NCBI GenBank assembly: GCA_030835125.1
Contig: JAUQWM010000063.1
Span: forward strand, 186,001 to 250,000
DNA: 64,000 nucleotides
Direction: 5' to 3'
Origin: Gemmatimonadaceae bacterium
GTDB taxonomy: Bacteria; Gemmatimonadota; Gemmatimonadetes; Gemmatimonadales; Gemmatimonadaceae
The position numbers and the translations under genes are program-made. The notes under the pieces were generated by a model. The model had not been told where the DNA came from. It did no database searches and was given only the letters and a program-made list of their open reading frames with translations. Positions 1 to 64,000 of the stretch are shown here, one piece after another (positions within the stretch are counted from its first letter, which is position 1; the number at the start of each line of letters is the position of its first letter).

Positions 1-2
1 TC

Positions 3-407
3 GGCGGCCACTTCCAGGCGGGTTTCGACGCGCGTTCGAGCCGCGGTGGCCCCGGTGGGTCGTCGGAGTCCTGGACCGCCTCGACTGGCCTCACGCGCCT
101 GACACCGCTCGGACTCGGCGTCCGGGCCCGCGCCACGCGGTATGCGGGGACGATGCTCGAGGGCGAACTCCAGTCGGCGTCGGTGGAGATGCAGCCCGGC
201 GGGCGGTTCCGGCTGGAGATGAGCGCGGGATCGCGGAAGGACATCCGGCCGCAGGACGGGATGGCCCCCGCAGCGCTACGCTGGCTGGGCGCCGATTTCG
301 ACACGGGGATCGGGAGGTCGCTGTTCTTTACGCTCTCCACCTACCGGGAGATGGGTCCGGAGGGGCGGATGGTGCAGTACTTCGGGTCGCTGAGCTGGAG
401 GTTTTGA
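3..407 (+). CDS. C-terminal fragment of an outer-membrane beta-barrel protein
   Basis: The frame is open from the left edge of the window, so this is the 3' end of a longer gene. About 134 residues are visible. They show alternating polar and hydrophobic stretches typical of transmembrane beta strands (for example around GELQSASVEM and RSLFFTLSTY). The protein ends in SLSWRF, and a terminal Phe after alternating residues is the classic BAM-recognition signature of outer-membrane barrels. The last strand and the terminal aromatic are what is seen; the barrel assignment is inference. The specific family cannot be told from this fragment. Confidence 0.6.
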   Translation, partial: GGHFQAGFDARSSRGGPGGSSESWTASTGLTRLTPLGLGVRARATRYAGTMLEGELQSASVEMQPGGRFRLEMSAGSRKDIRPQDGMAPAALRWLGADFDTGIGRSLFFTLSTYREMGPEGRMVQYFGSLSWRF

Positions 408-408
408 A

Positions 409-422
409 GCGCAAAGCGCAAA
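409..422. repeat. Heptamer array, GCGCAAA family, 2 units
   Basis: Two tandem GCGCAAA units start two bases after the stop codon of the barrel gene. The same heptamer recurs at 29244-29271 and, inverted, at 29482-29509, so this is a short member of a dispersed family rather than chance. Confidence 0.55.
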
Positions 423-473
423 GTTCTACGCCCTCTCACCTCCCAGCACCAGCCCAGCACCAGCCCCAGCGCA

Positions 474-528
474 CAGCAAGCAGGCCCAGTAGGCAGCAAT
501 CAGCACGCAGCTCGCAGCAAGCAGCAGC
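474..528. repeat. Heptamer array, CAGCAAG/CAGCACG family, about 8 units
   Basis: Units read CAGCAAG, CAGGCCC, a 6-base unit, then CAGCAAT, CAGCACG, CAGCTCG, CAGCAAG and CAGCAGC in 7-bp phase. A looser CAGCAC/CAGCCC-rich stretch precedes it from about 444. It fills the 128-bp gap between the convergent barrel and korB genes. The reverse-complement family reappears at 62219-62245. Confidence 0.7.
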
Positions 529-535
529 AGCCCCC

Positions 536-1594
536 CTACCGATATTCCTCCATCAACTCCTGCAGCCTGAGATTCCCCGGGCACAGCGCCTCGTACGGCA
601 CCGACGTCAAGGCCGGCTCGATGGTGTTGTTCAGGCCGTGCATGTCGGCGGCGCCCTCCTCCACGAACAGCAGCCCGGTCGCCACCTCGCCGCGGTCGTG
701 GGCGGCGCGCACGTAGCGGTAGGCCGCCTCGCGATCGGTGGGATCATAGTCGTTCGCCAGGTGCCGGAAGTTGACCGTGCTCCCGTCGTGCATCGTCACC
801 GACCGGACCACGCCCGGCCCCGCCTCGGGCGTCGCGATCTCGCGGCGCAGCGGGACAAAGTCCACCGGGGCGACCTCGCTGTAGTGCTGCCGCGTGTACA
901 GGTAGCTCTTGGTGGAGGCCTCGTGGTCGTTGAACGTGACGCAGGGCGAGATCACGTCCACCATCGCGAATCCACCGTGCATCAGGCCGGCCTTCAGGAT
1001 CGGCACCAGTTGCGCCTTGTCACCCGAGAAGCTGCGCGCGACGAACGATGCGCCCAGCGTGAGGGCCAGCAGCACCGGGTCGATCGGCGGCTGCAGGTTC
1101 GCCTCGCCCTTCTTCGACTTCGATCCCACGTCGGCGGACGCCGAGAACTGGCCCTTGGTGAGGCCGTAGACGCCGTTGTTCTCCAGGACGTACAGCATGC
1201 TCACGTTCCGCCGCATGACGTGGCACATCTGGCCCAGCCCGATCGACAGCGAGTCGCCGTCGCCCGAGATGCCGACGTAATACAGCTCCCGGTTGGCGGC
1301 GTTGGCGCCGGTGGCCACCGCCGGCATCCGGCCGTGCACCGAGTTGAACCCGTGCGCCTGGTTGATGAAATACGCTGTCGTCTTCGACGAACAGCCGATG
1401 CCGCTCAGCTTGGCCACCCGGTGCGGTGGGATGTCCAGCTGCCAGAACGCATCGATCAGCGCGGCGGTCACCGAGTCATGGCCGCAACCGGCGCAGAGCG
1501 TCGACATCCCGCCTTCATAGTCGCGCCGGCTCAGTCCCAGCGCGTTCCGCGTGGACGAGGGATGCTGCACCCGGGGCTTCGCGATCGACGTCAT
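536..1594 (-). CDS. korB: 2-oxoacid:ferredoxin oxidoreductase, beta subunit
   Basis: 352 residues. This is the thiamine-diphosphate subunit of a 2-oxoacid (probably 2-oxoglutarate) ferredoxin oxidoreductase, which decarboxylates the oxoacid to an acyl-CoA and passes electrons to ferredoxin. Visible motifs are CAGCGH at residues 34-39 (cluster or fold cysteines), GIGCSSKT near 65-72, the TPP/Mg motif GDGD at 111-114 and NNGVYGLTKGQ further on. The ATG at 1594 overlaps the stop codon of the alpha subunit by 4 bp (ATGA), which fixes the start and indicates translational coupling. Substrate specificity is inferred from similarity to KorB and could instead be another oxoacid. Confidence 0.92.
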   Translation of the reverse strand: MTSIAKPRVQHPSSTRNALGLSRRDYEGGMSTLCAGCGHDSVTAALIDAFWQLDIPPHRVAKLSGIGCSSKTTAYFINQAHGFNSVHGRMPAVATGANAANRELYYVGISGDGDSLSIGLGQMCHVMRRNVSMLYVLENNGVYGLTKGQFSASADVGSKSKKGEANLQPPIDPVLLALTLGASFVARSFSGDKAQLVPILKAGLMHGGFAMVDVISPCVTFNDHEASTKSYLYTRQHYSEVAPVDFVPLRREIATPEAGPGVVRSVTMHDGSTVNFRHLANDYDPTDREAAYRYVRAAHDRGEVATGLLFVEEGAADMHGLNNTIEPALTSVPYEALCPGNLRLQELMEEYR

Positions 1595-3387
1595 GCGGGG
1601 ACTCCTTCCAGCAGGCCAAGGACGCCCGCGACGACCTGGTTGGTGCCTAACGGCAACCCGCCGTACTCCGTGAGCGACCGCAGTCGCGCCGGATCCGTCC
1701 CGGTCTCGAGGGTGAGCAACGACCGCAACTGCCCGTCGCGGTTCAGCTCGATGACGATGTGCTTCTCGTGCCGGGCCAGGAACTCGCGGACCGGCGCGCC
1801 GAACGGGAATCCGCGGACCCGCAGGTAATCGAGGACCACCCCCTGCTCGCGCAGGCGGTCCAGGCCCTCGAGGACCGCGCCGCGACACGAGCCGATCGTG
1901 ATGACGCCGGCGGTCGCCCCGTCGTGCAACAGCACCTCGGGTTCCGGGACCGCCTCGCCGGCCGCAGCCAGCTTCCGGACCAGCCGGTCCACCACTTCCC
2001 GGTACTCGGCGGCGTCTTCCGTGTACCCGCCCAGCTTGTTGTGCCCGGATCCGCGAATGAAGTACGCGCCCTTGGGATCCACGCCGGGCAGCGTCCGTGC
2101 CGCGACCCCGTCGCCATTCGCCGAGGCGTAGCGGAAGTACTTCTCGACCCTCGCCAGCGCCGCCGCGTCCAGCACCTTGCCGCGATCCGGCCGGTAGCTG
2201 TCGTCCCACTGGAACCGCTTGCACATCCAGTCGTTCATGCCGATGTCCAGGTCCATCATCACGAAGACCGGCGTCTGGAAGCGCTCGGCGAGGTCGAATG
2301 CATCGCGCGCCATGGTGAACGACTCTTCCGGATTGGCCGGGAAGAGCAGGACGTGCTTCGTGTCGCCGTGCGACAGGTACGCCGTCGAGAGCAGGTCCGC
2401 CTGCTGCGTCCGCGTCGGCATGCCCGTCGAGGGACCGGTGCGCTGGACATCGAAGAAGACGGCGGGGACTTCCGCATAGTAGGCCAGGCCCACGAACTCA
2501 CCCATGAGCGAGATCCCCGGCCCTGACGTCGGGGTGAAGGCGCGCGCGCCCATCCAGCCGGCGCCGATCACCATGCCGGCGGCGGCCAGTTCGTCCTCGG
2601 CCTGGACGATGCAGAAGTTGCGCTTGCCGTCGGCGGTCTTGCGGTAACGCTCGCAGAAGGCGCGGAAGTTCTCCATCAGCGACGTCGCCGGCGTGATGGG
2701 ATACCAGGCGCCGACGGTGGCGCCCGCATAGACGGCGCCAAGGGCCGCCGCGGTGTTGCCGTCCATCAGGATGTGGTCGCGCGTGGCGTCCATGCGTTCC
2801 AGGTGGCACGGCAGCGGGCAGGCATGGTGCTGCTGCGCGTAGTCGTACCCCAGCCGGATCGCCTTGTAGTTCGACTCGAGGAGGTGCTTCTTCTTCCCGA
2901 ACTTCTCCTGCAGCATCGCCTGGATGACGTCCATGTCGATGGCCAGGAGCGCCGCCAGCGCGCCGGCATAGGCGATGTTCTTCATCAGCGTCCGTTCACG
3001 GTCGCCGGTGAACGCCTCGTTGCACATCTCGCCGAGCGGGATGCCGATCACCGTGACGTCGTCGCGGAGCATCGACTTCGCCATCGGCCAGGAGGAGTCG
3101 TACATGAGCCAGCCGCCCGGCGCGATCTCCTGCACGTCGCGCGCATAGGTCGACGGATTCATCGCGACCATCAGGTCGAAGGGAGCGGTCCGCGCCGTGT
3201 AGCCGTCCTTGCTGACGCGGATCTCGTACCACGTCGGGAGCCCCTGGATGTTCGACGGGAAGACGTTCTTGCCGACCACCGGGATGCCCATGCGGAAGAT
3301 GGCCTGCATGAGGAGCCCGTTGGCGCTTGCTGACCCGGTGCCGTTGACGGTCCCGATCTTGAAACAGAAGTCGTTGACGCGAGACAT
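1591..3387 (-). CDS. korA: 2-oxoacid:ferredoxin oxidoreductase, fused gamma-alpha subunit
   Basis: 598 residues, the usual length of a gamma-alpha fusion. Residues 1 to about 185 form the gamma domain (GTGSASANGLL near the N terminus, FDLMVAMNP further on). The alpha pyrophosphate domain follows, with AWYPITPATSLMENF as its hallmark and later GPGISLMGEFVGLAYYAEVP. It pairs with the beta subunit immediately downstream (4-bp overlap). Near the C terminus a rare TTA Leu codon lies inside the word GTTAGGC, as in many genes here. The start ATG at 3387 is directly followed upstream by a heptamer array that separates this gene from the FAD oxidoreductase. Confidence 0.92.
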   Translation of the reverse strand: MSRVNDFCFKIGTVNGTGSASANGLLMQAIFRMGIPVVGKNVFPSNIQGLPTWYEIRVSKDGYTARTAPFDLMVAMNPSTYARDVQEIAPGGWLMYDSSWPMAKSMLRDDVTVIGIPLGEMCNEAFTGDRERTLMKNIAYAGALAALLAIDMDVIQAMLQEKFGKKKHLLESNYKAIRLGYDYAQQHHACPLPCHLERMDATRDHILMDGNTAAALGAVYAGATVGAWYPITPATSLMENFRAFCERYRKTADGKRNFCIVQAEDELAAAGMVIGAGWMGARAFTPTSGPGISLMGEFVGLAYYAEVPAVFFDVQRTGPSTGMPTRTQQADLLSTAYLSHGDTKHVLLFPANPEESFTMARDAFDLAERFQTPVFVMMDLDIGMNDWMCKRFQWDDSYRPDRGKVLDAAALARVEKYFRYASANGDGVAARTLPGVDPKGAYFIRGSGHNKLGGYTEDAAEYREVVDRLVRKLAAAGEAVPEPEVLLHDGATAGVITIGSCRGAVLEGLDRLREQGVVLDYLRVRGFPFGAPVREFLARHEKHIVIELNRDGQLRSLLTLETGTDPARLRSLTEYGGLPLGTNQVVAGVLGLLEGVPA

Positions 3388-3415
3388 GAGAGGAGAGATG
3401 GGAGATTGGAGATGC
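3388..3415. repeat. Heptamer array, GAGATGG family, 4 units
   Basis: Units GAGAGGA, GAGATGG, GAGATTG and GAGATGC lie in exact 7-bp phase immediately upstream of the korA start codon (minus strand). The inverted form, TCTCCCA, precedes lon at 54513-54547. Confidence 0.75.
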
Positions 3416-3420
3416 GCCGG

Positions 3421-5277
3421 TCAGCCTACTCCCAGCACCTGATGCCCGAGGCCTGAGGCCTGATGCCCGGTTGTCCCCGCGTACGGGAGGAGGATGTCGC
3501 TCTTCACCATGTCCCACGCGGCCGTCGGGCATCGCTCGGCGCAGAGGCCGCAGTGGAGGCAGACGTCCTCGTCCTTCACCATCACCCGCTTCGTCTGCGG
3601 GAGTGGCCCGGACAGGTAGATCTCCTGCGTGAGGTTCAGTGCCGGCGCCGACAAGCGCGTCCGCAGGTCGGCCTCGTCGCCCTCGCGCGTAATCGTCAGG
3701 CAGTTCGTCGGGCAGACATCCACGCAGGCATCGCACTCGATGCACAGGTTCGCCGTGAAGTGCGTCTGCACGTCGCAGTTCAGGCAGCGCTCGACCTCGC
3801 GGGCCGTCTGCTCGGCGGTGAAGCCGAGTTCGACCTCGACGTTGAGCCCCTCGAACCGGCTGACCAGGTCCGCGTGCACCATCTTCTGGCGCGGCACGGC
3901 GCTGTAGTCGTTGCTGTACTGCCAGGCGTGCATGCCGAGCTTGGTGCTGACGAGGGTCATCCCGGTCGGCGGGCGCTCCGTCACCGCGAGCCCCTGGCAG
4001 TACTGGTGGATCGAGATCGCCGCCTGGTGGCCGTGCTCCACGGCCCAGATGATGTTCTCGGGTCCCCACGCCGCGTCGCCACCGAAGAACACGCCGGGCT
4101 TCGTCGACATGAACGTCTTCTTGTCCACGACCGGCATGTCCCACTCGCCGAACTCCAGGCCAGCGTCGCGCTCGATCCACGGGAATGCATTTTCCTGGCC
4201 GATGGCGAGGATGACGTCGTCGCAGGGGATGGTGACGGTGTCGATCACCTCGCTCCGCTGCTTGCCGTCCTTCTCGAACCACCGCAGCACCTCGAACTCC
4301 ATGCCGGTCAGCGTGCCGTCCTCGATGATGAACCGCTTCGGGGCGTGGTTCTCGATGATCTCGACCTGTTCTTCCTCGGCGTCTTCCAGTTCCCAGGGGG
4401 ACGCCTTGAAGAACTTCCGGGTGCGGCGGGCCATGACCTTCACGTCCTTGCCGCCGAGCCGCTTGGAGGTGCGGCAGCAGTCCATGGCGGTGTTGCCGAC
4501 GCCGATGATCAGGACGCGCTCACCGATCTTCTCGATGTGGCCGAAGTGCACGCTGGCGAGCCATTCGATGCCGATGTGGATCCGGTCGGTGTCGTGGCGG
4601 CCGGGGACCTCGAGTTCCTTCCCCTTGGGGGCCCCGCTGCCCACGAAGACGGCATCGAACCCCTGTCCGAGCAGGCCCGTCATGCTGTCGACGGGCGTGT
4701 TGTACCGAACCTCCACCCCCATCCCGAGGATCGCGCCGACTTCCTCGTCCAGCACCTGCGCCGGCAGGCGAAACGAGGGAATGTTGACGCGCATCAGGCC
4801 GCCCGGTGACGCGTTCTTCTCGAAGACGACGCACTCGTAGCCGAGCGGCATGAGGTCGTTGCAGACCGTGAGGGACGCCGGTCCAGCGCCCACGAGCGCC
4901 ACGCGCTTGCCGTTCTTCACCGCCGGGATGACAGGGAGCAGGTGCCCGATCTCCTCGCGATGGTCGGCCGCGACCCGCTTGAGGCGGCAGATGGCCACCG
5001 GCTTGCCGTCCACTCGTCCGCGCCGGCAGGCCGGCTCGCACGGCCGGTCGCAGGTCCGCCCGAGGATTCCCGGGAAGACGTTCGACTCGCGATTGACCAT
5101 GTAGGCGTCGGTGTAACGACCCTGCGCAATCAGCCTGATGTACTCCGGCACGTTGGTGTGCGCCGGGCAGGCCCACTGGCAGTCGACAACCTTATGGTAG
5201 TACTGCGGATTCGTGACGTCCGTTGGCCGCAAGCCGACGTTCCTCGACGTGGGAGGGGATGTCGCATCATCGCGCAC
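3421..5277 (-). CDS. GltD-like FAD/NAD(P) oxidoreductase with extra 4Fe-4S domains
   Basis: About 618 residues from the proposed GTG at 5277; the frame runs open to 5472 but would then overlap the divergent hydrolase. The N-terminal part has the glutamate-synthase small-subunit Fe-S cysteines (CQWACPAH, CDRPCEPAC). The FAD fold GAGPAS lies in ALVGAGPASLTVC, and the NAD(P) fold is IIGVGNTAMD. A C-terminal ferredoxin-type pair follows: CIECDACVDVC and CLHCGLCAERC. It lies upstream of korAB on the same strand, so it probably passes electrons between NAD(P)H and the KorAB ferredoxin circuit (inference). The last 15 or so residues (GHQASGLGHQVLGVG) are encoded by a heptamer array and are unlikely to be a conserved part of the fold. 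Confidence 0.82.
   Translation of the reverse strand: MRDDATSPPTSRNVGLRPTDVTNPQYYHKVVDCQWACPAHTNVPEYIRLIAQGRYTDAYMVNRESNVFPGILGRTCDRPCEPACRRGRVDGKPVAICRLKRVAADHREEIGHLLPVIPAVKNGKRVALVGAGPASLTVCNDLMPLGYECVVFEKNASPGGLMRVNIPSFRLPAQVLDEEVGAILGMGVEVRYNTPVDSMTGLLGQGFDAVFVGSGAPKGKELEVPGRHDTDRIHIGIEWLASVHFGHIEKIGERVLIIGVGNTAMDCCRTSKRLGGKDVKVMARRTRKFFKASPWELEDAEEEQVEIIENHAPKRFIIEDGTLTGMEFEVLRWFEKDGKQRSEVIDTVTIPCDDVILAIGQENAFPWIERDAGLEFGEWDMPVVDKKTFMSTKPGVFFGGDAAWGPENIIWAVEHGHQAAISIHQYCQGLAVTERPPTGMTLVSTKLGMHAWQYSNDYSAVPRQKMVHADLVSRFEGLNVEVELGFTAEQTAREVERCLNCDVQTHFTANLCIECDACVDVCPTNCLTITREGDEADLRTRLSAPALNLTQEIYLSGPLPQTKRVMVKDEDVCLHCGLCAERCPTAAWDMVKSDILLPYAGTTGHQASGLGHQVLGVG
3438..3465. repeat. Heptamer array, CCTGATG/CCCGAGG family, 4 units
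   Basis: Units CCTGATG, CCCGAGG, CCTGAGG and CCTGATG. The array lies inside the 3' end of the FAD oxidoreductase frame, so it encodes the Gly/His/Gln-rich C-terminal tail of that protein. The same family occurs around rpsP at 52376-52466 and 52869-52940. Confidence 0.7.
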
Positions 5278-5425
5278 GGATGAGTCGTTTTCAAGGCGGG
5301 TTTTGCCGCGATCGGACCCTCCAGGGCCTGTTCCCCAGGTCCTGCACCAGATACGGGGTCCCGCGGGCTTTACGACGTGCGCCGCCACGGTAGCCTTCAC
5401 GTACCTCCAACCGAAGCGAACGGCC

Positions 5426-6238
5426 ATGGCCACGACCCGCTCCCCTGCCCTCGCTCCCCTGCACCCGTCCATCCCGGCCGCCGACGGGCTGGTCCTCCGC
5501 GGTCACCTCGTCTACCCGCACGGACGGGCGGGCACGAAATACCCGCTGGCGGTACTCGCCCACCAGTTCCCGTCGACTCGGGACTCCTTTGCGCCGCTCT
5601 GCGCCGACCTGCAGGCGCTGGGGATCGCGACGCTTGCCTTCGACCTGCGCGGGCACGGGGAGTCCATCTGGTCCTCCCGTGGGTTGCGCGTCGCACCAAC
5701 ACCCTCGGAACCGAACATGCAGGCGTTCGGCGCCGCGTTCATGGCCAGCGCCGAGGCGGTCGGCTTTCCGCAAATCGCCGATGACATCGTCCGGGTGGCT
5801 GCCTGGGGCATGGCGCAGAACTTCATCGATCCCGCGCGGCTGATGCTCGTCGGGGGAAGCGTGGGCGGCACGGGCGTCCTCCTCGCGGCGAACCGACTCG
5901 CCGATTGGCTCCGCGGCGTCGTCACCCTGGGAGCGGCCGGTGCCGGCGTGCACTCCGCCGACGCGATGGACCGGATCAGGAAAACCTGCGAGGCCGTCCG
6001 GGTCCCGATGCTCCTCGCATCTTCCGAAAAGGACCCGTTCGACGGCGCCAACAACATCCGCGCCTGGAGCAACGGCCTGTCGCATGTCACGGCAAGGATC
6101 GTCCCCGGATCCGACCACGCGATGGCGATCTACTACGCCGTGCGCACCGAGGTCCTGTCGTTCGCGAAACGGACCATGGCCAGCAAGGCGATTGCCCCCT
6201 CGCGTCCGGCCCCGGAGAAGAAGGGCGGACGGCGCTGA
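5426..6238 (+). CDS. Alpha/beta hydrolase (dienelactone hydrolase/serine aminopeptidase type)
   Basis: 270 residues. The nucleophile elbow is GGSVGG (G-x-S-x-G), the acid is probably Asp in SSEKDPFDG, and the His is in GSDHAMAIY, giving a complete Ser-Asp-His triad in the right order. DLRGHGES in the first third is typical of the S9/S33-like hydrolases. No signal peptide is evident, so it is probably cytoplasmic. The ATG at 5426 was chosen over upstream in-frame codons because the protein family begins near there and the upstream extension would run through the divergent promoter region. The substrate is unknown. Confidence 0.75.
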   Translation: MATTRSPALAPLHPSIPAADGLVLRGHLVYPHGRAGTKYPLAVLAHQFPSTRDSFAPLCADLQALGIATLAFDLRGHGESIWSSRGLRVAPTPSEPNMQAFGAAFMASAEAVGFPQIADDIVRVAAWGMAQNFIDPARLMLVGGSVGGTGVLLAANRLADWLRGVVTLGAAGAGVHSADAMDRIRKTCEAVRVPMLLASSEKDPFDGANNIRAWSNGLSHVTARIVPGSDHAMAIYYAVRTEVLSFAKRTMASKAIAPSRPAPEKKGGRR

Positions 6239-6329
6239 CGACGACCTTCACGTCGGTTCCCGCGAGCGCCGGCGGTTCACTCTCGACCCGACAGCGATCA
6301 GCGAGCGCACGCAGATTCGATCGGCGTGT

Positions 6330-8996
6330 TCACTCGGGAACCTTCCGGCGCAGTTCCTCGAAGAAGTTCTCCACGACCACGAGCGGTGAGTTGGCCGCCA
6401 CGTCCTCGGTTCGGCGAAGCATCAGGAACCGCCCATTGGGTGCGATGTCATACGAGCGGTGTGGCCATCCGAACACGTACGGAAGCACCGAAAACAGGAC
6501 GCGCTGCCGGCCGATGGGCGGAGTCCCTGCGGTCACCTCGACGGCGACCAGGTCGCCGTTTCCATTCCGGTAGAACAACTCCTTGCCGTTGCGAGACCAG
6601 AGTGGATTCGTGCCGCCGACCGTGGACACGAGCCACTTGCCATCACTCACTCGTGGAAACGGCCGCAGGTAGATCTCGGGTTGCCCGGTTTCGTCGGAGG
6701 CGTACGCCAGGTACTGGCCGTTGGGCGACACCTCCGGATTTCGCTCGAGGAATTCACTGGTCGCCAGCGCGACCGGCGTCGTGTCTCCTTTCAGGCGTCT
6801 CGCGTACAGGTCGCTGAATGCGTTCGCGCCTTCCCGATACACGATCCACTGGCCGTCGGCGGTCGCCACGGCCTCGGAGATCTCGGACCGCAGCGTCAGC
6901 AGGACCGAATCGCTGTCGGCTCCATCGAGACGCCGGAGGAAGACTTCGCTCAGCTTCCGCTGGTCGGTCAGATAGAGAAGACTGCGACTGTCGGGGAGCC
7001 ACGACGGTCGCCAGTTGAGCGCGCCGTCATGGGTGAGCTTCTCTGTGGTTCCTCGCTCCAGATTGCGCACCCAGAGCTGGAGGTTGTCGCTGCCTTCCTC
7101 GAGGGAAAGCGCCAGCTGGCTCCCATCGGGCGAGAGCGCTGGAAAGCGCGCGGCACGTGTCCACCCCGGTGCCACCGACTCGGCGCGACCGTCCCGTGCG
7201 ACCCACATTGGTTCCCCGCGATCGCCACCGGGAGGCGATCCATTGCGCGAGTAGATGAGGGTGCCCTGGTCCGAGATCACCATGTCCGGCGCCCGGGCAA
7301 AGCCCCGCAGCCCGACGGTTTCGTCGAGCGCCACGGGCGTCCCGGTGAGCTGCATCGCGTCCTGGTCGAATCGCACGGCCGTCAGTGCACCGGAAGCGGC
7401 CACGATCAGCAAGTGACCCGACCTCGCGTATCGGGCGAAGACGCCGCGGGTGAGCCGCCGGTGATTGCCGGTCTTGATATCGGCAACCGCGACTTCCCAC
7501 TTCTCGTAGGCGCCGATTCGCGCGACGAAGATCACCGCCTTGCCGTTCGGCAGGATCTCCGGGAAGACGTGGTCGCTCTCGTTGGCTGCGGTGTCGAGCC
7601 GGGTGAAGGGCTCCGGCACGCTGCCCGGCGTCGCGCGGACTTTCAGCAGGGCGGACGGACCCGCACCGTCAAGGAAGACAACGTCGTCACGCCCCCATGA
7701 GCCTCCATTCTCGCCGATCGGCCCCGCCGCAATCAGGGTGCGAGGACCCCCGCCGATCGGGATGGTCCAGAGAGCATTGGTGCCGAAGTACGCGACCGTC
7801 TCTCCGTTGGGCGAGATGAAGGGGGCCCGTGCTCCCTCGGTGCCGGCCAGCCTGGTCGCACCCAGTTTGTCACGCTCCCGTACCCACAGTGCGTGCGTGG
7901 CTTCGGGGCCTGTTCCTGATCGGTAGATGAGGCGCCCTCCGTCCAACGTCGATGCCATGCGGGCGAAGACTCCCGTGACCTGCGCCGAGTCGGGAAGGGC
8001 GAGGTGATATCGGGCGACCGGGCGTGATGGGGCGGGACGCATCCAGCCCCAGACGGCGGCAGCGACGGCGAGTACCGCGACGGCGGCCAGCGGGACGAGC
8101 GCGCGTTGCTGCCAGCCGGGCGTGATGTTGCCCGGATCGCGCACCCCGCCGGTCGATGCGAACGACGGGTTGCCAAGCGCTTCGCTGAATGCTCTCGCGC
8201 TGTCGAAACGATCCGCCGGGAGTTTCTCGAGCGCCTTCGCCAGCGCCGCGTCCACGTGAGGCGGCACCGACTTCCGGTAGCGTGTCACCGATTCGACCGG
8301 CTCGGCGATGATCTTCATGATGATCTGTTGCGCGGAGCCGCCGAGGTGCGGTGGCTGCCCGGCCAGCATTTCGTACAGCACGGAGGCGAGCGAGTAGATG
8401 TCGCTTCGGCCTGAAATCTCCTTGTCCGCCGTCGCCTGCTCCGGCGACATGTAATGGGGCGTCCCTAACGAGAGCCCCGTCTCCGTCATCCGGCCGCCAG
8501 CGGCGGCACTCACGGCGAGCGCGATGCCGAAGTCGGCTACCATCGGCCGGCCGTTCTGGATCAGGATGTTCTCCGGCTTGATGTCCCGGTGGATCACGCC
8601 CTTGCCGTGCGCATAGTCCAGTGCATCGGCCACCTCGCGCGCGATCCGCACCGCCTCGTCCACGCCGAGCTGGGTCTCGCGATTGAGCTTGTCCCGCAGC
8701 GTCTCCCCTTCAATGAACGGCATCACGTAGAACAGGAATCCGTCCGCGGTCCCCGAGTCGAACAGCGGCAGGATGTGCGGGTGTTGCAGCGACGCCGTGG
8801 TCTTGATCTCCACCACGAACCGTTCGGCGCCTAACACGGCGGCCAGCTCCGGCTTCAGCACCTTGAGCGCGACCTTGCGGTCGTGCTTCAGGTCCTGCGC
8901 CAGGTAGACCGTGGCCATGCCGCCCTGCCCGAGCTCGCGCTCGACGCGATAGCGGCCGGCGAGCGCCGCGGTGAGTCGCTCGATCTGTTGGGTCAT
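6330..8996 (-). CDS. Ser/Thr protein kinase with C-terminal PD40/TolB-like propeller
   Basis: 888 residues. A PknB-type kinase domain fills roughly residues 1-270: Gly loop GQGGMATVY, catalytic Lys in [17 protein letters not shown] loop, DFG, and APE-equivalent MSPEQ. A single membrane segment follows (LAAVAVLAVAAAVWGW). The long extracytoplasmic part carries repeated PD40 motifs such as SPDGSQLALS, SPNGQYLAYAS and LWSRNGKELFY, expected to form a beta propeller. The start at 8996 (MTQQIERL) matches the paralogue downstream of it in genome order. It follows the next kinase by 4 bp on the same strand, so the two are co-transcribed. The ligand sensed by the propeller is unknown. Confidence 0.9.
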   Translation of the reverse strand: MTQQIERLTAALAGRYRVERELGQGGMATVYLAQDLKHDRKVALKVLKPELAAVLGAERFVVEIKTTASLQHPHILPLFDSGTADGFLFYVMPFIEGETLRDKLNRETQLGVDEAVRIAREVADALDYAHGKGVIHRDIKPENILIQNGRPMVADFGIALAVSAAAGGRMTETGLSLGTPHYMSPEQATADKEISGRSDIYSLASVLYEMLAGQPPHLGGSAQQIIMKIIAEPVESVTRYRKSVPPHVDAALAKALEKLPADRFDSARAFSEALGNPSFASTGGVRDPGNITPGWQQRALVPLAAVAVLAVAAAVWGWMRPAPSRPVARYHLALPDSAQVTGVFARMASTLDGGRLIYRSGTGPEATHALWVRERDKLGATRLAGTEGARAPFISPNGETVAYFGTNALWTIPIGGGPRTLIAAGPIGENGGSWGRDDVVFLDGAGPSALLKVRATPGSVPEPFTRLDTAANESDHVFPEILPNGKAVIFVARIGAYEKWEVAVADIKTGNHRRLTRGVFARYARSGHLLIVAASGALTAVRFDQDAMQLTGTPVALDETVGLRGFARAPDMVISDQGTLIYSRNGSPPGGDRGEPMWVARDGRAESVAPGWTRAARFPALSPDGSQLALSLEEGSDNLQLWVRNLERGTTEKLTHDGALNWRPSWLPDSRSLLYLTDQRKLSEVFLRRLDGADSDSVLLTLRSEISEAVATADGQWIVYREGANAFSDLYARRLKGDTTPVALATSEFLERNPEVSPNGQYLAYASDETGQPEIYLRPFPRVSDGKWLVSTVGGTNPLWSRNGKELFYRNGNGDLVAVEVTAGTPPIGRQRVLFSVLPYVFGWPHRSYDIAPNGRFLMLRRTEDVAANSPLVVVENFFEELRRKVPE

Positions 8997-9000
8997 ATGC

Positions 9001-11646
9001 CTAGCGGGAAGTCCGGCCCTGCGCACCGGCGCGCAACGTCGCGGCCCAGTTGTAGACCACGACGACCTGCTCGCCCTTCCCCGGCACCGGACGCAGCATC
9101 AGGATGGATTGCCCCTCCCGCGACACGTCGAAGGTGGCATGCCCACCGCCCGACACGAAATCTCCCGCGAAGAGCGTCTCCTGCCGCGTCACCTTGAACG
9201 TCGGGCTCACCGTCACCGTCGCGGCCAGCATCTGGCTTCCACTCGGTGCCACATTCGTGAAGAAGATCCTGCCTCCGTCCCGGGACCAGACGGGGTTGAC
9301 GCCGCCGCCAACGGATACCGGAATCTCGGCGCCGGGGCCCGGGAATGGACGCACGTACACCTCGTTGCTTCCCGATTCATCCGACATGTAGGTGATCCAG
9401 CGGCCGTCGGGGGAAAAACTTGGCGCGAATTCATTGAACCGACTCGTCGCGATCCCGTGTTCGGTCGTGTCACCCGTGACGCGCCGGTATCGGAGGTCGG
9501 CTTCGCCGACGGTGCCGGTCCGGTACACCACATGGTTGCCGTCGGGAGAGAGCACGCCTTGCCAGATGTTCCGTCCCGGTGATGCCGTCAACTGCACAGC
9601 CGCTTCGCTGGCGTCGACCGGTAGCCACCAGAGCGTGCCGTCCGCACCGACCCGGTCGGTGCGATACAGGAGCCGCTCGCCGTTCCAGCTCCATTCCGGG
9701 CGGGTGTTCTGCGTTCCCTCGGACGTCACCCGTCGTACGGCACCGGACGCGATGTCGTAGAGGTAGATGTCCGTTCGTCCATCGGAGATCGCCTCGACCG
9801 CCAGTCGGCGTCCGTCCGGGGAATAGCGCGGCGACCTGAACGCCCCCGGCGGCATTGGCAGCTGCCGCATGCCGCCCCGAAGGTCGCTTTCGACCACCTG
9901 CACGAGACTCGTTCCCGTGAGGTACGTGAGCGTGCCGTTGAGCGAGAGGCCGACCTTCGATTCGCCGGTGGCCCGGTTCGTCAGCACGTCAGGCACGACG
10001 ACGCGCGCACTCCCTGTCACCCGTCCCGCGCGCGAATCAAACGGGGCGGCCATGAGCGCCCCATCCTGGCGGGCAAATACCAGGTCGTTGCCGGCGATGC
10101 CGACGGGGTAGGAACCTTCCACGCCGACGTCGGCGGTGCGCCCGGTCGACAGGTCGGTGATCCTCAGCTGGCCGTTGTCCAGCAGGATGGAGGCATGGAC
10201 GACGAACCGTCCGCCCGGGAGCACCACGGGCCAGAATCCACGCGTCGTGTCGCCAGGCGCGAGCGGCCCTGGCGTGCCTCCGTCGACGGGAACGAGCTTC
10301 AATCGGCTGCCGGACGATACGACGATGCCACGAGGACCCCAGCTCCCGCCCCGCAAGGACGAAACGCCGGCGAGCGGTGTCGGTGTCCCGCCTTCGACCG
10401 GCATCTTGAACAACTGGTTCCCCCTGGCGAAGCCGAGCCAGAGTCCGTCCGGCGAGAAGAACGGTGTTGCCCCCCCCTCGGCGCCGGGCAGCACGGTCGT
10501 TGCCGCCTCGCCGAGCGCGCGTGCGAAGAGGCGCCTGCGGCCGAGGCTGTCGACGGCCGAGTAGACGATGAGCAACCCGTCGGGCGAGACGGCCACGTTG
10601 CTGCCGATCGTCCCCCCCAGTGGCAGGCCACTGCCAGCCGAGAACTCGAACTTCACCGTCACCGGCTGCTCGGCACTCCGCGAGTCGATCCATGCGGTGG
10701 CGGCCGCCGACGCGACGATCGCGAGGAGCGTGACGCCGACGAGCGTGGGGATGGAAACCGAACGACGCCCGCTGGCACGCGCCGCGATGCGCGAATGCGA
10801 CCCGTGGGTGTATCCCGGATTCCCGAGTGCCTCCGCGAACCTCGCGGCGCTCTCGAACCGGTCCGCCGGGAGCTTCTCGAGCGCCCGAGCGACTGCTGCC
10901 GCCACGTTTGGCGGGACCGCCTTCCGGAGTTCGCTCACCGGCCGCGGTGTGTCGGCGATGATGCGCATGATCGTCTGCTGCGCCGAGCCCCCTTCGTGCG
11001 GCGGCACGCCGGCGAGCATCTCGTACAGCACGCTCGCCAGGGAGTAGACATCCGAGCGGGCCGTGATCTCCTTCTCCGCCGTCGCCTGCTCGGGACTCAT
11101 GTAGTGCGGCGTCCCCAGCGACAGCCCGGTCTCGGTCATGCGTCCGCCGGCGGCGGCGCTCACTGCCAGCGCGATCCCGAAATCAGCCACCATCGGGCGA
11201 CCGTTCGCGAGGAGGATGTTCTCCGGCTTGATGTCCCGGTGGATCACGCCCTGCGTGTGCGCGTAGTGGAGCGCGTCCGCCACGTCGGTCGCGATCTTCA
11301 CTGCCTCGTCCACCCCGAGCTGCGTCTCGCGGTTCAGCTTCTCGCGCAGCGTCTCGCCCTGGATGAAGGGCATGACGTAGTAGAGGAAGCCGTCGGCGGT
11401 CCCCGAGTCGAACAGCGGCAGGATGTGCGGATGCTGCAGCGACGCCGTCGTCGTGATCTCCTGCACGAACCGTTCGGCGCCTAACACGGCCGCGAGTTCC
11501 GGCTTCAGCACCTTGAGCGCGACCTTGCGCTTGTGCTTCAGGTCCTCGGCCAGGTACACGGTCGCCATCCCGCCCTGCCCGAGCTCCCGCTCGATCCGGT
11601 ATCGGCTCGACAGGGCCGCCTGCAGGCGCTCGGGAGGGTTGGTCAT
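9001..11646 (-). CDS. Ser/Thr protein kinase with C-terminal PD40/TolB-like propeller (paralogue)
   Basis: 881 residues, with the same plan as its neighbour: kinase domain with [26 protein letters not shown] and DFG. A membrane segment lies around VGVTLLAIVASAAATAW, then an extracytoplasmic PD40 propeller (SPDGLLIVYSAVD, SPDGLWLGFA, SPDGRWITYMSDESG). The kinase halves of the two genes are much more alike than the propeller halves, suggesting duplication followed by change of sensor. It is the first gene of the two-kinase unit. Just upstream is a REP-like palindrome. Confidence 0.9.
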   Translation of the reverse strand: MTNPPERLQAALSSRYRIERELGQGGMATVYLAEDLKHKRKVALKVLKPELAAVLGAERFVQEITTTASLQHPHILPLFDSGTADGFLYYVMPFIQGETLREKLNRETQLGVDEAVKIATDVADALHYAHTQGVIHRDIKPENILLANGRPMVADFGIALAVSAAAGGRMTETGLSLGTPHYMSPEQATAEKEITARSDVYSLASVLYEMLAGVPPHEGGSAQQTIMRIIADTPRPVSELRKAVPPNVAAAVARALEKLPADRFESAARFAEALGNPGYTHGSHSRIAARASGRRSVSIPTLVGVTLLAIVASAAATAWIDSRSAEQPVTVKFEFSAGSGLPLGGTIGSNVAVSPDGLLIVYSAVDSLGRRRLFARALGEAATTVLPGAEGGATPFFSPDGLWLGFARGNQLFKMPVEGGTPTPLAGVSSLRGGSWGPRGIVVSSGSRLKLVPVDGGTPGPLAPGDTTRGFWPVVLPGGRFVVHASILLDNGQLRITDLSTGRTADVGVEGSYPVGIAGNDLVFARQDGALMAAPFDSRAGRVTGSARVVVPDVLTNRATGESKVGLSLNGTLTYLTGTSLVQVVESDLRGGMRQLPMPPGAFRSPRYSPDGRRLAVEAISDGRTDIYLYDIASGAVRRVTSEGTQNTRPEWSWNGERLLYRTDRVGADGTLWWLPVDASEAAVQLTASPGRNIWQGVLSPDGNHVVYRTGTVGEADLRYRRVTGDTTEHGIATSRFNEFAPSFSPDGRWITYMSDESGSNEVYVRPFPGPGAEIPVSVGGGVNPVWSRDGGRIFFTNVAPSGSQMLAATVTVSPTFKVTRQETLFAGDFVSGGGHATFDVSREGQSILMLRPVPGKGEQVVVVYNWAATLRAGAQGRTSR

Positions 11647-11739
11647 CCGGGCCCCAACTTACCTCGCCTCCCGGGCGCTGTCGAACACGGCCCCCCCACC
11701 GCCGTCGCGAAGGTCACCGGCATCACCTTTCCGGCACTT

Positions 11740-11783
11740 CAATGGGGTCTGACCCCATTGTGCAATGGGGTCAGACCCCATTG
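11740..11783. repeat. Double REP-like palindrome
   Basis: Two 21-bp palindromes lie 2 bp apart. Each is CAATGGGGTC, one central base, then GACCCCATTG. The second has the opposite central base, so the pair is also an inverted repeat and could form two hairpins or one long cruciform. GGGGTC-N-GACCCC palindromes recur in bacterial intergenic DNA and resemble REP sequences moved by Y1 (RAYT) transposases. No transposase gene is in this window. It lies between the divergent or end-to-end minus genes at 9001-11646 and 11789-12247 and may act as a terminator for the latter. Confidence 0.7.
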
Positions 11784-11788
11784 AACGT

Positions 11789-12247
11789 TCACGGCCGCGT
11801 GGCGAGGGGGGCCTCGGCATCAAGCACCTCGATACGGATCGCCTGGGCACCATGCCACGCAACCCTCCGCCCCAGTTCCGCCAGCTGCTCGTCGCCCTCC
11901 ACGATCGTCATGACGTGGTTCCCGCGGAGCGGGCCGGCCTTGCTGGCGAAGATGGTCTCCCCGTAGGGAATTAGGATCTCGGTCTCGCTGATCCCCTCGG
12001 GATGGAGCAGGACCTGCCCGGGGGCCGGGCGCTGCGTATCGTTCTCGGCGCCGACGCCAACCCGGAGGCTGCCTAACGGCATCCAGGCGGCCTCGCCACT
12101 CCAGCGCGCCTGCAGGAGCGACCCGGAGAGCGGAAGCAGGCGAAGGAGGGCAGCCACGGTCGCGGGGGCCCGCTCCCATTCGAGCCTCGCCCTGAGTTCC
12201 AGGTCGCCCACGCCGATGCGGATCATGGATGCCCTGGTCGCGGTCAT
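11789..12247 (-). CDS. DUF3830-family (cyclophilin-like fold) protein
   Basis: 152 residues. It resembles DUF3830 proteins (sequence around IRIGVGDLELRARLEWERAP, EILIPYGETIF and PLRGNHVMTI). The ATG at 12247 overlaps the stop codon of the DUF1080 gene (ATGA), so it is the third gene of a kinase-DUF1080-DUF3830 operon. A later ATG at 12226 (MIRIGVG) is possible. Function is unknown. No signal peptide or membrane segment is seen, so a cytoplasmic location is likely. Confidence 0.65.
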   Translation of the reverse strand: MTATRASMIRIGVGDLELRARLEWERAPATVAALLRLLPLSGSLLQARWSGEAAWMPLGSLRVGVGAENDTQRPAPGQVLLHPEGISETEILIPYGETIFASKAGPLRGNHVMTIVEGDEQLAELGRRVAWHGAQAIRIEVLDAEAPLATRP

Positions 12248-13101
12248 CGCGGCATCCGCTTCAGCCGACGCAGTTCCACCCGGCGAAACTCCACCGGATG
12301 ACCCTCGCTCTGGAGGGCGATGTACCCGCCGGTCAGGGGACGACCATCGACTTTCTGAGCCGGATCGTGGCCCTCCACGTTGCCGCCACCCACCCGTGGT
12401 GCGGAATAGGTGAGGACGGTGTCCCCGTTCACGATGTGCCTGATCACGGAATCGCCGAGGACGATCACCTCTGCGCGTACCCACTGGTCGCCGTCGAAGG
12501 TCGGGGACGTGGAGTTGACGCAATGACCGCGGACGGTCTCGCCATGCATCGTCACCTCGGTCCCCGGTGAGCACATGTTCGCTGTGGGACGCGACCTGCC
12601 GTCACCCAGGCCGCCGAGGAGCTGCAGCTCGATCGAGATCGGGAAGTCCTGGCCCTTCAGCATGGTGCGAGGGTCCTGTGCGTGCAGCATCGCACCGCTG
12701 TTCCGTCGCGCCCATCCCGGCGTATCCGCAAGCCAATCGCCGGTGAATCGGTACTCCAGTACGAGGTGGTAGTCCTGGAAGGGCTGCTGGTAGAACAGGT
12801 GGCCGAACTGTCCCGAAAAGGACTGGTAGCCGTCATACGACACCTTCAGCACGCCATCCTCGACGCGGAAGGTGTTGGCGAAATTGTCGCCAGGTTCATG
12901 CCCCGTGATCTTCACGATCCAACCCGAGAGGTCACGGCCGTTGAAGAGGCTGATCCATTCCCCGTCGGGCTGCTGCGCGTTGGTTGCCCCCGGCAGCAGT
13001 GCCAGGAGGGCCAGCACCATGGCGACGGCATGGCACCCGGACGCACGGGCCGAACGGCGGAGCGGTGTTCGTTGACGGTAGCGCAGGGCGTTCGGGGTCA
13101 C
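12244..13101 (-). CDS. Exported DUF1080 (3-keto-disaccharide hydrolase-like) protein
   Basis: About 285 residues from the GTG at 13101, whose GTGA overlaps the stop of the kinase gene. A basic N region and a hydrophobic stretch (VLALLALLPGATNA) then QQ suggest export; an ATG at 13020 would give a shorter leader. The mature protein starts with ISLFNGRDLSGW, the hallmark of DUF1080 domains, which have a concanavalin-like jelly roll and are often involved in periplasmic glycan turnover. Enzyme activity on keto-disaccharides is known for some members; for this one it is inference. Confidence 0.8.
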   Translation of the reverse strand: MTPNALRYRQRTPLRRSARASGCHAVAMVLALLALLPGATNAQQPDGEWISLFNGRDLSGWIVKITGHEPGDNFANTFRVEDGVLKVSYDGYQSFSGQFGHLFYQQPFQDYHLVLEYRFTGDWLADTPGWARRNSGAMLHAQDPRTMLKGQDFPISIELQLLGGLGDGRSRPTANMCSPGTEVTMHGETVRGHCVNSTSPTFDGDQWVRAEVIVLGDSVIRHIVNGDTVLTYSAPRVGGGNVEGHDPAQKVDGRPLTGGYIALQSEGHPVEFRRVELRRLKRMPR

Positions 13102-15704
13102 GGAACGATGCCCGGCAGGTCGGCCAGCCACACATCACCGCGCGAGTCAACCCGCTTGCACGCCGCGCGCGGCTGGGCCGCCGCAATGGCGACGGTACCA
13201 CCGACACAGGCCGCCGGCAGCGACATGACGAGCGTGACCCCGGCAGGGTCCTCGCGGACCCGCCAGAGTTGCGGGGGTTCATCCGCCGCGCGGACGGTCG
13301 TCACGAAGATCGTCCCGTCATTCGTCCAGGAGAGCGCCCGCGGCACCATGCCACCCTCGAACCGGTGCAATGCGCGGAACCTCCACTCTCCAATCGGCGT
13401 CACTCCAAGAATCACCGACCCGGGCGAGACCACGACCACGGCCACCAAGGCTCCGTCGGGGCTCGTCGCGAGCATCGGGGCGAGCGACACCGTGTCGGGC
13501 GTGTCGATGACGGTCTCCGTACCATTCAGGGAGTCCAGCGTGACGAGGCGCCCCTGCCTCAGGTAGACCAGCGATCGCGCCCCGGCGAAGTGCGGGGAGG
13601 CGGCGCCGCTTCGCTGACCCCACGGCATCGTCCTCGACGCGCGCGTTGCGATGTCGACTTCCCGCAGGATGATCCCGGAGGGTGACGAGTAGCCGAACAC
13701 CAGGCGCCGGTGGTCTCTCGAAACCGCCACGTCAAAGAAGCCGCCCGGATACGGGTCGGCACGCAGGGCCTCCTCCTCGTCCGGAAGCACCAGGGTATAC
13801 AGGTTGTCCCCGACCTCGTCACCGCGAAGGTAGTACAGTCGGCGGCCGTCCGGGGCGATGGCCGGATTGCCGTACCAGGTCGTTCCCGTCGTCCGTTGCC
13901 TGGCCGTCGTGGCGTCCCCCACATCGAACGTCCACAGGTCGATCGTGATCACCCCGGACACCAGGACCACGCGGCCGGTGCGGCGAGCCACGTCGAACTG
14001 GCCAAGGAGGATCGCCGAGACCTTGGGCATCAATACCGTCGGCGTGCCGAGTCGGCCCGCGCCGTCCACCGGGAATCGTTCGAGGTCGTCTTCCTTCACG
14101 GCAAGCGCGCGAAAAACCATCACGCCTTCGCCATCGGGAGTCCATCGCACGGCCTGCCTGAACGCACCCCTGGCTGAATCCACCGCCACACCGTTCCGGC
14201 CGATCAGCGTCAGGGTGGAGTATTCCGCGACGACGGCGAGCCGGTTGCCATCGGGCGACCATCCAATCTCGGACACATCCCGCTTGCCAAGGGCGGCAGA
14301 GTCGCCGACCTCACCGGTAGCGATCGACACGACCCGCGCGACCTGCTCCCCGGTGCGTGGATCGCTCCGCACGACGACGACCGAGTCCGCGCTGGCGTGC
14401 GTATCGAACACGCCGGCCTCACCAAGCGGCCGCGGGACGCCGCCAAGCCGGGGGACGACGTACAGGCCACGGCGGACGGAGTCGAGGCGCGCGACGACCA
14501 CCAGGGACTGACCGTCGGCCGTCCACCGCGGTGCGCTCATGCCGGTCACGCCGCGCAACACCTCGACCGGCCGGGAGTTCACCACGCCCTGTACTACCAG
14601 CGACTGCGGGCAGGTGACTTCGCTCTCGAGTGCGCACTTCTGTTCGACGAACGCCACGAACTCGCCATCGGGGGAAATGGCGGGCCGGATCGACCGGCCA
14701 TTGAACGTGAGCTGCGTGCTGGCCCGGGTCGTGACGACCGCCCCCGGCGCCCGCGTGAGGAACACGGCGCTGGCGATCGCCCCCCCCGCCACGAGGCCCG
14801 CCACGAAGACCAGCCGACGGTCGGGACCCTTCCGGCCGATCGGTCCCGCGGCGACACCGGGCCCGGTCGCCAGCACCGGCGCGGTGAGCGCCGCCGCAAA
14901 CTCCGCCAGCGTCCCGAATCGGTCCGCGGGCAGCTTCTCGAGAGCGGTGAGCACCGCGGCCTCGACGGCCGGGGGAACCCGGTCGCGCCGGCCCCGCATC
15001 GGCGCCGGCCGCTCTGACAGCACCTTGGCGACGATCGACTGGGCCGTGGGACCGGTGAACGGCGGCTCGCCGAGCAGCATCTCGTAGAGCACGCACCCCA
15101 GCGCGTAGACGTCGGACCGGGCGGTGATCTCGCGCTCGCCCATCGCCTGCTCGGGGCTCATGTAAGTCGGCGTGCCTAACGACATCCCGGTCTCGGTCAT
15201 CCGCGTCCCGGCGGTGCTGCTGGCCGCCAGCGCGATCCCGAAGTCGGCGACCAGCGCGTGGCCGTCGTGCAGCAGGATGTTCTCGGGCTTGATGTCGCGG
15301 TGGATGACCCCGTGCCCGTGCGCGTAGTGCAGCGCCCCGGCGACCTCGCGCGCGATCCGCACCGCGTCGTCGATCGGCAGCTGCTTCTCGCGCTGGAGCC
15401 GGTCGCGGAGCGACTCGCCCTCCACGTACGGCATCACGTAGAACACGGACCCGTCCACCTCGCCCGAGTCGTGCAGCGGCAGGATGTGCGGGTGCTGCAG
15501 GTTGGCCGTGGTCCTGATCTCGGCGAGGAAGCGTGCGCCCCCGATGACGGCCGAGAGTTCCGGCTTCAGCACCTTGATCGCGACCCTGCGCTGGTGCTTC
15601 AGGTCCTGGGCCAGGTACACCGTCGCCATGCCACCCTCTCCGAGCTCGCGCTCGACCTGGTAGCGGTCGGCCAGAGCTGCCGCGAGGCGGGAGGAGGAGG
15701 TCAC
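13098..15704 (-). CDS. Ser/Thr protein kinase with PD40/TolB-like propeller, first gene of an operon
   Basis: 868 residues from the GTG at 15704 (translated [16 protein letters not shown]); the frame extends to 15848 but the extension has no homology to the paralogues. Kinase motifs are [29 protein letters not shown] and MSPEQ. A membrane segment lies at [19 protein letters not shown], then an extracytoplasmic PD40 region ([25 protein letters not shown]). It is coupled by GTGA/ATGA overlaps to DUF1080 and DUF3830 genes, so a sensor kinase is co-produced with an exported glycan-type protein. Confidence 0.9.
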
Positions 15705-15838
15705 GGCCCGCAAGATGCGTCGGGTCGCGCCCAGCCGCGAGGTAGGGATCAGGCCCCCGTCGCGAAACCGGCATTCCCGTCCGGTCCGATGGGCGTCGCG
15801 CGCTTGACGAAGCACCCGCCACTCATTCGGTTTGATTC

Positions 15839-16288
15839 GTGACCTCACCCCCGATTTCCATCCGGACGTACGACGTCGCGGCGCGCACCACCGACGTCCT
15901 CGGCAGGATCCTCTGCAGTGCGCGCAACCACCAGTTCATCGTCGACGGTCCGGTGCAGAATGGCTGTCCGGGCGAGGAACTCACCCCGCCGGAGGTGTTC
16001 CTTTCCGCGGTCGCCTCGTGTGGCGTGGAACTGGTGGAGGTCATTGCGCGCGACTCGTCCGTTCCCATTGGTCCGGTGAGCGTCACCGTCCACGGAATCG
16101 TCGACCGGTCGAAGCAACCCCGCCCGGACGTCACGCTGTTCAACACGATCCGGATGGACTTCCTCGTCCGGGGGACCGACGGCGCCTCGGCGGCCGCGCT
16201 CGTCGAGGGCTTCAAGCGTCGTTGACCCCTGTACGGCACGGTCGCGGTCGCGACCGAAGACGTGACGGTGACGGTCCGGACGGAGTGA
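15839..16288 (+). CDS. OsmC-family protein with in-frame UGA, probable selenoprotein
   Basis: 149 codons plus stop if the UGA at 16223-16225 is read as selenocysteine, with start GTG at 15839. OsmC/Ohr-type proteins reduce peroxides using two cysteines. The first is present in VASCGVEL. The second lies in a C-terminal C-P-x-x-G/N-T motif; here the frame reads FKRR, UGA, PLYGTVAVATEDVTVTV. The reading frame is the same before and after the UGA, and it stops 1 bp before the ATG of the next gene. A hairpin at 16239-16256 fits a bacterial SECIS. The base after UGA is C, as in many Sec codons. Alternatives are a Cys-to-stop mutation (pseudogene) or a sequence error. A TTGACG at 15802 could be a -35 element; no clear -10 is seen. 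Confidence 0.75.
16239..16256 (+). promoter_or_regulatory. Candidate bacterial SECIS element
   Basis: A perfect 7-bp stem CGGTCGC/GCGACCG closes a 4-base loop GGTC. The loop starts 20 nt after the UGA at 16223-16225, within the 16-37 nt window usual for bacterial SECIS elements. The loop sequence GGUC matches the SelB-contact loop of the E. coli fdhF element. It lies inside the coding sequence, as bacterial SECIS elements must. Confidence 0.65.
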
Positions 16289-16289
16289 G

Positions 16290-16874
16290 ATGACCGCGCC
16301 GGTGCCGGCGACGCCCAGGCCCAGGACTCGCGAGGGCGCCGCACTTATCCTCATCGCGCTCGCATCGCTGCTCTTCCAGCAGTCGGCCATCCGGTCGTGG
16401 GCCGAAGCCACGACGGGCGACGGCACGCGATACGAGATCTCGCCCATCGGGCTGGCGCACTTCGCCCCTGGCGCCGCGACGCCCACCACCGAGTGCCGCT
16501 GGTGGCCACGAGTCGGCAAGGCGGAACTCTGCGCCCCTGCCCCGGGCGCGGAAGGCAGGCTCGCCGCCATCCGACGGGCCTATCCCATGGTGGTGGCGGC
16601 GCTCTGGAGCGCTGTGCTCGCCCTGTTCCTGAATGCGCTCCGGGTCCCGCGTCGGTGGCCCTCGATCGGCGTGGTCGTGACGCTGGTCTCCGTGGTCGCG
16701 TCGGTGGTGGCCATCCTGGCGCTCGCCTCAGGCGCCGGCGCACTGTCGGTCGTGGCCGGTCTCGCCCTGCGACGGTCGGTCCCGGGATTCACGCTCGTCG
16801 CCGGCGGCACCGCATGCGTCACCGCGGCCTCGCTGCTCCTGGTATCTTCCGGGAGGTTTCGCCGGGAGTCCTGA
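16290..16874 (+). CDS. Multi-pass membrane protein of unknown function
   Basis: 194 residues. The ATG is 1 bp after the stop of the OsmC-like frame, suggesting one operon. There is one hydrophobic segment near residues 18-33, a polar extracytoplasmic part with two Cys (TECRWWPR, ELCAPAPG) that could form a disulfide, then three hydrophobic segments between about 96 and 188. I do not recognise the family. The spacing suggests a role tied to the redox protein upstream, but nothing in the sequence proves this. Confidence 0.6.
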   Translation: MTAPVPATPRPRTREGAALILIALASLLFQQSAIRSWAEATTGDGTRYEISPIGLAHFAPGAATPTTECRWWPRVGKAELCAPAPGAEGRLAAIRRAYPMVVAALWSAVLALFLNALRVPRRWPSIGVVVTLVSVVASVVAILALASGAGALSVVAGLALRRSVPGFTLVAGGTACVTAASLLLVSSGRFRRES

Positions 16875-16875
16875 C

Positions 16876-17349
16876 GTGCAAGTCGCCGTTCGCGCGCGTG
16901 TCCACCGCTTCCTGGCCGACGTGGCCGTCGCCGTGGCGCTGCTCGTTGCATTCGTTCCCGGGGCAGGCGCCCAGGGCCGGGTGGGCAACGAACCCGGCTC
17001 GAAGTGCTGGCGCTTTGCCTTCAGCGCGTGGAATCCGACGCTCGACTGGGATCGTGCAGGTCACGAAGGGAATGCCGATGCGCTGTCCGAGCGCGTTCGT
17101 CGCGTCCGCGATTCCGTCTTCCTGAGGGACACCAACGCGGTCAGGAACAATGCCATGACCTGGGAGCGGACGGCCCGCGGCTGGTCGGTCGTGCTCTTCC
17201 CCACGTTCTGGCCCGTTGGCGTGAAGGTGGAGTTCGACAGTGTGGCGGCGGAGGGCCGGGAGATGACCGGGCACGCGACGGCGTTCGTCGCCGATGCCAG
17301 GCAGGAACCGTCCCGGGCGCGTGCCCGCGCGATCCGCTGTCCTGGCTGA
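16876..17349 (+). CDS. Secreted protein of unknown function
   Basis: 157 residues, starting at a GTG one base after the previous stop. The first 33 residues form a signal peptide (basic start, hydrophobic AVAVALLVAFVPG, then GAGAQG). The mature part has two Cys (SKCWRF and a Cys three residues from the end in IRCPG) that may pair. No known domain is recognised. Its tight spacing places it in the same transcription unit as the OsmC-like and membrane proteins. Confidence 0.55.
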   Translation: MQVAVRARVHRFLADVAVAVALLVAFVPGAGAQGRVGNEPGSKCWRFAFSAWNPTLDWDRAGHEGNADALSERVRRVRDSVFLRDTNAVRNNAMTWERTARGWSVVLFPTFWPVGVKVEFDSVAAEGREMTGHATAFVADARQEPSRARARAIRCPG

Positions 17350-17417
17350 CACCGCCGCCGGGTGACGTCGCGCACTGGCCCGGGACGCTGTGGTGCCACA
17401 CGTTCACGGGAACCCCA

Positions 17418-20400
17418 ATGAGGACGAGGAATCGCGTGCATCGTTCGCTCATCGCGGCTGCGCTGCTGGCCATCGCCGGCGCGAGCCCCCTCGAGGCACA
17501 GGCCGCCCGCCCGGGCCTGCTGCAGGAACTCCGCTGGCGCGACATCGGCCCGTACCGCGCGAGCCGCACCAAGGCCGCAACCGGGGTGCGCCAGCAGCCG
17601 AACGTGTTCTACATCGGCGCCGTGAACGGCGGGGTATGGAAGACGACCGACTACGGGCGCACCTGGGTGCCGATCTTCGACGACCAGCCGACGGGCTCCA
17701 TCGGCGCGATCGCGGTGGCGCCGTCCGACCCGAACGTGCTGTACGTGGGCAGCGGCGAGGGGCTTCAGCGCCCGGACCTGTCGACGGGAGACGGCCTCTA
17801 CAAGTCCACCGATGCCGGGCGCACCTGGACCCGGTACGGCCTCCGCGACGGCCAGCAGATCCCGCAGATCATCGTGGACCCGCGCAATCCCGAACGCCTC
17901 TTCGTGGCCGTCCTGGGCCACGCCTACGGACCTAACGAGGAACGCGGGCTGTACCGCTCCACGGACGGAGGCCGGTCGTTGCAGCGGGTGTGGTATCGCG
18001 ACGTGGACACCGGCGCCATCGACGTGGCCTTCGCGGCGGACGACCCCAACACGCTGTACCTCGCGACGTGGCAGGCGCGCCAGGGGCCGTGGGAGAACGG
18101 CGCCTGGCAGGGCCCGGGGAGCGGGTTGTTCAAGTCCACCGACGGCGGCACGACCTGGGCGCCGATCATGAACGGGCTCCCGACGTTCGCCGAGGGACTG
18201 GGCCGGATCGGGCTGGCGGTGTCGCCGAGCGACCCGCGGCGCCTGTACGTCACCGTGGACGCCGGCGGGCGCAGCGGCATCTACCGCTCGGACGACGCCG
18301 GCGCGAGCTGGCGGAAGGTCGGCAACGACGCCCGCGTGCACAACCGCGGTTCCGACTTCGCCGAGTTGAAGGTCGACCCGAAGAACGCCGACATCGTGTA
18401 CAGCGGCAGCATCGTCGCGTGGAAGTCGATCGATGGCGGCCAGACCTGGCAGATGTTGCGTGGCGCTCCCGGCGGCGACGACTATCACCGGTTCTGGATC
18501 AACCCCGACAACCCCGACATCATCCTGATCGCGGCCGACCAGGGCGCGATCATCACCGTGAACGGCGGGCAGACGTGGAGTTCGTGGTACAACCAGCCCA
18601 CGGCGCAGATGTACCACGTCAGCACCGACTTCTCGTGGCCGTACCGGGTCTGCAGCGGGCAGCAGGAGTCGGGGTCGGCGTGCGTCTCCAGTCGCGGCAA
18701 CGACGGCCAGCTCACGTTCCGGGAGTGGCGGCCGGTGGGCGTGGAAGAGTATGGCTACGTCGCGCCTGACCCGCTCGACCCGAACATCGTGTACGGCGGC
18801 AAGGTCACGCGGTTCGACTACCGCACCGGCCAGACGCAGAACGTGGCGCCGAAGCCCTTCCGCGACGGCAACTACCGGATGCTGCGCACGGCGCCCGTCC
18901 TGTTCTCGCCGGTCAACCCCCGCAAGCTGTATTTCGGGGCCAACACGATCTGGGAGACGGTGGACGGCGGGAAGCGCTGGACGGAAATCAGCCCCGATCT
19001 GACCCGCCGCGACTCGGTCGTCCCGCCTAACGTTGGCGTCTACGCCACGAGCCCCACGGCGGTGGCCCGCCACCCCGGCGTCGTCTATACCATCGCGCCG
19101 TCGTACCTGAAGGAGAGCATCCTGTGGGCAGGCACGGACGACGGGCTGATTCACGTGACGAGGAACGGCGGCCGGACCTGGCGGAACGTCACGCCGCCCC
19201 AGGTCGGCCCGTGGGCGAAGGTGTCGATCATCGACGCCTCGCACTTCGACACGCTCACCGCCTACGCCGCGGTCAACACCTTCCGACTCGACGACCTCCG
19301 GCCGCACATCTACCGGACGCGCGACGGTGGCCGCACCTGGACCGGGATCGTCACCGGCATCGACTCGGGGGCCGCCGTCAACGTGGTCCGCGAGGACACG
19401 CGCCGCCGCGGGCTGCTCTTCGCCGGCACCGAGCGCCAGGTCTGGGTCTCGTTCGACGACGGCGATCACTGGGAATCGCTCCGCACCAACATGCCGGCGA
19501 CGTCCATCCGCGACCTGGTCATCAAGGACGATGACGTGGTCATCGGCACGCACGGGCGCGGCTTCTGGATCCTCGACGACATCACGCCCCTCCGCCAGCT
19601 CACCCCGGCGATCCGCGAGGCCGCATCGCACCTCTTCCGCCCCGGGTTGGCCACGCGCGTGCGCGGCAGCATGTACACCGACACGCCGCTCCCGCCTGAC
19701 GAGCCGCGCTCGGAGAACCCGCCCGACGGCGTGGTGATCAGCTACCTGCTGCGGGACATGGCCTCGGACCTCTCGCTCGAGATCCTCGACTCGTCAGGCG
19801 ACGTCGTGCGCTCCTACCACAAGGGCGTGAACGCCAACCCCGACCCGCGCAACGAGGGCCACTGGCCCGACTGGTGGATCGCGCCGTCCCCGGAACTCCG
19901 GGCCGGTCCCGGGCTGCACCGGTTCACCTGGGACCTGCGCCGCCCGCGCCCGAACGTGACGAACTTCTCCTACCCGATCTCGGCCATCCCCGGACGCACC
20001 GTGCCGGAACCGCTCGGCCCCTTCGTCGCGCCGGGCACGTACACAGTCAGGCTGACCGTGGACGGCCGCGTCCATACGCAGCCGGTGCGCGTCCGCATGG
20101 ACCCGCGGGTCCGAACCCCGGTCGCCAGCCTCGCCACAAGGGATTCACTGCAGCTCGAGCTGTATCGCGTGGTCAATGCCCTCGGCGAGGCCCGCGCCAC
20201 CGTTCGCGAGCTGCGCGCCACCATCGCGCGGACGGCGACCGCGAGCAGCGGAGCCATGGCCGACTCGCTGGCCAACCTCGACCGCCAACTCGCCGCACTG
20301 GAGGGTGGCGGCGGCGGACGGGGCGGTCGTGGCGGCGCCGCACCGCAGGGCCGGGGCATCGTCCAGATCCCCAGCCTGCCCCAGCTGCAGGGCGAACTGA

Positions 20401-20546
20401 TGACACTGTACGGGATCGTCGAGGATGCGGACGCGGCCCCGACCACCCAGGTGATGAACGCCGCCAGGGTGCGCACCGGTTCCGTCCGCACCGCACTCGC
20501 CGCGGTTCGTCGGCTCGCCACCGTCGTAGGAAGAGGAGAACGATAG
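17418..20546 (+). CDS. Secreted sortilin/Vps10-like BNR beta-propeller protein
   Basis: 1042 residues. There is a signal peptide (SLIAAALLAIAGASPLEAQA), then many Asp-box/BNR repeats: TTDYGRTW, STDAGRTW, STDGGTTW, SDDAGASW, SIDGGQTW, TRNGGRTW and TRDGGRTW. This gives a two-propeller, Vps10-like architecture of about 700 residues. A linker and a C-terminal beta-sandwich-like part follow (around LSLEILDSSGDVVRSY and GTYTVRLTVDGR), then a helical tail interrupted by a Gly-rich stretch (about 945-965). Proteins of this plan are often annotated as glycosyl hydrolases, but no sialidase Arg triad is obvious, so a binding role is as likely. The ATG at 17418 is set by the signal peptide. Confidence 0.85.
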   Translation: MRTRNRVHRSLIAAALLAIAGASPLEAQAARPGLLQELRWRDIGPYRASRTKAATGVRQQPNVFYIGAVNGGVWKTTDYGRTWVPIFDDQPTGSIGAIAVAPSDPNVLYVGSGEGLQRPDLSTGDGLYKSTDAGRTWTRYGLRDGQQIPQIIVDPRNPERLFVAVLGHAYGPNEERGLYRSTDGGRSLQRVWYRDVDTGAIDVAFAADDPNTLYLATWQARQGPWENGAWQGPGSGLFKSTDGGTTWAPIMNGLPTFAEGLGRIGLAVSPSDPRRLYVTVDAGGRSGIYRSDDAGASWRKVGNDARVHNRGSDFAELKVDPKNADIVYSGSIVAWKSIDGGQTWQMLRGAPGGDDYHRFWINPDNPDIILIAADQGAIITVNGGQTWSSWYNQPTAQMYHVSTDFSWPYRVCSGQQESGSACVSSRGNDGQLTFREWRPVGVEEYGYVAPDPLDPNIVYGGKVTRFDYRTGQTQNVAPKPFRDGNYRMLRTAPVLFSPVNPRKLYFGANTIWETVDGGKRWTEISPDLTRRDSVVPPNVGVYATSPTAVARHPGVVYTIAPSYLKESILWAGTDDGLIHVTRNGGRTWRNVTPPQVGPWAKVSIIDASHFDTLTAYAAVNTFRLDDLRPHIYRTRDGGRTWTGIVTGIDSGAAVNVVREDTRRRGLLFAGTERQVWVSFDDGDHWESLRTNMPATSIRDLVIKDDDVVIGTHGRGFWILDDITPLRQLTPAIREAASHLFRPGLATRVRGSMYTDTPLPPDEPRSENPPDGVVISYLLRDMASDLSLEILDSSGDVVRSYHKGVNANPDPRNEGHWPDWWIAPSPELRAGPGLHRFTWDLRRPRPNVTNFSYPISAIPGRTVPEPLGPFVAPGTYTVRLTVDGRVHTQPVRVRMDPRVRTPVASLATRDSLQLELYRVVNALGEARATVRELRATIARTATASSGAMADSLANLDRQLAALEGGGGGRGGRGGAAPQGRGIVQIPSLPQLQGELMTLYGIVEDADAAPTTQVMNAARVRTGSVRTALAAVRRLATVVGRGER

Positions 20547-20553
20547 GGGAATT

Positions 20554-20670
20554 CAGAGTGCAGATTGCAGATTGCAGAGTGCAGAGTGCAGGGCGCAAAG
20601 CGACCACCCCTCCGGCCTCTGACCTCTGACCTCTGCCTCTGGCCTCCCACCTCCGACCTCTGACCTCGAT
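20554..20670. repeat. Two adjacent heptamer arrays: CAGATTG/CAGAGTG then CCTCTGA
   Basis: 20554-20602 holds seven units in strict phase: CAGAGTG, CAGATTG twice, CAGAGTG twice, CAGGGCG and CAAAGCG. The last two grade into the GCGCAAA family. 20616-20670 holds about eight CCTCTGA-type units, one of them 6 bp. Together they fill the gap between the BNR protein and the HExxH protein, ending 8 bp before the next ATG. Confidence 0.85.
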
Positions 20671-20678
20671 CTCCCGCA

Positions 20679-21218
20679 ATGCCACTGATCGAACATCGCG
20701 TGATCCGGGGTCTCCCGGTCGCCGTGGACAATACGCGGCCTGACATCGCGACGGAGGACGTTCTCAGCCGCCTCGACGAAGCGCTGGCGCTCATTGAGCA
20801 ACACCAGCCATGGCGGCTCGCCCACCTGCGGCGGGACATTCGGGCGATCAGCGTCGTGCGGTTCCCCTGCCGCGGTGCCTGGATTCCCCATGAGGGAGCC
20901 ATCGTCACCGAGTTGACCTTCCTGGCTCGTCGCGACATCACCGCCGCGCCGGTGGCGTCGTCCATCATCCACGAAGGGATGCACGCCCGCGTGGATGGCA
21001 TGGGCGTCTGGCAGGGACGCGACCGGGCCCGCGAGGAACGCCTCTGCCGCCGCGCCGAGCTGGAGTTCGGGGAATCACTGCCTCCAGCCCTTGGCGCCCC
21101 GGTCGTGGCCCGCGCCCTCGAGAGCCTCGCGCTGGCCGACCATGATGTCGCCCCCACGATCGACTGGAACGAGGCCCTGCGCCGGCAGGACGCGATCGAC
21201 CGCGCCGCGGGAAGGTAG
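20679..21218 (+). CDS. Small protein with HExxH zinc-peptidase-like motif
   Basis: 179 residues, with no signal peptide or membrane segment. HEGMH near residue 98 fits HExxH, and Glu-rich sequence follows about 20 residues later (REERLCRRAELEFGE), where a third zinc ligand could lie. The rest is not recognised. It may be a small cytoplasmic zincin or a non-catalytic relative. It follows directly on a heptamer array, with no good ribosome binding site in view. Confidence 0.5.
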   Translation: MPLIEHRVIRGLPVAVDNTRPDIATEDVLSRLDEALALIEQHQPWRLAHLRRDIRAISVVRFPCRGAWIPHEGAIVTELTFLARRDITAAPVASSIIHEGMHARVDGMGVWQGRDRAREERLCRRAELEFGESLPPALGAPVVARALESLALADHDVAPTIDWNEALRRQDAIDRAAGR

Positions 21219-21238
21219 CCTCGGCCCCGTGACGACGC

Positions 21239-22165
21239 GTGGCCGTGGCCCCAGTTTCCGGTCACGCCGGGGCCGCCACCAATCCACGAATCACGCCGCT
21301 CATGGAGAAGATGCACAGCCGGGAACTCGGGCTCGTCCTCGCCCAGCAACTGGGCAACGTCGAGGACCTCCACTACGGCCTCTGGGATCCGGACCTCGAG
21401 CCCTCGTTCTCCAACCTCCGGACAGCGCAGCAGCGGTACAGCGACATGATCCTCGCCCAGTTGCCGCCGGCATCGGGTGAGGTCCGCGTGCTCGACGTGG
21501 GCTGTGGCACCGGCCACCTCATTTCGCAGATGCTCGATCGCGGGTACCTCGCCGACGGCGTGATCCCCGCCCGCGACCTCGGCGAACTCGTCAGGCGACG
21601 GATCGGGCGGCGCGACGGCTACCAGCCGCGGATCTTCGAGTGCAAGTTCGAGGACTTTCCCGTTGACGAGGCGCGCGGGAAGTACGACGTCGTGCTGTTC
21701 AGCGAAAGCTTCCAGTACATCAAGCCGTCCGATTCGCTCCCGCTCGTCCGGCAGCTGCTCAAGCCCGGCGGCCGCCTGGTCATCTGCGACTTCTTCAAGA
21801 CACGCGCGCACGGTGACGGCGGTCCCGGCGACAAGAGCTTCGGCGGCGGGCACCACTGGCACGAGTTCACCGCGACCATGGCCGGGTTCCCGTTCGAGCA
21901 GCTGAAGGACGAGGACATCACGACGCGCGTCAGCCCGAACCTCCAGCTCCTGAACGACTGGCTCATGGGCCGGGCCAGGCCGGCGGGCATCACCATCCAC
22001 CGGTATCTCTCTTCCAACTACCCCCTTGCCACGCGACTGGCGATGTGGGTCTTCCGGAAGAAGCTCCGCAAGCTGCAGTTCAAGTACTTTTCCGGGCACC
22101 GAAGCCGCGAGACCTTCGAGCGCTACAAGACGTACCACCTGCTCGTGTACCGCCTTCCTGCCTGA
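21239..22165 (+). CDS. SAM-dependent methyltransferase (class I)
   Basis: 308 residues from the first possible start; an internal ATG at 21302 (MEKMHSRELG) would give 287 and may be the real one. Motif I is VLDVGCGTGH. Motif II/III equivalents are DVVLFSESFQYI and LLKPGGRLVICDFF, typical of the Methyltransf_11/25 group. The C-terminal part is basic (FRKKLRKLQFKYF), which might bind membrane or a polyanionic substrate. The substrate is unknown. Confidence 0.75.
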   Translation: MAVAPVSGHAGAATNPRITPLMEKMHSRELGLVLAQQLGNVEDLHYGLWDPDLEPSFSNLRTAQQRYSDMILAQLPPASGEVRVLDVGCGTGHLISQMLDRGYLADGVIPARDLGELVRRRIGRRDGYQPRIFECKFEDFPVDEARGKYDVVLFSESFQYIKPSDSLPLVRQLLKPGGRLVICDFFKTRAHGDGGPGDKSFGGGHHWHEFTATMAGFPFEQLKDEDITTRVSPNLQLLNDWLMGRARPAGITIHRYLSSNYPLATRLAMWVFRKKLRKLQFKYFSGHRSRETFERYKTYHLLVYRLPA

Positions 22166-22176
22166 CCGAGCCGCCC

Positions 22177-22848
22177 ATGTCCCGGTACCCGATCACCGCC
22201 AGCAATCGCGTCCGGCGGATGCCGAAGCGCGGCCACTATGACCGCGACACCGTCCACGCCATCATCGATGAAGCCATGGTCTGTCATGTGGCGTTCGCGC
22301 CGGGCGGCGTGCCCACCGTCATTCCCACCCTCCATGCCCGCCTCGGGGATGCGCTCCTCCTGCATGGCTCGAGGGCGAGCCGCCTCATGAAGCACCTCGG
22401 TGAAGGCCACCCCGTCTCCGTGGCCATCACTCTCGTCGACGGAATCGTGCTCGCGAGGTCGGTCTTTCACTCGTCGATGAACTACCGCTCCGTGGTGATC
22501 CATGGCCGCGCGACGCCCATCGAGGACGACGCCGGGAAGCTCACCGCCCTCGAGGCGTTCGCGGAGCAGGTCGCGCGAGGCCGTTGGGCCGACGCCCGCA
22601 AGCCGACGCGCAAGGAACTCAAGGCCACCAGCGTAGTGTCGATTCCGATCGAATCCGCGGCGGCCAAGGTCCGCAGTGGACCGCCAATGGACGATGACGA
22701 GGACTACGACCTCCCGATCTGGGCGGGCGTCCTCCCGCTCACCCTTCGCGCCGGGACCCCGATCCCGGATCCCAGGCTCGGCCGTGGGTTAACGACACCC
22801 GCATATGTGCGTCGCTACAAGCGCAGGGTCAGGGCCGACGCCTCGTAA
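22177..22848 (+). CDS. Pyridoxamine 5'-phosphate oxidase-like FMN-binding protein
   Basis: 223 residues. It belongs to the NimA/pyridox-oxidase-like split-barrel group, with MVCHVAFAPGGVPTVIPTLHAR (strand with flavin contacts), LHGSRASRLMKHL and FHSSMNYRSVVIHG as the usual sequence landmarks. Such proteins bind FMN or F420-type flavins and reduce or sequester small molecules. It starts 11 bp after the methyltransferase, so the two may be co-transcribed. A TTA codon occurs in GRGLTTP outside the common TTAGGC context. Confidence 0.75.
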   Translation: MSRYPITASNRVRRMPKRGHYDRDTVHAIIDEAMVCHVAFAPGGVPTVIPTLHARLGDALLLHGSRASRLMKHLGEGHPVSVAITLVDGIVLARSVFHSSMNYRSVVIHGRATPIEDDAGKLTALEAFAEQVARGRWADARKPTRKELKATSVVSIPIESAAAKVRSGPPMDDDEDYDLPIWAGVLPLTLRAGTPIPDPRLGRGLTTPAYVRRYKRRVRADAS

Positions 22849-22921
22849 CGCTCGGCCTGACTTGCGCCAGTCGCGACTCGTCACGATCAGGGGCGCTGTA
22901 CCACCGCTGGCGATGTCAATC

Positions 22922-22942
22922 GGACAGGTGCCGCGCCTGTCC
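22922..22942. terminator. GC-rich hairpin between FMN protein and kinase genes
   Basis: GGACAGG (22922-22928) pairs with CCTGTCC (22936-22942) around a 7-base loop. No T run follows. It lies 74 bp after the upstream stop and 45 bp before the downstream ATG, so it could end the first transcript or act in the leader of the second. Confidence 0.4.
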
Positions 22943-22986
22943 TGCTCCACGCCGCGAACGTAGTATCAGTGACCCTCCCACCCCCC

Positions 22987-24876
22987 ATGTCAGGACCCGA
23001 CCCCTTCGAGGCCGAACTCCGCGCCGCACTGGGCGATGCCTATGTCCTCGAGCGCGAGCTCACGGGCAGCGGCATGAGCCGGGTCTTCGTCGCGACCGAG
23101 AAGGCACTCAACCGCCAGGTGGTGGTGAAGGTCCTTCCGCCGGAGCTGGCGGCGGGGGTCAACCGGGAACGCTTCCGCCGGGAGATCCAGCTCGCCGCGC
23201 AACTGCAGCATCCGCACATCGTGCCGCTGCATGCCGCCGGGACTGCGGGCGACCTGCTGTACTTCACGATGCCCTTCATCGAGGGCGAATCACTCCGGCA
23301 CGCGCTGCATGAGGGCGTGAAGTTCAGCCCGCGCGAGGTCGTGCGCATCCTCCATGACGTCGCGGACGCGCTGTCATACGCGCATTCGCGTGGCGTCATC
23401 CACCGCGACATCAAGCCGGGAAACGTGCTCCGGAGCGGCTCCCACGCCGTCGTCACCGACTTCGGGGTCGCCAAGGCCATCTCGGCGGCGATGCCCACCG
23501 TCGGCATGACGACCAGCGGCATGGCGATCGGGACGCCGGCGTACATGGCGCCCGAGCAACTGGCCGGCGACCCGGCCGCCGACCATCGGGTGGACCTCTA
23601 TGCCGTCGGGCTCCTGGGATACGAGCTGCTCGCCGGCGAGGCGCCGTTCAAGGCTTCGTCGCCCCAGGAGACGATGGCCGCGCAACTGACGCGCGCCCCC
23701 GAGCCGATCTCGAAGCGTCGCCCCGACGCACCGCCGGCGCTGTCGGCGCTGCTCACCCGGTGCCTCGCCAAGAACCCGGCCGACCGGCCCCAGTCCGCCG
23801 GCGAGATCGTGTCGCTGCTCGACGCCCTCGATGTCTCGTCAGGCGCCATGGCGCCACAGCGCGCCTTCACGCCGGCGCGGTGGTGGGTGATCGGGGGAGC
23901 CGTCGCCGCGGCCGCGATCGCGGCGATCGCGTTCTGGCCGCGCGCGAGCACCCCGACGCAGCTCGCGACGACACCCGATACGACGACCATCATCACCACA
24001 CCGGCGGCGCCGTCCCTCACGCGCGCCGATTCGCTGGCCATCGCCGAGGCGATCCACAAGAAGATCGCCGAGAACGAGCGGGCGGTGGCGGCGAAGGCCG
24101 AATCCGCGAAGACCAGGACCGCGCCGGTCGCGGCCACGTCGCCAACCGCGGCCGCCGAGTCGTTGCAGCTCACGATGGCCAGGTTCGTCGATTCCCTGCG
24201 CGCTGACATCCAGAAGGCGGTGCTCGATTCCGTGACCCGCGTCCGGGGGGTGGCCCCCGAGTACCGGATCATGACCGGTCAGGCCGCGCTGGATTCCATG
24301 GTGGAGCGGCTGGGGGTCCGGGTCGATGGTCGGCGTCCCCCGCCCGGGGGCCGCGAGGTGTTCCGGGACATGCCCCGACCCGGCAGCGCCAGTTCGCTCT
24401 CTCGCGAAGCGTTCGCCGAGCGCGCGGCGAACCTCGGCGCGCCCCGGCGCGTCGTCGTGTCGTTCCCCACGGTCAACTCGCGCATCCGGCTGATTTCGCC
24501 GCAAGTCGACTCCGTCGTGGACAGCCTCCGCCGGACGCTCGCGCGCGACGCGCGGTTCGTGCTCGTCCCGGCCGACAGCGTGCGCGATGCCCTCGGCCGA
24601 ACCCGGTCGGTGTCGGCCATCGCCGAATCGCTGCACGTCGAGTTGTTCGCCTCGGTGTCCGCGTCCGTCCTGCCCGACACGTCGGTCATGTGGCAGGTGA
24701 CGTCACGCGACCTGGCCGCGCACTCGGCCTATGCCACGCGCGCGGTGGCGGTGCGCGGCGCTCGCCCCGCTATCCTGAAGGGAATCGACTCCCTGGTGGT
24801 GACGACCTCGCGATTCCTGCATGAGATGGATCGCGCGCCACGACGCGCCCCGCCGAGGGACGGGCGCCAACCCTGA
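22987..24876 (+). CDS. PknB-type Ser/Thr protein kinase with extracytoplasmic domain, no propeller
   Basis: 629 residues from the ATG at 22987 (a GTG at 22969 is possible). The kinase has Gly loop GSGMSRVF, Lys in VVVKVLPPE, HRDIKPGNV, DFG and MAPEQ. The transmembrane segment lies at WWVIGGAVAAAAIAAIAFW, about residue 300. After a Thr/Ala/Pro-rich stalk, the C-terminal part holds a compact domain (VVVSFPTVNSRIRL to VVTTSRFLHEMDR) that looks like the TolB-like N-terminal fold found after other kinases and cyclases. Unlike the other three kinases it has no PD40 repeats. Its TGA abuts the stop codon of the convergent plug-like gene with no bases between. Confidence 0.88.
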   Translation: MSGPDPFEAELRAALGDAYVLERELTGSGMSRVFVATEKALNRQVVVKVLPPELAAGVNRERFRREIQLAAQLQHPHIVPLHAAGTAGDLLYFTMPFIEGESLRHALHEGVKFSPREVVRILHDVADALSYAHSRGVIHRDIKPGNVLRSGSHAVVTDFGVAKAISAAMPTVGMTTSGMAIGTPAYMAPEQLAGDPAADHRVDLYAVGLLGYELLAGEAPFKASSPQETMAAQLTRAPEPISKRRPDAPPALSALLTRCLAKNPADRPQSAGEIVSLLDALDVSSGAMAPQRAFTPARWWVIGGAVAAAAIAAIAFWPRASTPTQLATTPDTTTIITTPAAPSLTRADSLAIAEAIHKKIAENERAVAAKAESAKTRTAPVAATSPTAAAESLQLTMARFVDSLRADIQKAVLDSVTRVRGVAPEYRIMTGQAALDSMVERLGVRVDGRRPPPGGREVFRDMPRPGSASSLSREAFAERAANLGAPRRVVVSFPTVNSRIRLISPQVDSVVDSLRRTLARDARFVLVPADSVRDALGRTRSVSAIAESLHVELFASVSASVLPDTSVMWQVTSRDLAAHSAYATRAVAVRGARPAILKGIDSLVVTTSRFLHEMDRAPRRAPPRDGRQP

Positions 24877-26379
24877 TCAGGGAGGCGGCGGCACCGTGCC
24901 CTGCGGGCGCCGTAACTCGGGACGCGTCCAGATCGCGATGGCACCGCAACGGCTGTTGACGTCCTGGAACTCGATCGGCCGCTGGCCCTCGCGAACGTAG
25001 ACTTCCACACCCGCGAGTTCGTCGGCCCGGTAGAGTCCCTCGATCTCGGCGCCGGTGTACTGGCTGCGCTGCCCGTCGACGTAGAACTGGGGCACGCACA
25101 AGCCCATGCTGTGCCCATCGTCGGTGCCGCGGTAATCCATGAGGACCGCGAATCCGCCGTTGTATGAGATGCGGACGCCGGGGATCGCCTGGATCAGGTT
25201 CGAGAACCTCAGCCCGCGGTAGCGATCGATCTCCCGGGGTCCGAAGAAGAGGCCCCCGAGGTTGCGTTCGCGGTTGGTCTGGAACTTGGCCAGGTTCCGC
25301 GAGAAGACGAGCGTCGCCGTGACCTTCACCGCTTCAAGGGTCACGAGCCGGTCGCCGATGAAGACTTCGGCTTGCACCGCCTCGTCGGGCGCGAGGTGAA
25401 CGATGGACGTCGCCGGCAGGTAGCCGAGGGCGCGCACCTCGAGCGTATGGGTGCCGCCCGGGAGGCTGTCGAGGGAGAAGTACCCGCGGTCGCTCGTGGC
25501 GTTGGCGAGGTTCGTGCCTCGCACGAAGACCCGCGCCCCGGCCACCGGGCCGCCGCGCTCGTCGCGAACGAGGCCGGTCAGCCGCGCGCGACCACGCCAG
25601 ACCATCTCCGGCGCCAGGACGCGGACGGTCGTGTCGAGCGGCGTGACGGTATCGATCAACGCGGTCGGCACGCGCACCGCACCGCCAACGCGGAACGTGA
25701 CGTGCCTGACGCCACCGCGCGGGACCTCGAGGCTGATGAAGCCGCTCGAGTCGGCGCCTGACGAGGCGCTGAGGGTCAGTTCCACGTCGCCGGGCACGTC
25801 GCACATGGCGAACCACCCGGGTCCGCTGGTGGTGGCGTCGGCGCTCATGTTGCGCTGCTGGATGTTCCCTTTCTCGATGAGGGTCTCCCCCCACTCGACG
25901 GTGACGGTCGCGCCGGACAGGGGAATGGCGGCGCCACTGGTGTTGACGTGACCGATCAGCAGGCCCAGCGAATCGGAGACGGAGTTGGGCCCGCAGATCG
26001 TGGCGATGATCGTGCGCGGGGATGGCGTGGAGAGGGCGACCGAGGCCTCCCCGCCGGTGACGTCGACCGCGATCGGGACGCCCTCGAGGCCGAGCGTGTC
26101 GAGCACGTCATGGAAGAACCCTGCGAGATAGCGGCCTGGAGCCAGGTCGCGGACGGTGAATCGGCCGGCGGTATCGGTGACGGCCGAGGTGGTCCGGCCG
26201 ACGACATCGCCGGTCGCTCCGGTGAGCTGCACGTTGGCGCCGACGAGCGGCCGGTTCGCGACGCTGTCGTAGACGACGCCCGTGACGGCGCCGCGTCCCT
26301 GCCCTGGCGCGCCAGGCTGTTGCGCACCGGCGAGCGAGGCAGGGAGGAGGAGCAGGGGAAAGAGCGAGGGGCGCTTCAT
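24877..26379 (-). CDS. Exported carboxypeptidase-regulatory/TonB-plug-like protein, large paralogue
   Basis: 500 residues. After a signal peptide (LFPLLLLPASLAGAQQ) come Ig-like CarboxypepD_reg domains: one starting VTGVVYDSVANRPLVGANVQL and one starting LTGLVRDERGGPVAGARVFVRG. A C-terminal region follows, from about VFSRNLAKFQ to AIAIWTRPE, resembling a TonB-receptor plug (FSNLIQAIPGVRI, FYVDGQR, ELAGVEVYVR). There is no beta barrel after the plug. It heads a row of four related genes on the same strand. Likely location is periplasm or outer membrane. Function unknown. Confidence 0.75.
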   Translation of the reverse strand: MKRPSLFPLLLLPASLAGAQQPGAPGQGRGAVTGVVYDSVANRPLVGANVQLTGATGDVVGRTTSAVTDTAGRFTVRDLAPGRYLAGFFHDVLDTLGLEGVPIAVDVTGGEASVALSTPSPRTIIATICGPNSVSDSLGLLIGHVNTSGAAIPLSGATVTVEWGETLIEKGNIQQRNMSADATTSGPGWFAMCDVPGDVELTLSASSGADSSGFISLEVPRGGVRHVTFRVGGAVRVPTALIDTVTPLDTTVRVLAPEMVWRGRARLTGLVRDERGGPVAGARVFVRGTNLANATSDRGYFSLDSLPGGTHTLEVRALGYLPATSIVHLAPDEAVQAEVFIGDRLVTLEAVKVTATLVFSRNLAKFQTNRERNLGGLFFGPREIDRYRGLRFSNLIQAIPGVRISYNGGFAVLMDYRGTDDGHSMGLCVPQFYVDGQRSQYTGAEIEGLYRADELAGVEVYVREGQRPIEFQDVNSRCGAIAIWTRPELRRPQGTVPPPP

Positions 26380-26428
26380 GGCGTCATCAGGTCGGACAGG
26401 AAGCTTGGAGTCGATTCAATCTGCATGC

Positions 26429-26544
26429 CAGAGGTCGGAGGGCGGAGGTCAGAGGTCAGAGGATTTCTGACCCGAGGTATTGCCCGTGCGCCAACCTCCG
26501 TCCTCTTGCCTCGGCGCTCCGACCTCTGACCTCTGACCTCTGAC
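26429..26544. repeat. Inverted pair of CAGAGGT heptamer arrays
   Basis: Left arm 26429-26463: CAGAGGT, CGGAGGG, CGGAGGT, CAGAGGT, CAGAGGA. Right arm 26517-26544: CTCCGAC then three CTCTGAC. The arms are complementary over about 21 bp and could form a stem closing a loop of about 57 nt. They lie between two same-strand plug-like genes. Confidence 0.8.
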
Positions 26545-26561
26545 TCTGATCACCGGGAGTC

Positions 26562-27290
26562 TCATTTCGTCCAGATCAATACGACGCCGCAGGTTCCGTT
26601 GAGGGCCTGGTACTCCGGCGGAGCGGCCAGGGGTCGGGAGTAGATCTCCATCGCGGCGATGTGCGTGGTGGTGACCAGCTCGTTCACGAAGTCGTCCCGA
26701 CCGCTCAACCGACCAACGATGCGCACTCGATCGAGGTAGACCGTCATCCGACAGCCATCGCTGCCGACGATCGCGTCAAGAAGGGGATTCAACAGGTTGT
26801 GCTGCACGCGCACGGACGGAAGCCCTTCGGCGAGCTGCGTGAGTCTCACGGGATTGCGAAACGCGATGTCTTCCGGCGTGATGAAATGCCCGCGGGTGAA
26901 GCCGCGCTCGGACTCCTGCATCCGGCGGTAGAAGCCCTGCGTATCGAGGCTCCGGAACGGACTCAGGCCGGCTTCAACGGTCACGGTGCGCAGTTGCAGT
27001 GGAACAGGGCGCATCTCAACCCGTATGCTGGTGTCCGGCACATCGACCAGCCGGAGTTCCGTCGGCTCGAACCCGATCCGCCTGACGAGCAATCGCAACT
27101 CCCCGCGCACGGTGATTGGCACCTGGAAACGTCCGCTGTCGTCCGCCAGGGATCGACGCCCACCGTTGAGCTGCACGTTCGCGTACGACAGCGCCACGCC
27201 GGTCGGATCGACCACCGTCCCCCGCAGCACACGCGACTCCTGCGCCCCCGCTCCCGCAGAAACCAGAAGCAGCATGCCAATCAGCGCCAT
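26562..27290 (-). CDS. Exported plug-like protein, short paralogue 1
   Basis: 242 residues from the ATG at 27290 (MALIGMLLLVSAGAGAQ is the signal peptide). The frame stays open to a GTG at 27314, but those extra codons (TRDSAG) are encoded by a heptamer array. One CarboxypepD_reg domain runs from LRGTVVDPTGVALSYANVQLNGG to LLVRRIGFEP. A plug-like segment follows: FITPEDIAF, GCRMTVYLDRVRI, AAMEIYSRP and the family ending TCGVVLIWTK. Closest relative is the next gene. Presumed periplasmic or outer-membrane. Confidence 0.72.
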   Translation of the reverse strand: MALIGMLLLVSAGAGAQESRVLRGTVVDPTGVALSYANVQLNGGRRSLADDSGRFQVPITVRGELRLLVRRIGFEPTELRLVDVPDTSIRVEMRPVPLQLRTVTVEAGLSPFRSLDTQGFYRRMQESERGFTRGHFITPEDIAFRNPVRLTQLAEGLPSVRVQHNLLNPLLDAIVGSDGCRMTVYLDRVRIVGRLSGRDDFVNELVTTTHIAAMEIYSRPLAAPPEYQALNGTCGVVLIWTK

Positions 27291-27300
27291 GCGCCCTGCC

Positions 27301-27321
27301 GAGTCACGAGTCACGAGTCAC
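27301..27321. repeat. Heptamer array, GAGTCAC family, 3 units
   Basis: Three perfect GAGTCAC units. The last one contains the TGA stop codon (minus strand) of the gene at 27318-28052, so the array starts exactly where that coding sequence ends, 10 bp before the ATG of the next plug gene. Confidence 0.8.
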
Positions 27322-28052
27322 TTGGTCCAGATGAGCACGACGCCGCAGGTTCCGTTCAGGGCCTGGTACTCCGGCGGAGCGGCCAGGGGGCGGGAGTAGA
27401 CCTCAATCGCTGCGACGTGCGTGATCTGCACGATCTCGTTCACGAGATCGTCGCGACCATTGAGTTTCCCGACGATCCGGACGCGATCGAGATAGACCGT
27501 CATCGGGCATCCGTTCGTCCCCTCGATCCTGTCTCCCCTCGCGTTGGGACTGTGCTTGATCCGGACCGACGGGATTCCCTCGATGAGCTGCGTCACCAGG
27601 TGCGGTTTGCGAAACGCGATGTCTTCAGGGGTGATATAGTGGCCACGCGTGAAGCCACGTTCCGAATCCTTCAAGCGCTGGTAAAAGCCGCTCAAGTCGA
27701 GGCTGATGAAGGCGCTCCCGCCGGCGGTCACGGTGATCGCCTTCAGCTCGAGCGGAATCGGCCGCATGCTGACATGGATGGTCGAGTCGGGCAGCGTCGG
27801 CAGTCGCACCTCGGTCGGTTCGAACCCGATCCGCCTGACGAGCAATCGCAGCTCCCCGCGGACCGTGATTGGTATCTGGAAGCGTCCGCTGTCGTCCGCC
27901 AGGTAACGACGACCACCATTCAACTGCACGTTCGCGTACGACAGGGGCCCGCCGCCGGGATCGACCACCATGCCCCGCAGCAGAGCCGAAGCCTGCGCCC
28001 CGGCTCCCGAGGAAGCCAGCATCAGCCCCCCTATCAGGGCCGCAGTCCGCAC
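27318..28052 (-). CDS. Exported plug-like protein, short paralogue 2
   Basis: 244 residues from the GTG at 28052; an earlier GTG at 28070 lies in the heptamer array. Signal peptide AALIGGLMLASSGAGAQ. Same plan as paralogue 1: LRGMVVDPGGGPLSYANVQLNGG, LLVRRIGFEPTEV, YITPEDIAF, GCPMTVYLDRVRI and the ending NGTCGVVLIWTK. The near-identical segments show a recent tandem duplication. The gene is bounded on both sides by GAGTCAC/GAATCAC arrays. Confidence 0.72.
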   Translation of the reverse strand: MRTAALIGGLMLASSGAGAQASALLRGMVVDPGGGPLSYANVQLNGGRRYLADDSGRFQIPITVRGELRLLVRRIGFEPTEVRLPTLPDSTIHVSMRPIPLELKAITVTAGGSAFISLDLSGFYQRLKDSERGFTRGHYITPEDIAFRKPHLVTQLIEGIPSVRIKHSPNARGDRIEGTNGCPMTVYLDRVRIVGKLNGRDDLVNEIVQITHVAAIEVYSRPLAAPPEYQALNGTCGVVLIWTK

Positions 28053-28056
28053 CGCC

Positions 28057-28140
28057 GAGTCACGAGTCACGAGTCACGAGCCACGAGTCACGAATCACGA
28101 ATCACGAATCACGAATCACGAATCACGAATCACGAGTTAC
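28057..28140. repeat. Heptamer array, GAGTCAC/GAATCAC, 12 units
   Basis: This is the longest array in the window, exactly 12 x 7 bp: three GAGTCAC, GAGCCAC, GAGTCAC, six GAATCAC and a final GAGTTAC. The last unit supplies the TAA stop codon of the gene at 28137-29219. Variation is confined to positions 3 and 4 of the unit. The first unit lies 4 bp from the start of the downstream gene. Confidence 0.92.
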
Positions 28141-29219
28141 TTCGACCAGATCAGGACGACACCGCAGGTCCCGGTCGCGGCGTGGAACTCCGGCGGGGTG
28201 CCTAACGCGCGTGGATACACCTCGATGCCGGACACCGCGTGCGGCTGCACCAGGGTGTTGATCTCCGTGTCCTCCGACTTCAGGCTCACCGTCGTGGGCT
28301 GGATCCGGACCCGGTCGAGGTAGACCGTCAGCGGACAGCCGCTCCGGTCCTCGATGCGCATCTTGCGGGCGAGCGGCAGCCCGTCGCCATGCGCCATCCC
28401 GTCGGGGCCGATGACGCCGTCGTCGATGGGCCGGAGCCGGATGCCGGGAAACTGCTCCACCGCATCCGTCACGTTGGCGGGATTACGGAGCTGCAAGTCC
28501 TCCGGCGTAACGAAATAGCCGACCCGTGCCCCGCGCTCCACTTCGGCCATGCGCCGGTAGAATCCGCCGAGTTCGAGCCGGGCAAACGGCGCACGCGTGG
28601 TGACCACCTGGCCGGGCAGCGCACGCGCCACGGCCTGCATCCGCACCCGCACCGCCGTATCCGGACCCTGTTCCAGCTTCAACTCCTCGGGGGCATAGCC
28701 GATGCGCCGGACGAGTAACGAGAATCGGCCGGACACGGTGAGCGGGACGAGGAAGCGTCCGGAATCGTCGGTCACGAACCGGCGGCCTCCGTTGAGCTGC
28801 ACGTTGGCGTAGGCGATCGGCTCACCGTCGAGGTCCGTCACACGCCCCCGCAGGACGCGCTCCGAGGGATTCGCCTCGGGCAGGCTCGCCGTCTCGGACC
28901 TCATCACGAAATCGCGCGCCACCGGCCGCCCCCTGGACAGGACGACCGACCCCGTATCATCGCGGAAGCCGGGCGCGCTGAGCGTGAAGCTGAGCACGGA
29001 CCCCGGGGTTCCGGAGAGCCTGAATTGGCCAAGCGAATCGGCGCGGACCGTGTAACGGATGGCCGTCAGCGTGATCGAGGCGCCGGGAATGGCCACACCG
29101 GCCTCGCTCACGACGCGGCCACGAACCTCGCTCCCCTGTGCCTGGAGGGCAGGTGTGCGCTCCGAGAACAGCGCCCCCGCGATCAGGGCCGGGACAATCC
29201 TCACCGCCGCTGAGGCCAT
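28137..29219 (-). CDS. Exported plug-like protein with two CarboxypepD_reg domains
   Basis: 360 residues from the ATG at 29219, which gives a signal peptide (VRIVPALIAGALFSERTPALQAQ). Two Ig-like regulatory domains are seen: VRGRVVSEAGVAIPGASITL and LRGRVTDLDGEPIAYANVQLNGG. Then comes the plug-like end: FVTPEDLQLRNPANVTDAV, GCPLTVYLDRVRI, SGIEVYPRALGTPPEF and GTCGVVLIWSK. It is closest to the distant paralogue at 42642-43721. A TTAGGC word encodes the Leu-Gly of RALGTP. The open frame to 29390 is translated intergenic DNA. Confidence 0.75.
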   Translation of the reverse strand: MASAAVRIVPALIAGALFSERTPALQAQGSEVRGRVVSEAGVAIPGASITLTAIRYTVRADSLGQFRLSGTPGSVLSFTLSAPGFRDDTGSVVLSRGRPVARDFVMRSETASLPEANPSERVLRGRVTDLDGEPIAYANVQLNGGRRFVTDDSGRFLVPLTVSGRFSLLVRRIGYAPEELKLEQGPDTAVRVRMQAVARALPGQVVTTRAPFARLELGGFYRRMAEVERGARVGYFVTPEDLQLRNPANVTDAVEQFPGIRLRPIDDGVIGPDGMAHGDGLPLARKMRIEDRSGCPLTVYLDRVRIQPTTVSLKSEDTEINTLVQPHAVSGIEVYPRALGTPPEFHAATGTCGVVLIWSK

Positions 29220-29243
29220 AAGCTTGGAAAAGGGCGGAGCGTT

Positions 29244-29271
29244 GGGCGCAAGGCGCAAAGCGCAAAGCGAG
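29244..29271. repeat. Heptamer array, AAGCGCA family, 4 units
   Basis: Units GGGCGCA, AGGCGCA, AAGCGCA and AAGCGAG in phase. It is the inverted counterpart of the array at 29482-29509, about 210 bp away. Confidence 0.75.
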
Positions 29272-29481
29272 TTCGACCGCCGAGCTACACCGGTCCGTCG
29301 GGCGGGTTCCGGGAACTTCGGGATCTGAACCGGGAGGCGGAAGGAGCCCGCCGCGACCTGCGCCCAGTCGAGCCGCGGACTCCGCGCCACGAGTCACGAA
29401 TCGCGAGTCCCGATCCGGACCTTGACACCCCCCGCCGCGCCCCCCAATTGGGATTGACCGCAACCCCCACCCTCACAACCC

Positions 29482-29509
29482 CTTTGCGCTTTGCGCTCTG
29501 CGCTTTGCC
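29482..29509. repeat. Heptamer array, CTTTGCG family, 4 units
   Basis: Units CTTTGCG twice, CTCTGCG and CTTTGCC in phase, 22 bp before the ATG of the M28 peptidase. Reverse complement of the array at 29244-29271. Confidence 0.78.
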
Positions 29510-29531
29510 CGTACGCTCCCCGCCCGCCCTT

Positions 29532-31274
29532 ATGCTCCCTCCCGACATCACCGCCGCCCTCTCGGACGTCTCCCTCGATGAACCCTGGTCCCTCATCGAG
29601 CGGTTCACGACCCTCCGCCGCGAGCACCCGGACGACGTCCGGACCGCCTGCGATGAGATCGTGGCCAGGCTGCGCCGCCACGGCGTCCCGGTCGAGGTGC
29701 ATGATCCCGAGGTCTTCCTGAGCCTCCCCGGCAAGGCATCGGTCGTCGTCGGCAGAGAGGGTTTCCGCGCCAAGCCGATGGCCATGAGCGTCGCTCACCC
29801 GGGCGGACTCACCGCGCCACTCGTCTACGCCCCGGCGCGCTACGCCCGGGGCGCCGACGAACTCTTCGCTCGCAACCTCGTCGGCGGGGACGACATCGAT
29901 TACCACGGCAAACTGGTCGTGACCGAAGGCTTTGGCATGCCGGGCAAGGTCTCCTTCTTCGAGGCCCGCGGCGCCCTCGGCATGATCGCCGTGAACCCGG
30001 GCCGGAACGCGCACTGGGGAATCTGCACCACGGTCTGGGGCACGCCGGACCTCCGCGACCTCCCCCGCAAGCCGACCATCGCGGTGGTCGCCGTCAACAA
30101 CCCCGATGGACTCCATCTCATCGAGGCTGCGAGGCGCGGCGAATCTGCGACCCTCACCGCCGACCTCACCGAAGGCTGGTTCCGCTCACCGATCCCGGTG
30201 GTCACCATCCCCGGCACCGACGAATCGGAGCCCTTCGTGCTCCTCCACGGGCACTACGATTCCTGGGACTTCGGGATCGGCGACAACGCCGTGGGCGACG
30301 CCACGCTCCTCGAGGTCGCGCGCGTGCTCTGGAAGCACCGCGACCGACTGAAGCGCTCGGTGCGGATTGCCTGGTGGCCGGGGCACTCGACGGGTCGTTA
30401 TGCGGGCAGCACCTGGTTCGCCGACCACTTCGCCATCGATCTCTACGAGCACTGCATCGCCCAGGTGAACTGCGACTCCCCCGGCTGCCGCTGGGCCACC
30501 GAGTACCGCCACATCTCCTGGATGGAGGAGACGGCGCCGTTCGCGCAGCAGGTCATCCGCGACGTCACCGGCCAGGAATCATGGGGCGAGCGGCCGCACC
30601 AGGCGGGGGACTACTCGTTCAACAACATCGGCATCTCGAGCTTCTTCATGCTGCTCTCGACCATGCCTGACGAGGAGCGCGAGCGGCGCGGGTACTACGG
30701 GGTCGGCGGCTGCGGCGCCAACATCGAGTGGCACACCGAGGAAGACCTGATCCACATCGCCGACCGGGAGATCCTCATGAAGGACATGAAGATCTACCTC
30801 GTCGCGGCGATGGGCGTGGCGAATGCCCCCATCGCGCCGTTCGACTTCGCCCACACCCTGGCGGGATTCGAGGAAACGCTGGCGACGTACCAGGAGGCAG
30901 CCGGCGCCCACTTCGACTTCGGGAACGCCCGCCTCGCGATCGACGAGCTGTCGGCCGCCCTGCGCGACTTCGCGCAATTCACGCAGGACCTCGCCGGCGA
31001 GCCGGTTGGCAGTGAGCCGGTCCGGCGCGCCAACGCCGCCATCCGCCGCCTCGCGCGCCTGCTCGTGCCGGTGAACTACACCCGGGGTCCGGAGTTCTTC
31101 CACGACCCCGCCGAGTCGATCCCGGCCCTCCCCGACCTCGCGGTGGCACTCCAGTTGACGGGGACACCAGCGGGGGAACGCGGCTTCGTGACCACGCACC
31201 TCACCCGCGGGCAGAACCGCCTGGTGGCGGCGCTCCGCGACGCACGCCGCACCCTGCAGGCCGCGATGGCGTGA
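29532..31274 (+). CDS. M28-family metallopeptidase with PA-like domain
   Basis: 580 residues, starting at ATG 29532. The middle of the chain resembles a protease-associated domain (VTEGFGMPGKVSFFEARGALGMIAVN). The zinc site follows: His and Asp in HGHYDSWDFG, bridging Asp in IGDNAVGDAT, an Asp in NCDSPG and a His-Thr in EWHTEEDLI. No signal peptide is evident, so it may act in the cytoplasm on imported peptides. It overlaps the peptide-binding lipoprotein gene by 4 bp, and the operon continues with ABC permeases, supporting a role in peptide use. Confidence 0.82.
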   Translation: MLPPDITAALSDVSLDEPWSLIERFTTLRREHPDDVRTACDEIVARLRRHGVPVEVHDPEVFLSLPGKASVVVGREGFRAKPMAMSVAHPGGLTAPLVYAPARYARGADELFARNLVGGDDIDYHGKLVVTEGFGMPGKVSFFEARGALGMIAVNPGRNAHWGICTTVWGTPDLRDLPRKPTIAVVAVNNPDGLHLIEAARRGESATLTADLTEGWFRSPIPVVTIPGTDESEPFVLLHGHYDSWDFGIGDNAVGDATLLEVARVLWKHRDRLKRSVRIAWWPGHSTGRYAGSTWFADHFAIDLYEHCIAQVNCDSPGCRWATEYRHISWMEETAPFAQQVIRDVTGQESWGERPHQAGDYSFNNIGISSFFMLLSTMPDEERERRGYYGVGGCGANIEWHTEEDLIHIADREILMKDMKIYLVAAMGVANAPIAPFDFAHTLAGFEETLATYQEAAGAHFDFGNARLAIDELSAALRDFAQFTQDLAGEPVGSEPVRRANAAIRRLARLLVPVNYTRGPEFFHDPAESIPALPDLAVALQLTGTPAGERGFVTTHLTRGQNRLVAALRDARRTLQAAMA

Positions 31275-32827
31275 GCACCCCCCGGCGCGTGGTCCTCGCG
31301 GCATCGCTGGTCGCGCTCGTCGCCTGTTCGGGCGAGGGCCCCGGGCCGAATGCGCTGCGCATCCCGCTGATCAACGACCCCATCCTGAATCCGGTCCTGG
31401 CACCGGACATTGGATCGGTGCTCATCAACAAGGTCCTCTTCTCGGCACTCGTCAGGCCCGACGAGCACCTGCGCCCGACCCCCGACCTGGCCGAGTCCTG
31501 GACCACGTCCGACGACGGCCTGGCCTGGACCTTCGCGCTGCGTCCTGGCGTGCGCTGGCATGACGGCGAGCCGTTCACCGCTCGCGACGTGAAGTTCACC
31601 TTCGACCAGGCGCTCGACGTGAAGTCCGGCTCGCGCCTCCGGTCGGACTTCGCCGCCGTCGACGGGGTCGACATCGTCGACTCGCTCACGGTCCGCTTCC
31701 GTTTGAAGGCACCCTTCGCGCCGTTCCTGTCGCTGCTCGGGTACAACGCCGGCATCCTCCCCGAGCACCGGCTTCGCGGCCGCAAGCTGACCGACGCCAC
31801 CGACTTCAACCGCTCGGCGGCCATCGGGACCGGGCCGTTCCGGATCGTCTCGGCGTCGTCCGGCAGCGCCATCGTCCTCGAGCGATACCCCGGGTACCAC
31901 GGCGCCGTGCCCGCCCTGGACCAGGTCATCTTCCGCATCGTGCCCGACGTCAATGCGCAGGTCGCGCAACTGCTCGCGGGCGAACTGGACCTGGTGCCGA
32001 TCGAGCCGGCGAACCTCGGGAGCGTGGAACGGGCGCCGGGCGTGGTGGTGGCGCGCAACCCGATCGTCCAGCATGTCTACGTCGGGTTCAACCAGCTGCG
32101 GCCGGCGTTCAAGCCGGCACTCGTCAGGCAGGCGCTCGACCTGGCCATCGACCGGCAGGCCATCATCGACGGCGTGGTGAAGGGCGCCGCCGACCTGCCG
32201 CGCGGCACCATCCCGATGGTCCTGTCCGGGTACTTCGACGGCTCGTTGCCGGCACCCGCCTTCGCCCCGGACTCGGCGCGCGCGCTCCTCGCCCGCGCCG
32301 GATGGCGCCCGGATGCCGAGGGCCGCCTTCACGACGCCAAAGGCGCGCCGTTCGCCCTCACGATCCTGGTCGACAAGGGCAACCCCACGCGCGAACAGGC
32401 GGCCCTGGCGGTGCAGCAGGACCTGCGCCGGATCGGCATCGATGTCTCGATCGAGACGCTGGAGTTCGCGACCCTGGTGCGCGACCGCGTGCTGCCGGGC
32501 GACTACGACGCGGTCCTGATCTGGTGGACCACGCCGCCGGACCCCGACCAGTATTCCTTCTACGCCACCGGGCAGGACAACAACCACGTCCGCTACTCGA
32601 ACGCGCGGGTGGACTCGCTGCTCGGCGCCGGGCGCGCCACGCTCGACACCGTGGCCCGGCGCGGGATCTACGCCGCCTTCCAGCGCGAGGAGATGACCGA
32701 CCCACCGGTGCTGGTGCTCTTCTACCCGCGGGAACTGCTGGCGGTCAGTGCCCGGATCGCCGGCCTCCCGGCGCTCGGATTGCGCGACGCCCTGCGGCAC
32801 ACCGAGCGACTGTCGGTGAAGCGTTAG
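31271..32827 (+). CDS. Peptide/nickel-type ABC transporter substrate-binding lipoprotein
   Basis: 518 residues. The GTG start overlaps the previous stop (GTGA). A lipobox LVALVAC at the N terminus predicts a lipoprotein anchored to the membrane. The SBP_bac_5 fold is recognised from DLAESWTTSDDGLAWTFALRPGVRWHDGEPFTARDV and later GTGPFRIVS. It binds oligopeptides or similar solutes and hands them to the two permeases that follow. The stop codon TAG itself lies inside a CGTTAGG word. Confidence 0.88.
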   Translation: MSTPRRVVLAASLVALVACSGEGPGPNALRIPLINDPILNPVLAPDIGSVLINKVLFSALVRPDEHLRPTPDLAESWTTSDDGLAWTFALRPGVRWHDGEPFTARDVKFTFDQALDVKSGSRLRSDFAAVDGVDIVDSLTVRFRLKAPFAPFLSLLGYNAGILPEHRLRGRKLTDATDFNRSAAIGTGPFRIVSASSGSAIVLERYPGYHGAVPALDQVIFRIVPDVNAQVAQLLAGELDLVPIEPANLGSVERAPGVVVARNPIVQHVYVGFNQLRPAFKPALVRQALDLAIDRQAIIDGVVKGAADLPRGTIPMVLSGYFDGSLPAPAFAPDSARALLARAGWRPDAEGRLHDAKGAPFALTILVDKGNPTREQAALAVQQDLRRIGIDVSIETLEFATLVRDRVLPGDYDAVLIWWTTPPDPDQYSFYATGQDNNHVRYSNARVDSLLGAGRATLDTVARRGIYAAFQREEMTDPPVLVLFYPRELLAVSARIAGLPALGLRDALRHTERLSVKR

Positions 32828-32834
32828 GCGGGCC

Positions 32835-33788
32835 GTGACCGGCTTCCTGCTGCGCCGCGCCGGCCACGCGCTCACCGTCATCCTGCTGGTGTGCACGGCG
32901 ACGTTCATGCTGGTGCACCTGGCCCCGGGCGGGCCGGCGGTCCTGGCGGACCCCAAGCTGTCGGTGGAAGAGCGGACCGCCATCGAGGAGCGCCTTGGCC
33001 TCGACCGGCCCGTCCTGGCCCAGTACGGGCTGTGGCTGGCCCGCGTCGCCCGGGGCGACCTCGGACGGTCGTTCCTCTACGAGGTGCCGAACCTGCGCGC
33101 CATCGGCGAGCGGCTGCCGAACACGGCGCTGCTGGCCGGCACGTCCCTCTTCCTCAGCGTCCTGCTGGCGGTGCCGCTGGGACTCTGGAGTGCCGCACAC
33201 CGCGGGGGCTGGGTGGACCGGGTCGTCAGCGGCGCCGCGTTCGTGGCCATGGCGGTGCCGACCTTCTGGCTCGCCATCGGCGCGATCTTCACGTTTGCCA
33301 TCGCCCTTCCCCTCTTCCCCGCCGGCGGGGCGACGGCCGCGGGCGGCAGCGGCGGCGTCCTGGGCCGCCTCTACCACCTGGCGATGCCGGCCGTGGTCCT
33401 CGCCGCGGTCACCACCGCGGAACTCCTCCGGTACATGCGCTCGTCGGCACAGACCGCGCGACAACAGCCGTTCATCCGGGTGGCGCGGGCGAAGGGCGTG
33501 CGCGACGCCGCCATCCAGTGGCGCCATGTCCTGCGCACCGCGCTCATCCCGGTCGTGACCGTGCTGGGCATCCAGATCCCCCGGCTCGTGGGCGGTGCCG
33601 CCATCACCGAGACGGTCTTCGCCTGGCCCGGCCTGGGGCGACTGGGCATCCAGGCGGCGCTGGGACGCGACTACCCGCTGGTCATGGCGATCACGCTGTT
33701 CATCTCGGCGGCGGTCGTGATCGTCAACCTCGCCATCGACCTGGCCTACCTGTGGATCGACCCGCGCATCCGGATGGACCAGCGATGA
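32835..33788 (+). CDS. ABC transporter permease, DppB/OppB type
   Basis: 317 residues. The N terminus FLLRRAGHALTVILLVCTATFMLVHLAPGGP is typical of DppB. Several membrane segments follow, and the EAA-like loop VARAKGVRDAAIQWRHVLRTALIP contacts the ATPase. It forms the channel with the DppC-like subunit encoded next (4-bp overlap). Substrate probably dipeptides or oligopeptides, from the M28 peptidase and amidase neighbours. Confidence 0.9.
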   Translation: MTGFLLRRAGHALTVILLVCTATFMLVHLAPGGPAVLADPKLSVEERTAIEERLGLDRPVLAQYGLWLARVARGDLGRSFLYEVPNLRAIGERLPNTALLAGTSLFLSVLLAVPLGLWSAAHRGGWVDRVVSGAAFVAMAVPTFWLAIGAIFTFAIALPLFPAGGATAAGGSGGVLGRLYHLAMPAVVLAAVTTAELLRYMRSSAQTARQQPFIRVARAKGVRDAAIQWRHVLRTALIPVVTVLGIQIPRLVGGAAITETVFAWPGLGRLGIQAALGRDYPLVMAITLFISAAVVIVNLAIDLAYLWIDPRIRMDQR

Positions 33789-34615
33789 GCCCTGCCGCCA
33801 CGGGTTCGTCCCGGCGTCGCGCCACGATCGCAGCGGGCGTACTCGCGCTGCTCGCCCTCGCGGCGGTGCTCGGCCCGATCCTGTACGGTGCCGACCCGAA
33901 CACGCTCGACCTCGGGCGCGCCGCCGTGCCGCCCGGTCCCGGCCACCCCCTCGGCACCGACGAATCGGGCCGGGATGTCCTCGGGCGGCTCCTGGCCGGC
34001 GGGCGCGTCTCGCTGGCCGTGGGCTTCGCCGCCGTGTCCTGTTCCGCCCTGCTCGGGTTGTCGTTAGGCTCGCTGGCCGGCCTGGGGGGGCGCCGGGTCG
34101 ACGCCGCCGTGATGCGGCTCACCGATGCCATGATGGCCATCCCGGCGCTCTTCCTCATCATCACCACCCTGGCGCTGTTCGGCACCAGCGTGACGAGCCT
34201 CGTGCTCGCCATCGGCGGGACGTCCTGGATGGGACTCGCCAGGCTGGTGCGGGCCGAACTCATGTCCATCCGCGAGCAACCGTATGTCGAGGCCGCGCGC
34301 GCGCTCGGGGCACGACCGACCCGCCTCCTCCTGCGACATGCCATGCCCCACCTCCTGCCCACGCTGCTGGTCAACGTGACGTTCGGCGTGGGCACGGCCA
34401 TCCTGATGGAATCCGCGCTTTCGTTCATCGGGCTCGGGATCCAGCCGCCGGCAGCCAGCTGGGGGAACATGCTCACCAACGCGCAGGCCTACCTGTACGC
34501 GTCCCCGTGGCTGGCGGTCTACCCCGGCCTGCTGATCCTGGTGACCGTCGTGGCGGTCAACATGCTCGGCGACGCGCTCCGCGACGTCACGGAACCCGGC
34601 GAGCGCACCACCTGA
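33785..34615 (+). CDS. ABC transporter permease, DppC/OppC type
   Basis: 276 residues, with ATG overlapping the previous stop. GTDESGRDVLGRLLAGGRVSL is the family hallmark near the N terminus, and the EAA loop EAARALGARPTRLLLRHAMPHLLP precedes the last membrane segments. It partners the DppB-like protein. No DppD/DppF ATPase genes follow in the window; the next gene is an amidase. Confidence 0.9.
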   Translation: MSPAATGSSRRRATIAAGVLALLALAAVLGPILYGADPNTLDLGRAAVPPGPGHPLGTDESGRDVLGRLLAGGRVSLAVGFAAVSCSALLGLSLGSLAGLGGRRVDAAVMRLTDAMMAIPALFLIITTLALFGTSVTSLVLAIGGTSWMGLARLVRAELMSIREQPYVEAARALGARPTRLLLRHAMPHLLPTLLVNVTFGVGTAILMESALSFIGLGIQPPAASWGNMLTNAQAYLYASPWLAVYPGLLILVTVVAVNMLGDALRDVTEPGERTT

Positions 34616-34667
34616 CCGGGGGCTCCGCGCCTTGACTCCACCCGGGCACGGAAGACACTTCACCCGC

Positions 34668-36212
34668 ATGAACGCGAGAATCCTCCTGGTGGCCGTCGCC
34701 GCGATCACGCCGGCGACGTCGACCGCCCAGCAGTTCCGCGCCGACGAGGCGACCATCTCCGAGATTCACGCTGCGATGGCCGGCGGGCGCCTGACCTGCC
34801 GCGACCTGGTCACCCAGTACCTCGCGCGCATCGCCGCCTACGACAAGGCGGGACCCGCCATCAATGCGATCGTGGTCGTGAACCCGAACGCCATCGAGGT
34901 CGCCGACTCCCTCGATCGCCGGTTCAGGAGCGAAGGCCGGACCGGGCCCCTTCACTGCATCCCCATCGTGGTGAAGGACAACATGCAGACGACCGACCTG
35001 CCCACGACGGCGGGATCGCTCGCCTTTCAGGGCTGGATCCCGAAGAAGGACGCCTTCCAGGTGCGGCGCATCCGCGAAGCCGGCGCGATCGTGATCGCCA
35101 AGACGAACATGGCCGAGTTCGCGTTCTCACCGTACGAGACGGTCAGTTCGATTCTCCCCGGCTACACGAAGAACCCCTACGCGCTCGATCGCGTCACGGC
35201 GGGATCAAGTGGGGGCACCGCCGCCGCCGTCGCAGCGGGGTTCGGTACCCTTGGACTCGGAACCGACACGGGGAACTCCATCCGGGGACCGTCATCCCAC
35301 CAGGCCCTCGTCGGCATCCGGTCCACCATGGGCCTGACGAGCCGCGCCGGTGTGGTTCCTCTCTTCCTCGTGCAGGACATCGCCGGACCCATGGCGCGGA
35401 CGGTGGCCGACGCGGCGGCGGTGCTGCAGGTCGTGGCCGGAGAGGATCCCGACGATCCGGCGACGGCCGCCAGCCGCGGCCGCCCGACTCCGGATTACCT
35501 GGCCGCGCTCGACCGCGATGGCCTCCGCGGGGCGCGCATCGCAATCCTCCGCCAGGCCTGGGAGTCGCCCGGCAACGACAGCCAAGTGACCGCGGTCTTC
35601 GAGCGCGCGGTGGCCGACCTGCGAAAGGCCGGCGCGACGGTACTCGATTCCTTCGCGCTGCCCACGCTCGATTCACTGCGGCGGACCCAGCGTGGCGGTT
35701 GCCTCCAGTTCAAGTACGACCTCAACCGGTTCCTCGAAGCACTCGGCAACGACGGACCCCCGCTGCGCTCACTCGAGGCGATCATCCGCTCGAACCGCTA
35801 CCACCCGACGGTCCAGCGCCGGCTCGAGCAGGAGCAACTGGCAGAAGTCCCGCCCGAGGAATCACCGGGGTGCAAGTCGCGGGATGAGTTCCGCGCCGCA
35901 CTGCGCACGACCATCGTGCAGGCCATGGATGGCGCCCGCGTCGACGCGCTCATCTATCCGACCTGGAGCAACCCGCCCCGCCTCATCGGGGACCTCAACT
36001 CTCCCCATGGGAACAACTCCCCCTTCTACTCACCCAGCACCGGGTTCCCGGCGATGACGGTCCCGATGGGCTATTCGCGCGGCAGCCTGCCGGCGGGAAT
36101 GACCTTCTTCGGCCGGCCGTGGAGTGAGGCGACTCTCATTCGATTGGCCTTCGCGTACGAGCAGGCGACGCATCACCGCAGGGCTCCGGCGAGCACGCCC
36201 GCGCTCCGGTAA
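34668..36212 (+). CDS. Exported amidase (amidase signature family)
   Basis: 514 residues from the ATG at 34668, which opens a signal peptide (ILLVAVAAITPATSTAQQ). The Ser-cisSer-Lys triad is complete: Lys in IVVKDN, cis-Ser in GSSGGTAAAVAAG and the nucleophile in TGNSIRGPSS. The GNS in place of GGS is a small deviation. It hydrolyses amide bonds of unknown substrates in the periplasm and follows the peptide transporter genes by 52 bp. Confidence 0.87.
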   Translation: MNARILLVAVAAITPATSTAQQFRADEATISEIHAAMAGGRLTCRDLVTQYLARIAAYDKAGPAINAIVVVNPNAIEVADSLDRRFRSEGRTGPLHCIPIVVKDNMQTTDLPTTAGSLAFQGWIPKKDAFQVRRIREAGAIVIAKTNMAEFAFSPYETVSSILPGYTKNPYALDRVTAGSSGGTAAAVAAGFGTLGLGTDTGNSIRGPSSHQALVGIRSTMGLTSRAGVVPLFLVQDIAGPMARTVADAAAVLQVVAGEDPDDPATAASRGRPTPDYLAALDRDGLRGARIAILRQAWESPGNDSQVTAVFERAVADLRKAGATVLDSFALPTLDSLRRTQRGGCLQFKYDLNRFLEALGNDGPPLRSLEAIIRSNRYHPTVQRRLEQEQLAEVPPEESPGCKSRDEFRAALRTTIVQAMDGARVDALIYPTWSNPPRLIGDLNSPHGNNSPFYSPSTGFPAMTVPMGYSRGSLPAGMTFFGRPWSEATLIRLAFAYEQATHHRRAPASTPALR

Positions 36213-36232
36213 GCGCGGCGACATATTCCGGC

Positions 36233-37306
36233 ATGGCGATCATCCCGCTCTACGGGCACGAGGTCATCCGGGAACGGCTGCTGCCGCGTATCGTGGCCGG
36301 CACGCTTCCCCAGAGCCTGTTGTTGCACGGGCCGGCGGGCGTGGGGAAGCAGCGGTTGGCGCTCTGGATCGCCCAGTCCCTGCTGTGCGCCTCGGACGCG
36401 CCGCCGTGCGGAAAGTGCCGGGAGTGCCGGTATGCGCAGGACCTCACCCACCCGGACCTCACCTGGATCTTCCCTCGACCACGACCGAAGGGGAGCGACA
36501 GTGACCCGGAGGATATCGCCGAGGACCTGCAGGACGAGATCGCGAAGCGGGCAGGACGACACGGTCTGTACGCGGTCCCCGCCGGCACCGAGGGGATCTA
36601 CGTCGCGACCGTCCGGTTCCTCGTCAGGCAGGCCTCCCGGACCCCGGCGTTGGCCCGCCGGAAAGTGTTCGTGGTCGGGGACACGGACCGGATGGCGCAG
36701 CAGGAAGGCGCCGAGGTCGCCGCCAACGCGTTCCTCAAGCTGCTCGAAGAGCCACCCGCCGACACCTGGGTCATCGCCACCACGAGCGCGGTGGGGTCCC
36801 TCCTGCCGACGATCCGCTCGCGCGTCGTGAGCGTCCGCGTGCCGCGACTCGACGACTCGGCGATGCAGGCGTTCATGGCGGACCCCGCGGTAGTGGAAGC
36901 CCTGGGCAAGGCGGACCTCCCTGCGGGTGAGCGCGAGAGACTCCTGCTGGCCCAGGGCGCGCCTGGGGTGCTGCTGTCGTCCACGGTCCGGAAGTCGGCG
37001 GTGGACGACGCCCGGAGGTTCATTGACGCGGCGACCTCCGGCAATCGCGCAGAGTTGTTGAAGCTGGCCTTCGTGCAGGGGCACAGCGGCGCCCGGGGCG
37101 CCTTCTCCGACATCCTCGACGCCCTGACCCTGGCCTTGTATGACCGGATGAAGGTCGGCACCCAGCGCGCCGACGCGGCGGTGTCGAGCGGAGCGAGCCG
37201 GGCGATCGACCTGGTCGAGGAAGCCAAGCGCCTGGCCGACGCGAACGTGAGCCCGTTGCTGATCTCCGCGAGACTGCTGACGGACCTCTCCCGCGTCCTC
37301 CACTAG
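36233..37306 (+). CDS. holB: DNA polymerase III, delta prime subunit
   Basis: 357 residues. Walker A is GPAGVGKQR near residue 35, zinc cysteines are in CGKCRECR, and a sensor-like LLEEPPADTWVIATTS and SRVVSVRVP follow. It is part of the clamp loader, with DnaX and HolA encoded elsewhere. The 3' domain is divergent, as usual for delta prime. It lies 20 bp after the amidase gene and is followed by moaC. Confidence 0.85.
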   Translation: MAIIPLYGHEVIRERLLPRIVAGTLPQSLLLHGPAGVGKQRLALWIAQSLLCASDAPPCGKCRECRYAQDLTHPDLTWIFPRPRPKGSDSDPEDIAEDLQDEIAKRAGRHGLYAVPAGTEGIYVATVRFLVRQASRTPALARRKVFVVGDTDRMAQQEGAEVAANAFLKLLEEPPADTWVIATTSAVGSLLPTIRSRVVSVRVPRLDDSAMQAFMADPAVVEALGKADLPAGERERLLLAQGAPGVLLSSTVRKSAVDDARRFIDAATSGNRAELLKLAFVQGHSGARGAFSDILDALTLALYDRMKVGTQRADAAVSSGASRAIDLVEEAKRLADANVSPLLISARLLTDLSRVLH

Positions 37307-37337
37307 CACGCGCCCCAGGTCTCCAACCTCCCTTCTC

Positions 37338-37814
37338 ATGTCTCATTTCGACGAGTCCGGTCGCGCCCGCATGGTGGACATCTCGGCCAAGCCGGTCACT
37401 GAACGGCTGGCCCGTGCGCAGGGGGTGATCCGGATGCGTCCCGAGACCCTGGCTGCCATCCGCGAGGGAGTGACGCGGAAGGGAGACGTGATCTCGGTGG
37501 CCCGGGTCGCCGGCATCCTGGCCGCCAAGAGAACGGCCGAGCTCATCCCGCTCTGTCACCCGATCCCGCTGACCGACATCGACCTAACGATTGAGGCCGA
37601 TGAATCACTTCCGGGCTTGCGCGTAACGGGCTCGGCCAAAACGGCAGCCCAGACTGGCGTCGAAATGGAGGCTGTCGTCGCCGTGTCTGTGACCTTGATC
37701 ACAATCTTCGACATGGTGAAGGGGTTGGATCGGGACCTCGTGATCGGCGAGATTTCGATCGTTGAGAAGCAGGGTGGAAAGAGCGGCCACTGGGTTCGTG
37801 GCCAAACGGGCTGA
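37338..37814 (+). CDS. moaC: Cyclic pyranopterin monophosphate synthase
   Basis: 158 residues, the usual length. ELIPLCHPIPL is the family signature, and GVEMEAVVAVSVTLITIFDM is the second conserved block. It converts the MoaA product to cyclic pyranopterin monophosphate in molybdenum cofactor synthesis. A CCTAACG word encodes Leu-Thr at DIDLTIE in a different frame from the usual Leu-Gly reading. No other moa gene is near. Confidence 0.95.
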   Translation: MSHFDESGRARMVDISAKPVTERLARAQGVIRMRPETLAAIREGVTRKGDVISVARVAGILAAKRTAELIPLCHPIPLTDIDLTIEADESLPGLRVTGSAKTAAQTGVEMEAVVAVSVTLITIFDMVKGLDRDLVIGEISIVEKQGGKSGHWVRGQTG

Positions 37815-37892
37815 TCGCCCGCACCCGGCGCGACGATCACCGAGCCTGGCCCGGGGTATCGGCCTGGACTCGACGCCAATAGAGGGGGCCCC

Positions 37893-38567
37893 ATGAAGGA
37901 CCTTCGAGGTACCTACGTGCATTATGGCGACGTCCTGCGGCGTCGCCGTCGGGTGCGTGCAGGCATCATGCTGGCGGGCCTGGTGGTGGCAGCGGTCCTT
38001 GGCACGCGGACCTGGGAACCCACCGTGGCCGCCGCCGCGGGCTCCACGACCGCCGTGACCGTCGGTGAGCGCCTGGGACTGGGCCTGTCTGCGCCAGCCG
38101 GCCTGGAGAGCGCCCAGCTCGAACGCTGGCATGCGATTCACAATTACTCCCGTCGTCACCGGATCACGAGCGACCTTTCGGCCGCCATCTATGACGCGGC
38201 GGTCGCCGAGGGCATCGATCCCGCCCTGGCCTTTCCGCTGGTCCGTCTCGAGAGCCGGTTCAACGAGAAGGCACTCAGTCCGGTTGGCGCGGTCGGGCTC
38301 ACGCAGCTCATGGTGAATACGGCGCGAGGCTACATCCCGGGCGTCACGCGCGAGGACCTGTATGACCGCGACCTGAACCTGACCATCGGGTTCCGGCACC
38401 TTCGCGGCCTCATCAAGACGTACGGCAGCGTGCAGCTCGCGCTGCTGGTCTACAATCGCGGGGGCGAAGCTGTTGCCCTCGACCGTGAACTGGGCCTCGA
38501 TCCGTCGAATGGCTATGACCGGATCGTCCTGAAAGGCTATCGCGGGAAGGGCGTATTGAACGACTGA
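37893..38567 (+). CDS. Membrane-anchored lytic transglycosylase (SLT domain)
   Basis: 224 residues. There is a cytoplasmic basic start, one membrane segment (AGIMLAGLVVAAVLGT), then an SLT domain with catalytic Glu in VRLESRFNEKALSPVGAVGLTQLM and a typical LLVYNRGGEAV end. It cleaves peptidoglycan glycan strands in the periplasm. The partner gene on the opposite strand is another transglycosylase. Confidence 0.85.
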   Translation: MKDLRGTYVHYGDVLRRRRRVRAGIMLAGLVVAAVLGTRTWEPTVAAAAGSTTAVTVGERLGLGLSAPAGLESAQLERWHAIHNYSRRHRITSDLSAAIYDAAVAEGIDPALAFPLVRLESRFNEKALSPVGAVGLTQLMVNTARGYIPGVTREDLYDRDLNLTIGFRHLRGLIKTYGSVQLALLVYNRGGEAVALDRELGLDPSNGYDRIVLKGYRGKGVLND

Positions 38568-38591
38568 CGCGACCCGGAATCGCGTCGGACG

Positions 38592-38624
38592 TGCGGCCGG
38601 ATCCTCTCAAGGGGTCCGGCCGCA
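38592..38624. terminator. Bidirectional terminator hairpin
   Basis: TGCGGCCGGA (38592-38601) pairs with TCCGGCCGCA (38615-38624), a perfect 10-bp stem, between two convergent transglycosylase genes. There is only a weak T-rich tail (CCATTTC). Confidence 0.6.
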
Positions 38625-38703
38625 ATCCATTTCAGGAGGCCCAGCGCGTGGGATCGGTGATCCTGCTCAGCGCCGCCGCGATATGGGCCGAGGGCTCGCT
38701 GCC

Positions 38704-40149
38704 CTACCGCACCCGGATCGATTGCCCAGGATAGATCACGTTCTTCCTGAGCTTGTTCAGCGACATCAGGCGGGCCACCGAGACACCGTTCCGCTTTGCG
38801 ATGTGGGAAAGGGTCTCGCCCTTCCGCACCACGTGGACCCCGTTCACCGCCGACCCGTAGCGCTCCAGCGACGGGTCCGCGACCGCAAAGGCGCCGCTGA
38901 TCGCGAGCTTCGTCGGCACGTTGATCGATGTGCCCGCGGCGATCTTCGTTCCCCGCAGGCGGGGGTTGTACCACCGGAGTTGGCTCGACGTGATCCCGTA
39001 TCCCTTGGCCATCGTCGCCAGCGTCGTGGCCTTCTTCACCTTCACGGTCCTCCAGGCCGACCTGACCGAATCGGGAATGGCGAGGAAATCGGACGCGAAC
39101 GTTTCCGTCGCGTAGCCCAGCGGGACCCGGACCCACGTCTCGCCCTCGGGTGGCGTGGCACCACGCAGCAGGTGCGGATTGTGCTCGCGCAGCGAGTCCA
39201 GCGGGACGCCGGTGGCGATGGTGAGCGAGGCGATCGCGGTCGCCGGGGGCACGAGGAGCGAGTCGTAGGCGTACGGCGCCACCGAGTCGAAGGTGAGCCC
39301 GTACTTCCATGGCTCCTTGCCGATGGCGGCCGCGGCAATCAGTTGCGGCACGTAGTTCATCGTCTCGCTGCGCAACGCCCTGGTCTCGGCCAGTGCGAAG
39401 AACTGGTCCTCGCCCTCGCTGTCGGCAACGTCATCCGCGTAGCGGGTGAGTCCGCGGGAAACACGGGCTGGCCCGCCGTTGTAGGCGGCGGCAGCCAGGT
39501 AGTAGGACCCGAACTGGTCGTGGAGCGAGGACAGGAACTTCGCGGCGGCCTTCGTCGAGCGCATCGGATCACGTCGCTCGTCGACCCACCAGTCGACCTT
39601 GAGCCCGACGCCGCGGGCGGTCGCGGTCATGAACTGCCACATGCCCACCGCCGCCGCGCGTGAGTACGCGTGGGGGTCGTACCCGCTCTCGACCAGGCCC
39701 AGGTAGTACATGTCCTCGGGAATGCCCGCTTCGCGGAACACGCGCCGCACCATCGGCTCGTACTTCATGCCTCGCTGCATCCACGACTGGATCCGGTCGC
39801 GTGCCACGCCCGTGAACCGGCGGACGTAGAAGTCGACGCGGTCGTGGGACAGGTAGGAACGAACCTCGATGTCCCACGACGCGTCGGCGGGAGGCGCGGG
39901 CGGTGTTTCGGGGACGTCGATCGTGGCCGCGGATTCCTCGACGGCGAGGCCGGTAGGCGGAGCCTCCACCGATTCCTTGAGCGTGACGGCCGAGTCCCGT
40001 GCGTCGTTGCCCAACTGCTCCATCGCCGCCGGTATGGTCAACACGACCGAATCCGGAACCGCGGTGGGTGCCGTCGTCACCTGCGGACCCGGCAGGCAGG
40101 CAGCGGTGCAAAGAACCGCGAACAGCGAGAGGGCGTGGCGACCGGGCAT
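38704..40149 (-). CDS. mltD: Membrane-bound lytic murein transglycosylase D, LysM
   Basis: 481 residues from the ATG at 40149, with lipobox FAVLCTAAC. The catalytic Glu is in YLGLVESGYDPHAYSRAAAVGMWQFM, the MltD-type SLT motif, and AAAAYNGGPARV follows. Two LysM repeats lie in the C-terminal half: one near VKVKKATTLATMAKGYGI, the other VVRKGETLSHIAKRNGVSV to the end. It binds and cleaves peptidoglycan at the outer membrane. Confidence 0.92.
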   Translation of the reverse strand: MPGRHALSLFAVLCTAACLPGPQVTTAPTAVPDSVVLTIPAAMEQLGNDARDSAVTLKESVEAPPTGLAVEESAATIDVPETPPAPPADASWDIEVRSYLSHDRVDFYVRRFTGVARDRIQSWMQRGMKYEPMVRRVFREAGIPEDMYYLGLVESGYDPHAYSRAAAVGMWQFMTATARGVGLKVDWWVDERRDPMRSTKAAAKFLSSLHDQFGSYYLAAAAYNGGPARVSRGLTRYADDVADSEGEDQFFALAETRALRSETMNYVPQLIAAAAIGKEPWKYGLTFDSVAPYAYDSLLVPPATAIASLTIATGVPLDSLREHNPHLLRGATPPEGETWVRVPLGYATETFASDFLAIPDSVRSAWRTVKVKKATTLATMAKGYGITSSQLRWYNPRLRGTKIAAGTSINVPTKLAISGAFAVADPSLERYGSAVNGVHVVRKGETLSHIAKRNGVSVARLMSLNKLRKNVIYPGQSIRVR

Positions 40150-40279
40150 GGCGTCGTGGGCTGAAGGCTGCAGGTGATCGGGCGACGTTCCGGTCCGGCC
40201 TATCTTACGCCTCGCACATCCCCCCGCCACCCATGCCCCGTTTGATGGATCCGGGCGCCCAGGGGTTTACCGCGGGGAC

Positions 40280-40747
40280 CTAATCGTCCTGCGGGGTCCC
40301 GAGCAGGCGGTTCGTGGCCTGCAGCGTGGCCAGGACGACACTGCGCAGCGCGTCTCCCTCGGCCAGCCTGCACCCGACGAGTTGCGTCGGCTTCCCGTCG
40401 CGGCGCGACATGACGCTCACCAGCACCACGTTGGCGTCGAACGCCCGCACGGATTTCACGCCCACCAGCTCGAAGACCTCGGAGTGCTGGGTGAACTCCG
40501 CCAGCGCCTTGAGGGTGGCCTCGACGGCGAGCCGCAGGTCAGCCCAGGAACTCGAAACGCCCTCGGCGCGGCCGACGTACTTCCGGCCTTCCTTCCACTC
40601 GAGGGTGACGGTGGCGCCGCCAAGCCCCGACGGGTACTTCCGGAAATCGAACGCCGCGAATCGCAGCCGATCGGCGTGCGAAAGGGGAAACTCCACCGGT
40701 CCGGCTGAATCCTGGGACTGTGGCACGGTGGTGGGCGTGAAGGTCAT
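40280..40747 (-). CDS. Conserved hypothetical protein with a LeuA-dimer-like domain
   Basis: 155 residues from the ATG at 40747; an upstream GTG/ATG would add 18 residues. The C-terminal half has strand-helix-strand spacing like the LeuA allosteric/dimerisation domain: VGRAEGVSSSWADLRLAVEATLKAL, FELVGVKSV, NVVLVSVMSR, LVGCRLAEGDALRSVVLATLQATNRLL. This likeness is by eye only. No LeuA catalytic barrel is present, so it would be a stand-alone regulatory domain if correct. Confidence 0.4.
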   Translation of the reverse strand: MTFTPTTVPQSQDSAGPVEFPLSHADRLRFAAFDFRKYPSGLGGATVTLEWKEGRKYVGRAEGVSSSWADLRLAVEATLKALAEFTQHSEVFELVGVKSVRAFDANVVLVSVMSRRDGKPTQLVGCRLAEGDALRSVVLATLQATNRLLGTPQDD

Positions 40748-40848
40748 TTGACGCTGGTTCTGGAAGTCCTGTTGCCATACGACCGACGACGTTCGAGGCA
40801 ACGTCCCCGGGGATTGCCGACCTGGCGCGAGCGGCGTAAATCGCGCGC

Positions 40849-41742
40849 ATGGTGATCCGCGTCCTGTTTCTCATGGCACTCATCGCGCAGTCCGCGGCCG
40901 GGCAGGACCCGGCTGCCCTCCTCCGGGACCGGGTCGTGGCCCGCATCGACGCGGTCCCCGGCGCCACGGTCGGGGTCGTCTTCCGGGAAGTCGGCGGGGG
41001 AGCCGCCATCTTCGTGAACCCGGACTCGGTCTTTCATGCGGCCAGCACCATGAAGGTACCGGTGATGATCGAGTACTTCCGGGGCGTGGATGCGCGGCGG
41101 ATCCGGCGAGACCAGGACCTGCTGCTCGACACCGTGTTCACCTCGATCGTCGACGGGTCGCCCTATGCGCTGAGCGCCAGCGTGGACTCCGACAGCACCG
41201 TGTTCGCGCGGGTCGGCCAGCGGGTGCCCCTGCGCTGGCTGGTGGACCGGATGATCGTGCGCTCGAGCAACCTGGCGACCAACACCCTGATCGCGCTGCT
41301 GGACGCGCGGAAGGTGGACGCCACCGCAGCGTCGTTAGGCACGCGGTCGATGAAGGTGCTCCGCGGGGTGGAGGACGGCAAGGCCTTCCAGGCGGGGCTG
41401 AACAACCAGGCCTCGCCGCGCGACCTCGCGACGCTGCTCGAGGCCATCGAGGCCGGCAAGGCGGCGTCGCGGGAGAGCTGCCGCGAGATGATCGGCATCC
41501 TGGCATCGCAGGAGTTCAACACCGAGATCCCGGCCGGCCTTCCGGGCGGAGTGCGCGTCGCCCACAAGACCGGGTGGATCACGGGCGTCCTGCACGACGC
41601 GGCGCTGGTCTACCCCGAGCGGCGGAAGCCGTACGTGCTGGTCGTGATGACGAAGGGGATCCCGGACCGCGCGGTGGCGCGCCAGCTCATCGCGGACATC
41701 TCACGGCTGGTCTGGGAGGCTATCCCTGCCTTCCCCCGTTGA
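40849..41742 (+). CDS. Class A beta-lactamase-like serine hydrolase, exported
   Basis: 297 residues. Signal peptide VLFLMALIAQSAAGQ. Class A motifs are present in order: STMK (nucleophile Ser and Lys), SSN in RSSNLATNTL (SDN position) and HKTG in AHKTGWITG. An omega-loop Glu lies at GVEDGKAFQ. It could be a beta-lactamase or a related D,D-peptidase-like hydrolase; the SSN in place of SDN is seen in such outliers. A TTAGGC word encodes Leu-Gly at ASLGTR. Confidence 0.8.
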   Translation: MVIRVLFLMALIAQSAAGQDPAALLRDRVVARIDAVPGATVGVVFREVGGGAAIFVNPDSVFHAASTMKVPVMIEYFRGVDARRIRRDQDLLLDTVFTSIVDGSPYALSASVDSDSTVFARVGQRVPLRWLVDRMIVRSSNLATNTLIALLDARKVDATAASLGTRSMKVLRGVEDGKAFQAGLNNQASPRDLATLLEAIEAGKAASRESCREMIGILASQEFNTEIPAGLPGGVRVAHKTGWITGVLHDAALVYPERRKPYVLVVMTKGIPDRAVARQLIADISRLVWEAIPAFPR

Positions 41743-41753
41743 ACCCCCTTCAG

Positions 41754-41826
41754 CCAGGGACTATCCCCTGGACTGCAGAGACGAGAAAAGACAGGGATTC
41801 CTGTTCATGAGTCCCTGAACAGGAAT
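41754..41826. terminator. Structured convergent intergenic region with two hairpins
   Basis: CCAGGG (41754-41759) pairs with CCCTGG (41766-41771). A stronger hairpin follows: ATTCCTGTTCA (41797-41807) with TGAACAGGAAT (41816-41826), 11 bp. An alternative pairing of CAGGGA with TCCCTG overlaps the second hairpin. It sits between the convergent beta-lactamase-like and DinB genes. Confidence 0.6.
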
Positions 41827-41879
41827 GCGCAAAGAAGGCGGAAATGGGCTCACCGGACGCCGGGCCGCACCGCCGGCGG

Positions 41880-42422
41880 CTAGCCGCCGACGGATTGCCG
41901 GATCCGCTCGAGCTGGTTCAGGTGCAGGATGTCGTGGCCGGCGTAGAGCCTGCACTGGTGGCCCAGCGTCTCCTCGCCACGCTCGACGTGGATCCCGACC
42001 CGCCGCAGGTCCTCGGGCGAGGCCCGGTCGATGAGACGCAAGTTCGCGCGCCGGAGGACCGTGAACATCTCGACCGAGTCCGCCGGCTCGATGTCGGCGT
42101 AGCCGAGCCGCCGAGCCCACGCATCCTGGTCGTAGCCGGTGAGCGAAGGACGGTCCTGGGCGAGGATCAGCCGCAGGCGCCACCCCCACACGAGGTCCGA
42201 ATCGGCGAGGTGGGCGAGCACCTGTCCCATCGACCACTTGCCCGGCGCCTCGGGGCGAAGGAGCACGTCGCGTGGGATGGATGCAAGCGTTCGCGCCAGC
42301 GAGTCGGGCGTGGCACGGAGCACGGTGACAGGATCCTGGTCGCCGAGGAGGTCGAGGATGGCGGCGATGTAGGCGCGAGCGTGCTCAGCCGCGGCACCGG
42401 CAGGATTGGTGAAGACGGACAT
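41880..42422 (-). CDS. DinB/YfiT-like metal-binding protein
   Basis: 180 residues. Four-helix bundle with metal ligands in VLAHLADSD and GHDILHLNQL, typical of the DinB superfamily; these enzymes include thiol-dependent transferases. It lacks the FGE domain of EgtB. A heptamer array lies 7 bp before the start codon (minus strand). Confidence 0.75.
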   Translation of the reverse strand: MSVFTNPAGAAAEHARAYIAAILDLLGDQDPVTVLRATPDSLARTLASIPRDVLLRPEAPGKWSMGQVLAHLADSDLVWGWRLRLILAQDRPSLTGYDQDAWARRLGYADIEPADSVEMFTVLRRANLRLIDRASPEDLRRVGIHVERGEETLGHQCRLYAGHDILHLNQLERIRQSVGG

Positions 42423-42429
42423 GGGATCG

Positions 42430-42464
42430 CAGATTGCAGATTGCAGATTGCAGAGTGCAGAGCC
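42430..42464. repeat. Heptamer array, CAGATTG/CAGAGTG, 5 units
   Basis: Three CAGATTG, then CAGAGTG and CAGAGCC. It lies just upstream of the DinB start codon. The same family in reverse orientation lies at 43839-43880 beyond the plug-like gene. Confidence 0.85.
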
Positions 42465-42493
42465 GATGGGGCGCTCCTGATGGTTGATAACGA

Positions 42494-42530
42494 TGGGCGA
42501 GGGGGGATTTGAACTCCAGACCTCCGTCTC
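42494..42530 (-). pseudogene. tRNA 3'-end remnant
   Basis: Read on the minus strand, the segment ends TTCAAAT, CCCCC, CTCGCCC, A: a T-loop, the 3' side of a T-stem, an acceptor strand and a discriminator base. The T-stem pairs only 3 of 5 and no matching 5' acceptor (GGGCGAG) is found within the next 150 bp upstream, so it is not an intact tRNA. It could be a trace of integration at a tRNA gene. Confidence 0.4.
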
Positions 42531-42641
42531 CGTTTTCCGGGGGCATTGAGTGCACAGGAGGTCCCGGAGTGGGGCGGCGGGTTCGGTTGTCGGTGGCAAG
42601 CGGGCAGTGGGGCAGGAACTCGTCAGGGGGATCATGATTCA

Positions 42642-43721
42642 ATGATTCGACACGGTTTCATCCCGTTATGCATCATCGCGGCGATGGCGGTCTCTCCGCA
42701 CGCTGCGAGCGCGCAGGTCGAGTTGCGCGGCCGCGTCGTGACCGCTGACAGCCAACCGGTAGCCGGCGCCACGGTGACCCTCACTGGAGTCCGGTACACC
42801 GTCACGACGGACAGCGCCGGCGCCTTCGTGCTGGCCGGCACGCCGGGAAGCACCCTCGCGCTCCGGCTGCGCGCGACGGGATTCCGGGAGTCTTCACCCT
42901 CCGTGGTCCTCCCGCGCGGTCGTTCGCTTGTGCGTGACTTCGTGCTCGTGTCCGAGGAGGCGGGCCCCGCGGAGATGAACCCGTCGGACCAGGTCCTTCG
43001 TATCCAGGTGAAGACGGAGGAGGGAGAGCCGATCAGCTACACGAATCTCCAGGTCAACGGAGGACGACGGCTCGTCGCCAATGACTCCGGGTGGTTTTCC
43101 GTACCCATCACGGTTTCAAGACGCACATCGCTGCTGTTCCGTCGTATCGGCTTCGAACCGGCCGAGCTGGTCCTGACCACGATGCCCGATACCGTCGTTC
43201 GCGTCCAGATGAAATCCGTGGCGCGCACGCTCGAGACACAGGTCGTAACCGTGCGATCGCCGTTCGCGCGGCTCGAGATGGGCGGTTTCTATGCGAGAAT
43301 GGCCGAAGTGGAGAACGGCGCGCGGGTGGGGTGGTTTGTCACTCCCGAAGAACTCGAGGTGCGCCGGCACCAGAACGTGACCGACGCCGTCAGGCACTTT
43401 CCCAGCATCCGCTTGTCGCCAATCGACGACGGCAAGGTGGTGGTCGTCGGTGGCCTGCCGATGACCTGGTCCGATGGGATGCCGCTGGCCCGCAAGTTCC
43501 GCATCGAGGACGCCGACGGCTGTCCGCTGACTGTCTTTCTGGATCGACAGCGCATCCAGCCAAGCATGGTGGGACTGAAGCCTGTGGACGAGGAGATCAA
43601 CACCCTCGTTCAGGTCCAGTCAGTCGCGGGGATCGAGGTATACCCACGCGTGACCAGTGCGCCGCCAGGCTTTGTCGCCATGGGCGGAACGTGCGGCGTG
43701 GTCCTCATCTGGTCGAAGTAG
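42642..43721 (+). CDS. Exported plug-like protein with two CarboxypepD_reg domains (isolated paralogue)
   Basis: 359 residues from the ATG at 42642, which has a GGGGGATC-type ribosome binding site. Signal peptide FIPLCIIAAMAVSPHAASAQ. It has two Ig-like regulatory domains (LRGRVVTADSQPVAGATVTL; LRIQVKTEEGEPISYTNLQVNGG), then WFVTPEELEVRRHQNVTDAV, GCPLTVFLDRQRI, AGIEVYPRV and the ending GTCGVVLIWSK. It is the plus-strand relative of 28137-29219, 13 kb away. It lies between inverted heptamer arrays and between a tRNA remnant and tRNA-Lys, which suggests it moved as a unit. Confidence 0.75.
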   Translation: MIRHGFIPLCIIAAMAVSPHAASAQVELRGRVVTADSQPVAGATVTLTGVRYTVTTDSAGAFVLAGTPGSTLALRLRATGFRESSPSVVLPRGRSLVRDFVLVSEEAGPAEMNPSDQVLRIQVKTEEGEPISYTNLQVNGGRRLVANDSGWFSVPITVSRRTSLLFRRIGFEPAELVLTTMPDTVVRVQMKSVARTLETQVVTVRSPFARLEMGGFYARMAEVENGARVGWFVTPEELEVRRHQNVTDAVRHFPSIRLSPIDDGKVVVVGGLPMTWSDGMPLARKFRIEDADGCPLTVFLDRQRIQPSMVGLKPVDEEINTLVQVQSVAGIEVYPRVTSAPPGFVAMGGTCGVVLIWSK

Positions 43722-43838
43722 CCATAGTGCGCCGGGCACCCGAGCGTCCCCGTCGACGCTCGCCACTGAAAGTGCTGGTGCCCGCTCCAAGTCCAGGGGA
43801 TGGTCGGGAGGCCTCCTGGAGTCAGACTTCAGTCCTTT

Positions 43839-43880
43839 GCACTCAGCACTCTGCAATCAGCAATCTGCACTCTGCAATCG
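43839..43880. repeat. Heptamer array, GCAATCT/GCACTCT, 6 units
   Basis: GCACTCA, GCACTCT, GCAATCA, GCAATCT, GCACTCT and GCAATCG in exact phase. It ends 2 bp from the 3' end of tRNA-Lys. Inverted relative to 42430-42464. Confidence 0.88.
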
Positions 43881-43882
43881 AG

Positions 43883-43955
<73 letters not shown>

Positions 43956-43969
43956 GCACTGCCTGACGC

Positions 43970-44806
43970 TTACTCGGGCTCGGCGAACACGTCGAAATGC
44001 GACCACTGCATCAGGTCGTCCTCGCCCAGCGGCGTCCCGCGATAGTCCGTCTCCTCGCTCTCCACCTTGTACATCCGGTAGCCGAGCGCCCGCAGGTCCT
44101 GATAATAGCCACGCCGCATCGGTTCCGGCGTGTGCTTGTACATCTCCGTCTTCAGGAAGGGGCGCCGGGACTCGAGGATCGGGCGCAAGGACGCCGCCAC
44201 CTCCCTGTCGAAGCCCTCGGTGTCGATCTTGATGTACCGGATTCGTTCCACCAGGTCCGGAAACCGCTGCTCCAGCAATCGCGGCAGGTTGCGGCCTTCC
44301 ACCCGCAGCGCGAAGAAGTGCGCATGCCGCCAGCGGGAGATCCCGGGATGGTGGCCACCGTTGCAGAAGCCGGGATCGGAATACTCGAACTCGAACGTCC
44401 CGTCCTCCGGGGTCGCAGCGTAATTCAGCGGGATGATATGGGTCCGGTCCTGGTTCAGCCCGGCGTTGATCTCGAGGACCTTGTACGCGTGGACGTTGGG
44501 CTCGAACGCGAGGACGGCTCCCTTGCTCCCGACGGCCAGCGCGATCGGCACGGTCGAGTCGCCGGAGTGCGCGCCGATATCGATCGCCACGTCGCCCGGC
44601 TGGAGGAATCCCCGTAGCGCGTCGACCATGGACTGGGTAATCCTGGCCCCACCGCCTGCCCGGTATCGCCGCTCGGCGCTTGGATGCATCCACCGCGCGA
44701 AATCGATCGTGCCGTCCCGGGCCAGCTCGATCCGTCTGATCTCACTGGGATACTCGCGCAGGGCCGGGCGCATGCCCAGTCCGTACAGCAACTCCTTCAG
44801 CTTCAC
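43970..44806 (-). CDS. FkbM-family SAM-dependent methyltransferase
   Basis: 278 residues from the GTG at 44806 (VKLKELLYGLG); an ATG at residue 11 is also possible. The SAM site is DVAIDIGAHSGDSTVPIA, then VLAFEPN and the FkbM hallmark IRYIKIDTEGFDREV. These enzymes methylate sugars or polyketide-like hydroxyls. There are no polysaccharide genes next to it. The substrate is unknown. Confidence 0.8.
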   Translation of the reverse strand: MKLKELLYGLGMRPALREYPSEIRRIELARDGTIDFARWMHPSAERRYRAGGGARITQSMVDALRGFLQPGDVAIDIGAHSGDSTVPIALAVGSKGAVLAFEPNVHAYKVLEINAGLNQDRTHIIPLNYAATPEDGTFEFEYSDPGFCNGGHHPGISRWRHAHFFALRVEGRNLPRLLEQRFPDLVERIRYIKIDTEGFDREVAASLRPILESRRPFLKTEMYKHTPEPMRRGYYQDLRALGYRMYKVESEETDYRGTPLGEDDLMQWSHFDVFAEPE

Positions 44807-44918
44807 AGCGAGAAGGTGTGCACGAGGCCGGAATATACACGCCCTGGCCGGGCCGTCGATCCCCCGCTCGAGTCCGCATTCGTGGCGATCACCTGACCCG
44901 CCCGTGACACTTCCCCCG

Positions 44919-45419
44919 ATGCGGACCTCCCAGGAACCGCTAGTATTCGGAGACCCGGTCCTGGGAGGCGGGATGCTGGCGAGGGAGATCATGACTCGCG
45001 ATCCGCTGTGGGTACTGCCAACGGATCCGATCTGGCGGGCAGCCGAGATGATGCGCTACCACGGTATTGGTTGTACCCCGGTCATCGCCGACGAGGGATC
45101 GCGGCAGGTGGTCGGCGTCCTGACCGACAGGGACATCACCACGCGCTGCGTGGCCCGCAAGCACTCGGGCAACTGCCGCGTCTCGGACCACATGACCGCG
45201 ACCCCGATCCACTCGGTGACCGCGGGCGATGACGCTGCGCGGGCGATCCAGAAGATGGAGGCGGCTCGCGTGCGCCGCGTGCCGGTCCTCACCGCCGACG
45301 GCGCGCTCATCGGGATCATCAGCCAGGGCGACCTGCTCCGCCACCTGGGCCATCGCGACCCAGTGGCCTTCGAGCGCGCCATGGAGCACGTGTACGCGGG
45401 ATCGACCTTCGTGCGGTAG
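44919..45419 (+). CDS. Twin CBS-domain protein
   Basis: 166 residues. Two CBS repeats: MTRDPLWVLPTDPIWRAAEMM to GVLTDRDITTR, and MTATPIHSVTAGDDAARAIQKM to IGIISQGDLLRHL. Stand-alone CBS pairs bind adenine nucleotides and regulate other proteins. The start at 44919 is set by frame; ATG 44973 would remove a short leader. It is followed by a ten-unit heptamer array. Confidence 0.85.
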   Translation: MRTSQEPLVFGDPVLGGGMLAREIMTRDPLWVLPTDPIWRAAEMMRYHGIGCTPVIADEGSRQVVGVLTDRDITTRCVARKHSGNCRVSDHMTATPIHSVTAGDDAARAIQKMEAARVRRVPVLTADGALIGIISQGDLLRHLGHRDPVAFERAMEHVYAGSTFVR

Positions 45420-45427
45420 GGAACGAA

Positions 45428-45497
45428 GGGCAGAGGGCAGAGGGCAGAGGGCAGAGTGCAGAGTGCAGAGTGCAAATTGCAGAGTGTAGAACGCAGA
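45428..45497. repeat. Heptamer array grading from GGGCAGA to GTGCAGA, 10 units
   Basis: Four GGGCAGA, two GTGCAGA, then GTGCAAA, TTGCAGA, GTGTAGA and ACGCAGA, all in strict 7-bp phase over 70 bp. It starts 8 bp after the CBS stop codon. It joins two otherwise separate families within one array. Confidence 0.9.
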
Positions 45498-45557
45498 ACG
45501 ATCGGCTCGCAGCAACTCACGGGTGAGAGGCCGCTTTGCGCTCAGCTCACCGCCCCA

Positions 45558-45601
45558 AACGACAAAGGGCCCGAGGCGTTTCGCCTCGGGCCCTTGTCGT
45601 T
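45558..45601. terminator. Strong terminator hairpin after ompA-like gene
   Basis: GGGCCCGAGGC (45567-45577) pairs with GCCTCGGGCCC (45583-45593). The stem continues outward through AACGACAA and TTGTCGTT. It lies 14 bp past the stop codon of the minus-strand OmpA gene and after the CBS gene, so it can serve both. Confidence 0.85.
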
Positions 45602-45614
45602 GGAGCTGACCTGC

Positions 45615-46280
45615 TTACGGCTGGATGCTGGAGATCACGCGGCCGTTCGCCGTCGACTCGACGATGAACACCACGCGGCGGTTCGTCTGGGCACCCGGCT
45701 CATCGCGCTCGGCGCCCTTCACGACCTGCCGATCCTCGCCCATGCCGACCGGGCGCAGTTCGACGCCCGTCAGGCCGGCCGTCGACAGGTACGACGCCAC
45801 CGACTCGGCGCGCTTCTGCGACAGGGTCTTGTTGAAGGACCGCGAACCGGCCGGGTCAGCGTGACCCTCGACCGTCACCACGGTGCCGCTGTAGTGCTTG
45901 CCGACGATCTGCGCGAAACGATCCAGGCTCGCGCGATCCTCATCACGGATGGCCGCGTCGTTGAACGCGAACGTCACGGGGAACGCGAACTTCATCCCGT
46001 TCTCCATCGCGGTGATCTTGGCCCCGAACTCATCACGCAGCGCGGTCAGGTCGCGACGAAGCGCGGCGACGTCCGTCTGCAGCGTGGCGACTTCCGACTT
46101 CACGGCGTTCAGGTCGGTCCCGAGCGTCGTCACCTTTCCGTTGATGTCCGTGTCGGCTGCCTCGCGAGCGCTCCGCTCTGCGGCGACACCCGTCTCAACC
46201 TGGTTGCGAACGTATCCCTTCGTAGCGCACGCGCTCAGGGACGCCGACGCAAGTGCCAGCATGGCGATGTTGCGGATCAT
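45615..46280 (-). CDS. OmpA-family peptidoglycan-binding lipoprotein
   Basis: 221 residues. Start ATG 46280 with a strong GGGGGA ribosome binding site. Lipobox ASLSAC. Residues about 30-100 form a coiled coil (repeated heptads around VTTLGTDLNAVKSEVATLQTD), like Lpp. The OmpA_C domain follows, with VEGHADPAGSRSFN and the peptidoglycan signature NKTLSQKRAESVASYL. It probably tethers the outer membrane to peptidoglycan. A CRP-type palindrome lies 126 bp upstream. Confidence 0.9.
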   Translation of the reverse strand: MIRNIAMLALASASLSACATKGYVRNQVETGVAAERSAREAADTDINGKVTTLGTDLNAVKSEVATLQTDVAALRRDLTALRDEFGAKITAMENGMKFAFPVTFAFNDAAIRDEDRASLDRFAQIVGKHYSGTVVTVEGHADPAGSRSFNKTLSQKRAESVASYLSTAGLTGVELRPVGMGEDRQVVKGAERDEPGAQTNRRVVFIVESTANGRVISSIQP

Positions 46281-46405
46281 TGATATTTCCCCCACTTACG
46301 GAGTTGATTCGTTGTCTTGGGGCCACAGCGCCGATTGTCATCCGGCGGGCCACAATCGTCACAATGGACGCAAGGAGAACGTAGCGGTAACACCGGTTAA
46401 AGCTC

Positions 46406-46421
46406 TGTGACCCGAGTCACA
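46406..46421. promoter_or_regulatory. CRP/FNR-type operator
   Basis: TGTGA-CCCGAG-TCACA is a perfect match to the CRP consensus TGTGA-N6-TCACA. On the minus strand a possible -10 (TACGTT, 46383-46378) would put this site near -41, a class II position for the ompA-like gene. It could also act on the plus-strand gene starting at 46561. The regulator itself is not in the window. Confidence 0.6.
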
Positions 46422-46560
46422 AGGCGTTGGTACTCTTTCACTTGTCGCATCTGAGCCGGCCGTTGGGCACGAAACGCAATCTCCTCGGCCGGGAACCGCT
46501 CCGGCGCGAGGGGACTTCGGCAGGTTGCGTCCGGCATTCCCCGAAATCCGCTGTCACGAC

Positions 46561-47409
46561 ATGACCAACGCCCCAGTCGAGCCGCGTTGGGTCGCCATCG
46601 AGCCGCCACGAGCCCGCTCACTGTCCGATGCCCGGATCCAGCTCCACTACGCCGCCCAACTGGCGAGCGCCGTCGGCATCTCCTACCTCCCAGCGCTGTC
46701 CGATGACAGCCACACCAACCTCGGCTGGGATCCATCCCACCAGGCCCTGGTCTCGCATGGCGTACGCTCCAGGTCGCGAACGATCCGCGCAGGCATTCGA
46801 CCGGCCGACCTCAGCCTGATCGTTCTGGATCAAGCGTCGACGGTTGCGGCGATCCCGTTGTCTGGATCGACCCTACGGAAGGCCGCCGATGCCCTGCGTG
46901 ACGTGCTGGCGAGCGCGGGTCTCGACCGGGAGTTCCCCCTCGAGTTCGACGGGTTGCCCCAGCACGCGGTGGGCAAAGGAGCCGCGTTCGATGGGTCGGA
47001 TACCGTCGCGTTCGCCGAACTCGCGCACTGGTTCGCCAACGCGCACATCGCGCTCGACGCCCTGCGTGAACACACCCATGGCTCTGACGTTCGCTGCTGG
47101 CCGCATCACTTCGACATCGCGACACTCGCGACGGTCGGGCCTGGGAAGTCGTGTGGCGCCGGCCTCACGCCGGGCGACGAATGGTATCAGGAACCGTACT
47201 TTTACGTGAACGCGTATCCGTCTCCGCCAGCCGATCGCGTCGTCGGAACACTCGCCGGAGGCGGGACGTGGCACACGACCGGTTGGACCGGCGCTGTCCT
47301 CCCGGGATCGCGTCTCCGGGATGTGGCGACCGAACAGGCGGCCCAGGTGCAGTCTTTTCTCGACTCGGCATTCGCGGCGTGCTCGCGGCTGGCGGCAGCG
47401 CCGGCCTGA
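46561..47409 (+). CDS. DUF5996-family protein
   Basis: 282 residues. Recognised by ARIQLHYAAQ, DDSHTNLGWDP, CWPHHFDIATL and PGDEWYQEPYFYVNAYP, which are spaced as in the DUF5996 family. The His-rich PHHFD may bind metal. No signal peptide. Function unknown. Shares its upstream region with the OmpA-like gene and its CRP-type site. Confidence 0.75.
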   Translation: MTNAPVEPRWVAIEPPRARSLSDARIQLHYAAQLASAVGISYLPALSDDSHTNLGWDPSHQALVSHGVRSRSRTIRAGIRPADLSLIVLDQASTVAAIPLSGSTLRKAADALRDVLASAGLDREFPLEFDGLPQHAVGKGAAFDGSDTVAFAELAHWFANAHIALDALREHTHGSDVRCWPHHFDIATLATVGPGKSCGAGLTPGDEWYQEPYFYVNAYPSPPADRVVGTLAGGGTWHTTGWTGAVLPGSRLRDVATEQAAQVQSFLDSAFAACSRLAAAPA

Positions 47410-47635
47410 CCGGTCAGGCGACTCCAGGCAGGACCTGGGCCGAGGTCGCACGAGTAGCGACCTGGTGCCATGATGATGGCTCGCCCGAAGCGGGGTAGGG
47501 ATCGAGGGAACCGAGGGTGGGTTCCATGAGTTAATCACCACTCTACCCGCGGCTGGCACCTTCATCGAACGTCCGGCTCGTTCGAGTCAGCCGGGCCCGC
47601 GGAATTCCATCAAGCCATCGAGGACTGATCCAGGC

Positions 47636-48904
47636 ATGACGCTCGTCGCCGATCCTGTGCCTTCGAGCCACCAGGCGCCCGACCTGGCGACCCGGTTTCG
47701 TGCTGTGCGCGACCGAACCGTCGCGCTGTGCGAACCCCTGGAGGTCGAGGACTTCGTGGTGAGCAGCATGCCGGATGTCAGCCCCACGAAATGGCATCTC
47801 GCCCACACCAGCTGGTTCTTCGAGACGTTCCTGCTGGCGGCACACGAACCTGCGTACGCCAGCCCGAACCCCCGTTACGCGTTCCTGTTCAACTCGTACT
47901 ACGTGCAGGCCGGCGAACGGCATTGCCGCGCCCAGCGCGGGCTGGTGACGCGGCCGACGGTGAGCGAGGTGTTCGACTATCGGGCGTTCGTCGACGCCGC
48001 GGTCATGCGACTGTGCGACCGCATCGGTGGCGACCAGGATCACCCGGCGTGGCCGATCATCGAGCTCGGCATCCACCATGAGCAGCAGCACCAGGAACTG
48101 CTGTTGACGGACATCAAGCACGTCTTCTGGATGAACCCGCTGCGTCCGGCGTACGGGAATCGGGCGCGCCCGGCGGCGCCTCCCGGCGCGATGACCTGGC
48201 ATGCGCACGACGCCGGCGTCAGGCAGGTCGGTCATGCGGGTCGCGGATTCGCGTTCGACAACGAGGGTCCGGCACATCGCGTGTTCACCGAGGCGTTTCG
48301 TGTCGCCAGTCGGTTGGTGACCAACGGCGAGTACCTGGAGTTCATGGGGGACGGCGGCTACCGGCGTCCCGAGCTCTGGCTCTCGAATGGCTGGGCGTCC
48401 CTCCGTGAACGCCATTGGGTGGCACCGATGTACTGGGAGCGGTCCGACAGCGCGTGGCGCGAGTTCACGCTGGGCGGAGATGGCGACCTCGATCCTTCGC
48501 TTCCCGTGACGCACGTCAGCTACTACGAAGCCGACGCCTATGCCCGCTGGGCGGGCCATCGACTGGCGACGGAAGCCGAGTGGGAGACGGCGGCCGCGCC
48601 GCGGTCGACGGACGGCACGTACGCCGACGGCAACCGCTTCCATCCAGCGCCGGACCCGGGGAGCGGGCAGTGGTTCGGCGAAACGTGGCAATGGACCGCG
48701 AGTCCCTACGTGGCGTATCCCGGGTTCAAGCCCTCGCCCGGCGCCATCGGTGAGTACAATGGCAAGTGGATGTGCGACCAGTGGGTGCTCCGTGGCGCCT
48801 CGTGCGCCACGCCGCGGTCGCACGCGCGGCTCACCTACCGGAACTTCTTCCCGAGCGATGCGCGCTGGCAGTTCAGCGGCATCCGCCTGGCGAGCGAACC
48901 ATGA
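47636..48904 (+). CDS. egtB: Ergothioneine sulfoxide synthase
   Basis: 422 residues. The N-terminal DinB_2 domain has iron ligands in HLAHTSWFFETF and the HxxxHxE motif in GIHHEQQHQELLLTDI. The C-terminal FGE-sulfatase fold includes VSYYEADAYARWAGHRLATEAEWE and WVLRGASCATPRSHARLTYRNFF. It joins hercynine to a thiol (gamma-glutamylcysteine or cysteine) with oxygen. It is coupled to egtD by a 4-bp overlap. No egtA, egtC or egtE is near. Confidence 0.93.
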   Translation: MTLVADPVPSSHQAPDLATRFRAVRDRTVALCEPLEVEDFVVSSMPDVSPTKWHLAHTSWFFETFLLAAHEPAYASPNPRYAFLFNSYYVQAGERHCRAQRGLVTRPTVSEVFDYRAFVDAAVMRLCDRIGGDQDHPAWPIIELGIHHEQQHQELLLTDIKHVFWMNPLRPAYGNRARPAAPPGAMTWHAHDAGVRQVGHAGRGFAFDNEGPAHRVFTEAFRVASRLVTNGEYLEFMGDGGYRRPELWLSNGWASLRERHWVAPMYWERSDSAWREFTLGGDGDLDPSLPVTHVSYYEADAYARWAGHRLATEAEWETAAAPRSTDGTYADGNRFHPAPDPGSGQWFGETWQWTASPYVAYPGFKPSPGAIGEYNGKWMCDQWVLRGASCATPRSHARLTYRNFFPSDARWQFSGIRLASEP

Positions 48905-49875
48905 CCACGCGAACGGGAAATGCGGCCGGCAACCGTCTCGGCGCGTACAGCGCGCCCGATGCGCTGCGCGCGGAAGTCCTGCGGGGGTTGGCGAACCGTC
49001 CGAAGGCGCTGCCGCCGAAGCTGTTCTACGATCGCGTTGGCGCCCGGCTGTTCGAGGAAATCTGCGAGCTGCCCGAGTACTACCTCACGCGCACGGAGCT
49101 GTCGATCCTCGAGGAGCGGGCACCGCAGATCGCGGAGCGCTGTGGTGAGCACGTCGCACTCATCGAGTACGGCAGCGGCGCGGGCATAAAGGTGCGGCTC
49201 CTGCTCGACGAGCTGGAGAACCCGGCGGCGTACGTCCCCGTGGACATCTCCATGGAGCAACTGGTGGCGGTGGCGGCCGAGCGCGCCCGCCAGTATCCGC
49301 GCCTGCGGGTCGCGCCGGTTCATGCCGACTACACCACGCGCTTCCTGCTCCCCGCCCTGCCGCCGGGCGCGCGGCGCGTGGCGTTCTTTCCCGGCTCGAC
49401 CATCGGCAACCTGCACCCGGCCGAGGCGACCGCCTTCCTCAGCCGGATCCGCGCGACCGTTGGGCACGAAGGCGCACTCATCCTCGGCGTCGACCGGGGC
49501 AAGGACATCGACGTGCTTCACGCCGCGTACAACGACTCGTCAGGCGTGACGGCGGCGTTCAACCTCAACCTGCTGGCGCGCCTCAACCGCGAGTTTGGCG
49601 CCACGTTCGACCTGCGGACGTTCCGCCACCGCGCGCACTTCAACGAGGCGGCGAGCCGGATCGAGATGCACCTCGAGTCGCTCGTGGGCCAGCGGGTCCA
49701 CGTCGCCGGCGTGCCGATCGACTTCGCCCGCGGCGAGACGATCCTCACCGAGTGCTCCTACAAGTACGACCGCCCGTTCCTCGAGGACGTGGTGCGGGCC
49801 GCCGGGTTCTCCATCGAGCAACTCTGGACCGACGAGCAGGACTGGTTCTGGGTCGGCTTCCTGGTTCCCGCCTGA
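48901..49875 (+). CDS. egtD: Histidine N-alpha-methyltransferase
   Basis: 324 residues. Family blocks: LPPKLFYDRVGARLFEEICELPEYYLTRTE, IEYGSGAGIKVRLLL (SAM site), FFPGSTIGNLHP and the C-terminal TECSYKYD. It makes hercynine from histidine and three SAM. It overlaps egtB by 4 bp, and the stop lies 2 bp from that of convergent rnhB. Confidence 0.95.
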   Translation: MTTRTGNAAGNRLGAYSAPDALRAEVLRGLANRPKALPPKLFYDRVGARLFEEICELPEYYLTRTELSILEERAPQIAERCGEHVALIEYGSGAGIKVRLLLDELENPAAYVPVDISMEQLVAVAAERARQYPRLRVAPVHADYTTRFLLPALPPGARRVAFFPGSTIGNLHPAEATAFLSRIRATVGHEGALILGVDRGKDIDVLHAAYNDSSGVTAAFNLNLLARLNREFGATFDLRTFRHRAHFNEAASRIEMHLESLVGQRVHVAGVPIDFARGETILTECSYKYDRPFLEDVVRAAGFSIEQLWTDEQDWFWVGFLVPA

Positions 49876-49877
49876 CG

Positions 49878-50579
49878 TCAGGCGAGGGACGGGACGTTCG
49901 CCACCGGGACGTGCCCGACGTCCAGCACCATCAAGCCTGCCGGGTCTTCCTCGAACAGCAGTTCCAGCTGCTGCTTGTTGCGGAATGACGTGCGGTGGTG
50001 CGGCGTGCCCCCGATCGTGTCCACCACCGTGATGTGCTCCAGCGTGGCGTAGCCGCAATTCCGGTCCCACCCGTACGCCGGATAGCGCCTGGCGAGGCGC
50101 CGCATCAGCCCGTCCCGGATTACCTTGGCAACGATCGACGCGCACGCGATCGAATAACAGCGGGCGTCACCGTGCACGACCGCGGTGTGCTCGAGACCCA
50201 GGGTGCGGATGGGATTGCCGTCGAGGAGGATGTGGTCCGGCCGCAGGGCAAGCCTCGCGAGCGCGCGGCGGATGGCGCGCGTGCTGGCGTGGTAGATGTT
50301 GACGGTGTCGATCTCCCGGACCGACGCCGCGCCGACCCCGATCGCCAGCGCGGTGTCCCTGATCTTCCCCGCCAGGCGAACGCGATCGGGCTCGTTGACG
50401 CGCTTGGAGTCATCGACACCGGCGATGGCGCGCTTGTCCGGCGGCATGATGACGGCACATGCGACGACGGGGCCCGCGAGGGGGCCCCGTCCGACTTCAT
50501 CCACTCCGGCGAGCAGGGGACCATGCACGGCGCGCAGGTCGCGCTCGATGCCGCTCCACCGCTTCCGGCCGCCGCTCAT
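49878..50579 (-). CDS. rnhB: Ribonuclease HII
   Basis: 233 residues. Catalytic Asp-Glu in AGVDEVGRGPLAG, further acidic residue in ILLDGN and a conserved SIVAKVIRD and GYATLEH. It removes ribonucleotides from DNA. It ends the ffh-rpsP-rimM-trmD-rplS run. Confidence 0.95.
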   Translation of the reverse strand: MSGGRKRWSGIERDLRAVHGPLLAGVDEVGRGPLAGPVVACAVIMPPDKRAIAGVDDSKRVNEPDRVRLAGKIRDTALAIGVGAASVREIDTVNIYHASTRAIRRALARLALRPDHILLDGNPIRTLGLEHTAVVHGDARCYSIACASIVAKVIRDGLMRRLARRYPAYGWDRNCGYATLEHITVVDTIGGTPHHRTSFRNKQQLELLFEEDPAGLMVLDVGHVPVANVPSLA

Positions 50580-50592
50580 GGCCGAAGTATGT

Positions 50593-50618
50593 CACCGTGC
50601 GACCGGAATCGCACGGTG
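50593..50618. terminator. Hairpin between rplS and rnhB
   Basis: CACCGTGCGA (50593-50602) and TCGCACGGTG (50609-50618) form a perfect 10-bp stem with a 6-base loop. There is no T run, so it may be an attenuator or RNA-processing site within the operon rather than a full stop. Confidence 0.5.
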
Positions 50619-50627
50619 TTTCGCGGC

Positions 50628-51002
50628 TCAGGTCTCGACGCTGGTCTCCGGCACCGCGACGCGAACCTTCTTCTCGCGAATGCGCGTCGCCTTGCCCGAC
50701 AACGAGCGGAGATAGAACAGCTTCGCGCGGCGTACACGGCCGCGGCGCACCACGTTGATCTCGGCGATCATGGGGCTGTGGAGCGGGAAGATGCGCTCGA
50801 CGCCGACCCCGTTGGAGATCTTGCGGACCGTGAACGAGGCGCTGACACCGCTGCCGCGACGGGCGATGCACACGCCCTCGAACGCCTGGAGCCGCTCCTT
50901 GTCACCTTCACGAACGCGAACACTGACGCGCAGCGTATCGCCGGCGCGGAACGGAGGGACGACCTTCATCCACTCCTTCTGGGTTTCGATGAACGGATGC
51001 AT
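50628..51002 (-). CDS. rplS: Ribosomal protein bL19
   Basis: 124 residues from ATG 51002. [38 protein letters not shown] is the family core, and [21 protein letters not shown] ends it. Large-subunit protein at the subunit interface. 119 bp separate it from trmD. Confidence 0.97.
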
Positions 51003-51121
51003 GTTGACTGAGCTGATATTGGGGAGAAGGGGTAAAGTAGCGGACGACAAGGTCTTACGCTAGACCCGGCGAGGGGCGCAGAGTGCGAGGCGCAACCGCC
51101 AGGCGCCATGGACCGCCAGGA

Positions 51122-51793
51122 TCAGTCCGTGCGTCCTTCCACTTGTGCCTTGCGCTGCGACTGGCGGTCCCCTTCCTCCCTGCGCCAGGCGTCGATGCGC
51201 TTATGGTCCCCAGAGAGAAGGACTTCCGGCACCTCGTGGCCCCGGTAGACCGGAGGACGGGTGTAGCTGGGCGCACTCAGGCCCCGGTCGTAGAACGAGT
51301 CCCCGTGGGCGCTCCCCAGGTCCCCCATGGCTCCGGGCAGGAGGCGGACGGTGGCATCGATCACCGCCAGCGCGGCCGGCTCCCCCCCGCTCAGGACGAA
51401 GTCCCCAATCGAGACTTCCTCGGTCGCCAGGTGGTCGGCGACGCGCTGGTCGACGTCCTTGTAGTGACCACAGAGCAGGGTCAACTCGGGGCCCAGCGCA
51501 TAGCGGCGGGCGTCCTCCTGGGTGAACTGGCGGCCCCGGGGTGAGAGCAGGACGATGGGCCCAACCGGCTTGAGTGCCTCGATCGCCTCGAAGAACGGTT
51601 CCGGTTTCATGACCATGCCCGCCCCGCCGCCATAGGGATAGTCATCGACGGTGCGGTGCTTGTCGTGCGTGTAGTCGCGAAGGTCGACCATGCGATACGT
51701 CACCACGCCAGCCGCCGCCGCCCTCGCCGGAATGCTCAACGAGAGCGGACCGGTGAAGAAGTCAGGGAAGATGGTGACGACGCTGATCAGCAC
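51122..51793 (-). CDS. trmD: tRNA (guanine-37-N1)-methyltransferase
   Basis: 223 residues, GTG start. The deep-knot SAM site is visible: YPYGGGAGMVMKPEP, LSPRGRQFTQ, LCGHYKDVDQRV, EVSIGDFVLSGGEPAA. Methylates G37 next to the anticodon. Sits in the conserved rpsP-rimM-trmD-rplS order. Confidence 0.97.
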   Translation of the reverse strand: MLISVVTIFPDFFTGPLSLSIPARAAAAGVVTYRMVDLRDYTHDKHRTVDDYPYGGGAGMVMKPEPFFEAIEALKPVGPIVLLSPRGRQFTQEDARRYALGPELTLLCGHYKDVDQRVADHLATEEVSIGDFVLSGGEPAALAVIDATVRLLPGAMGDLGSAHGDSFYDRGLSAPSYTRPPVYRGHEVPEVLLSGDHKRIDAWRREEGDRQSQRKAQVEGRTD

Positions 51794-51844
51794 GAGACCA
51801 GGCCAGAGGCCACAGCCCGGAAGCCGGACACGGGCAACGCGGGG

Positions 51845-52384
51845 TCACGCATCGCCAAGAAGCCCATCCGGGAGGTCGACCACGATTCGCCTGGTGGGCA
51901 CGTCGACCTCGGTCGCGAAACGATACGGGATGAGCACCGTCCCACCGCCCCGTGGCACCTCGATCATGATATCGTGGGGCAACTCATAGTACGCCTGGAC
52001 GGTGCCGAGCACTTCCCCGCCCTCGAGCTCGACCTGCATGCCGACGAGGTCGTGCAGGTACACTTCGCCCGCTTCGGGCTCGGGGAGTTCTTCCCGCGGG
52101 AGGAGCAGGTATCGATCCCGCCAACGGTCGGCCTCGTCGCGACCCACGATCTCGCTGAACTGCACGCGGAACCCACCCTGGAATGGCTCCGCCAGCTCGA
52201 TACGGAGGCGCCGGTGGGGGACCACCGCGTCGCCCTTCACCGACCCCGCGAGAAGCGAGCGGCCGACGGAGTAGACTTCACCGGGACTGGACGTCATGGG
52301 TTCCACGACTACGATGCCGTGCAGGCCGTGGGAGCGCCGGATGCGGCCGACGACGACGAGATCGTCCGACGTTGGATCAGGCAT
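51845..52384 (-). CDS. rimM: 16S rRNA processing protein RimM
   Basis: 179 residues. N-terminal RimM barrel with VVVGRIRRSHGLHG, then a PRC barrel (LHDLVGMQVELEGGEVLGTV, DIMIEVPRGGGTVLIPY). Assists 30S head maturation. Its ATG and first two codons lie within a heptamer array (52376-52466), so the very N terminus MPDP is array-encoded. Confidence 0.93.
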   Translation of the reverse strand: MPDPTSDDLVVVGRIRRSHGLHGIVVVEPMTSSPGEVYSVGRSLLAGSVKGDAVVPHRRLRIELAEPFQGGFRVQFSEIVGRDEADRWRDRYLLLPREELPEPEAGEVYLHDLVGMQVELEGGEVLGTVQAYYELPHDIMIEVPRGGGTVLIPYRFATEVDVPTRRIVVDLPDGLLGDA

Positions 52385-52466
52385 CAGGCATCCGACAGGC
52401 AGCAGGCATCAGGCATCAGGCATCAGGGTCGATTGATGACTGATACCCGATGCCTGATGCCCGAGT
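52376..52466. repeat. Inverted heptamer arrays ATCAGGC / CTGATGC between rpsP and rimM
   Basis: Left: ATCAGGC twice, a degenerate stretch, ATCAGGC twice and ATCAGGG (to 52428). Right, 52440-52466: CTGATAC, CCGATGC, CTGATGC, CCGAGTA. The arms pair over about 20 bp. The array covers the rimM start codon and stops 2 bp short of the rpsP stop codon. Confidence 0.83.
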
Positions 52467-52468
52467 AG

Positions 52469-52786
52469 TTACTCCTCCGCCTTTGCTGCCACCGGCACCG
52501 CGGCCGCCTGCAGCTTCTTCGCCAGCCGGGCCTCGTGACGCGCCTTCAGGACGCCGGCGCGTCGCAGGAGCGAACGCACGGTATCCGACGGCAAGGCGCC
52601 CATGTCGAGCCAGTAGTTGGCGCGATCCTTCTGGACCTCGAGGCTGCCTTCTGCCTGACGAGGATGGTAGTGGCCAATGATCTCCACGAAGCGCCCGTCA
52701 CGGGGGCTCGTGCTCTCGGCGACGACGATGCGGTAGTGCGGCTGCTTCTTGCGGCCGACACGGCGGAGGCGGATTCGGACTGCCAT
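52469..52786 (-). CDS. rpsP: Ribosomal protein bS16
   Basis: 105 residues. MAVRIRLRRVGRKKQPHYRI is the family start, then VEIIGHYHPRQ and DMGALPSDTV. A GAGGG ribosome binding site lies 9 bp before the ATG. Small-subunit protein. Flanked by heptamer hairpins on both sides. Confidence 0.97.
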   Translation of the reverse strand: MAVRIRLRRVGRKKQPHYRIVVAESTSPRDGRFVEIIGHYHPRQAEGSLEVQKDRANYWLDMGALPSDTVRSLLRRAGVLKARHEARLAKKLQAAAVPVAAKAEE

Positions 52787-52868
52787 TACTGTACCCTCGT
52801 GAGGTGGTGGTGCGCTTCAACGGGCTCATCGCATCTCCGGAGGTTCCGGAGTGCACCCGATTGGGACA

Positions 52869-52940
52869 GGCATCAGGCATCAGGCATCAGGCATCAGCGG
52901 AAACGGGAAGACCCCGATGCCTGATGCCCGATGCCTGTGG
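52869..52940. repeat. Inverted heptamer arrays GGCATCA / CCTGATG between ffh and rpsP
   Basis: Four GGCATCA units (52869-52896) face CCCGATG, CCTGATG, CCCGATG and CCTGTGG (52913-52940). With G-U pairs the arms form a stem of about 25 bp around a short loop. It lies 8 bp from the ffh stop codon. Confidence 0.87.
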
Positions 52941-52947
52941 CCTCTCC

Positions 52948-54273
52948 CTACCGCATCAACCCGGGCGGCAGGCTCATGCGCCCGCCCCCCGTGGCCTTCT
53001 TCATCATCTTCTGCATCTCCCGGAACTGGTCCAGGAGCTTGTTCACTTCACTGATCGGCCGGCCGGCTCCCTTCGCGATCCGGGCCCGGCGCGAGCCGTT
53101 AATGATACCGGGCGTCTTCCGTTCCTGCGCGGTCATGGACAGCACGATCGCCTCCACGTGTTTCATCCGCTTGGGGTCGGAATTCACCTGCTTCAGCATC
53201 TTGGCGTTCACCCCGGGGAGCATCTTCAGCAGCCCCTCGAGCGGCCCGAGCTTCTGCATCTGCTTCATGGCCGTCAGGAAGTCCTGCAGGTCGACCCCCT
53301 CCTTCCGGACCTTCTTCTCCAGTTTCTTCGCCTCGGCGGCGTCGAAGGCCTCCTGCGCCTTCTCCACCAGCGACACGATGTCGCCCATCTGCAGGATGCG
53401 CCCCGCCATGCGCTCGGGGTGGAACTCCTCGAGCGCGTCGGCCTTCTCGCCGACGCCGATGTACTTGATCGGCTTCTTCGTGGCGCCGTAGATGGAGAGG
53501 GCCGCGCCGCCGCGGGCATCGCCGTCCATCTTGGTCAGGATCACCCCGGTGATGCCTAACGCGTCGTTGAACCCCTGGGCGATCCGCACGGCGTCCTGGC
53601 CCGTCATGCCGTCGGCGACGAGCAGGATCTCGTCCGGGTGGACGGCATCGCGCACCCGCACCAGCTCCGCCATCATCTGCTCGTCGATCTGCAGGCGACC
53701 GGCGGTATCGAGCACGACGACGCGATCGCGCGCCCGGCGCCCTTCCTCGATGCCGGCCCGGGCGATCTTCACCACGTCCTTCGTGGTGCGATCGGCGTGG
53801 ACCGGAACCTCGAGCTGCGCCCCGAGCGTCTCGAGCTGGTCGATGGCGGCGGGGCGGTAGACGTCGGCAGCCACCAGCCTGGTCGGTCGCCCTTCCGCCT
53901 TCAACCGACGGGCCAGCTTGGCGGCCGTGGTCGTCTTGCCCGAGCCCTGCAGGCCCACCAGCATCACGACGGTTGGCGGGACGCTGTTGAAGACCAGGCC
54001 CTCGCGCTTCTCGCCAAGCATGGCGGTGAGCTCGTCATGAACGATCTTGACGAGCTGCTGGGCAGGCGCGACGGTCCTGATGGCCGCAATGCCGGCAGCC
54101 TTCTGTTCAACGCGCTCCAGGAACTCCCGCGTCAGCTGGAAGCTGACGTCAGCTTCGAGGAGGACCCGCCGCATTTCGCGGAGGCCGTCCTTGATATCGG
54201 CATCCGAAAGGACCCCGCGACCGCGGAGCTTGGAAAAGACGCCGGAAACCTTCTCGGAAAGCTCGTCGAACAT
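52948..54273 (-). CDS. ffh: Signal recognition particle protein Ffh
   Basis: 441 residues. N domain, then the G domain with GLQGSGKTTTAAKLA, DVYRPAAIDQL, LDTAGRLQ and TKMDGDARGGAAL. The Met-rich M domain ends the chain (FREMQKMMKKATGGGRMSLPPGLM). Binds 4.5S RNA and signal sequences. First gene of the minus-strand translation cluster. Confidence 0.97.
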   Translation of the reverse strand: MFDELSEKVSGVFSKLRGRGVLSDADIKDGLREMRRVLLEADVSFQLTREFLERVEQKAAGIAAIRTVAPAQQLVKIVHDELTAMLGEKREGLVFNSVPPTVVMLVGLQGSGKTTTAAKLARRLKAEGRPTRLVAADVYRPAAIDQLETLGAQLEVPVHADRTTKDVVKIARAGIEEGRRARDRVVVLDTAGRLQIDEQMMAELVRVRDAVHPDEILLVADGMTGQDAVRIAQGFNDALGITGVILTKMDGDARGGAALSIYGATKKPIKYIGVGEKADALEEFHPERMAGRILQMGDIVSLVEKAQEAFDAAEAKKLEKKVRKEGVDLQDFLTAMKQMQKLGPLEGLLKMLPGVNAKMLKQVNSDPKRMKHVEAIVLSMTAQERKTPGIINGSRRARIAKGAGRPISEVNKLLDQFREMQKMMKKATGGGRMSLPPGLMR

Positions 54274-54345
54274 AGCCGCTCAATTTAGCCCTTCTGAAGT
54301 CCTAACCGGTAGTGTGACTTGGACTTCCAATGCACCGCAGTAGCC

Positions 54346-54436
54346 GTGACTCGTGACTCGTGATTCGTGACTCGGCACCGCGGCCCGTCAATTGCCCGGG
54401 TTTCTGCCGAGTCACGATTCACGAATCACGAATCAC
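54346..54436. repeat. Inverted heptamer arrays GTGACTC / GAGTCAC upstream of lon
   Basis: GTGACTC, GTGACTC, GTGATTC, GTGACTC (54346-54373) face GAGTCAC, GATTCAC, GAATCAC, GAATCAC (54409-54436). Including flanking CG and GG/CC pairs the arms form a near-perfect stem of about 32 bp around a loop of roughly 33 nt. It lies between divergent ffh and lon. Confidence 0.88.
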
Positions 54437-54512
54437 GATTGTATGTTGCTGTCGGCAAAGAGCTTGGGCCTCCCGCGCTGGTCGGAGCCAGCGGGAGTGG
54501 GCAGGTCGTCGG

Positions 54513-54547
54513 TCTCCCATCTCCCGTCTCCCATCTCCCATCTCCCA
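54513..54547. repeat. Heptamer array TCTCCCA, 5 units, touching the lon start codon
   Basis: TCTCCCA, TCTCCCG and three TCTCCCA, then G and the ATG of lon. It fills the place where a Shine-Dalgarno sequence would be, and its pyrimidine-rich sequence cannot serve as one. Confidence 0.88.
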
Positions 54548-54548
54548 G

Positions 54549-57011
<2,463 letters not shown>

Positions 57012-57982
57012 GGTTGGGATCCATCGCGGTCGCGGTCCCATAGGCCTGGCGGGCCGCGGCCAGGTCGCCGCGCCGTTCGGCGATCATGCCGAGGCGCCAG
57101 TGGGCCGCCGCCGTCGTCGGCTCGTTAGGGCGCGGTGTGTGGTCGAGGTAGGCGCGCAGCGCCGCCTCGCCACGGTCCAGTTGCTCGCCCGACTCGGACG
57201 CCGTCCGCCCGATCGCGTACCGCACCGTCGCCAGGTCCGCTCGTGACCGCTCGAGGCGCTCCAGCACGGCCCAGGCGGCTTCCCACTGCTTCCGGGCCAG
57301 TTGCACGTTGACGAGCGTGAAGTAGGACGAAGCACTGTCCGGGTACTCCTGCAGCAGGCCTTCATGCACGCGGATGAGTTCTGCCGTGTCCTTCGCCACG
57401 AACGCCACGTTGCCGAGCGCCATCGCGCCACGGTACGGGTTCAGGCGCGCGATCGCGGCAGCCTCCTCGCGGGCGCGGCCGACCCCGCCGCCAAGGAATC
57501 CCGGCGCGGCGAGGTAGTAGCGCAGGAGACCCTCCCGTGGCGCGATGTACGTGGAATCGAGCGCGACCGCGCGCTCGAACTCGCCCTTGGTCCGGCGCGC
57601 CAGGCCCGGCTGGCGCAGGGGGTTCGCTCGCGATGCCTGCTCGCCGGATGCGCGGCCAAACCAGAAGTGGAAGATCGCGACGTCGGGCTGCGCCTTCACC
57701 GCTCTCTCGAACTCTGCGCCGGCGGCGCCCCATTTCTGCTCTGCGAGCAACCGGCATCCCTTCAGGAAGGAAGCGCGATGCCCCGATTCGCGTTCGGCGA
57801 GCGGTTGCAGGGCCACCAGGTTGGCGGGACGGGGATCGTCCGTCATCCGGAAGCAGGTCCGCTCCAGGTCCTGCGCCGATCCGCCCTGGGCGCGAAGCGA
57901 CCCAGGAGCCATCAGCAGGAACAAGGTGATGAGGAAAGCCGGTTGAGATCGCATCGTCAGGATGCTCGGGTAGTCCTCCTGG

Positions 57983-58010
57983 CCTCTGGCCTGTGGCCTC
58001 TGGCCTCCTG
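57983..58010. repeat. Heptamer array, CCTCTGG family, 4 units
   Basis: CCTCTGG, CCTGTGG, CCTCTGG and CCTCCTG in phase, upstream of the TPR gene start. Related to the CCTCTGA family at 20616-20670. Confidence 0.75.
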
Positions 58011-58137
58011 TAGTACGCAAGCAGCATACGAATGGTGCCGGAAGTAGCGAGCGCCCTTTCGTCCCTCCTCGCTTCCCACCATCGTCCACCGCGCGATGCC
58101 GAAGCCGCACCAGATCCGGACCCATACCGCTCACCAC

Positions 58138-58650
58138 ATGTCCAGCCGGAACATCGTCGCCCTCGTCCTCACCTGTGTCTCGATCGGCCTGCTGATCCCG
58201 GGCCTCACGCAGCCCGTGCTCACGATCGTCGCCAGCATCGACCTGCTGGGGGCCACCCGCGAGATCTTTCGCCAGACGCAGAGTGTGCTGCAGGCCGTGC
58301 GGACCCTGCATGACTCGGGGAACGACTTCGTGGCGGGGCTGATCCTGTTCTTCAGCATCACCGTGCCGTTCCTGAAGGCGCTCGCCCTGGTGGTGATCCT
58401 GTCCATGCGGGAGAGCCTGGGTCGCTATCGCCTCTACCTGTTCGTGCGGTCACTCAGCAAGTGGGCGATGGCCGACGTGTTCGCGGTGGGCGTGCTCATC
58501 GCCATGCTGGCGGCGAAGGGCACCGAGAACCTGGATGGAATCGCGGGGAGCGGGTTCTATTTCTTCGCGTCGTACTGCCTGGTTTCCAACCTCGCCTTCC
58601 AGATCCTCAAGGTGGAGCCGGTGGCTTCCGGACGCGACGTCACTTCCTGA
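58138..58650 (+). CDS. PqiA-family membrane protein
   Basis: 170 residues from ATG 58138. Four membrane segments. LVLTCVSIGLLIPGLTQPVLTI opens the family domain, and LSKWAMADVFAVGVLIAML is its signature. PqiA proteins help lipid transport between membranes with MCE proteins, but no MCE gene is near. The 3' end overlaps the DUF4399 gene by 11 bp. Confidence 0.78.
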   Translation: MSSRNIVALVLTCVSIGLLIPGLTQPVLTIVASIDLLGATREIFRQTQSVLQAVRTLHDSGNDFVAGLILFFSITVPFLKALALVVILSMRESLGRYRLYLFVRSLSKWAMADVFAVGVLIAMLAAKGTENLDGIAGSGFYFFASYCLVSNLAFQILKVEPVASGRDVTS

Positions 58651-59089
58651 ACGTCGTATCCGGGAAGGCGACCACCACGATGTTGATCGTGTCCGCGACC
58701 AGCGGCTTGAGCGGCACGTGCGCCGGATCGGCGAGAACGGTGATGATGCGATGCGGACCCGGCAGGACGCTGTCCCAGTGGAATGACGTCTGCGCCTTGC
58801 CGAGGTGGATGACGCCCGTCACGCCCATCGGGATCGGGTTCTCCGGCGATGGCAGGTCGGTGTCCAGGTACAGGTGATGGTGCGCGGTACCCGGCCGGTT
58901 CTCGGCGACTGGTGCAAGCTCGATCCCGCTGACGCCCAGGGTGATGTTGACCGCGCTCCCGACCACCGTGTCCCCATCCGCTGGGCTCGTGATCGAGACC
59001 GTCACGACCGGCGGCGCCGCTTCCTTCGCGCAGGCGACGACCACGAGCAAGCCAAGGAGCCGGGCGCTGTGCGCCAGCAGTCGAGCCAT
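58640..59089 (-). CDS. DUF4399-family lipoprotein
   Basis: 149 residues. Lipobox LLVVVAC at the N terminus. DUF4399 features: VSITSPADGDTV, AHHHLYLDTDLP (three consecutive His, possible metal site), GPHRIITVLAD. Exported, function unknown. Overlaps the convergent pqiA-like gene by 11 bp. Confidence 0.75.
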   Translation of the reverse strand: MARLLAHSARLLGLLVVVACAKEAAPPVVTVSITSPADGDTVVGSAVNITLGVSGIELAPVAENRPGTAHHHLYLDTDLPSPENPIPMGVTGVIHLGKAQTSFHWDSVLPGPHRIITVLADPAHVPLKPLVADTINIVVVAFPDTTFRK

Positions 59090-59155
59090 TGATCCTCCAG
59101 GGGTGTTCCGTCGTCCCGCGTCCGCCTCTGAACGTATCGCACCGGCGGATCGTTG

Positions 59156-59602
59156 TCAGCGCTTGCGCGCGAGGATGGTGCCCCGGCAGTTGGCGGAACC
59201 GCAGTGGCAGGGGTAGCGGCGCTTCGCGGCAGGGGTGTGGCGCTCGGGGAGGATGAACGCGTAGTCGTAGGCAAGCTCTTCGCCGGTCGCGATGTCCCGG
59301 ATGCTCTCGATCCAGATCCGGTCGTCCTCGACCACGGCATCGCAATTGGGATCGCAGGAGTGGTTGATGAATCGCGCGTCGTTGCCGTCGACCAGGGCAT
59401 CGATGACGATGTCGTCGTCGATGGCGAAGAGGTACGTGACGTGCCCGACGCCAGGGAGGTCAGGGTAGCGTTCATCGGCCTCGGCCGGCGTGATGCGCGC
59501 GCCCGCGTACTCGATGAGCCGTGTGCCGGCGGCGATGGGCCGCGTGGCGAAGGCGCCTAGTCCGTGCATGGGTGACGCGCGGATCTCGAACGGTGGGGAC
59601 AT
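59156..59602 (-). CDS. SET-domain lysine methyltransferase-like protein
   Basis: 148 residues, almost entirely one SET domain. SPMHGLGAFATRPIAAGTRLIEYAG opens it, INHSCDPNC is the NHSCxPN SAM motif, and GEELAYDYAF supplies the catalytic Tyr. The post-SET zinc cysteines are PCHCGSANCRGTIL. All key residues are intact, so it is likely active. SET proteins are uncommon in bacteria, and the substrate is unknown (candidates are ribosomal or DNA-binding proteins). Confidence 0.88.
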   Translation of the reverse strand: MSPPFEIRASPMHGLGAFATRPIAAGTRLIEYAGARITPAEADERYPDLPGVGHVTYLFAIDDDIVIDALVDGNDARFINHSCDPNCDAVVEDDRIWIESIRDIATGEELAYDYAFILPERHTPAAKRRYPCHCGSANCRGTILARKR

Positions 59603-59670
59603 GGGTGCAAGCTACGTGAATCGCGCGGAACGACACGTGGACGGGGGAAGTCCGGCGGACCGGGGGTTCC

Positions 59671-59698
59671 GAGTCACGATTCACGATTTGCGAATCAC
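59671..59698. repeat. Heptamer array GAGTCAC/GATTCAC/GAATCAC, 4 units
   Basis: GAGTCAC, GATTCAC, GATTTGC and GAATCAC. It lies between the divergent SET-domain and propeller genes. Confidence 0.78.
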
Positions 59699-59804
59699 GC
59701 CGGGTCGCGAACGCGTGTTCGGCCGGGCTGCCGCGCGCCGCCGGGACTCGTGGCGCCCGTCTGGTCACGGCAACGCTTCGTTCCTGTGGCGTGACTGTAG
59801 TCGT

Positions 59805-60929
59805 ATGATCTGCGCCGCCATGCTGCTCGCCGTCGTCCCGGCCATCCAGGACCGCGTTCCCGAGGTGACGCTCGGTGCGAAAGTCGCCGCCATCTCCGAG
59901 CCCTTCAGCGGTGCCATGGGCCTGGCGGAACTGCCCGATGGCCGCGTCATCGTGAGCGACCGTGTCGAGCAGGTGTTCGCCCTCGCCGACTTCGCGACGG
60001 GGCAGCGTCGGACCATCGGGCGCAACGGGACGGGCCCGAACGAGTACCTGACGCCATTCGGGCCGACCAGGTGGCGCGGGGACACGTTGCTCGGTTACGA
60101 CCCGAACAACCGCCGCTACCTGCGCATCACACCAGAAGGCGCGATCGCCGGGGCCATCGCCTTCCCGGATACCCGCGGCAGCGGCGTCACCGGCTGGGCC
60201 ACTCCCCGCGGCGTCGACTCACAGGGCCGCGTCTACTGGGACATGCCCATCATCGAGATGCAGCCCGTGGTGAAGCGCTCGATGAAGGCGCGACTGGTTC
60301 GGTGGCTGCCGGGCGCGGGCACGCCCGAAGTCGCGCTTGAGTTTGCTGATCACGGACAGTTCGAGCATGAGTTCCGCTACCGCCCGATGCCGCAGACGGA
60401 CGCCTGGGTGGTCGGTTCCGATGGGCGCATCGGAGTCCTCTCGGCCGCCGAATACCGGCTCCGCTGGTTCAAGGATGGCGCCGTCGTCGAGACGGGGCCG
60501 GCCATACCCTTTACGCCAACGCGCCTCAATGCGGCAGAGCGCGATGCGTTTCGGGCGCAGAAGATGCTCGAGCCGGCCGCGGGCGGGTCAATGAACGGCG
60601 CGCGCCCCTCGGCGAACCGCCCGTCGCTGGAGCAGGTGAAGGCGGCGTGGCCTGATTCGATCTTCCCCGCGGCGATGCCGCCGTTCGAGATCAACGGTGC
60701 GCTGGTGTCGCCGAGTGGCGAGATCTGGGTTCGCCGTACCGGCCCGGCGTCGGCGCCGTCAGCGCGGGTGGACATCCTCGATCCGCGAGGTCACCTGAAG
60801 GCGACGCTGCGCCTGCCGGCACGAACGAAGCTCTTCGCCTTGGGTGCGCGCGGGGTCTACCTGCTCAGGACGGACGATGACGGGTTCCAGGCCCTGGAGC
60901 GGTACGCCTATCCGGCCATGCCTCGCTAG
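59805..60929 (+). CDS. Beta-propeller (NHL/6-bladed type) protein, probably exported
   Basis: 374 residues from ATG 59805. A short hydrophobic start (MICAAMLLAVVPA) may be a signal peptide. Blades show repeated GLAELPDGRVIVSD, GYDPNNRRYLRITPEG and GVDSQGRVYWD. It resembles the 6-bladed propeller proteins common in this phylum; ligand unknown. Confidence 0.65.
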   Translation: MICAAMLLAVVPAIQDRVPEVTLGAKVAAISEPFSGAMGLAELPDGRVIVSDRVEQVFALADFATGQRRTIGRNGTGPNEYLTPFGPTRWRGDTLLGYDPNNRRYLRITPEGAIAGAIAFPDTRGSGVTGWATPRGVDSQGRVYWDMPIIEMQPVVKRSMKARLVRWLPGAGTPEVALEFADHGQFEHEFRYRPMPQTDAWVVGSDGRIGVLSAAEYRLRWFKDGAVVETGPAIPFTPTRLNAAERDAFRAQKMLEPAAGGSMNGARPSANRPSLEQVKAAWPDSIFPAAMPPFEINGALVSPSGEIWVRRTGPASAPSARVDILDPRGHLKATLRLPARTKLFALGARGVYLLRTDDDGFQALERYAYPAMPR

Positions 60930-60949
60930 CCTCACTCGATCCGCGGATC

Positions 60950-62296
60950 CTACAACAGACCGCCCAGCAGGTAGAGCAGCATCCCGGCCAGCCCGCCCAC
61001 CAGCGTCCCGTTGATGCGGATGAACTGCAGGTCGCGACCGATGGCCAGCTCGATGCGCCGCGAGGTGGCGATGGGGTCCCAGCGCTTCACCGTCGTCGCG
61101 ATCAAGGCACCGACCTCGTCCTGGTACCGCTCGATCACCGAGATGGCGGCGTCCACGATCCACTGGTCGATCCTGGCCATCAGCGCCGGGTCGGACTGGA
61201 TGGCCTGGCCCAGCCCGCGCAGGCCGCGCTCGATGGCCTCGGTGTTCACCTCGTCGGGCGAATCCGCATAACGCGCGAGCGCGGTCTTGGTGTCGCGCCA
61301 GATGGCGCCCGACAGCTGCCGCACCGCCTCCGCACTCAGGACCTCCTCCTTGATCTTCTCGGCCTTGAGGATCACCTCGGGCGAGGCCTGGAGCCTGACG
61401 ATGAACTCGTCGATGGCGGTGTCGAACCGGATGCGCAGCGGGTGCTCCGGGTTCTCATTGACGTCGCGCAGCGTGGCCTCGAGCGCGTCCACGATCCGCT
61501 TCGTGATCCGCTCGTCCACCGCGCCGGGGACCCACCACGGCGACTCCTTGTCCACCCGCTCCCGGATCAGGTCCTGGTTCTCCGTCAGGCCCTTCGCGGT
61601 GAGCCGGATGACCTGGTCGAGCAGGGCCTGGTGGCGGTTGTCGGCGGTGAGCAGGGCGAGGAACTTCCCGATCAGAGGGGCCACCGGCGTCTGCCGCACC
61701 CGGTTCAGCAGCGCGTTGCCGATGAGGGCATCGATGTCCTCGTCCTTGAGCACGCCGGCCCCGGCCGACGCCGCCCTGGCCAGCTGACGCGCCACCGACC
61801 GTGCCGACTCCGGCTCCATCAGCCACGCCGACAGGCGCTCGGCGGGCCGCAGCGTCGCCAGGCGCTGGGCGATGACGTCCTTGTTCAGGAAGTTGCGCTG
61901 GACGAACTGGCCTAACGTGATCCCGACCCGGTCCTTGCGCGCGGGAATGATGGCCGTGTGGGGAATGGGGATCCCCATGGGATGCTTGAAGAGCGCGGTC
62001 ACGGCGAACCAGTCCGCGAGCGCGCCCACCATCGACGCTTCGGCGGTCGCGATGACGATGCCGAGCCAGGGATAACGGCTCTCGAACAGCTTCGCCACGA
62101 TGAAGACGATGGACGCGAGGACGAGGAGGCTGGTGGCCCAGGCCTTCATTCTCCTCAGCGCGCGTTCGCGTTCCTCGTCCTCACCAGGACGAAGGGAGAT
62201 CGGGGCTGTCAGGGAATCGCTGCGTGCTGATTGCTGCCTGCTGCTGCTGCCGCTGCGTGCTGGGGCTGGTGCTGGGTCGCCCGGTGAGGCGCTCAT
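60950..62296 (-). CDS. DUF445-family membrane protein
   Basis: 448 residues from ATG 62296; a later ATG at 62149 would lose the conserved basic stretch ALRRMKAWATSLLVLA. First membrane segment near residue 55, family block GALADWFAVTALFKHPMGIPIPHTAIIP, a long helical middle, and a C-terminal hydrophobic anchor (GTLVGGLAGMLLYLLGGLL). The first 30 or so residues (Ser/Arg/Gln-rich) are encoded by a heptamer array. Function unknown, envelope location. Confidence 0.8.
   Translation of the reverse strand: MSASPGDPAPAPARSGSSSRQQSARSDSLTAPISLRPGEDEERERALRRMKAWATSLLVLASIVFIVAKLFESRYPWLGIVIATAEASMVGALADWFAVTALFKHPMGIPIPHTAIIPARKDRVGITLGQFVQRNFLNKDVIAQRLATLRPAERLSAWLMEPESARSVARQLARAASAGAGVLKDEDIDALIGNALLNRVRQTPVAPLIGKFLALLTADNRHQALLDQVIRLTAKGLTENQDLIRERVDKESPWWVPGAVDERITKRIVDALEATLRDVNENPEHPLRIRFDTAIDEFIVRLQASPEVILKAEKIKEEVLSAEAVRQLSGAIWRDTKTALARYADSPDEVNTEAIERGLRGLGQAIQSDPALMARIDQWIVDAAISVIERYQDEVGALIATTVKRWDPIATSRRIELAIGRDLQFIRINGTLVGGLAGMLLYLLGGLL
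62219..62245. repeat. Heptamer array GCTGCGT/GCTGATT/GCTGCCT, 3-4 units
   Basis: Three clear units then GCTG-rich sequence to about 62275. It lies inside the 5' end of the DUF445 reading frame. Reverse-complement relative of 474-528. Confidence 0.65.
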
Positions 62297-62300
62297 TTCC

Positions 62301-63548
62301 CTAGTCGCGCAGGGTGACGCGCGCGAGGTCGGTCAGGCGCGGCGACACACCGCCGGGGGCATCCGTGAACAACACCACGGGCCGGCCGCCGATATCGCCG
62401 ATCGACATCAGGTAGGTCCGGCCGTCCGCCGAGTAGGTCCGCGTCGTCTGCGAGGCGGACCCGGGCCGGATCGCACCGTGGCGCTTGATCAGGGCCATGT
62501 CGAGCATGTCGAAGAATTCGGCGGCGTCGATCGACGTGTCCCAGACCGTCACCCAGGTCAGCGCGTCGCCGCGCGGCGTCTCGATGAGCTGGTACCGGTC
62601 ACCGTCCCAGCCGGCGGCCCCGCGGACCGCCGACGACTGGTCGCGCAGGTACTCGAACAGCAGGATCCGCGTCTCGAACTCGCCGAGGTTGTTCTCGTAG
62701 GCCACCTTGCCCGTCGCCGGGGCTGGCAGCACGACCGTCGTCGGCTCGTCAGGCGTCTTGAAGTACAGGTCGGGATGGATCAGCTGCTCGGTGGACTGCG
62801 GCATGCGCGCGAACGGCGACTGCCCGGGCGCCTCGGTCTTGAACCGGCGCATGAACTCGGCACCGGTGAGGTACGGAAAGAGCAGCGTCTCCTGCAGGAT
62901 CGTCGGCGCCGAGGCGAAGACCGGCATCGAGCCCTGCATCTCGCGGATGAGCTGGCGGACCTTCTCCCACCCGCCGGGCATGGCGGTGATCGCGTTGTCC
63001 GACCCGATCATCGAACCGATCTGTTCCAGGGTCGCCTGCCCTTCGACGATCGACTGTCCCGTCGTCAGGCGATCGTTGTCGGTGCGTGCCTGCTGCAGCG
63101 AGTCGAGGTTGAAGTGCTGGTCCTGCAGCGCGTGCACCAGCTCGTGGGCGATCGTGATCCCCGTGACCTGTTCGTCACCGCCCTGCACCACGTACAGCGT
63201 CTTGGCCCTGGGATCGTAGTACCCCGCCACCTGCTCGGTCAGGAGTTCGAGCATGAACCCGCGCAGGTCCATCGAGGCGGGAATGAGCGCAAATCGCTTG
63301 TAGGCGCGTTCCATCCCCGACAGCTCCGAGGCCGGCAGCTCGTCGTTGAAGCGCCGCTCGAGGAATGCACGCACCGAGTCCCGCGTCTGCTCCTCGAGCC
63401 GTGGCGGTGTGATGAACTTCAGGCCGGTGGCCTGCTCGATCTCCGGGACCGCCTCGCGGACCTTGTCGGCGTACGGGCCTTCGCTGGCGTCACCGCGGCC
63501 GCACGCCGCGACGAGCGCGAGCGCCGCGAGCCTCGTCAGGCGGCCCAT
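62301..63548 (-). CDS. Zinc metallopeptidase-like lipoprotein
   Basis: 415 residues from ATG 63548. Lipobox ALALVAAC. The zinc site is ITIAHELVHALQDQHF (HExxH) with a later Glu in SIVEGQATLEQIG as third ligand. The rest is unrecognised. Likely an envelope protease. Its 5' end overlaps the Clp-like gene by 13 bp, and DUF445 follows after 4 bp, so the three probably form an operon. Confidence 0.75.
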   Translation of the reverse strand: MGRLTRLAALALVAACGRGDASEGPYADKVREAVPEIEQATGLKFITPPRLEEQTRDSVRAFLERRFNDELPASELSGMERAYKRFALIPASMDLRGFMLELLTEQVAGYYDPRAKTLYVVQGGDEQVTGITIAHELVHALQDQHFNLDSLQQARTDNDRLTTGQSIVEGQATLEQIGSMIGSDNAITAMPGGWEKVRQLIREMQGSMPVFASAPTILQETLLFPYLTGAEFMRRFKTEAPGQSPFARMPQSTEQLIHPDLYFKTPDEPTTVVLPAPATGKVAYENNLGEFETRILLFEYLRDQSSAVRGAAGWDGDRYQLIETPRGDALTWVTVWDTSIDAAEFFDMLDMALIKRHGAIRPGSASQTTRTYSADGRTYLMSIGDIGGRPVVLFTDAPGGVSPRLTDLARVTLRD

Positions 63549-64000
63549 GTGACCTCCCGGCCCGTCGACACGGCCACCACCCGCGCCACGTCGATCCCCC
63601 GCACCACGATCCCTTCCTGCATCAATGCCTCCGCCAGTTCGGTTTCGACCGCGCCCAGCGTCACGGGCACGGGGTCCTCGACCACCGGGGCCTCCGCCGG
63701 GCTGGCCGGCGGCGCCGGTGCCGGCTTGCGGGCCGGTTCTGCCGGCTTCGGGGGCGGCCCCCCGATGAATATCGCCTCCAGCTCGGCGCCGAACTGCTCC
63801 AGCGCCGCCATCCCGCTGTCGATCGGGTCCTCCTGCGTCACCGGCTGGTCGTTCGCCACCCCGCGGCCGGCCGGCTGGCCGCGCAGCAGTTCGCGGCGCC
63901 GGCGGATGAGCCGCTCGGCCCTGGGCGAGTAGCGGGCGATGGCGTGCGTGTGCGCACACGCTTCGTCGAGCACGTCGATGGCGCGATCGGGCCGGCGGCG
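63536..64000 (-). CDS. C-terminal part of a Clp-type AAA+ protein
   Basis: The frame is open to the right edge, so the gene is truncated at its 5' end. The visible start RPDRAIDVLDEACAHTHAIARY matches the end of the first AAA+ module of ClpA/ClpC/ClpB (the LPDKAIDLIDEA box). After that come a basic segment, a Pro/Ala-rich linker and a short end, with no second AAA+ module. It is therefore a single-module or divergent Clp relative. Confidence 0.6.
   Translation of the reverse strand, partial: RRRPDRAIDVLDEACAHTHAIARYSPRAERLIRRRRELLRGQPAGRGVANDQPVTQEDPIDSGMAALEQFGAELEAIFIGGPPPKPAEPARKPAPAPPASPAEAPVVEDPVPVTLGAVETELAEALMQEGIVVRGIDVARVVAVSTGREVTWAA

Follow-up and report, generated by a model that had tools for sequence, protein, structure and literature searches.

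In Ohr/OsmC proteins, the first cysteine of the catalytic dyad is the peroxidatic one. Both cysteines are required for function (PMC8945050). Selenocysteine (Sec) has already been described in this fold: an OsmC-like selenoprotein with a UxxT motif was reported in the Sargasso Sea and GOS surveys and also appears in two reviews (PMC1088965, PMC2398784, PMC13188914). One of these reviews, the 2026 prokaryotic inventory, counts occurrences of the same domain with different Sec positions as distinct subfamilies and contains PF02566 in the UxxT form only (PMC13188914). The locus studied here lies in a window of 64,000 nucleotides from a Gemmatimonadaceae bacterium. Its protein resembles the UxxT selenoprotein in its OsmC fold (PF02566) and in the single Sec predicted in a redox motif. 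The two differ in the position of this residue: the UxxT form is read, from its motif, as carrying Sec at the first Cys, whereas the window protein keeps the first Cys and would have Sec at the second, in the motif RUPLYGTV. The sequence-only reading of the window had referred to the OsmC-like selenoproteins of the metagenomic surveys. These do exist, but they are a different protein from the one encoded here.

The gene extends from 15839 to 16288 on the forward strand and comprises 149 codons plus a stop. It starts with GTG, with an in-frame stop two codons 5′ of the start and no obvious Shine-Dalgarno-like motif ahead of GTG 15839. The sole in-frame TGA ahead of the stop is codon 129 (16223-16225, forward strand), and the residues PLY follow it. 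The sequence-only reading had described an OsmC-type frame that stays in phase across this TGA and ends 1 bp short of the next ATG. Both statements were borne out, as the frame is open over its whole length and closes with a second TGA, the true stop, at 16286-16288 on the forward strand, 1 base before the ATG at 16290. Under plain translation table 11 the frame terminates at codon 129. Standard annotation would truncate the protein at 128 residues and thereby remove the second catalytic residue. The same termination is what speaks for the UGA being a genuine stop, with a 128-residue product devoid of the second Cys and a downstream frame that is a mere relic; such a product would, however, be deprived not only of this Cys but also of the last strand of the fold (residues 141-148). 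A 916-residue frame on the opposite strand (13098-15848), which by eye resembles a serine/threonine kinase, shares 10 bases with the 5′ end of the OsmC gene. On the other side of the gene, the next frame (16290-16874) gave no Pfam match.

Translated with read-through of the UGA, the protein matched the Pfam OsmC model PF02566 at 37.3 bits (cut-off 27.5) over residues 45-136, and the match hence spans codon 129. Cys61 (codon TGT, 16019-16021, forward strand) is the first OsmC Cys and presumed to be peroxidatic. Alignment A4 shows no variation at Cys61 or at residue 129 in 22/22 homologues, and with Cys61 at the first position throughout, the family lies outside the UxxT type. A third conserved cysteine, Cys43 (codon TGT, 15965-15967, forward strand), belongs to an NGCPGE/NQCPGE motif that is invariant at this Cys in the full-length UGA forms; the close Cys forms have this residue too, but L097, L099 and L100, the distant Cys forms, lack it. 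When the family profile was aligned with Ohr structures, Cys61 and residue 129 fell on the two Ohr cysteines, residue 129 being matched to the VCP-motif Cys of Ohr 9jx6. An AlphaFold2 model (pLDDT 87) found OsmC and Ohr entries as its best Foldseek matches. The superpositions were loose (rmsd mostly 10-15 Å), and the model therefore does not fix the exact geometry of the Cys61/residue 129 pair.

The window protein thus has the fold and the two-Cys dyad in common with the Ohr/OsmC hydroperoxide reductases (TIGR03561, TIGR03562), from which it differs by the putative replacement of the second Cys with Sec and by the extra Cys43. TIGR03561 scored 14.1 bits against a cut-off of 88.85, and TIGR03562 was absent from the NCBIfam match list of the protein. 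The best NCBIfam match was NF041052 (OsmC_like_Se, "OsmC-related (seleno)protein"), which spans most of the domain; the score of 22.9 bits, where the cut-off is 95, places the protein outside this family as defined, and all 22 members of the present family likewise match it only weakly.

The UGA form was found in 11 of the 179 genomes of the same family (G000, G082, G118, G117, G079, G108, G013, G105, G106, G154 and G151) and the Cys form in 2 of the 179, so that the distribution among close relatives is scattered. Further copies of the UGA form came from a Gemmatimonadaceae MAG (MAG_27; L024), whose gene is identical to that of G082 (L028), from an Acidobacteria MAG (L025) together with three more genomes of its phylum (L093, L095, L096), and from an Actinobacteria MAG (L026). 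The phylum labels of L025 and L026 are those of the MAG titles; misbinning of a single MAG is possible, yet in the L025 phylum the gene is present in four genomes. A partly masked relative from the L026 phylum (L102) has the TGA as well as a hairpin with the loop GGAC.

Codon 129 is TGA in 16/16 distinct full-length UGA forms, never TAA or TAG, and in the six aligned Cys homologues it is TGC (four) or TGT (two). The latter are L038 and L039 of genus g32, L089 from another family of the class, and the three distant forms named above, which are from the L025 phylum and about 40% identical. An alignment with Cys-containing homologues, the comparison that the sequence-only reading had put forward, therefore places Cys on a position that is conserved as UGA elsewhere. 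Relatives with assorted stops and decayed downstream sequence, as a relic would leave behind, were not seen: TGA alone occurs and the sequence after it is intact. The post-UGA frame is conserved across three phyla and codon 129 is never another type of stop, which argues against a genuine stop. In an unrooted tree of the 22 sequences, the UGA and Cys labels require three changes. Within one genus, the Cys pair L038/L039 clusters, at a support of 86/86, with the UGA forms L036/L037.

Downstream of the UGA, the transcript can form a SECIS-type hairpin, CGGUCGC-GGUC-GCGACCG (16239-16256, forward strand), with a 7-bp stem and the loop GGUC at 16246-16249. The loop begins with 20 nt separating it from the UGA, and the minimum free energy (MFE) is −13.1 kcal/mol. 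These values lie within all published limits for bacterial SECIS elements, namely a loop of 3-9 nt, a stem of 4-16 bp, a G in the first two loop positions, a distance of 16-37 nt from the UGA and an MFE of −7.5 or lower (PMC13188914). The hairpin had been noticed in the sequence-only reading, as had the C directly after the UGA; the former was recovered at the coordinates given here, and the latter is present in every full-length UGA form. An Rfam scan of the region returned no match above gathering scores. Folding of the single sequence was only mildly unusual, with a z-score of −2.3 for the hairpin alone and −0.8 in a 43-nt context, a weak statistic on which no conclusion is based. When a sequence was recoded at random with synonymous codons, all seven pairs survived in about 9% of trials, for which reason one sequence alone is unconvincing.

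Comparison across the family was more informative. Seven pairs were counted, columns 18-24 with 27-33, the first and last base of the loop being taken as a pair. All 112 of 112 cells of this hairpin form standard pairs across the 16 UGA forms, and double-sided, compensatory changes occur in 4 of the 7 pairs (10 cells). As the 16 sequences are kin and not 16 independent trials, these compensatory changes are the better evidence. The innermost counted pair is G-C in 11 UGA forms and A-U in 5; one C-G pair is U-A in both L036 and L096, which belong to separate parts of the tree; the outermost counted G-C is C-G in L093; and in L096 the stem is still kept although Val is replaced by Leu and Thr by Ser. 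The covariation score of the hairpin was 0.335 versus 0.149 ± 0.023 in shuffles, with none of 500 as high, and sliding the register destroyed it. Synonymous differences are also about half as frequent in this segment as in the rest of the gene: codons 134-139 differ in 0.26 of pairs versus 0.58 (sd 0.13) elsewhere, the comparison set being 64 further codons that are at least four-fold degenerate, and 0 of 100,000 random six-codon sets were as low. Two Cys forms were compared, the TGC forms L038 and L039; no more than 2-3 of 8 pairs are left in them, and the hairpin is lost. A chance hairpin can thus be excluded, because 7/7 pairs are kept in 16/16 UGA forms with compensatory changes and are lost in two TGC forms. 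The covariation also stands against a relic frame behind a genuine stop. Together with the position of L038/L039 among the UGA forms, the loss of pairing is consistent with a replacement of Sec by Cys in this lineage, after which the hairpin may have decayed.

The sequence-only reading had further pointed to selA, selB, selC and selD, and all four were found in the source genome (4.48 Mb, 99% complete). The tRNA-Sec gene (selC) scored 69.8 bits, in agreement with ARAGORN, which gave the anticodon tca; SelB scored 336, SelA 545 and SelD 365 bits, the last with an in-frame TGA at its CAGUAAK site. The genes selC and selD adjoin on one contig. SelD of this genome (L018; contig C59 of G000, 10457-11377) is itself a selenoprotein, with the motif RCAGUAAKLG, and because its in-frame TGA occupies this canonical site, the genome contains a second gene with a Sec-UGA. 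The genomes of L025 and L026 likewise gave a tRNA-Sec above cut-off. None was found above cut-off in the carrier genome G082, which is 72% complete, or in G434 (the genome of L024), which equals G082 in size and gave a similar match list; the gap in G082 probably reflects missing sequence. Within the family, a strong tRNA-Sec match was seen in about 104 of 179 genomes by hand count, including 10 of the 11 with the UGA form, and this co-occurrence gives supportive but weak evidence.

With the Sec machinery present in the genome as a further argument against termination at codon 129, we regard a genuine stop as highly improbable, and UGA 129 is almost certainly decoded as Sec. It is very probable that the decoded position is the second Cys of the dyad in a protein of the OsmC family. 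We also weighed and dismissed a sequencing error, decay of a stop codon and a changed genetic code, as 16 full-length genes from three phyla have TGA at one and the same codon. The identical TGA in 16 genes makes a sequencing error very unlikely, and a changed code was also rejected on the ground that the same frame ends on TGA as its true stop. In the preferred interpretation, the hairpin 20 nt downstream would direct the ribosome to insert Sec at UGA 129, with SelB, tRNA-Sec, SelA and SelD supplied by the cell itself. Sec129 would then be the second, C-terminal residue of the OsmC dyad, with Cys61 retained as the first.

The earlier claim that this peroxidase uses selenocysteine is accordingly to be divided. 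Its Sec part is supported, and more strongly than originally put forward, by the machinery, the exchange of TGA and Cys codons and the covarying hairpin, while the peroxidase part is read from the fold. Since characterised Ohr/OsmC sequences share little identity with the protein and AlphaFold/PDB entries superpose on it loosely, the activity is one that we infer. An organic-hydroperoxide-type reductase is most likely, and a redox or peroxide function can be assigned with fair confidence. Some members of the OsmC superfamily have no known function, and this protein, far from the Ohr and OsmC models with NCBIfam scores well under their cut-offs and with an extra conserved Cys43, could instead be a thiol/selenol transferase or a handler of sulfur species acting through Cys61, Sec129 and Cys43. 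We consider this unlikely in view of the retained OsmC dyad and of the MsrA gene that follows in two genomes. MsrA (PF01625, 228 bits) lies directly 3′ of the second-Cys OsmC gene at L108:3434-3976 (reverse strand) and L109:4454-4996 (forward strand), in two genomes of genus g21, an arrangement consistent with oxidant defence.

For a hydroperoxide reductase of this kind, Cys61 would attack the peroxide and become a sulfenic acid, which Sec129 would resolve by formation of a Cys61-Sec129 selenenylsulfide. A cellular dithiol may then regenerate the pair; it could be a lipoylated protein, as it is for Ohr, or a different one. No operon partner was common to more than 3 of 18 neighbourhoods, so that gene order does not name the reductant, for which a dithiol is our suggestion. 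Selenols are better nucleophiles, and Sec is the attacking residue in many selenoproteins. The roles could thus be swapped, Sec129 attacking the peroxide and Cys61 resolving, and the invariance of both residues in alignment A4 is compatible with this. The peroxidatic role of the first Cys in Ohr/OsmC, the need for both Cys (PMC8945050) and the usual dyad retained by the Cys forms of the family speak against the swap, which we regard as possible but rather doubtful. A resolving rather than attacking Sec129 is the assignment towards which we lean.

A search of the phylum with NF041052 revealed a related group of genes. Sister family f2, of the same order, has 13 OsmC genes (L067-L079, e.g. L070) in which an in-frame TGA occupies the first Cys position. 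Their scores on this model are about 39-54 bits (cut-off 95); they have the first-Cys motif GAUTSMTIALYA and variants of it, keep the second Cys in KCPVHRTL, and possess a conserved hairpin of their own after the UGA, of the type UCGCGC-UGUAU-GCGCGA. The phylum thus holds candidate OsmC selenoproteins of both kinds, first-Cys and second-Cys, and the window gene is of the latter.

A second-Cys OsmC selenoprotein would be new: it has no entry in the 2026 inventory (PMC13188914), although a mention elsewhere in the literature is possible. A literature search for "resolving selenocysteine" returned no result, and OsmC goes unmentioned in the main text of deep-Sep (PMC12013277). The gene probably represents an undescribed subfamily of OsmC peroxidases in which Sec has taken the resolving position, and with a sister lineage in the phylum that has Sec at the first Cys. 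If true, nature would here have set up a test of the advantage that Sec brings to either residue of a single catalytic dyad. As a single phylum contains both Sec placements as well as Cys-only homologues, the question of why Sec should resolve in one case and attack in the other would become directly askable.
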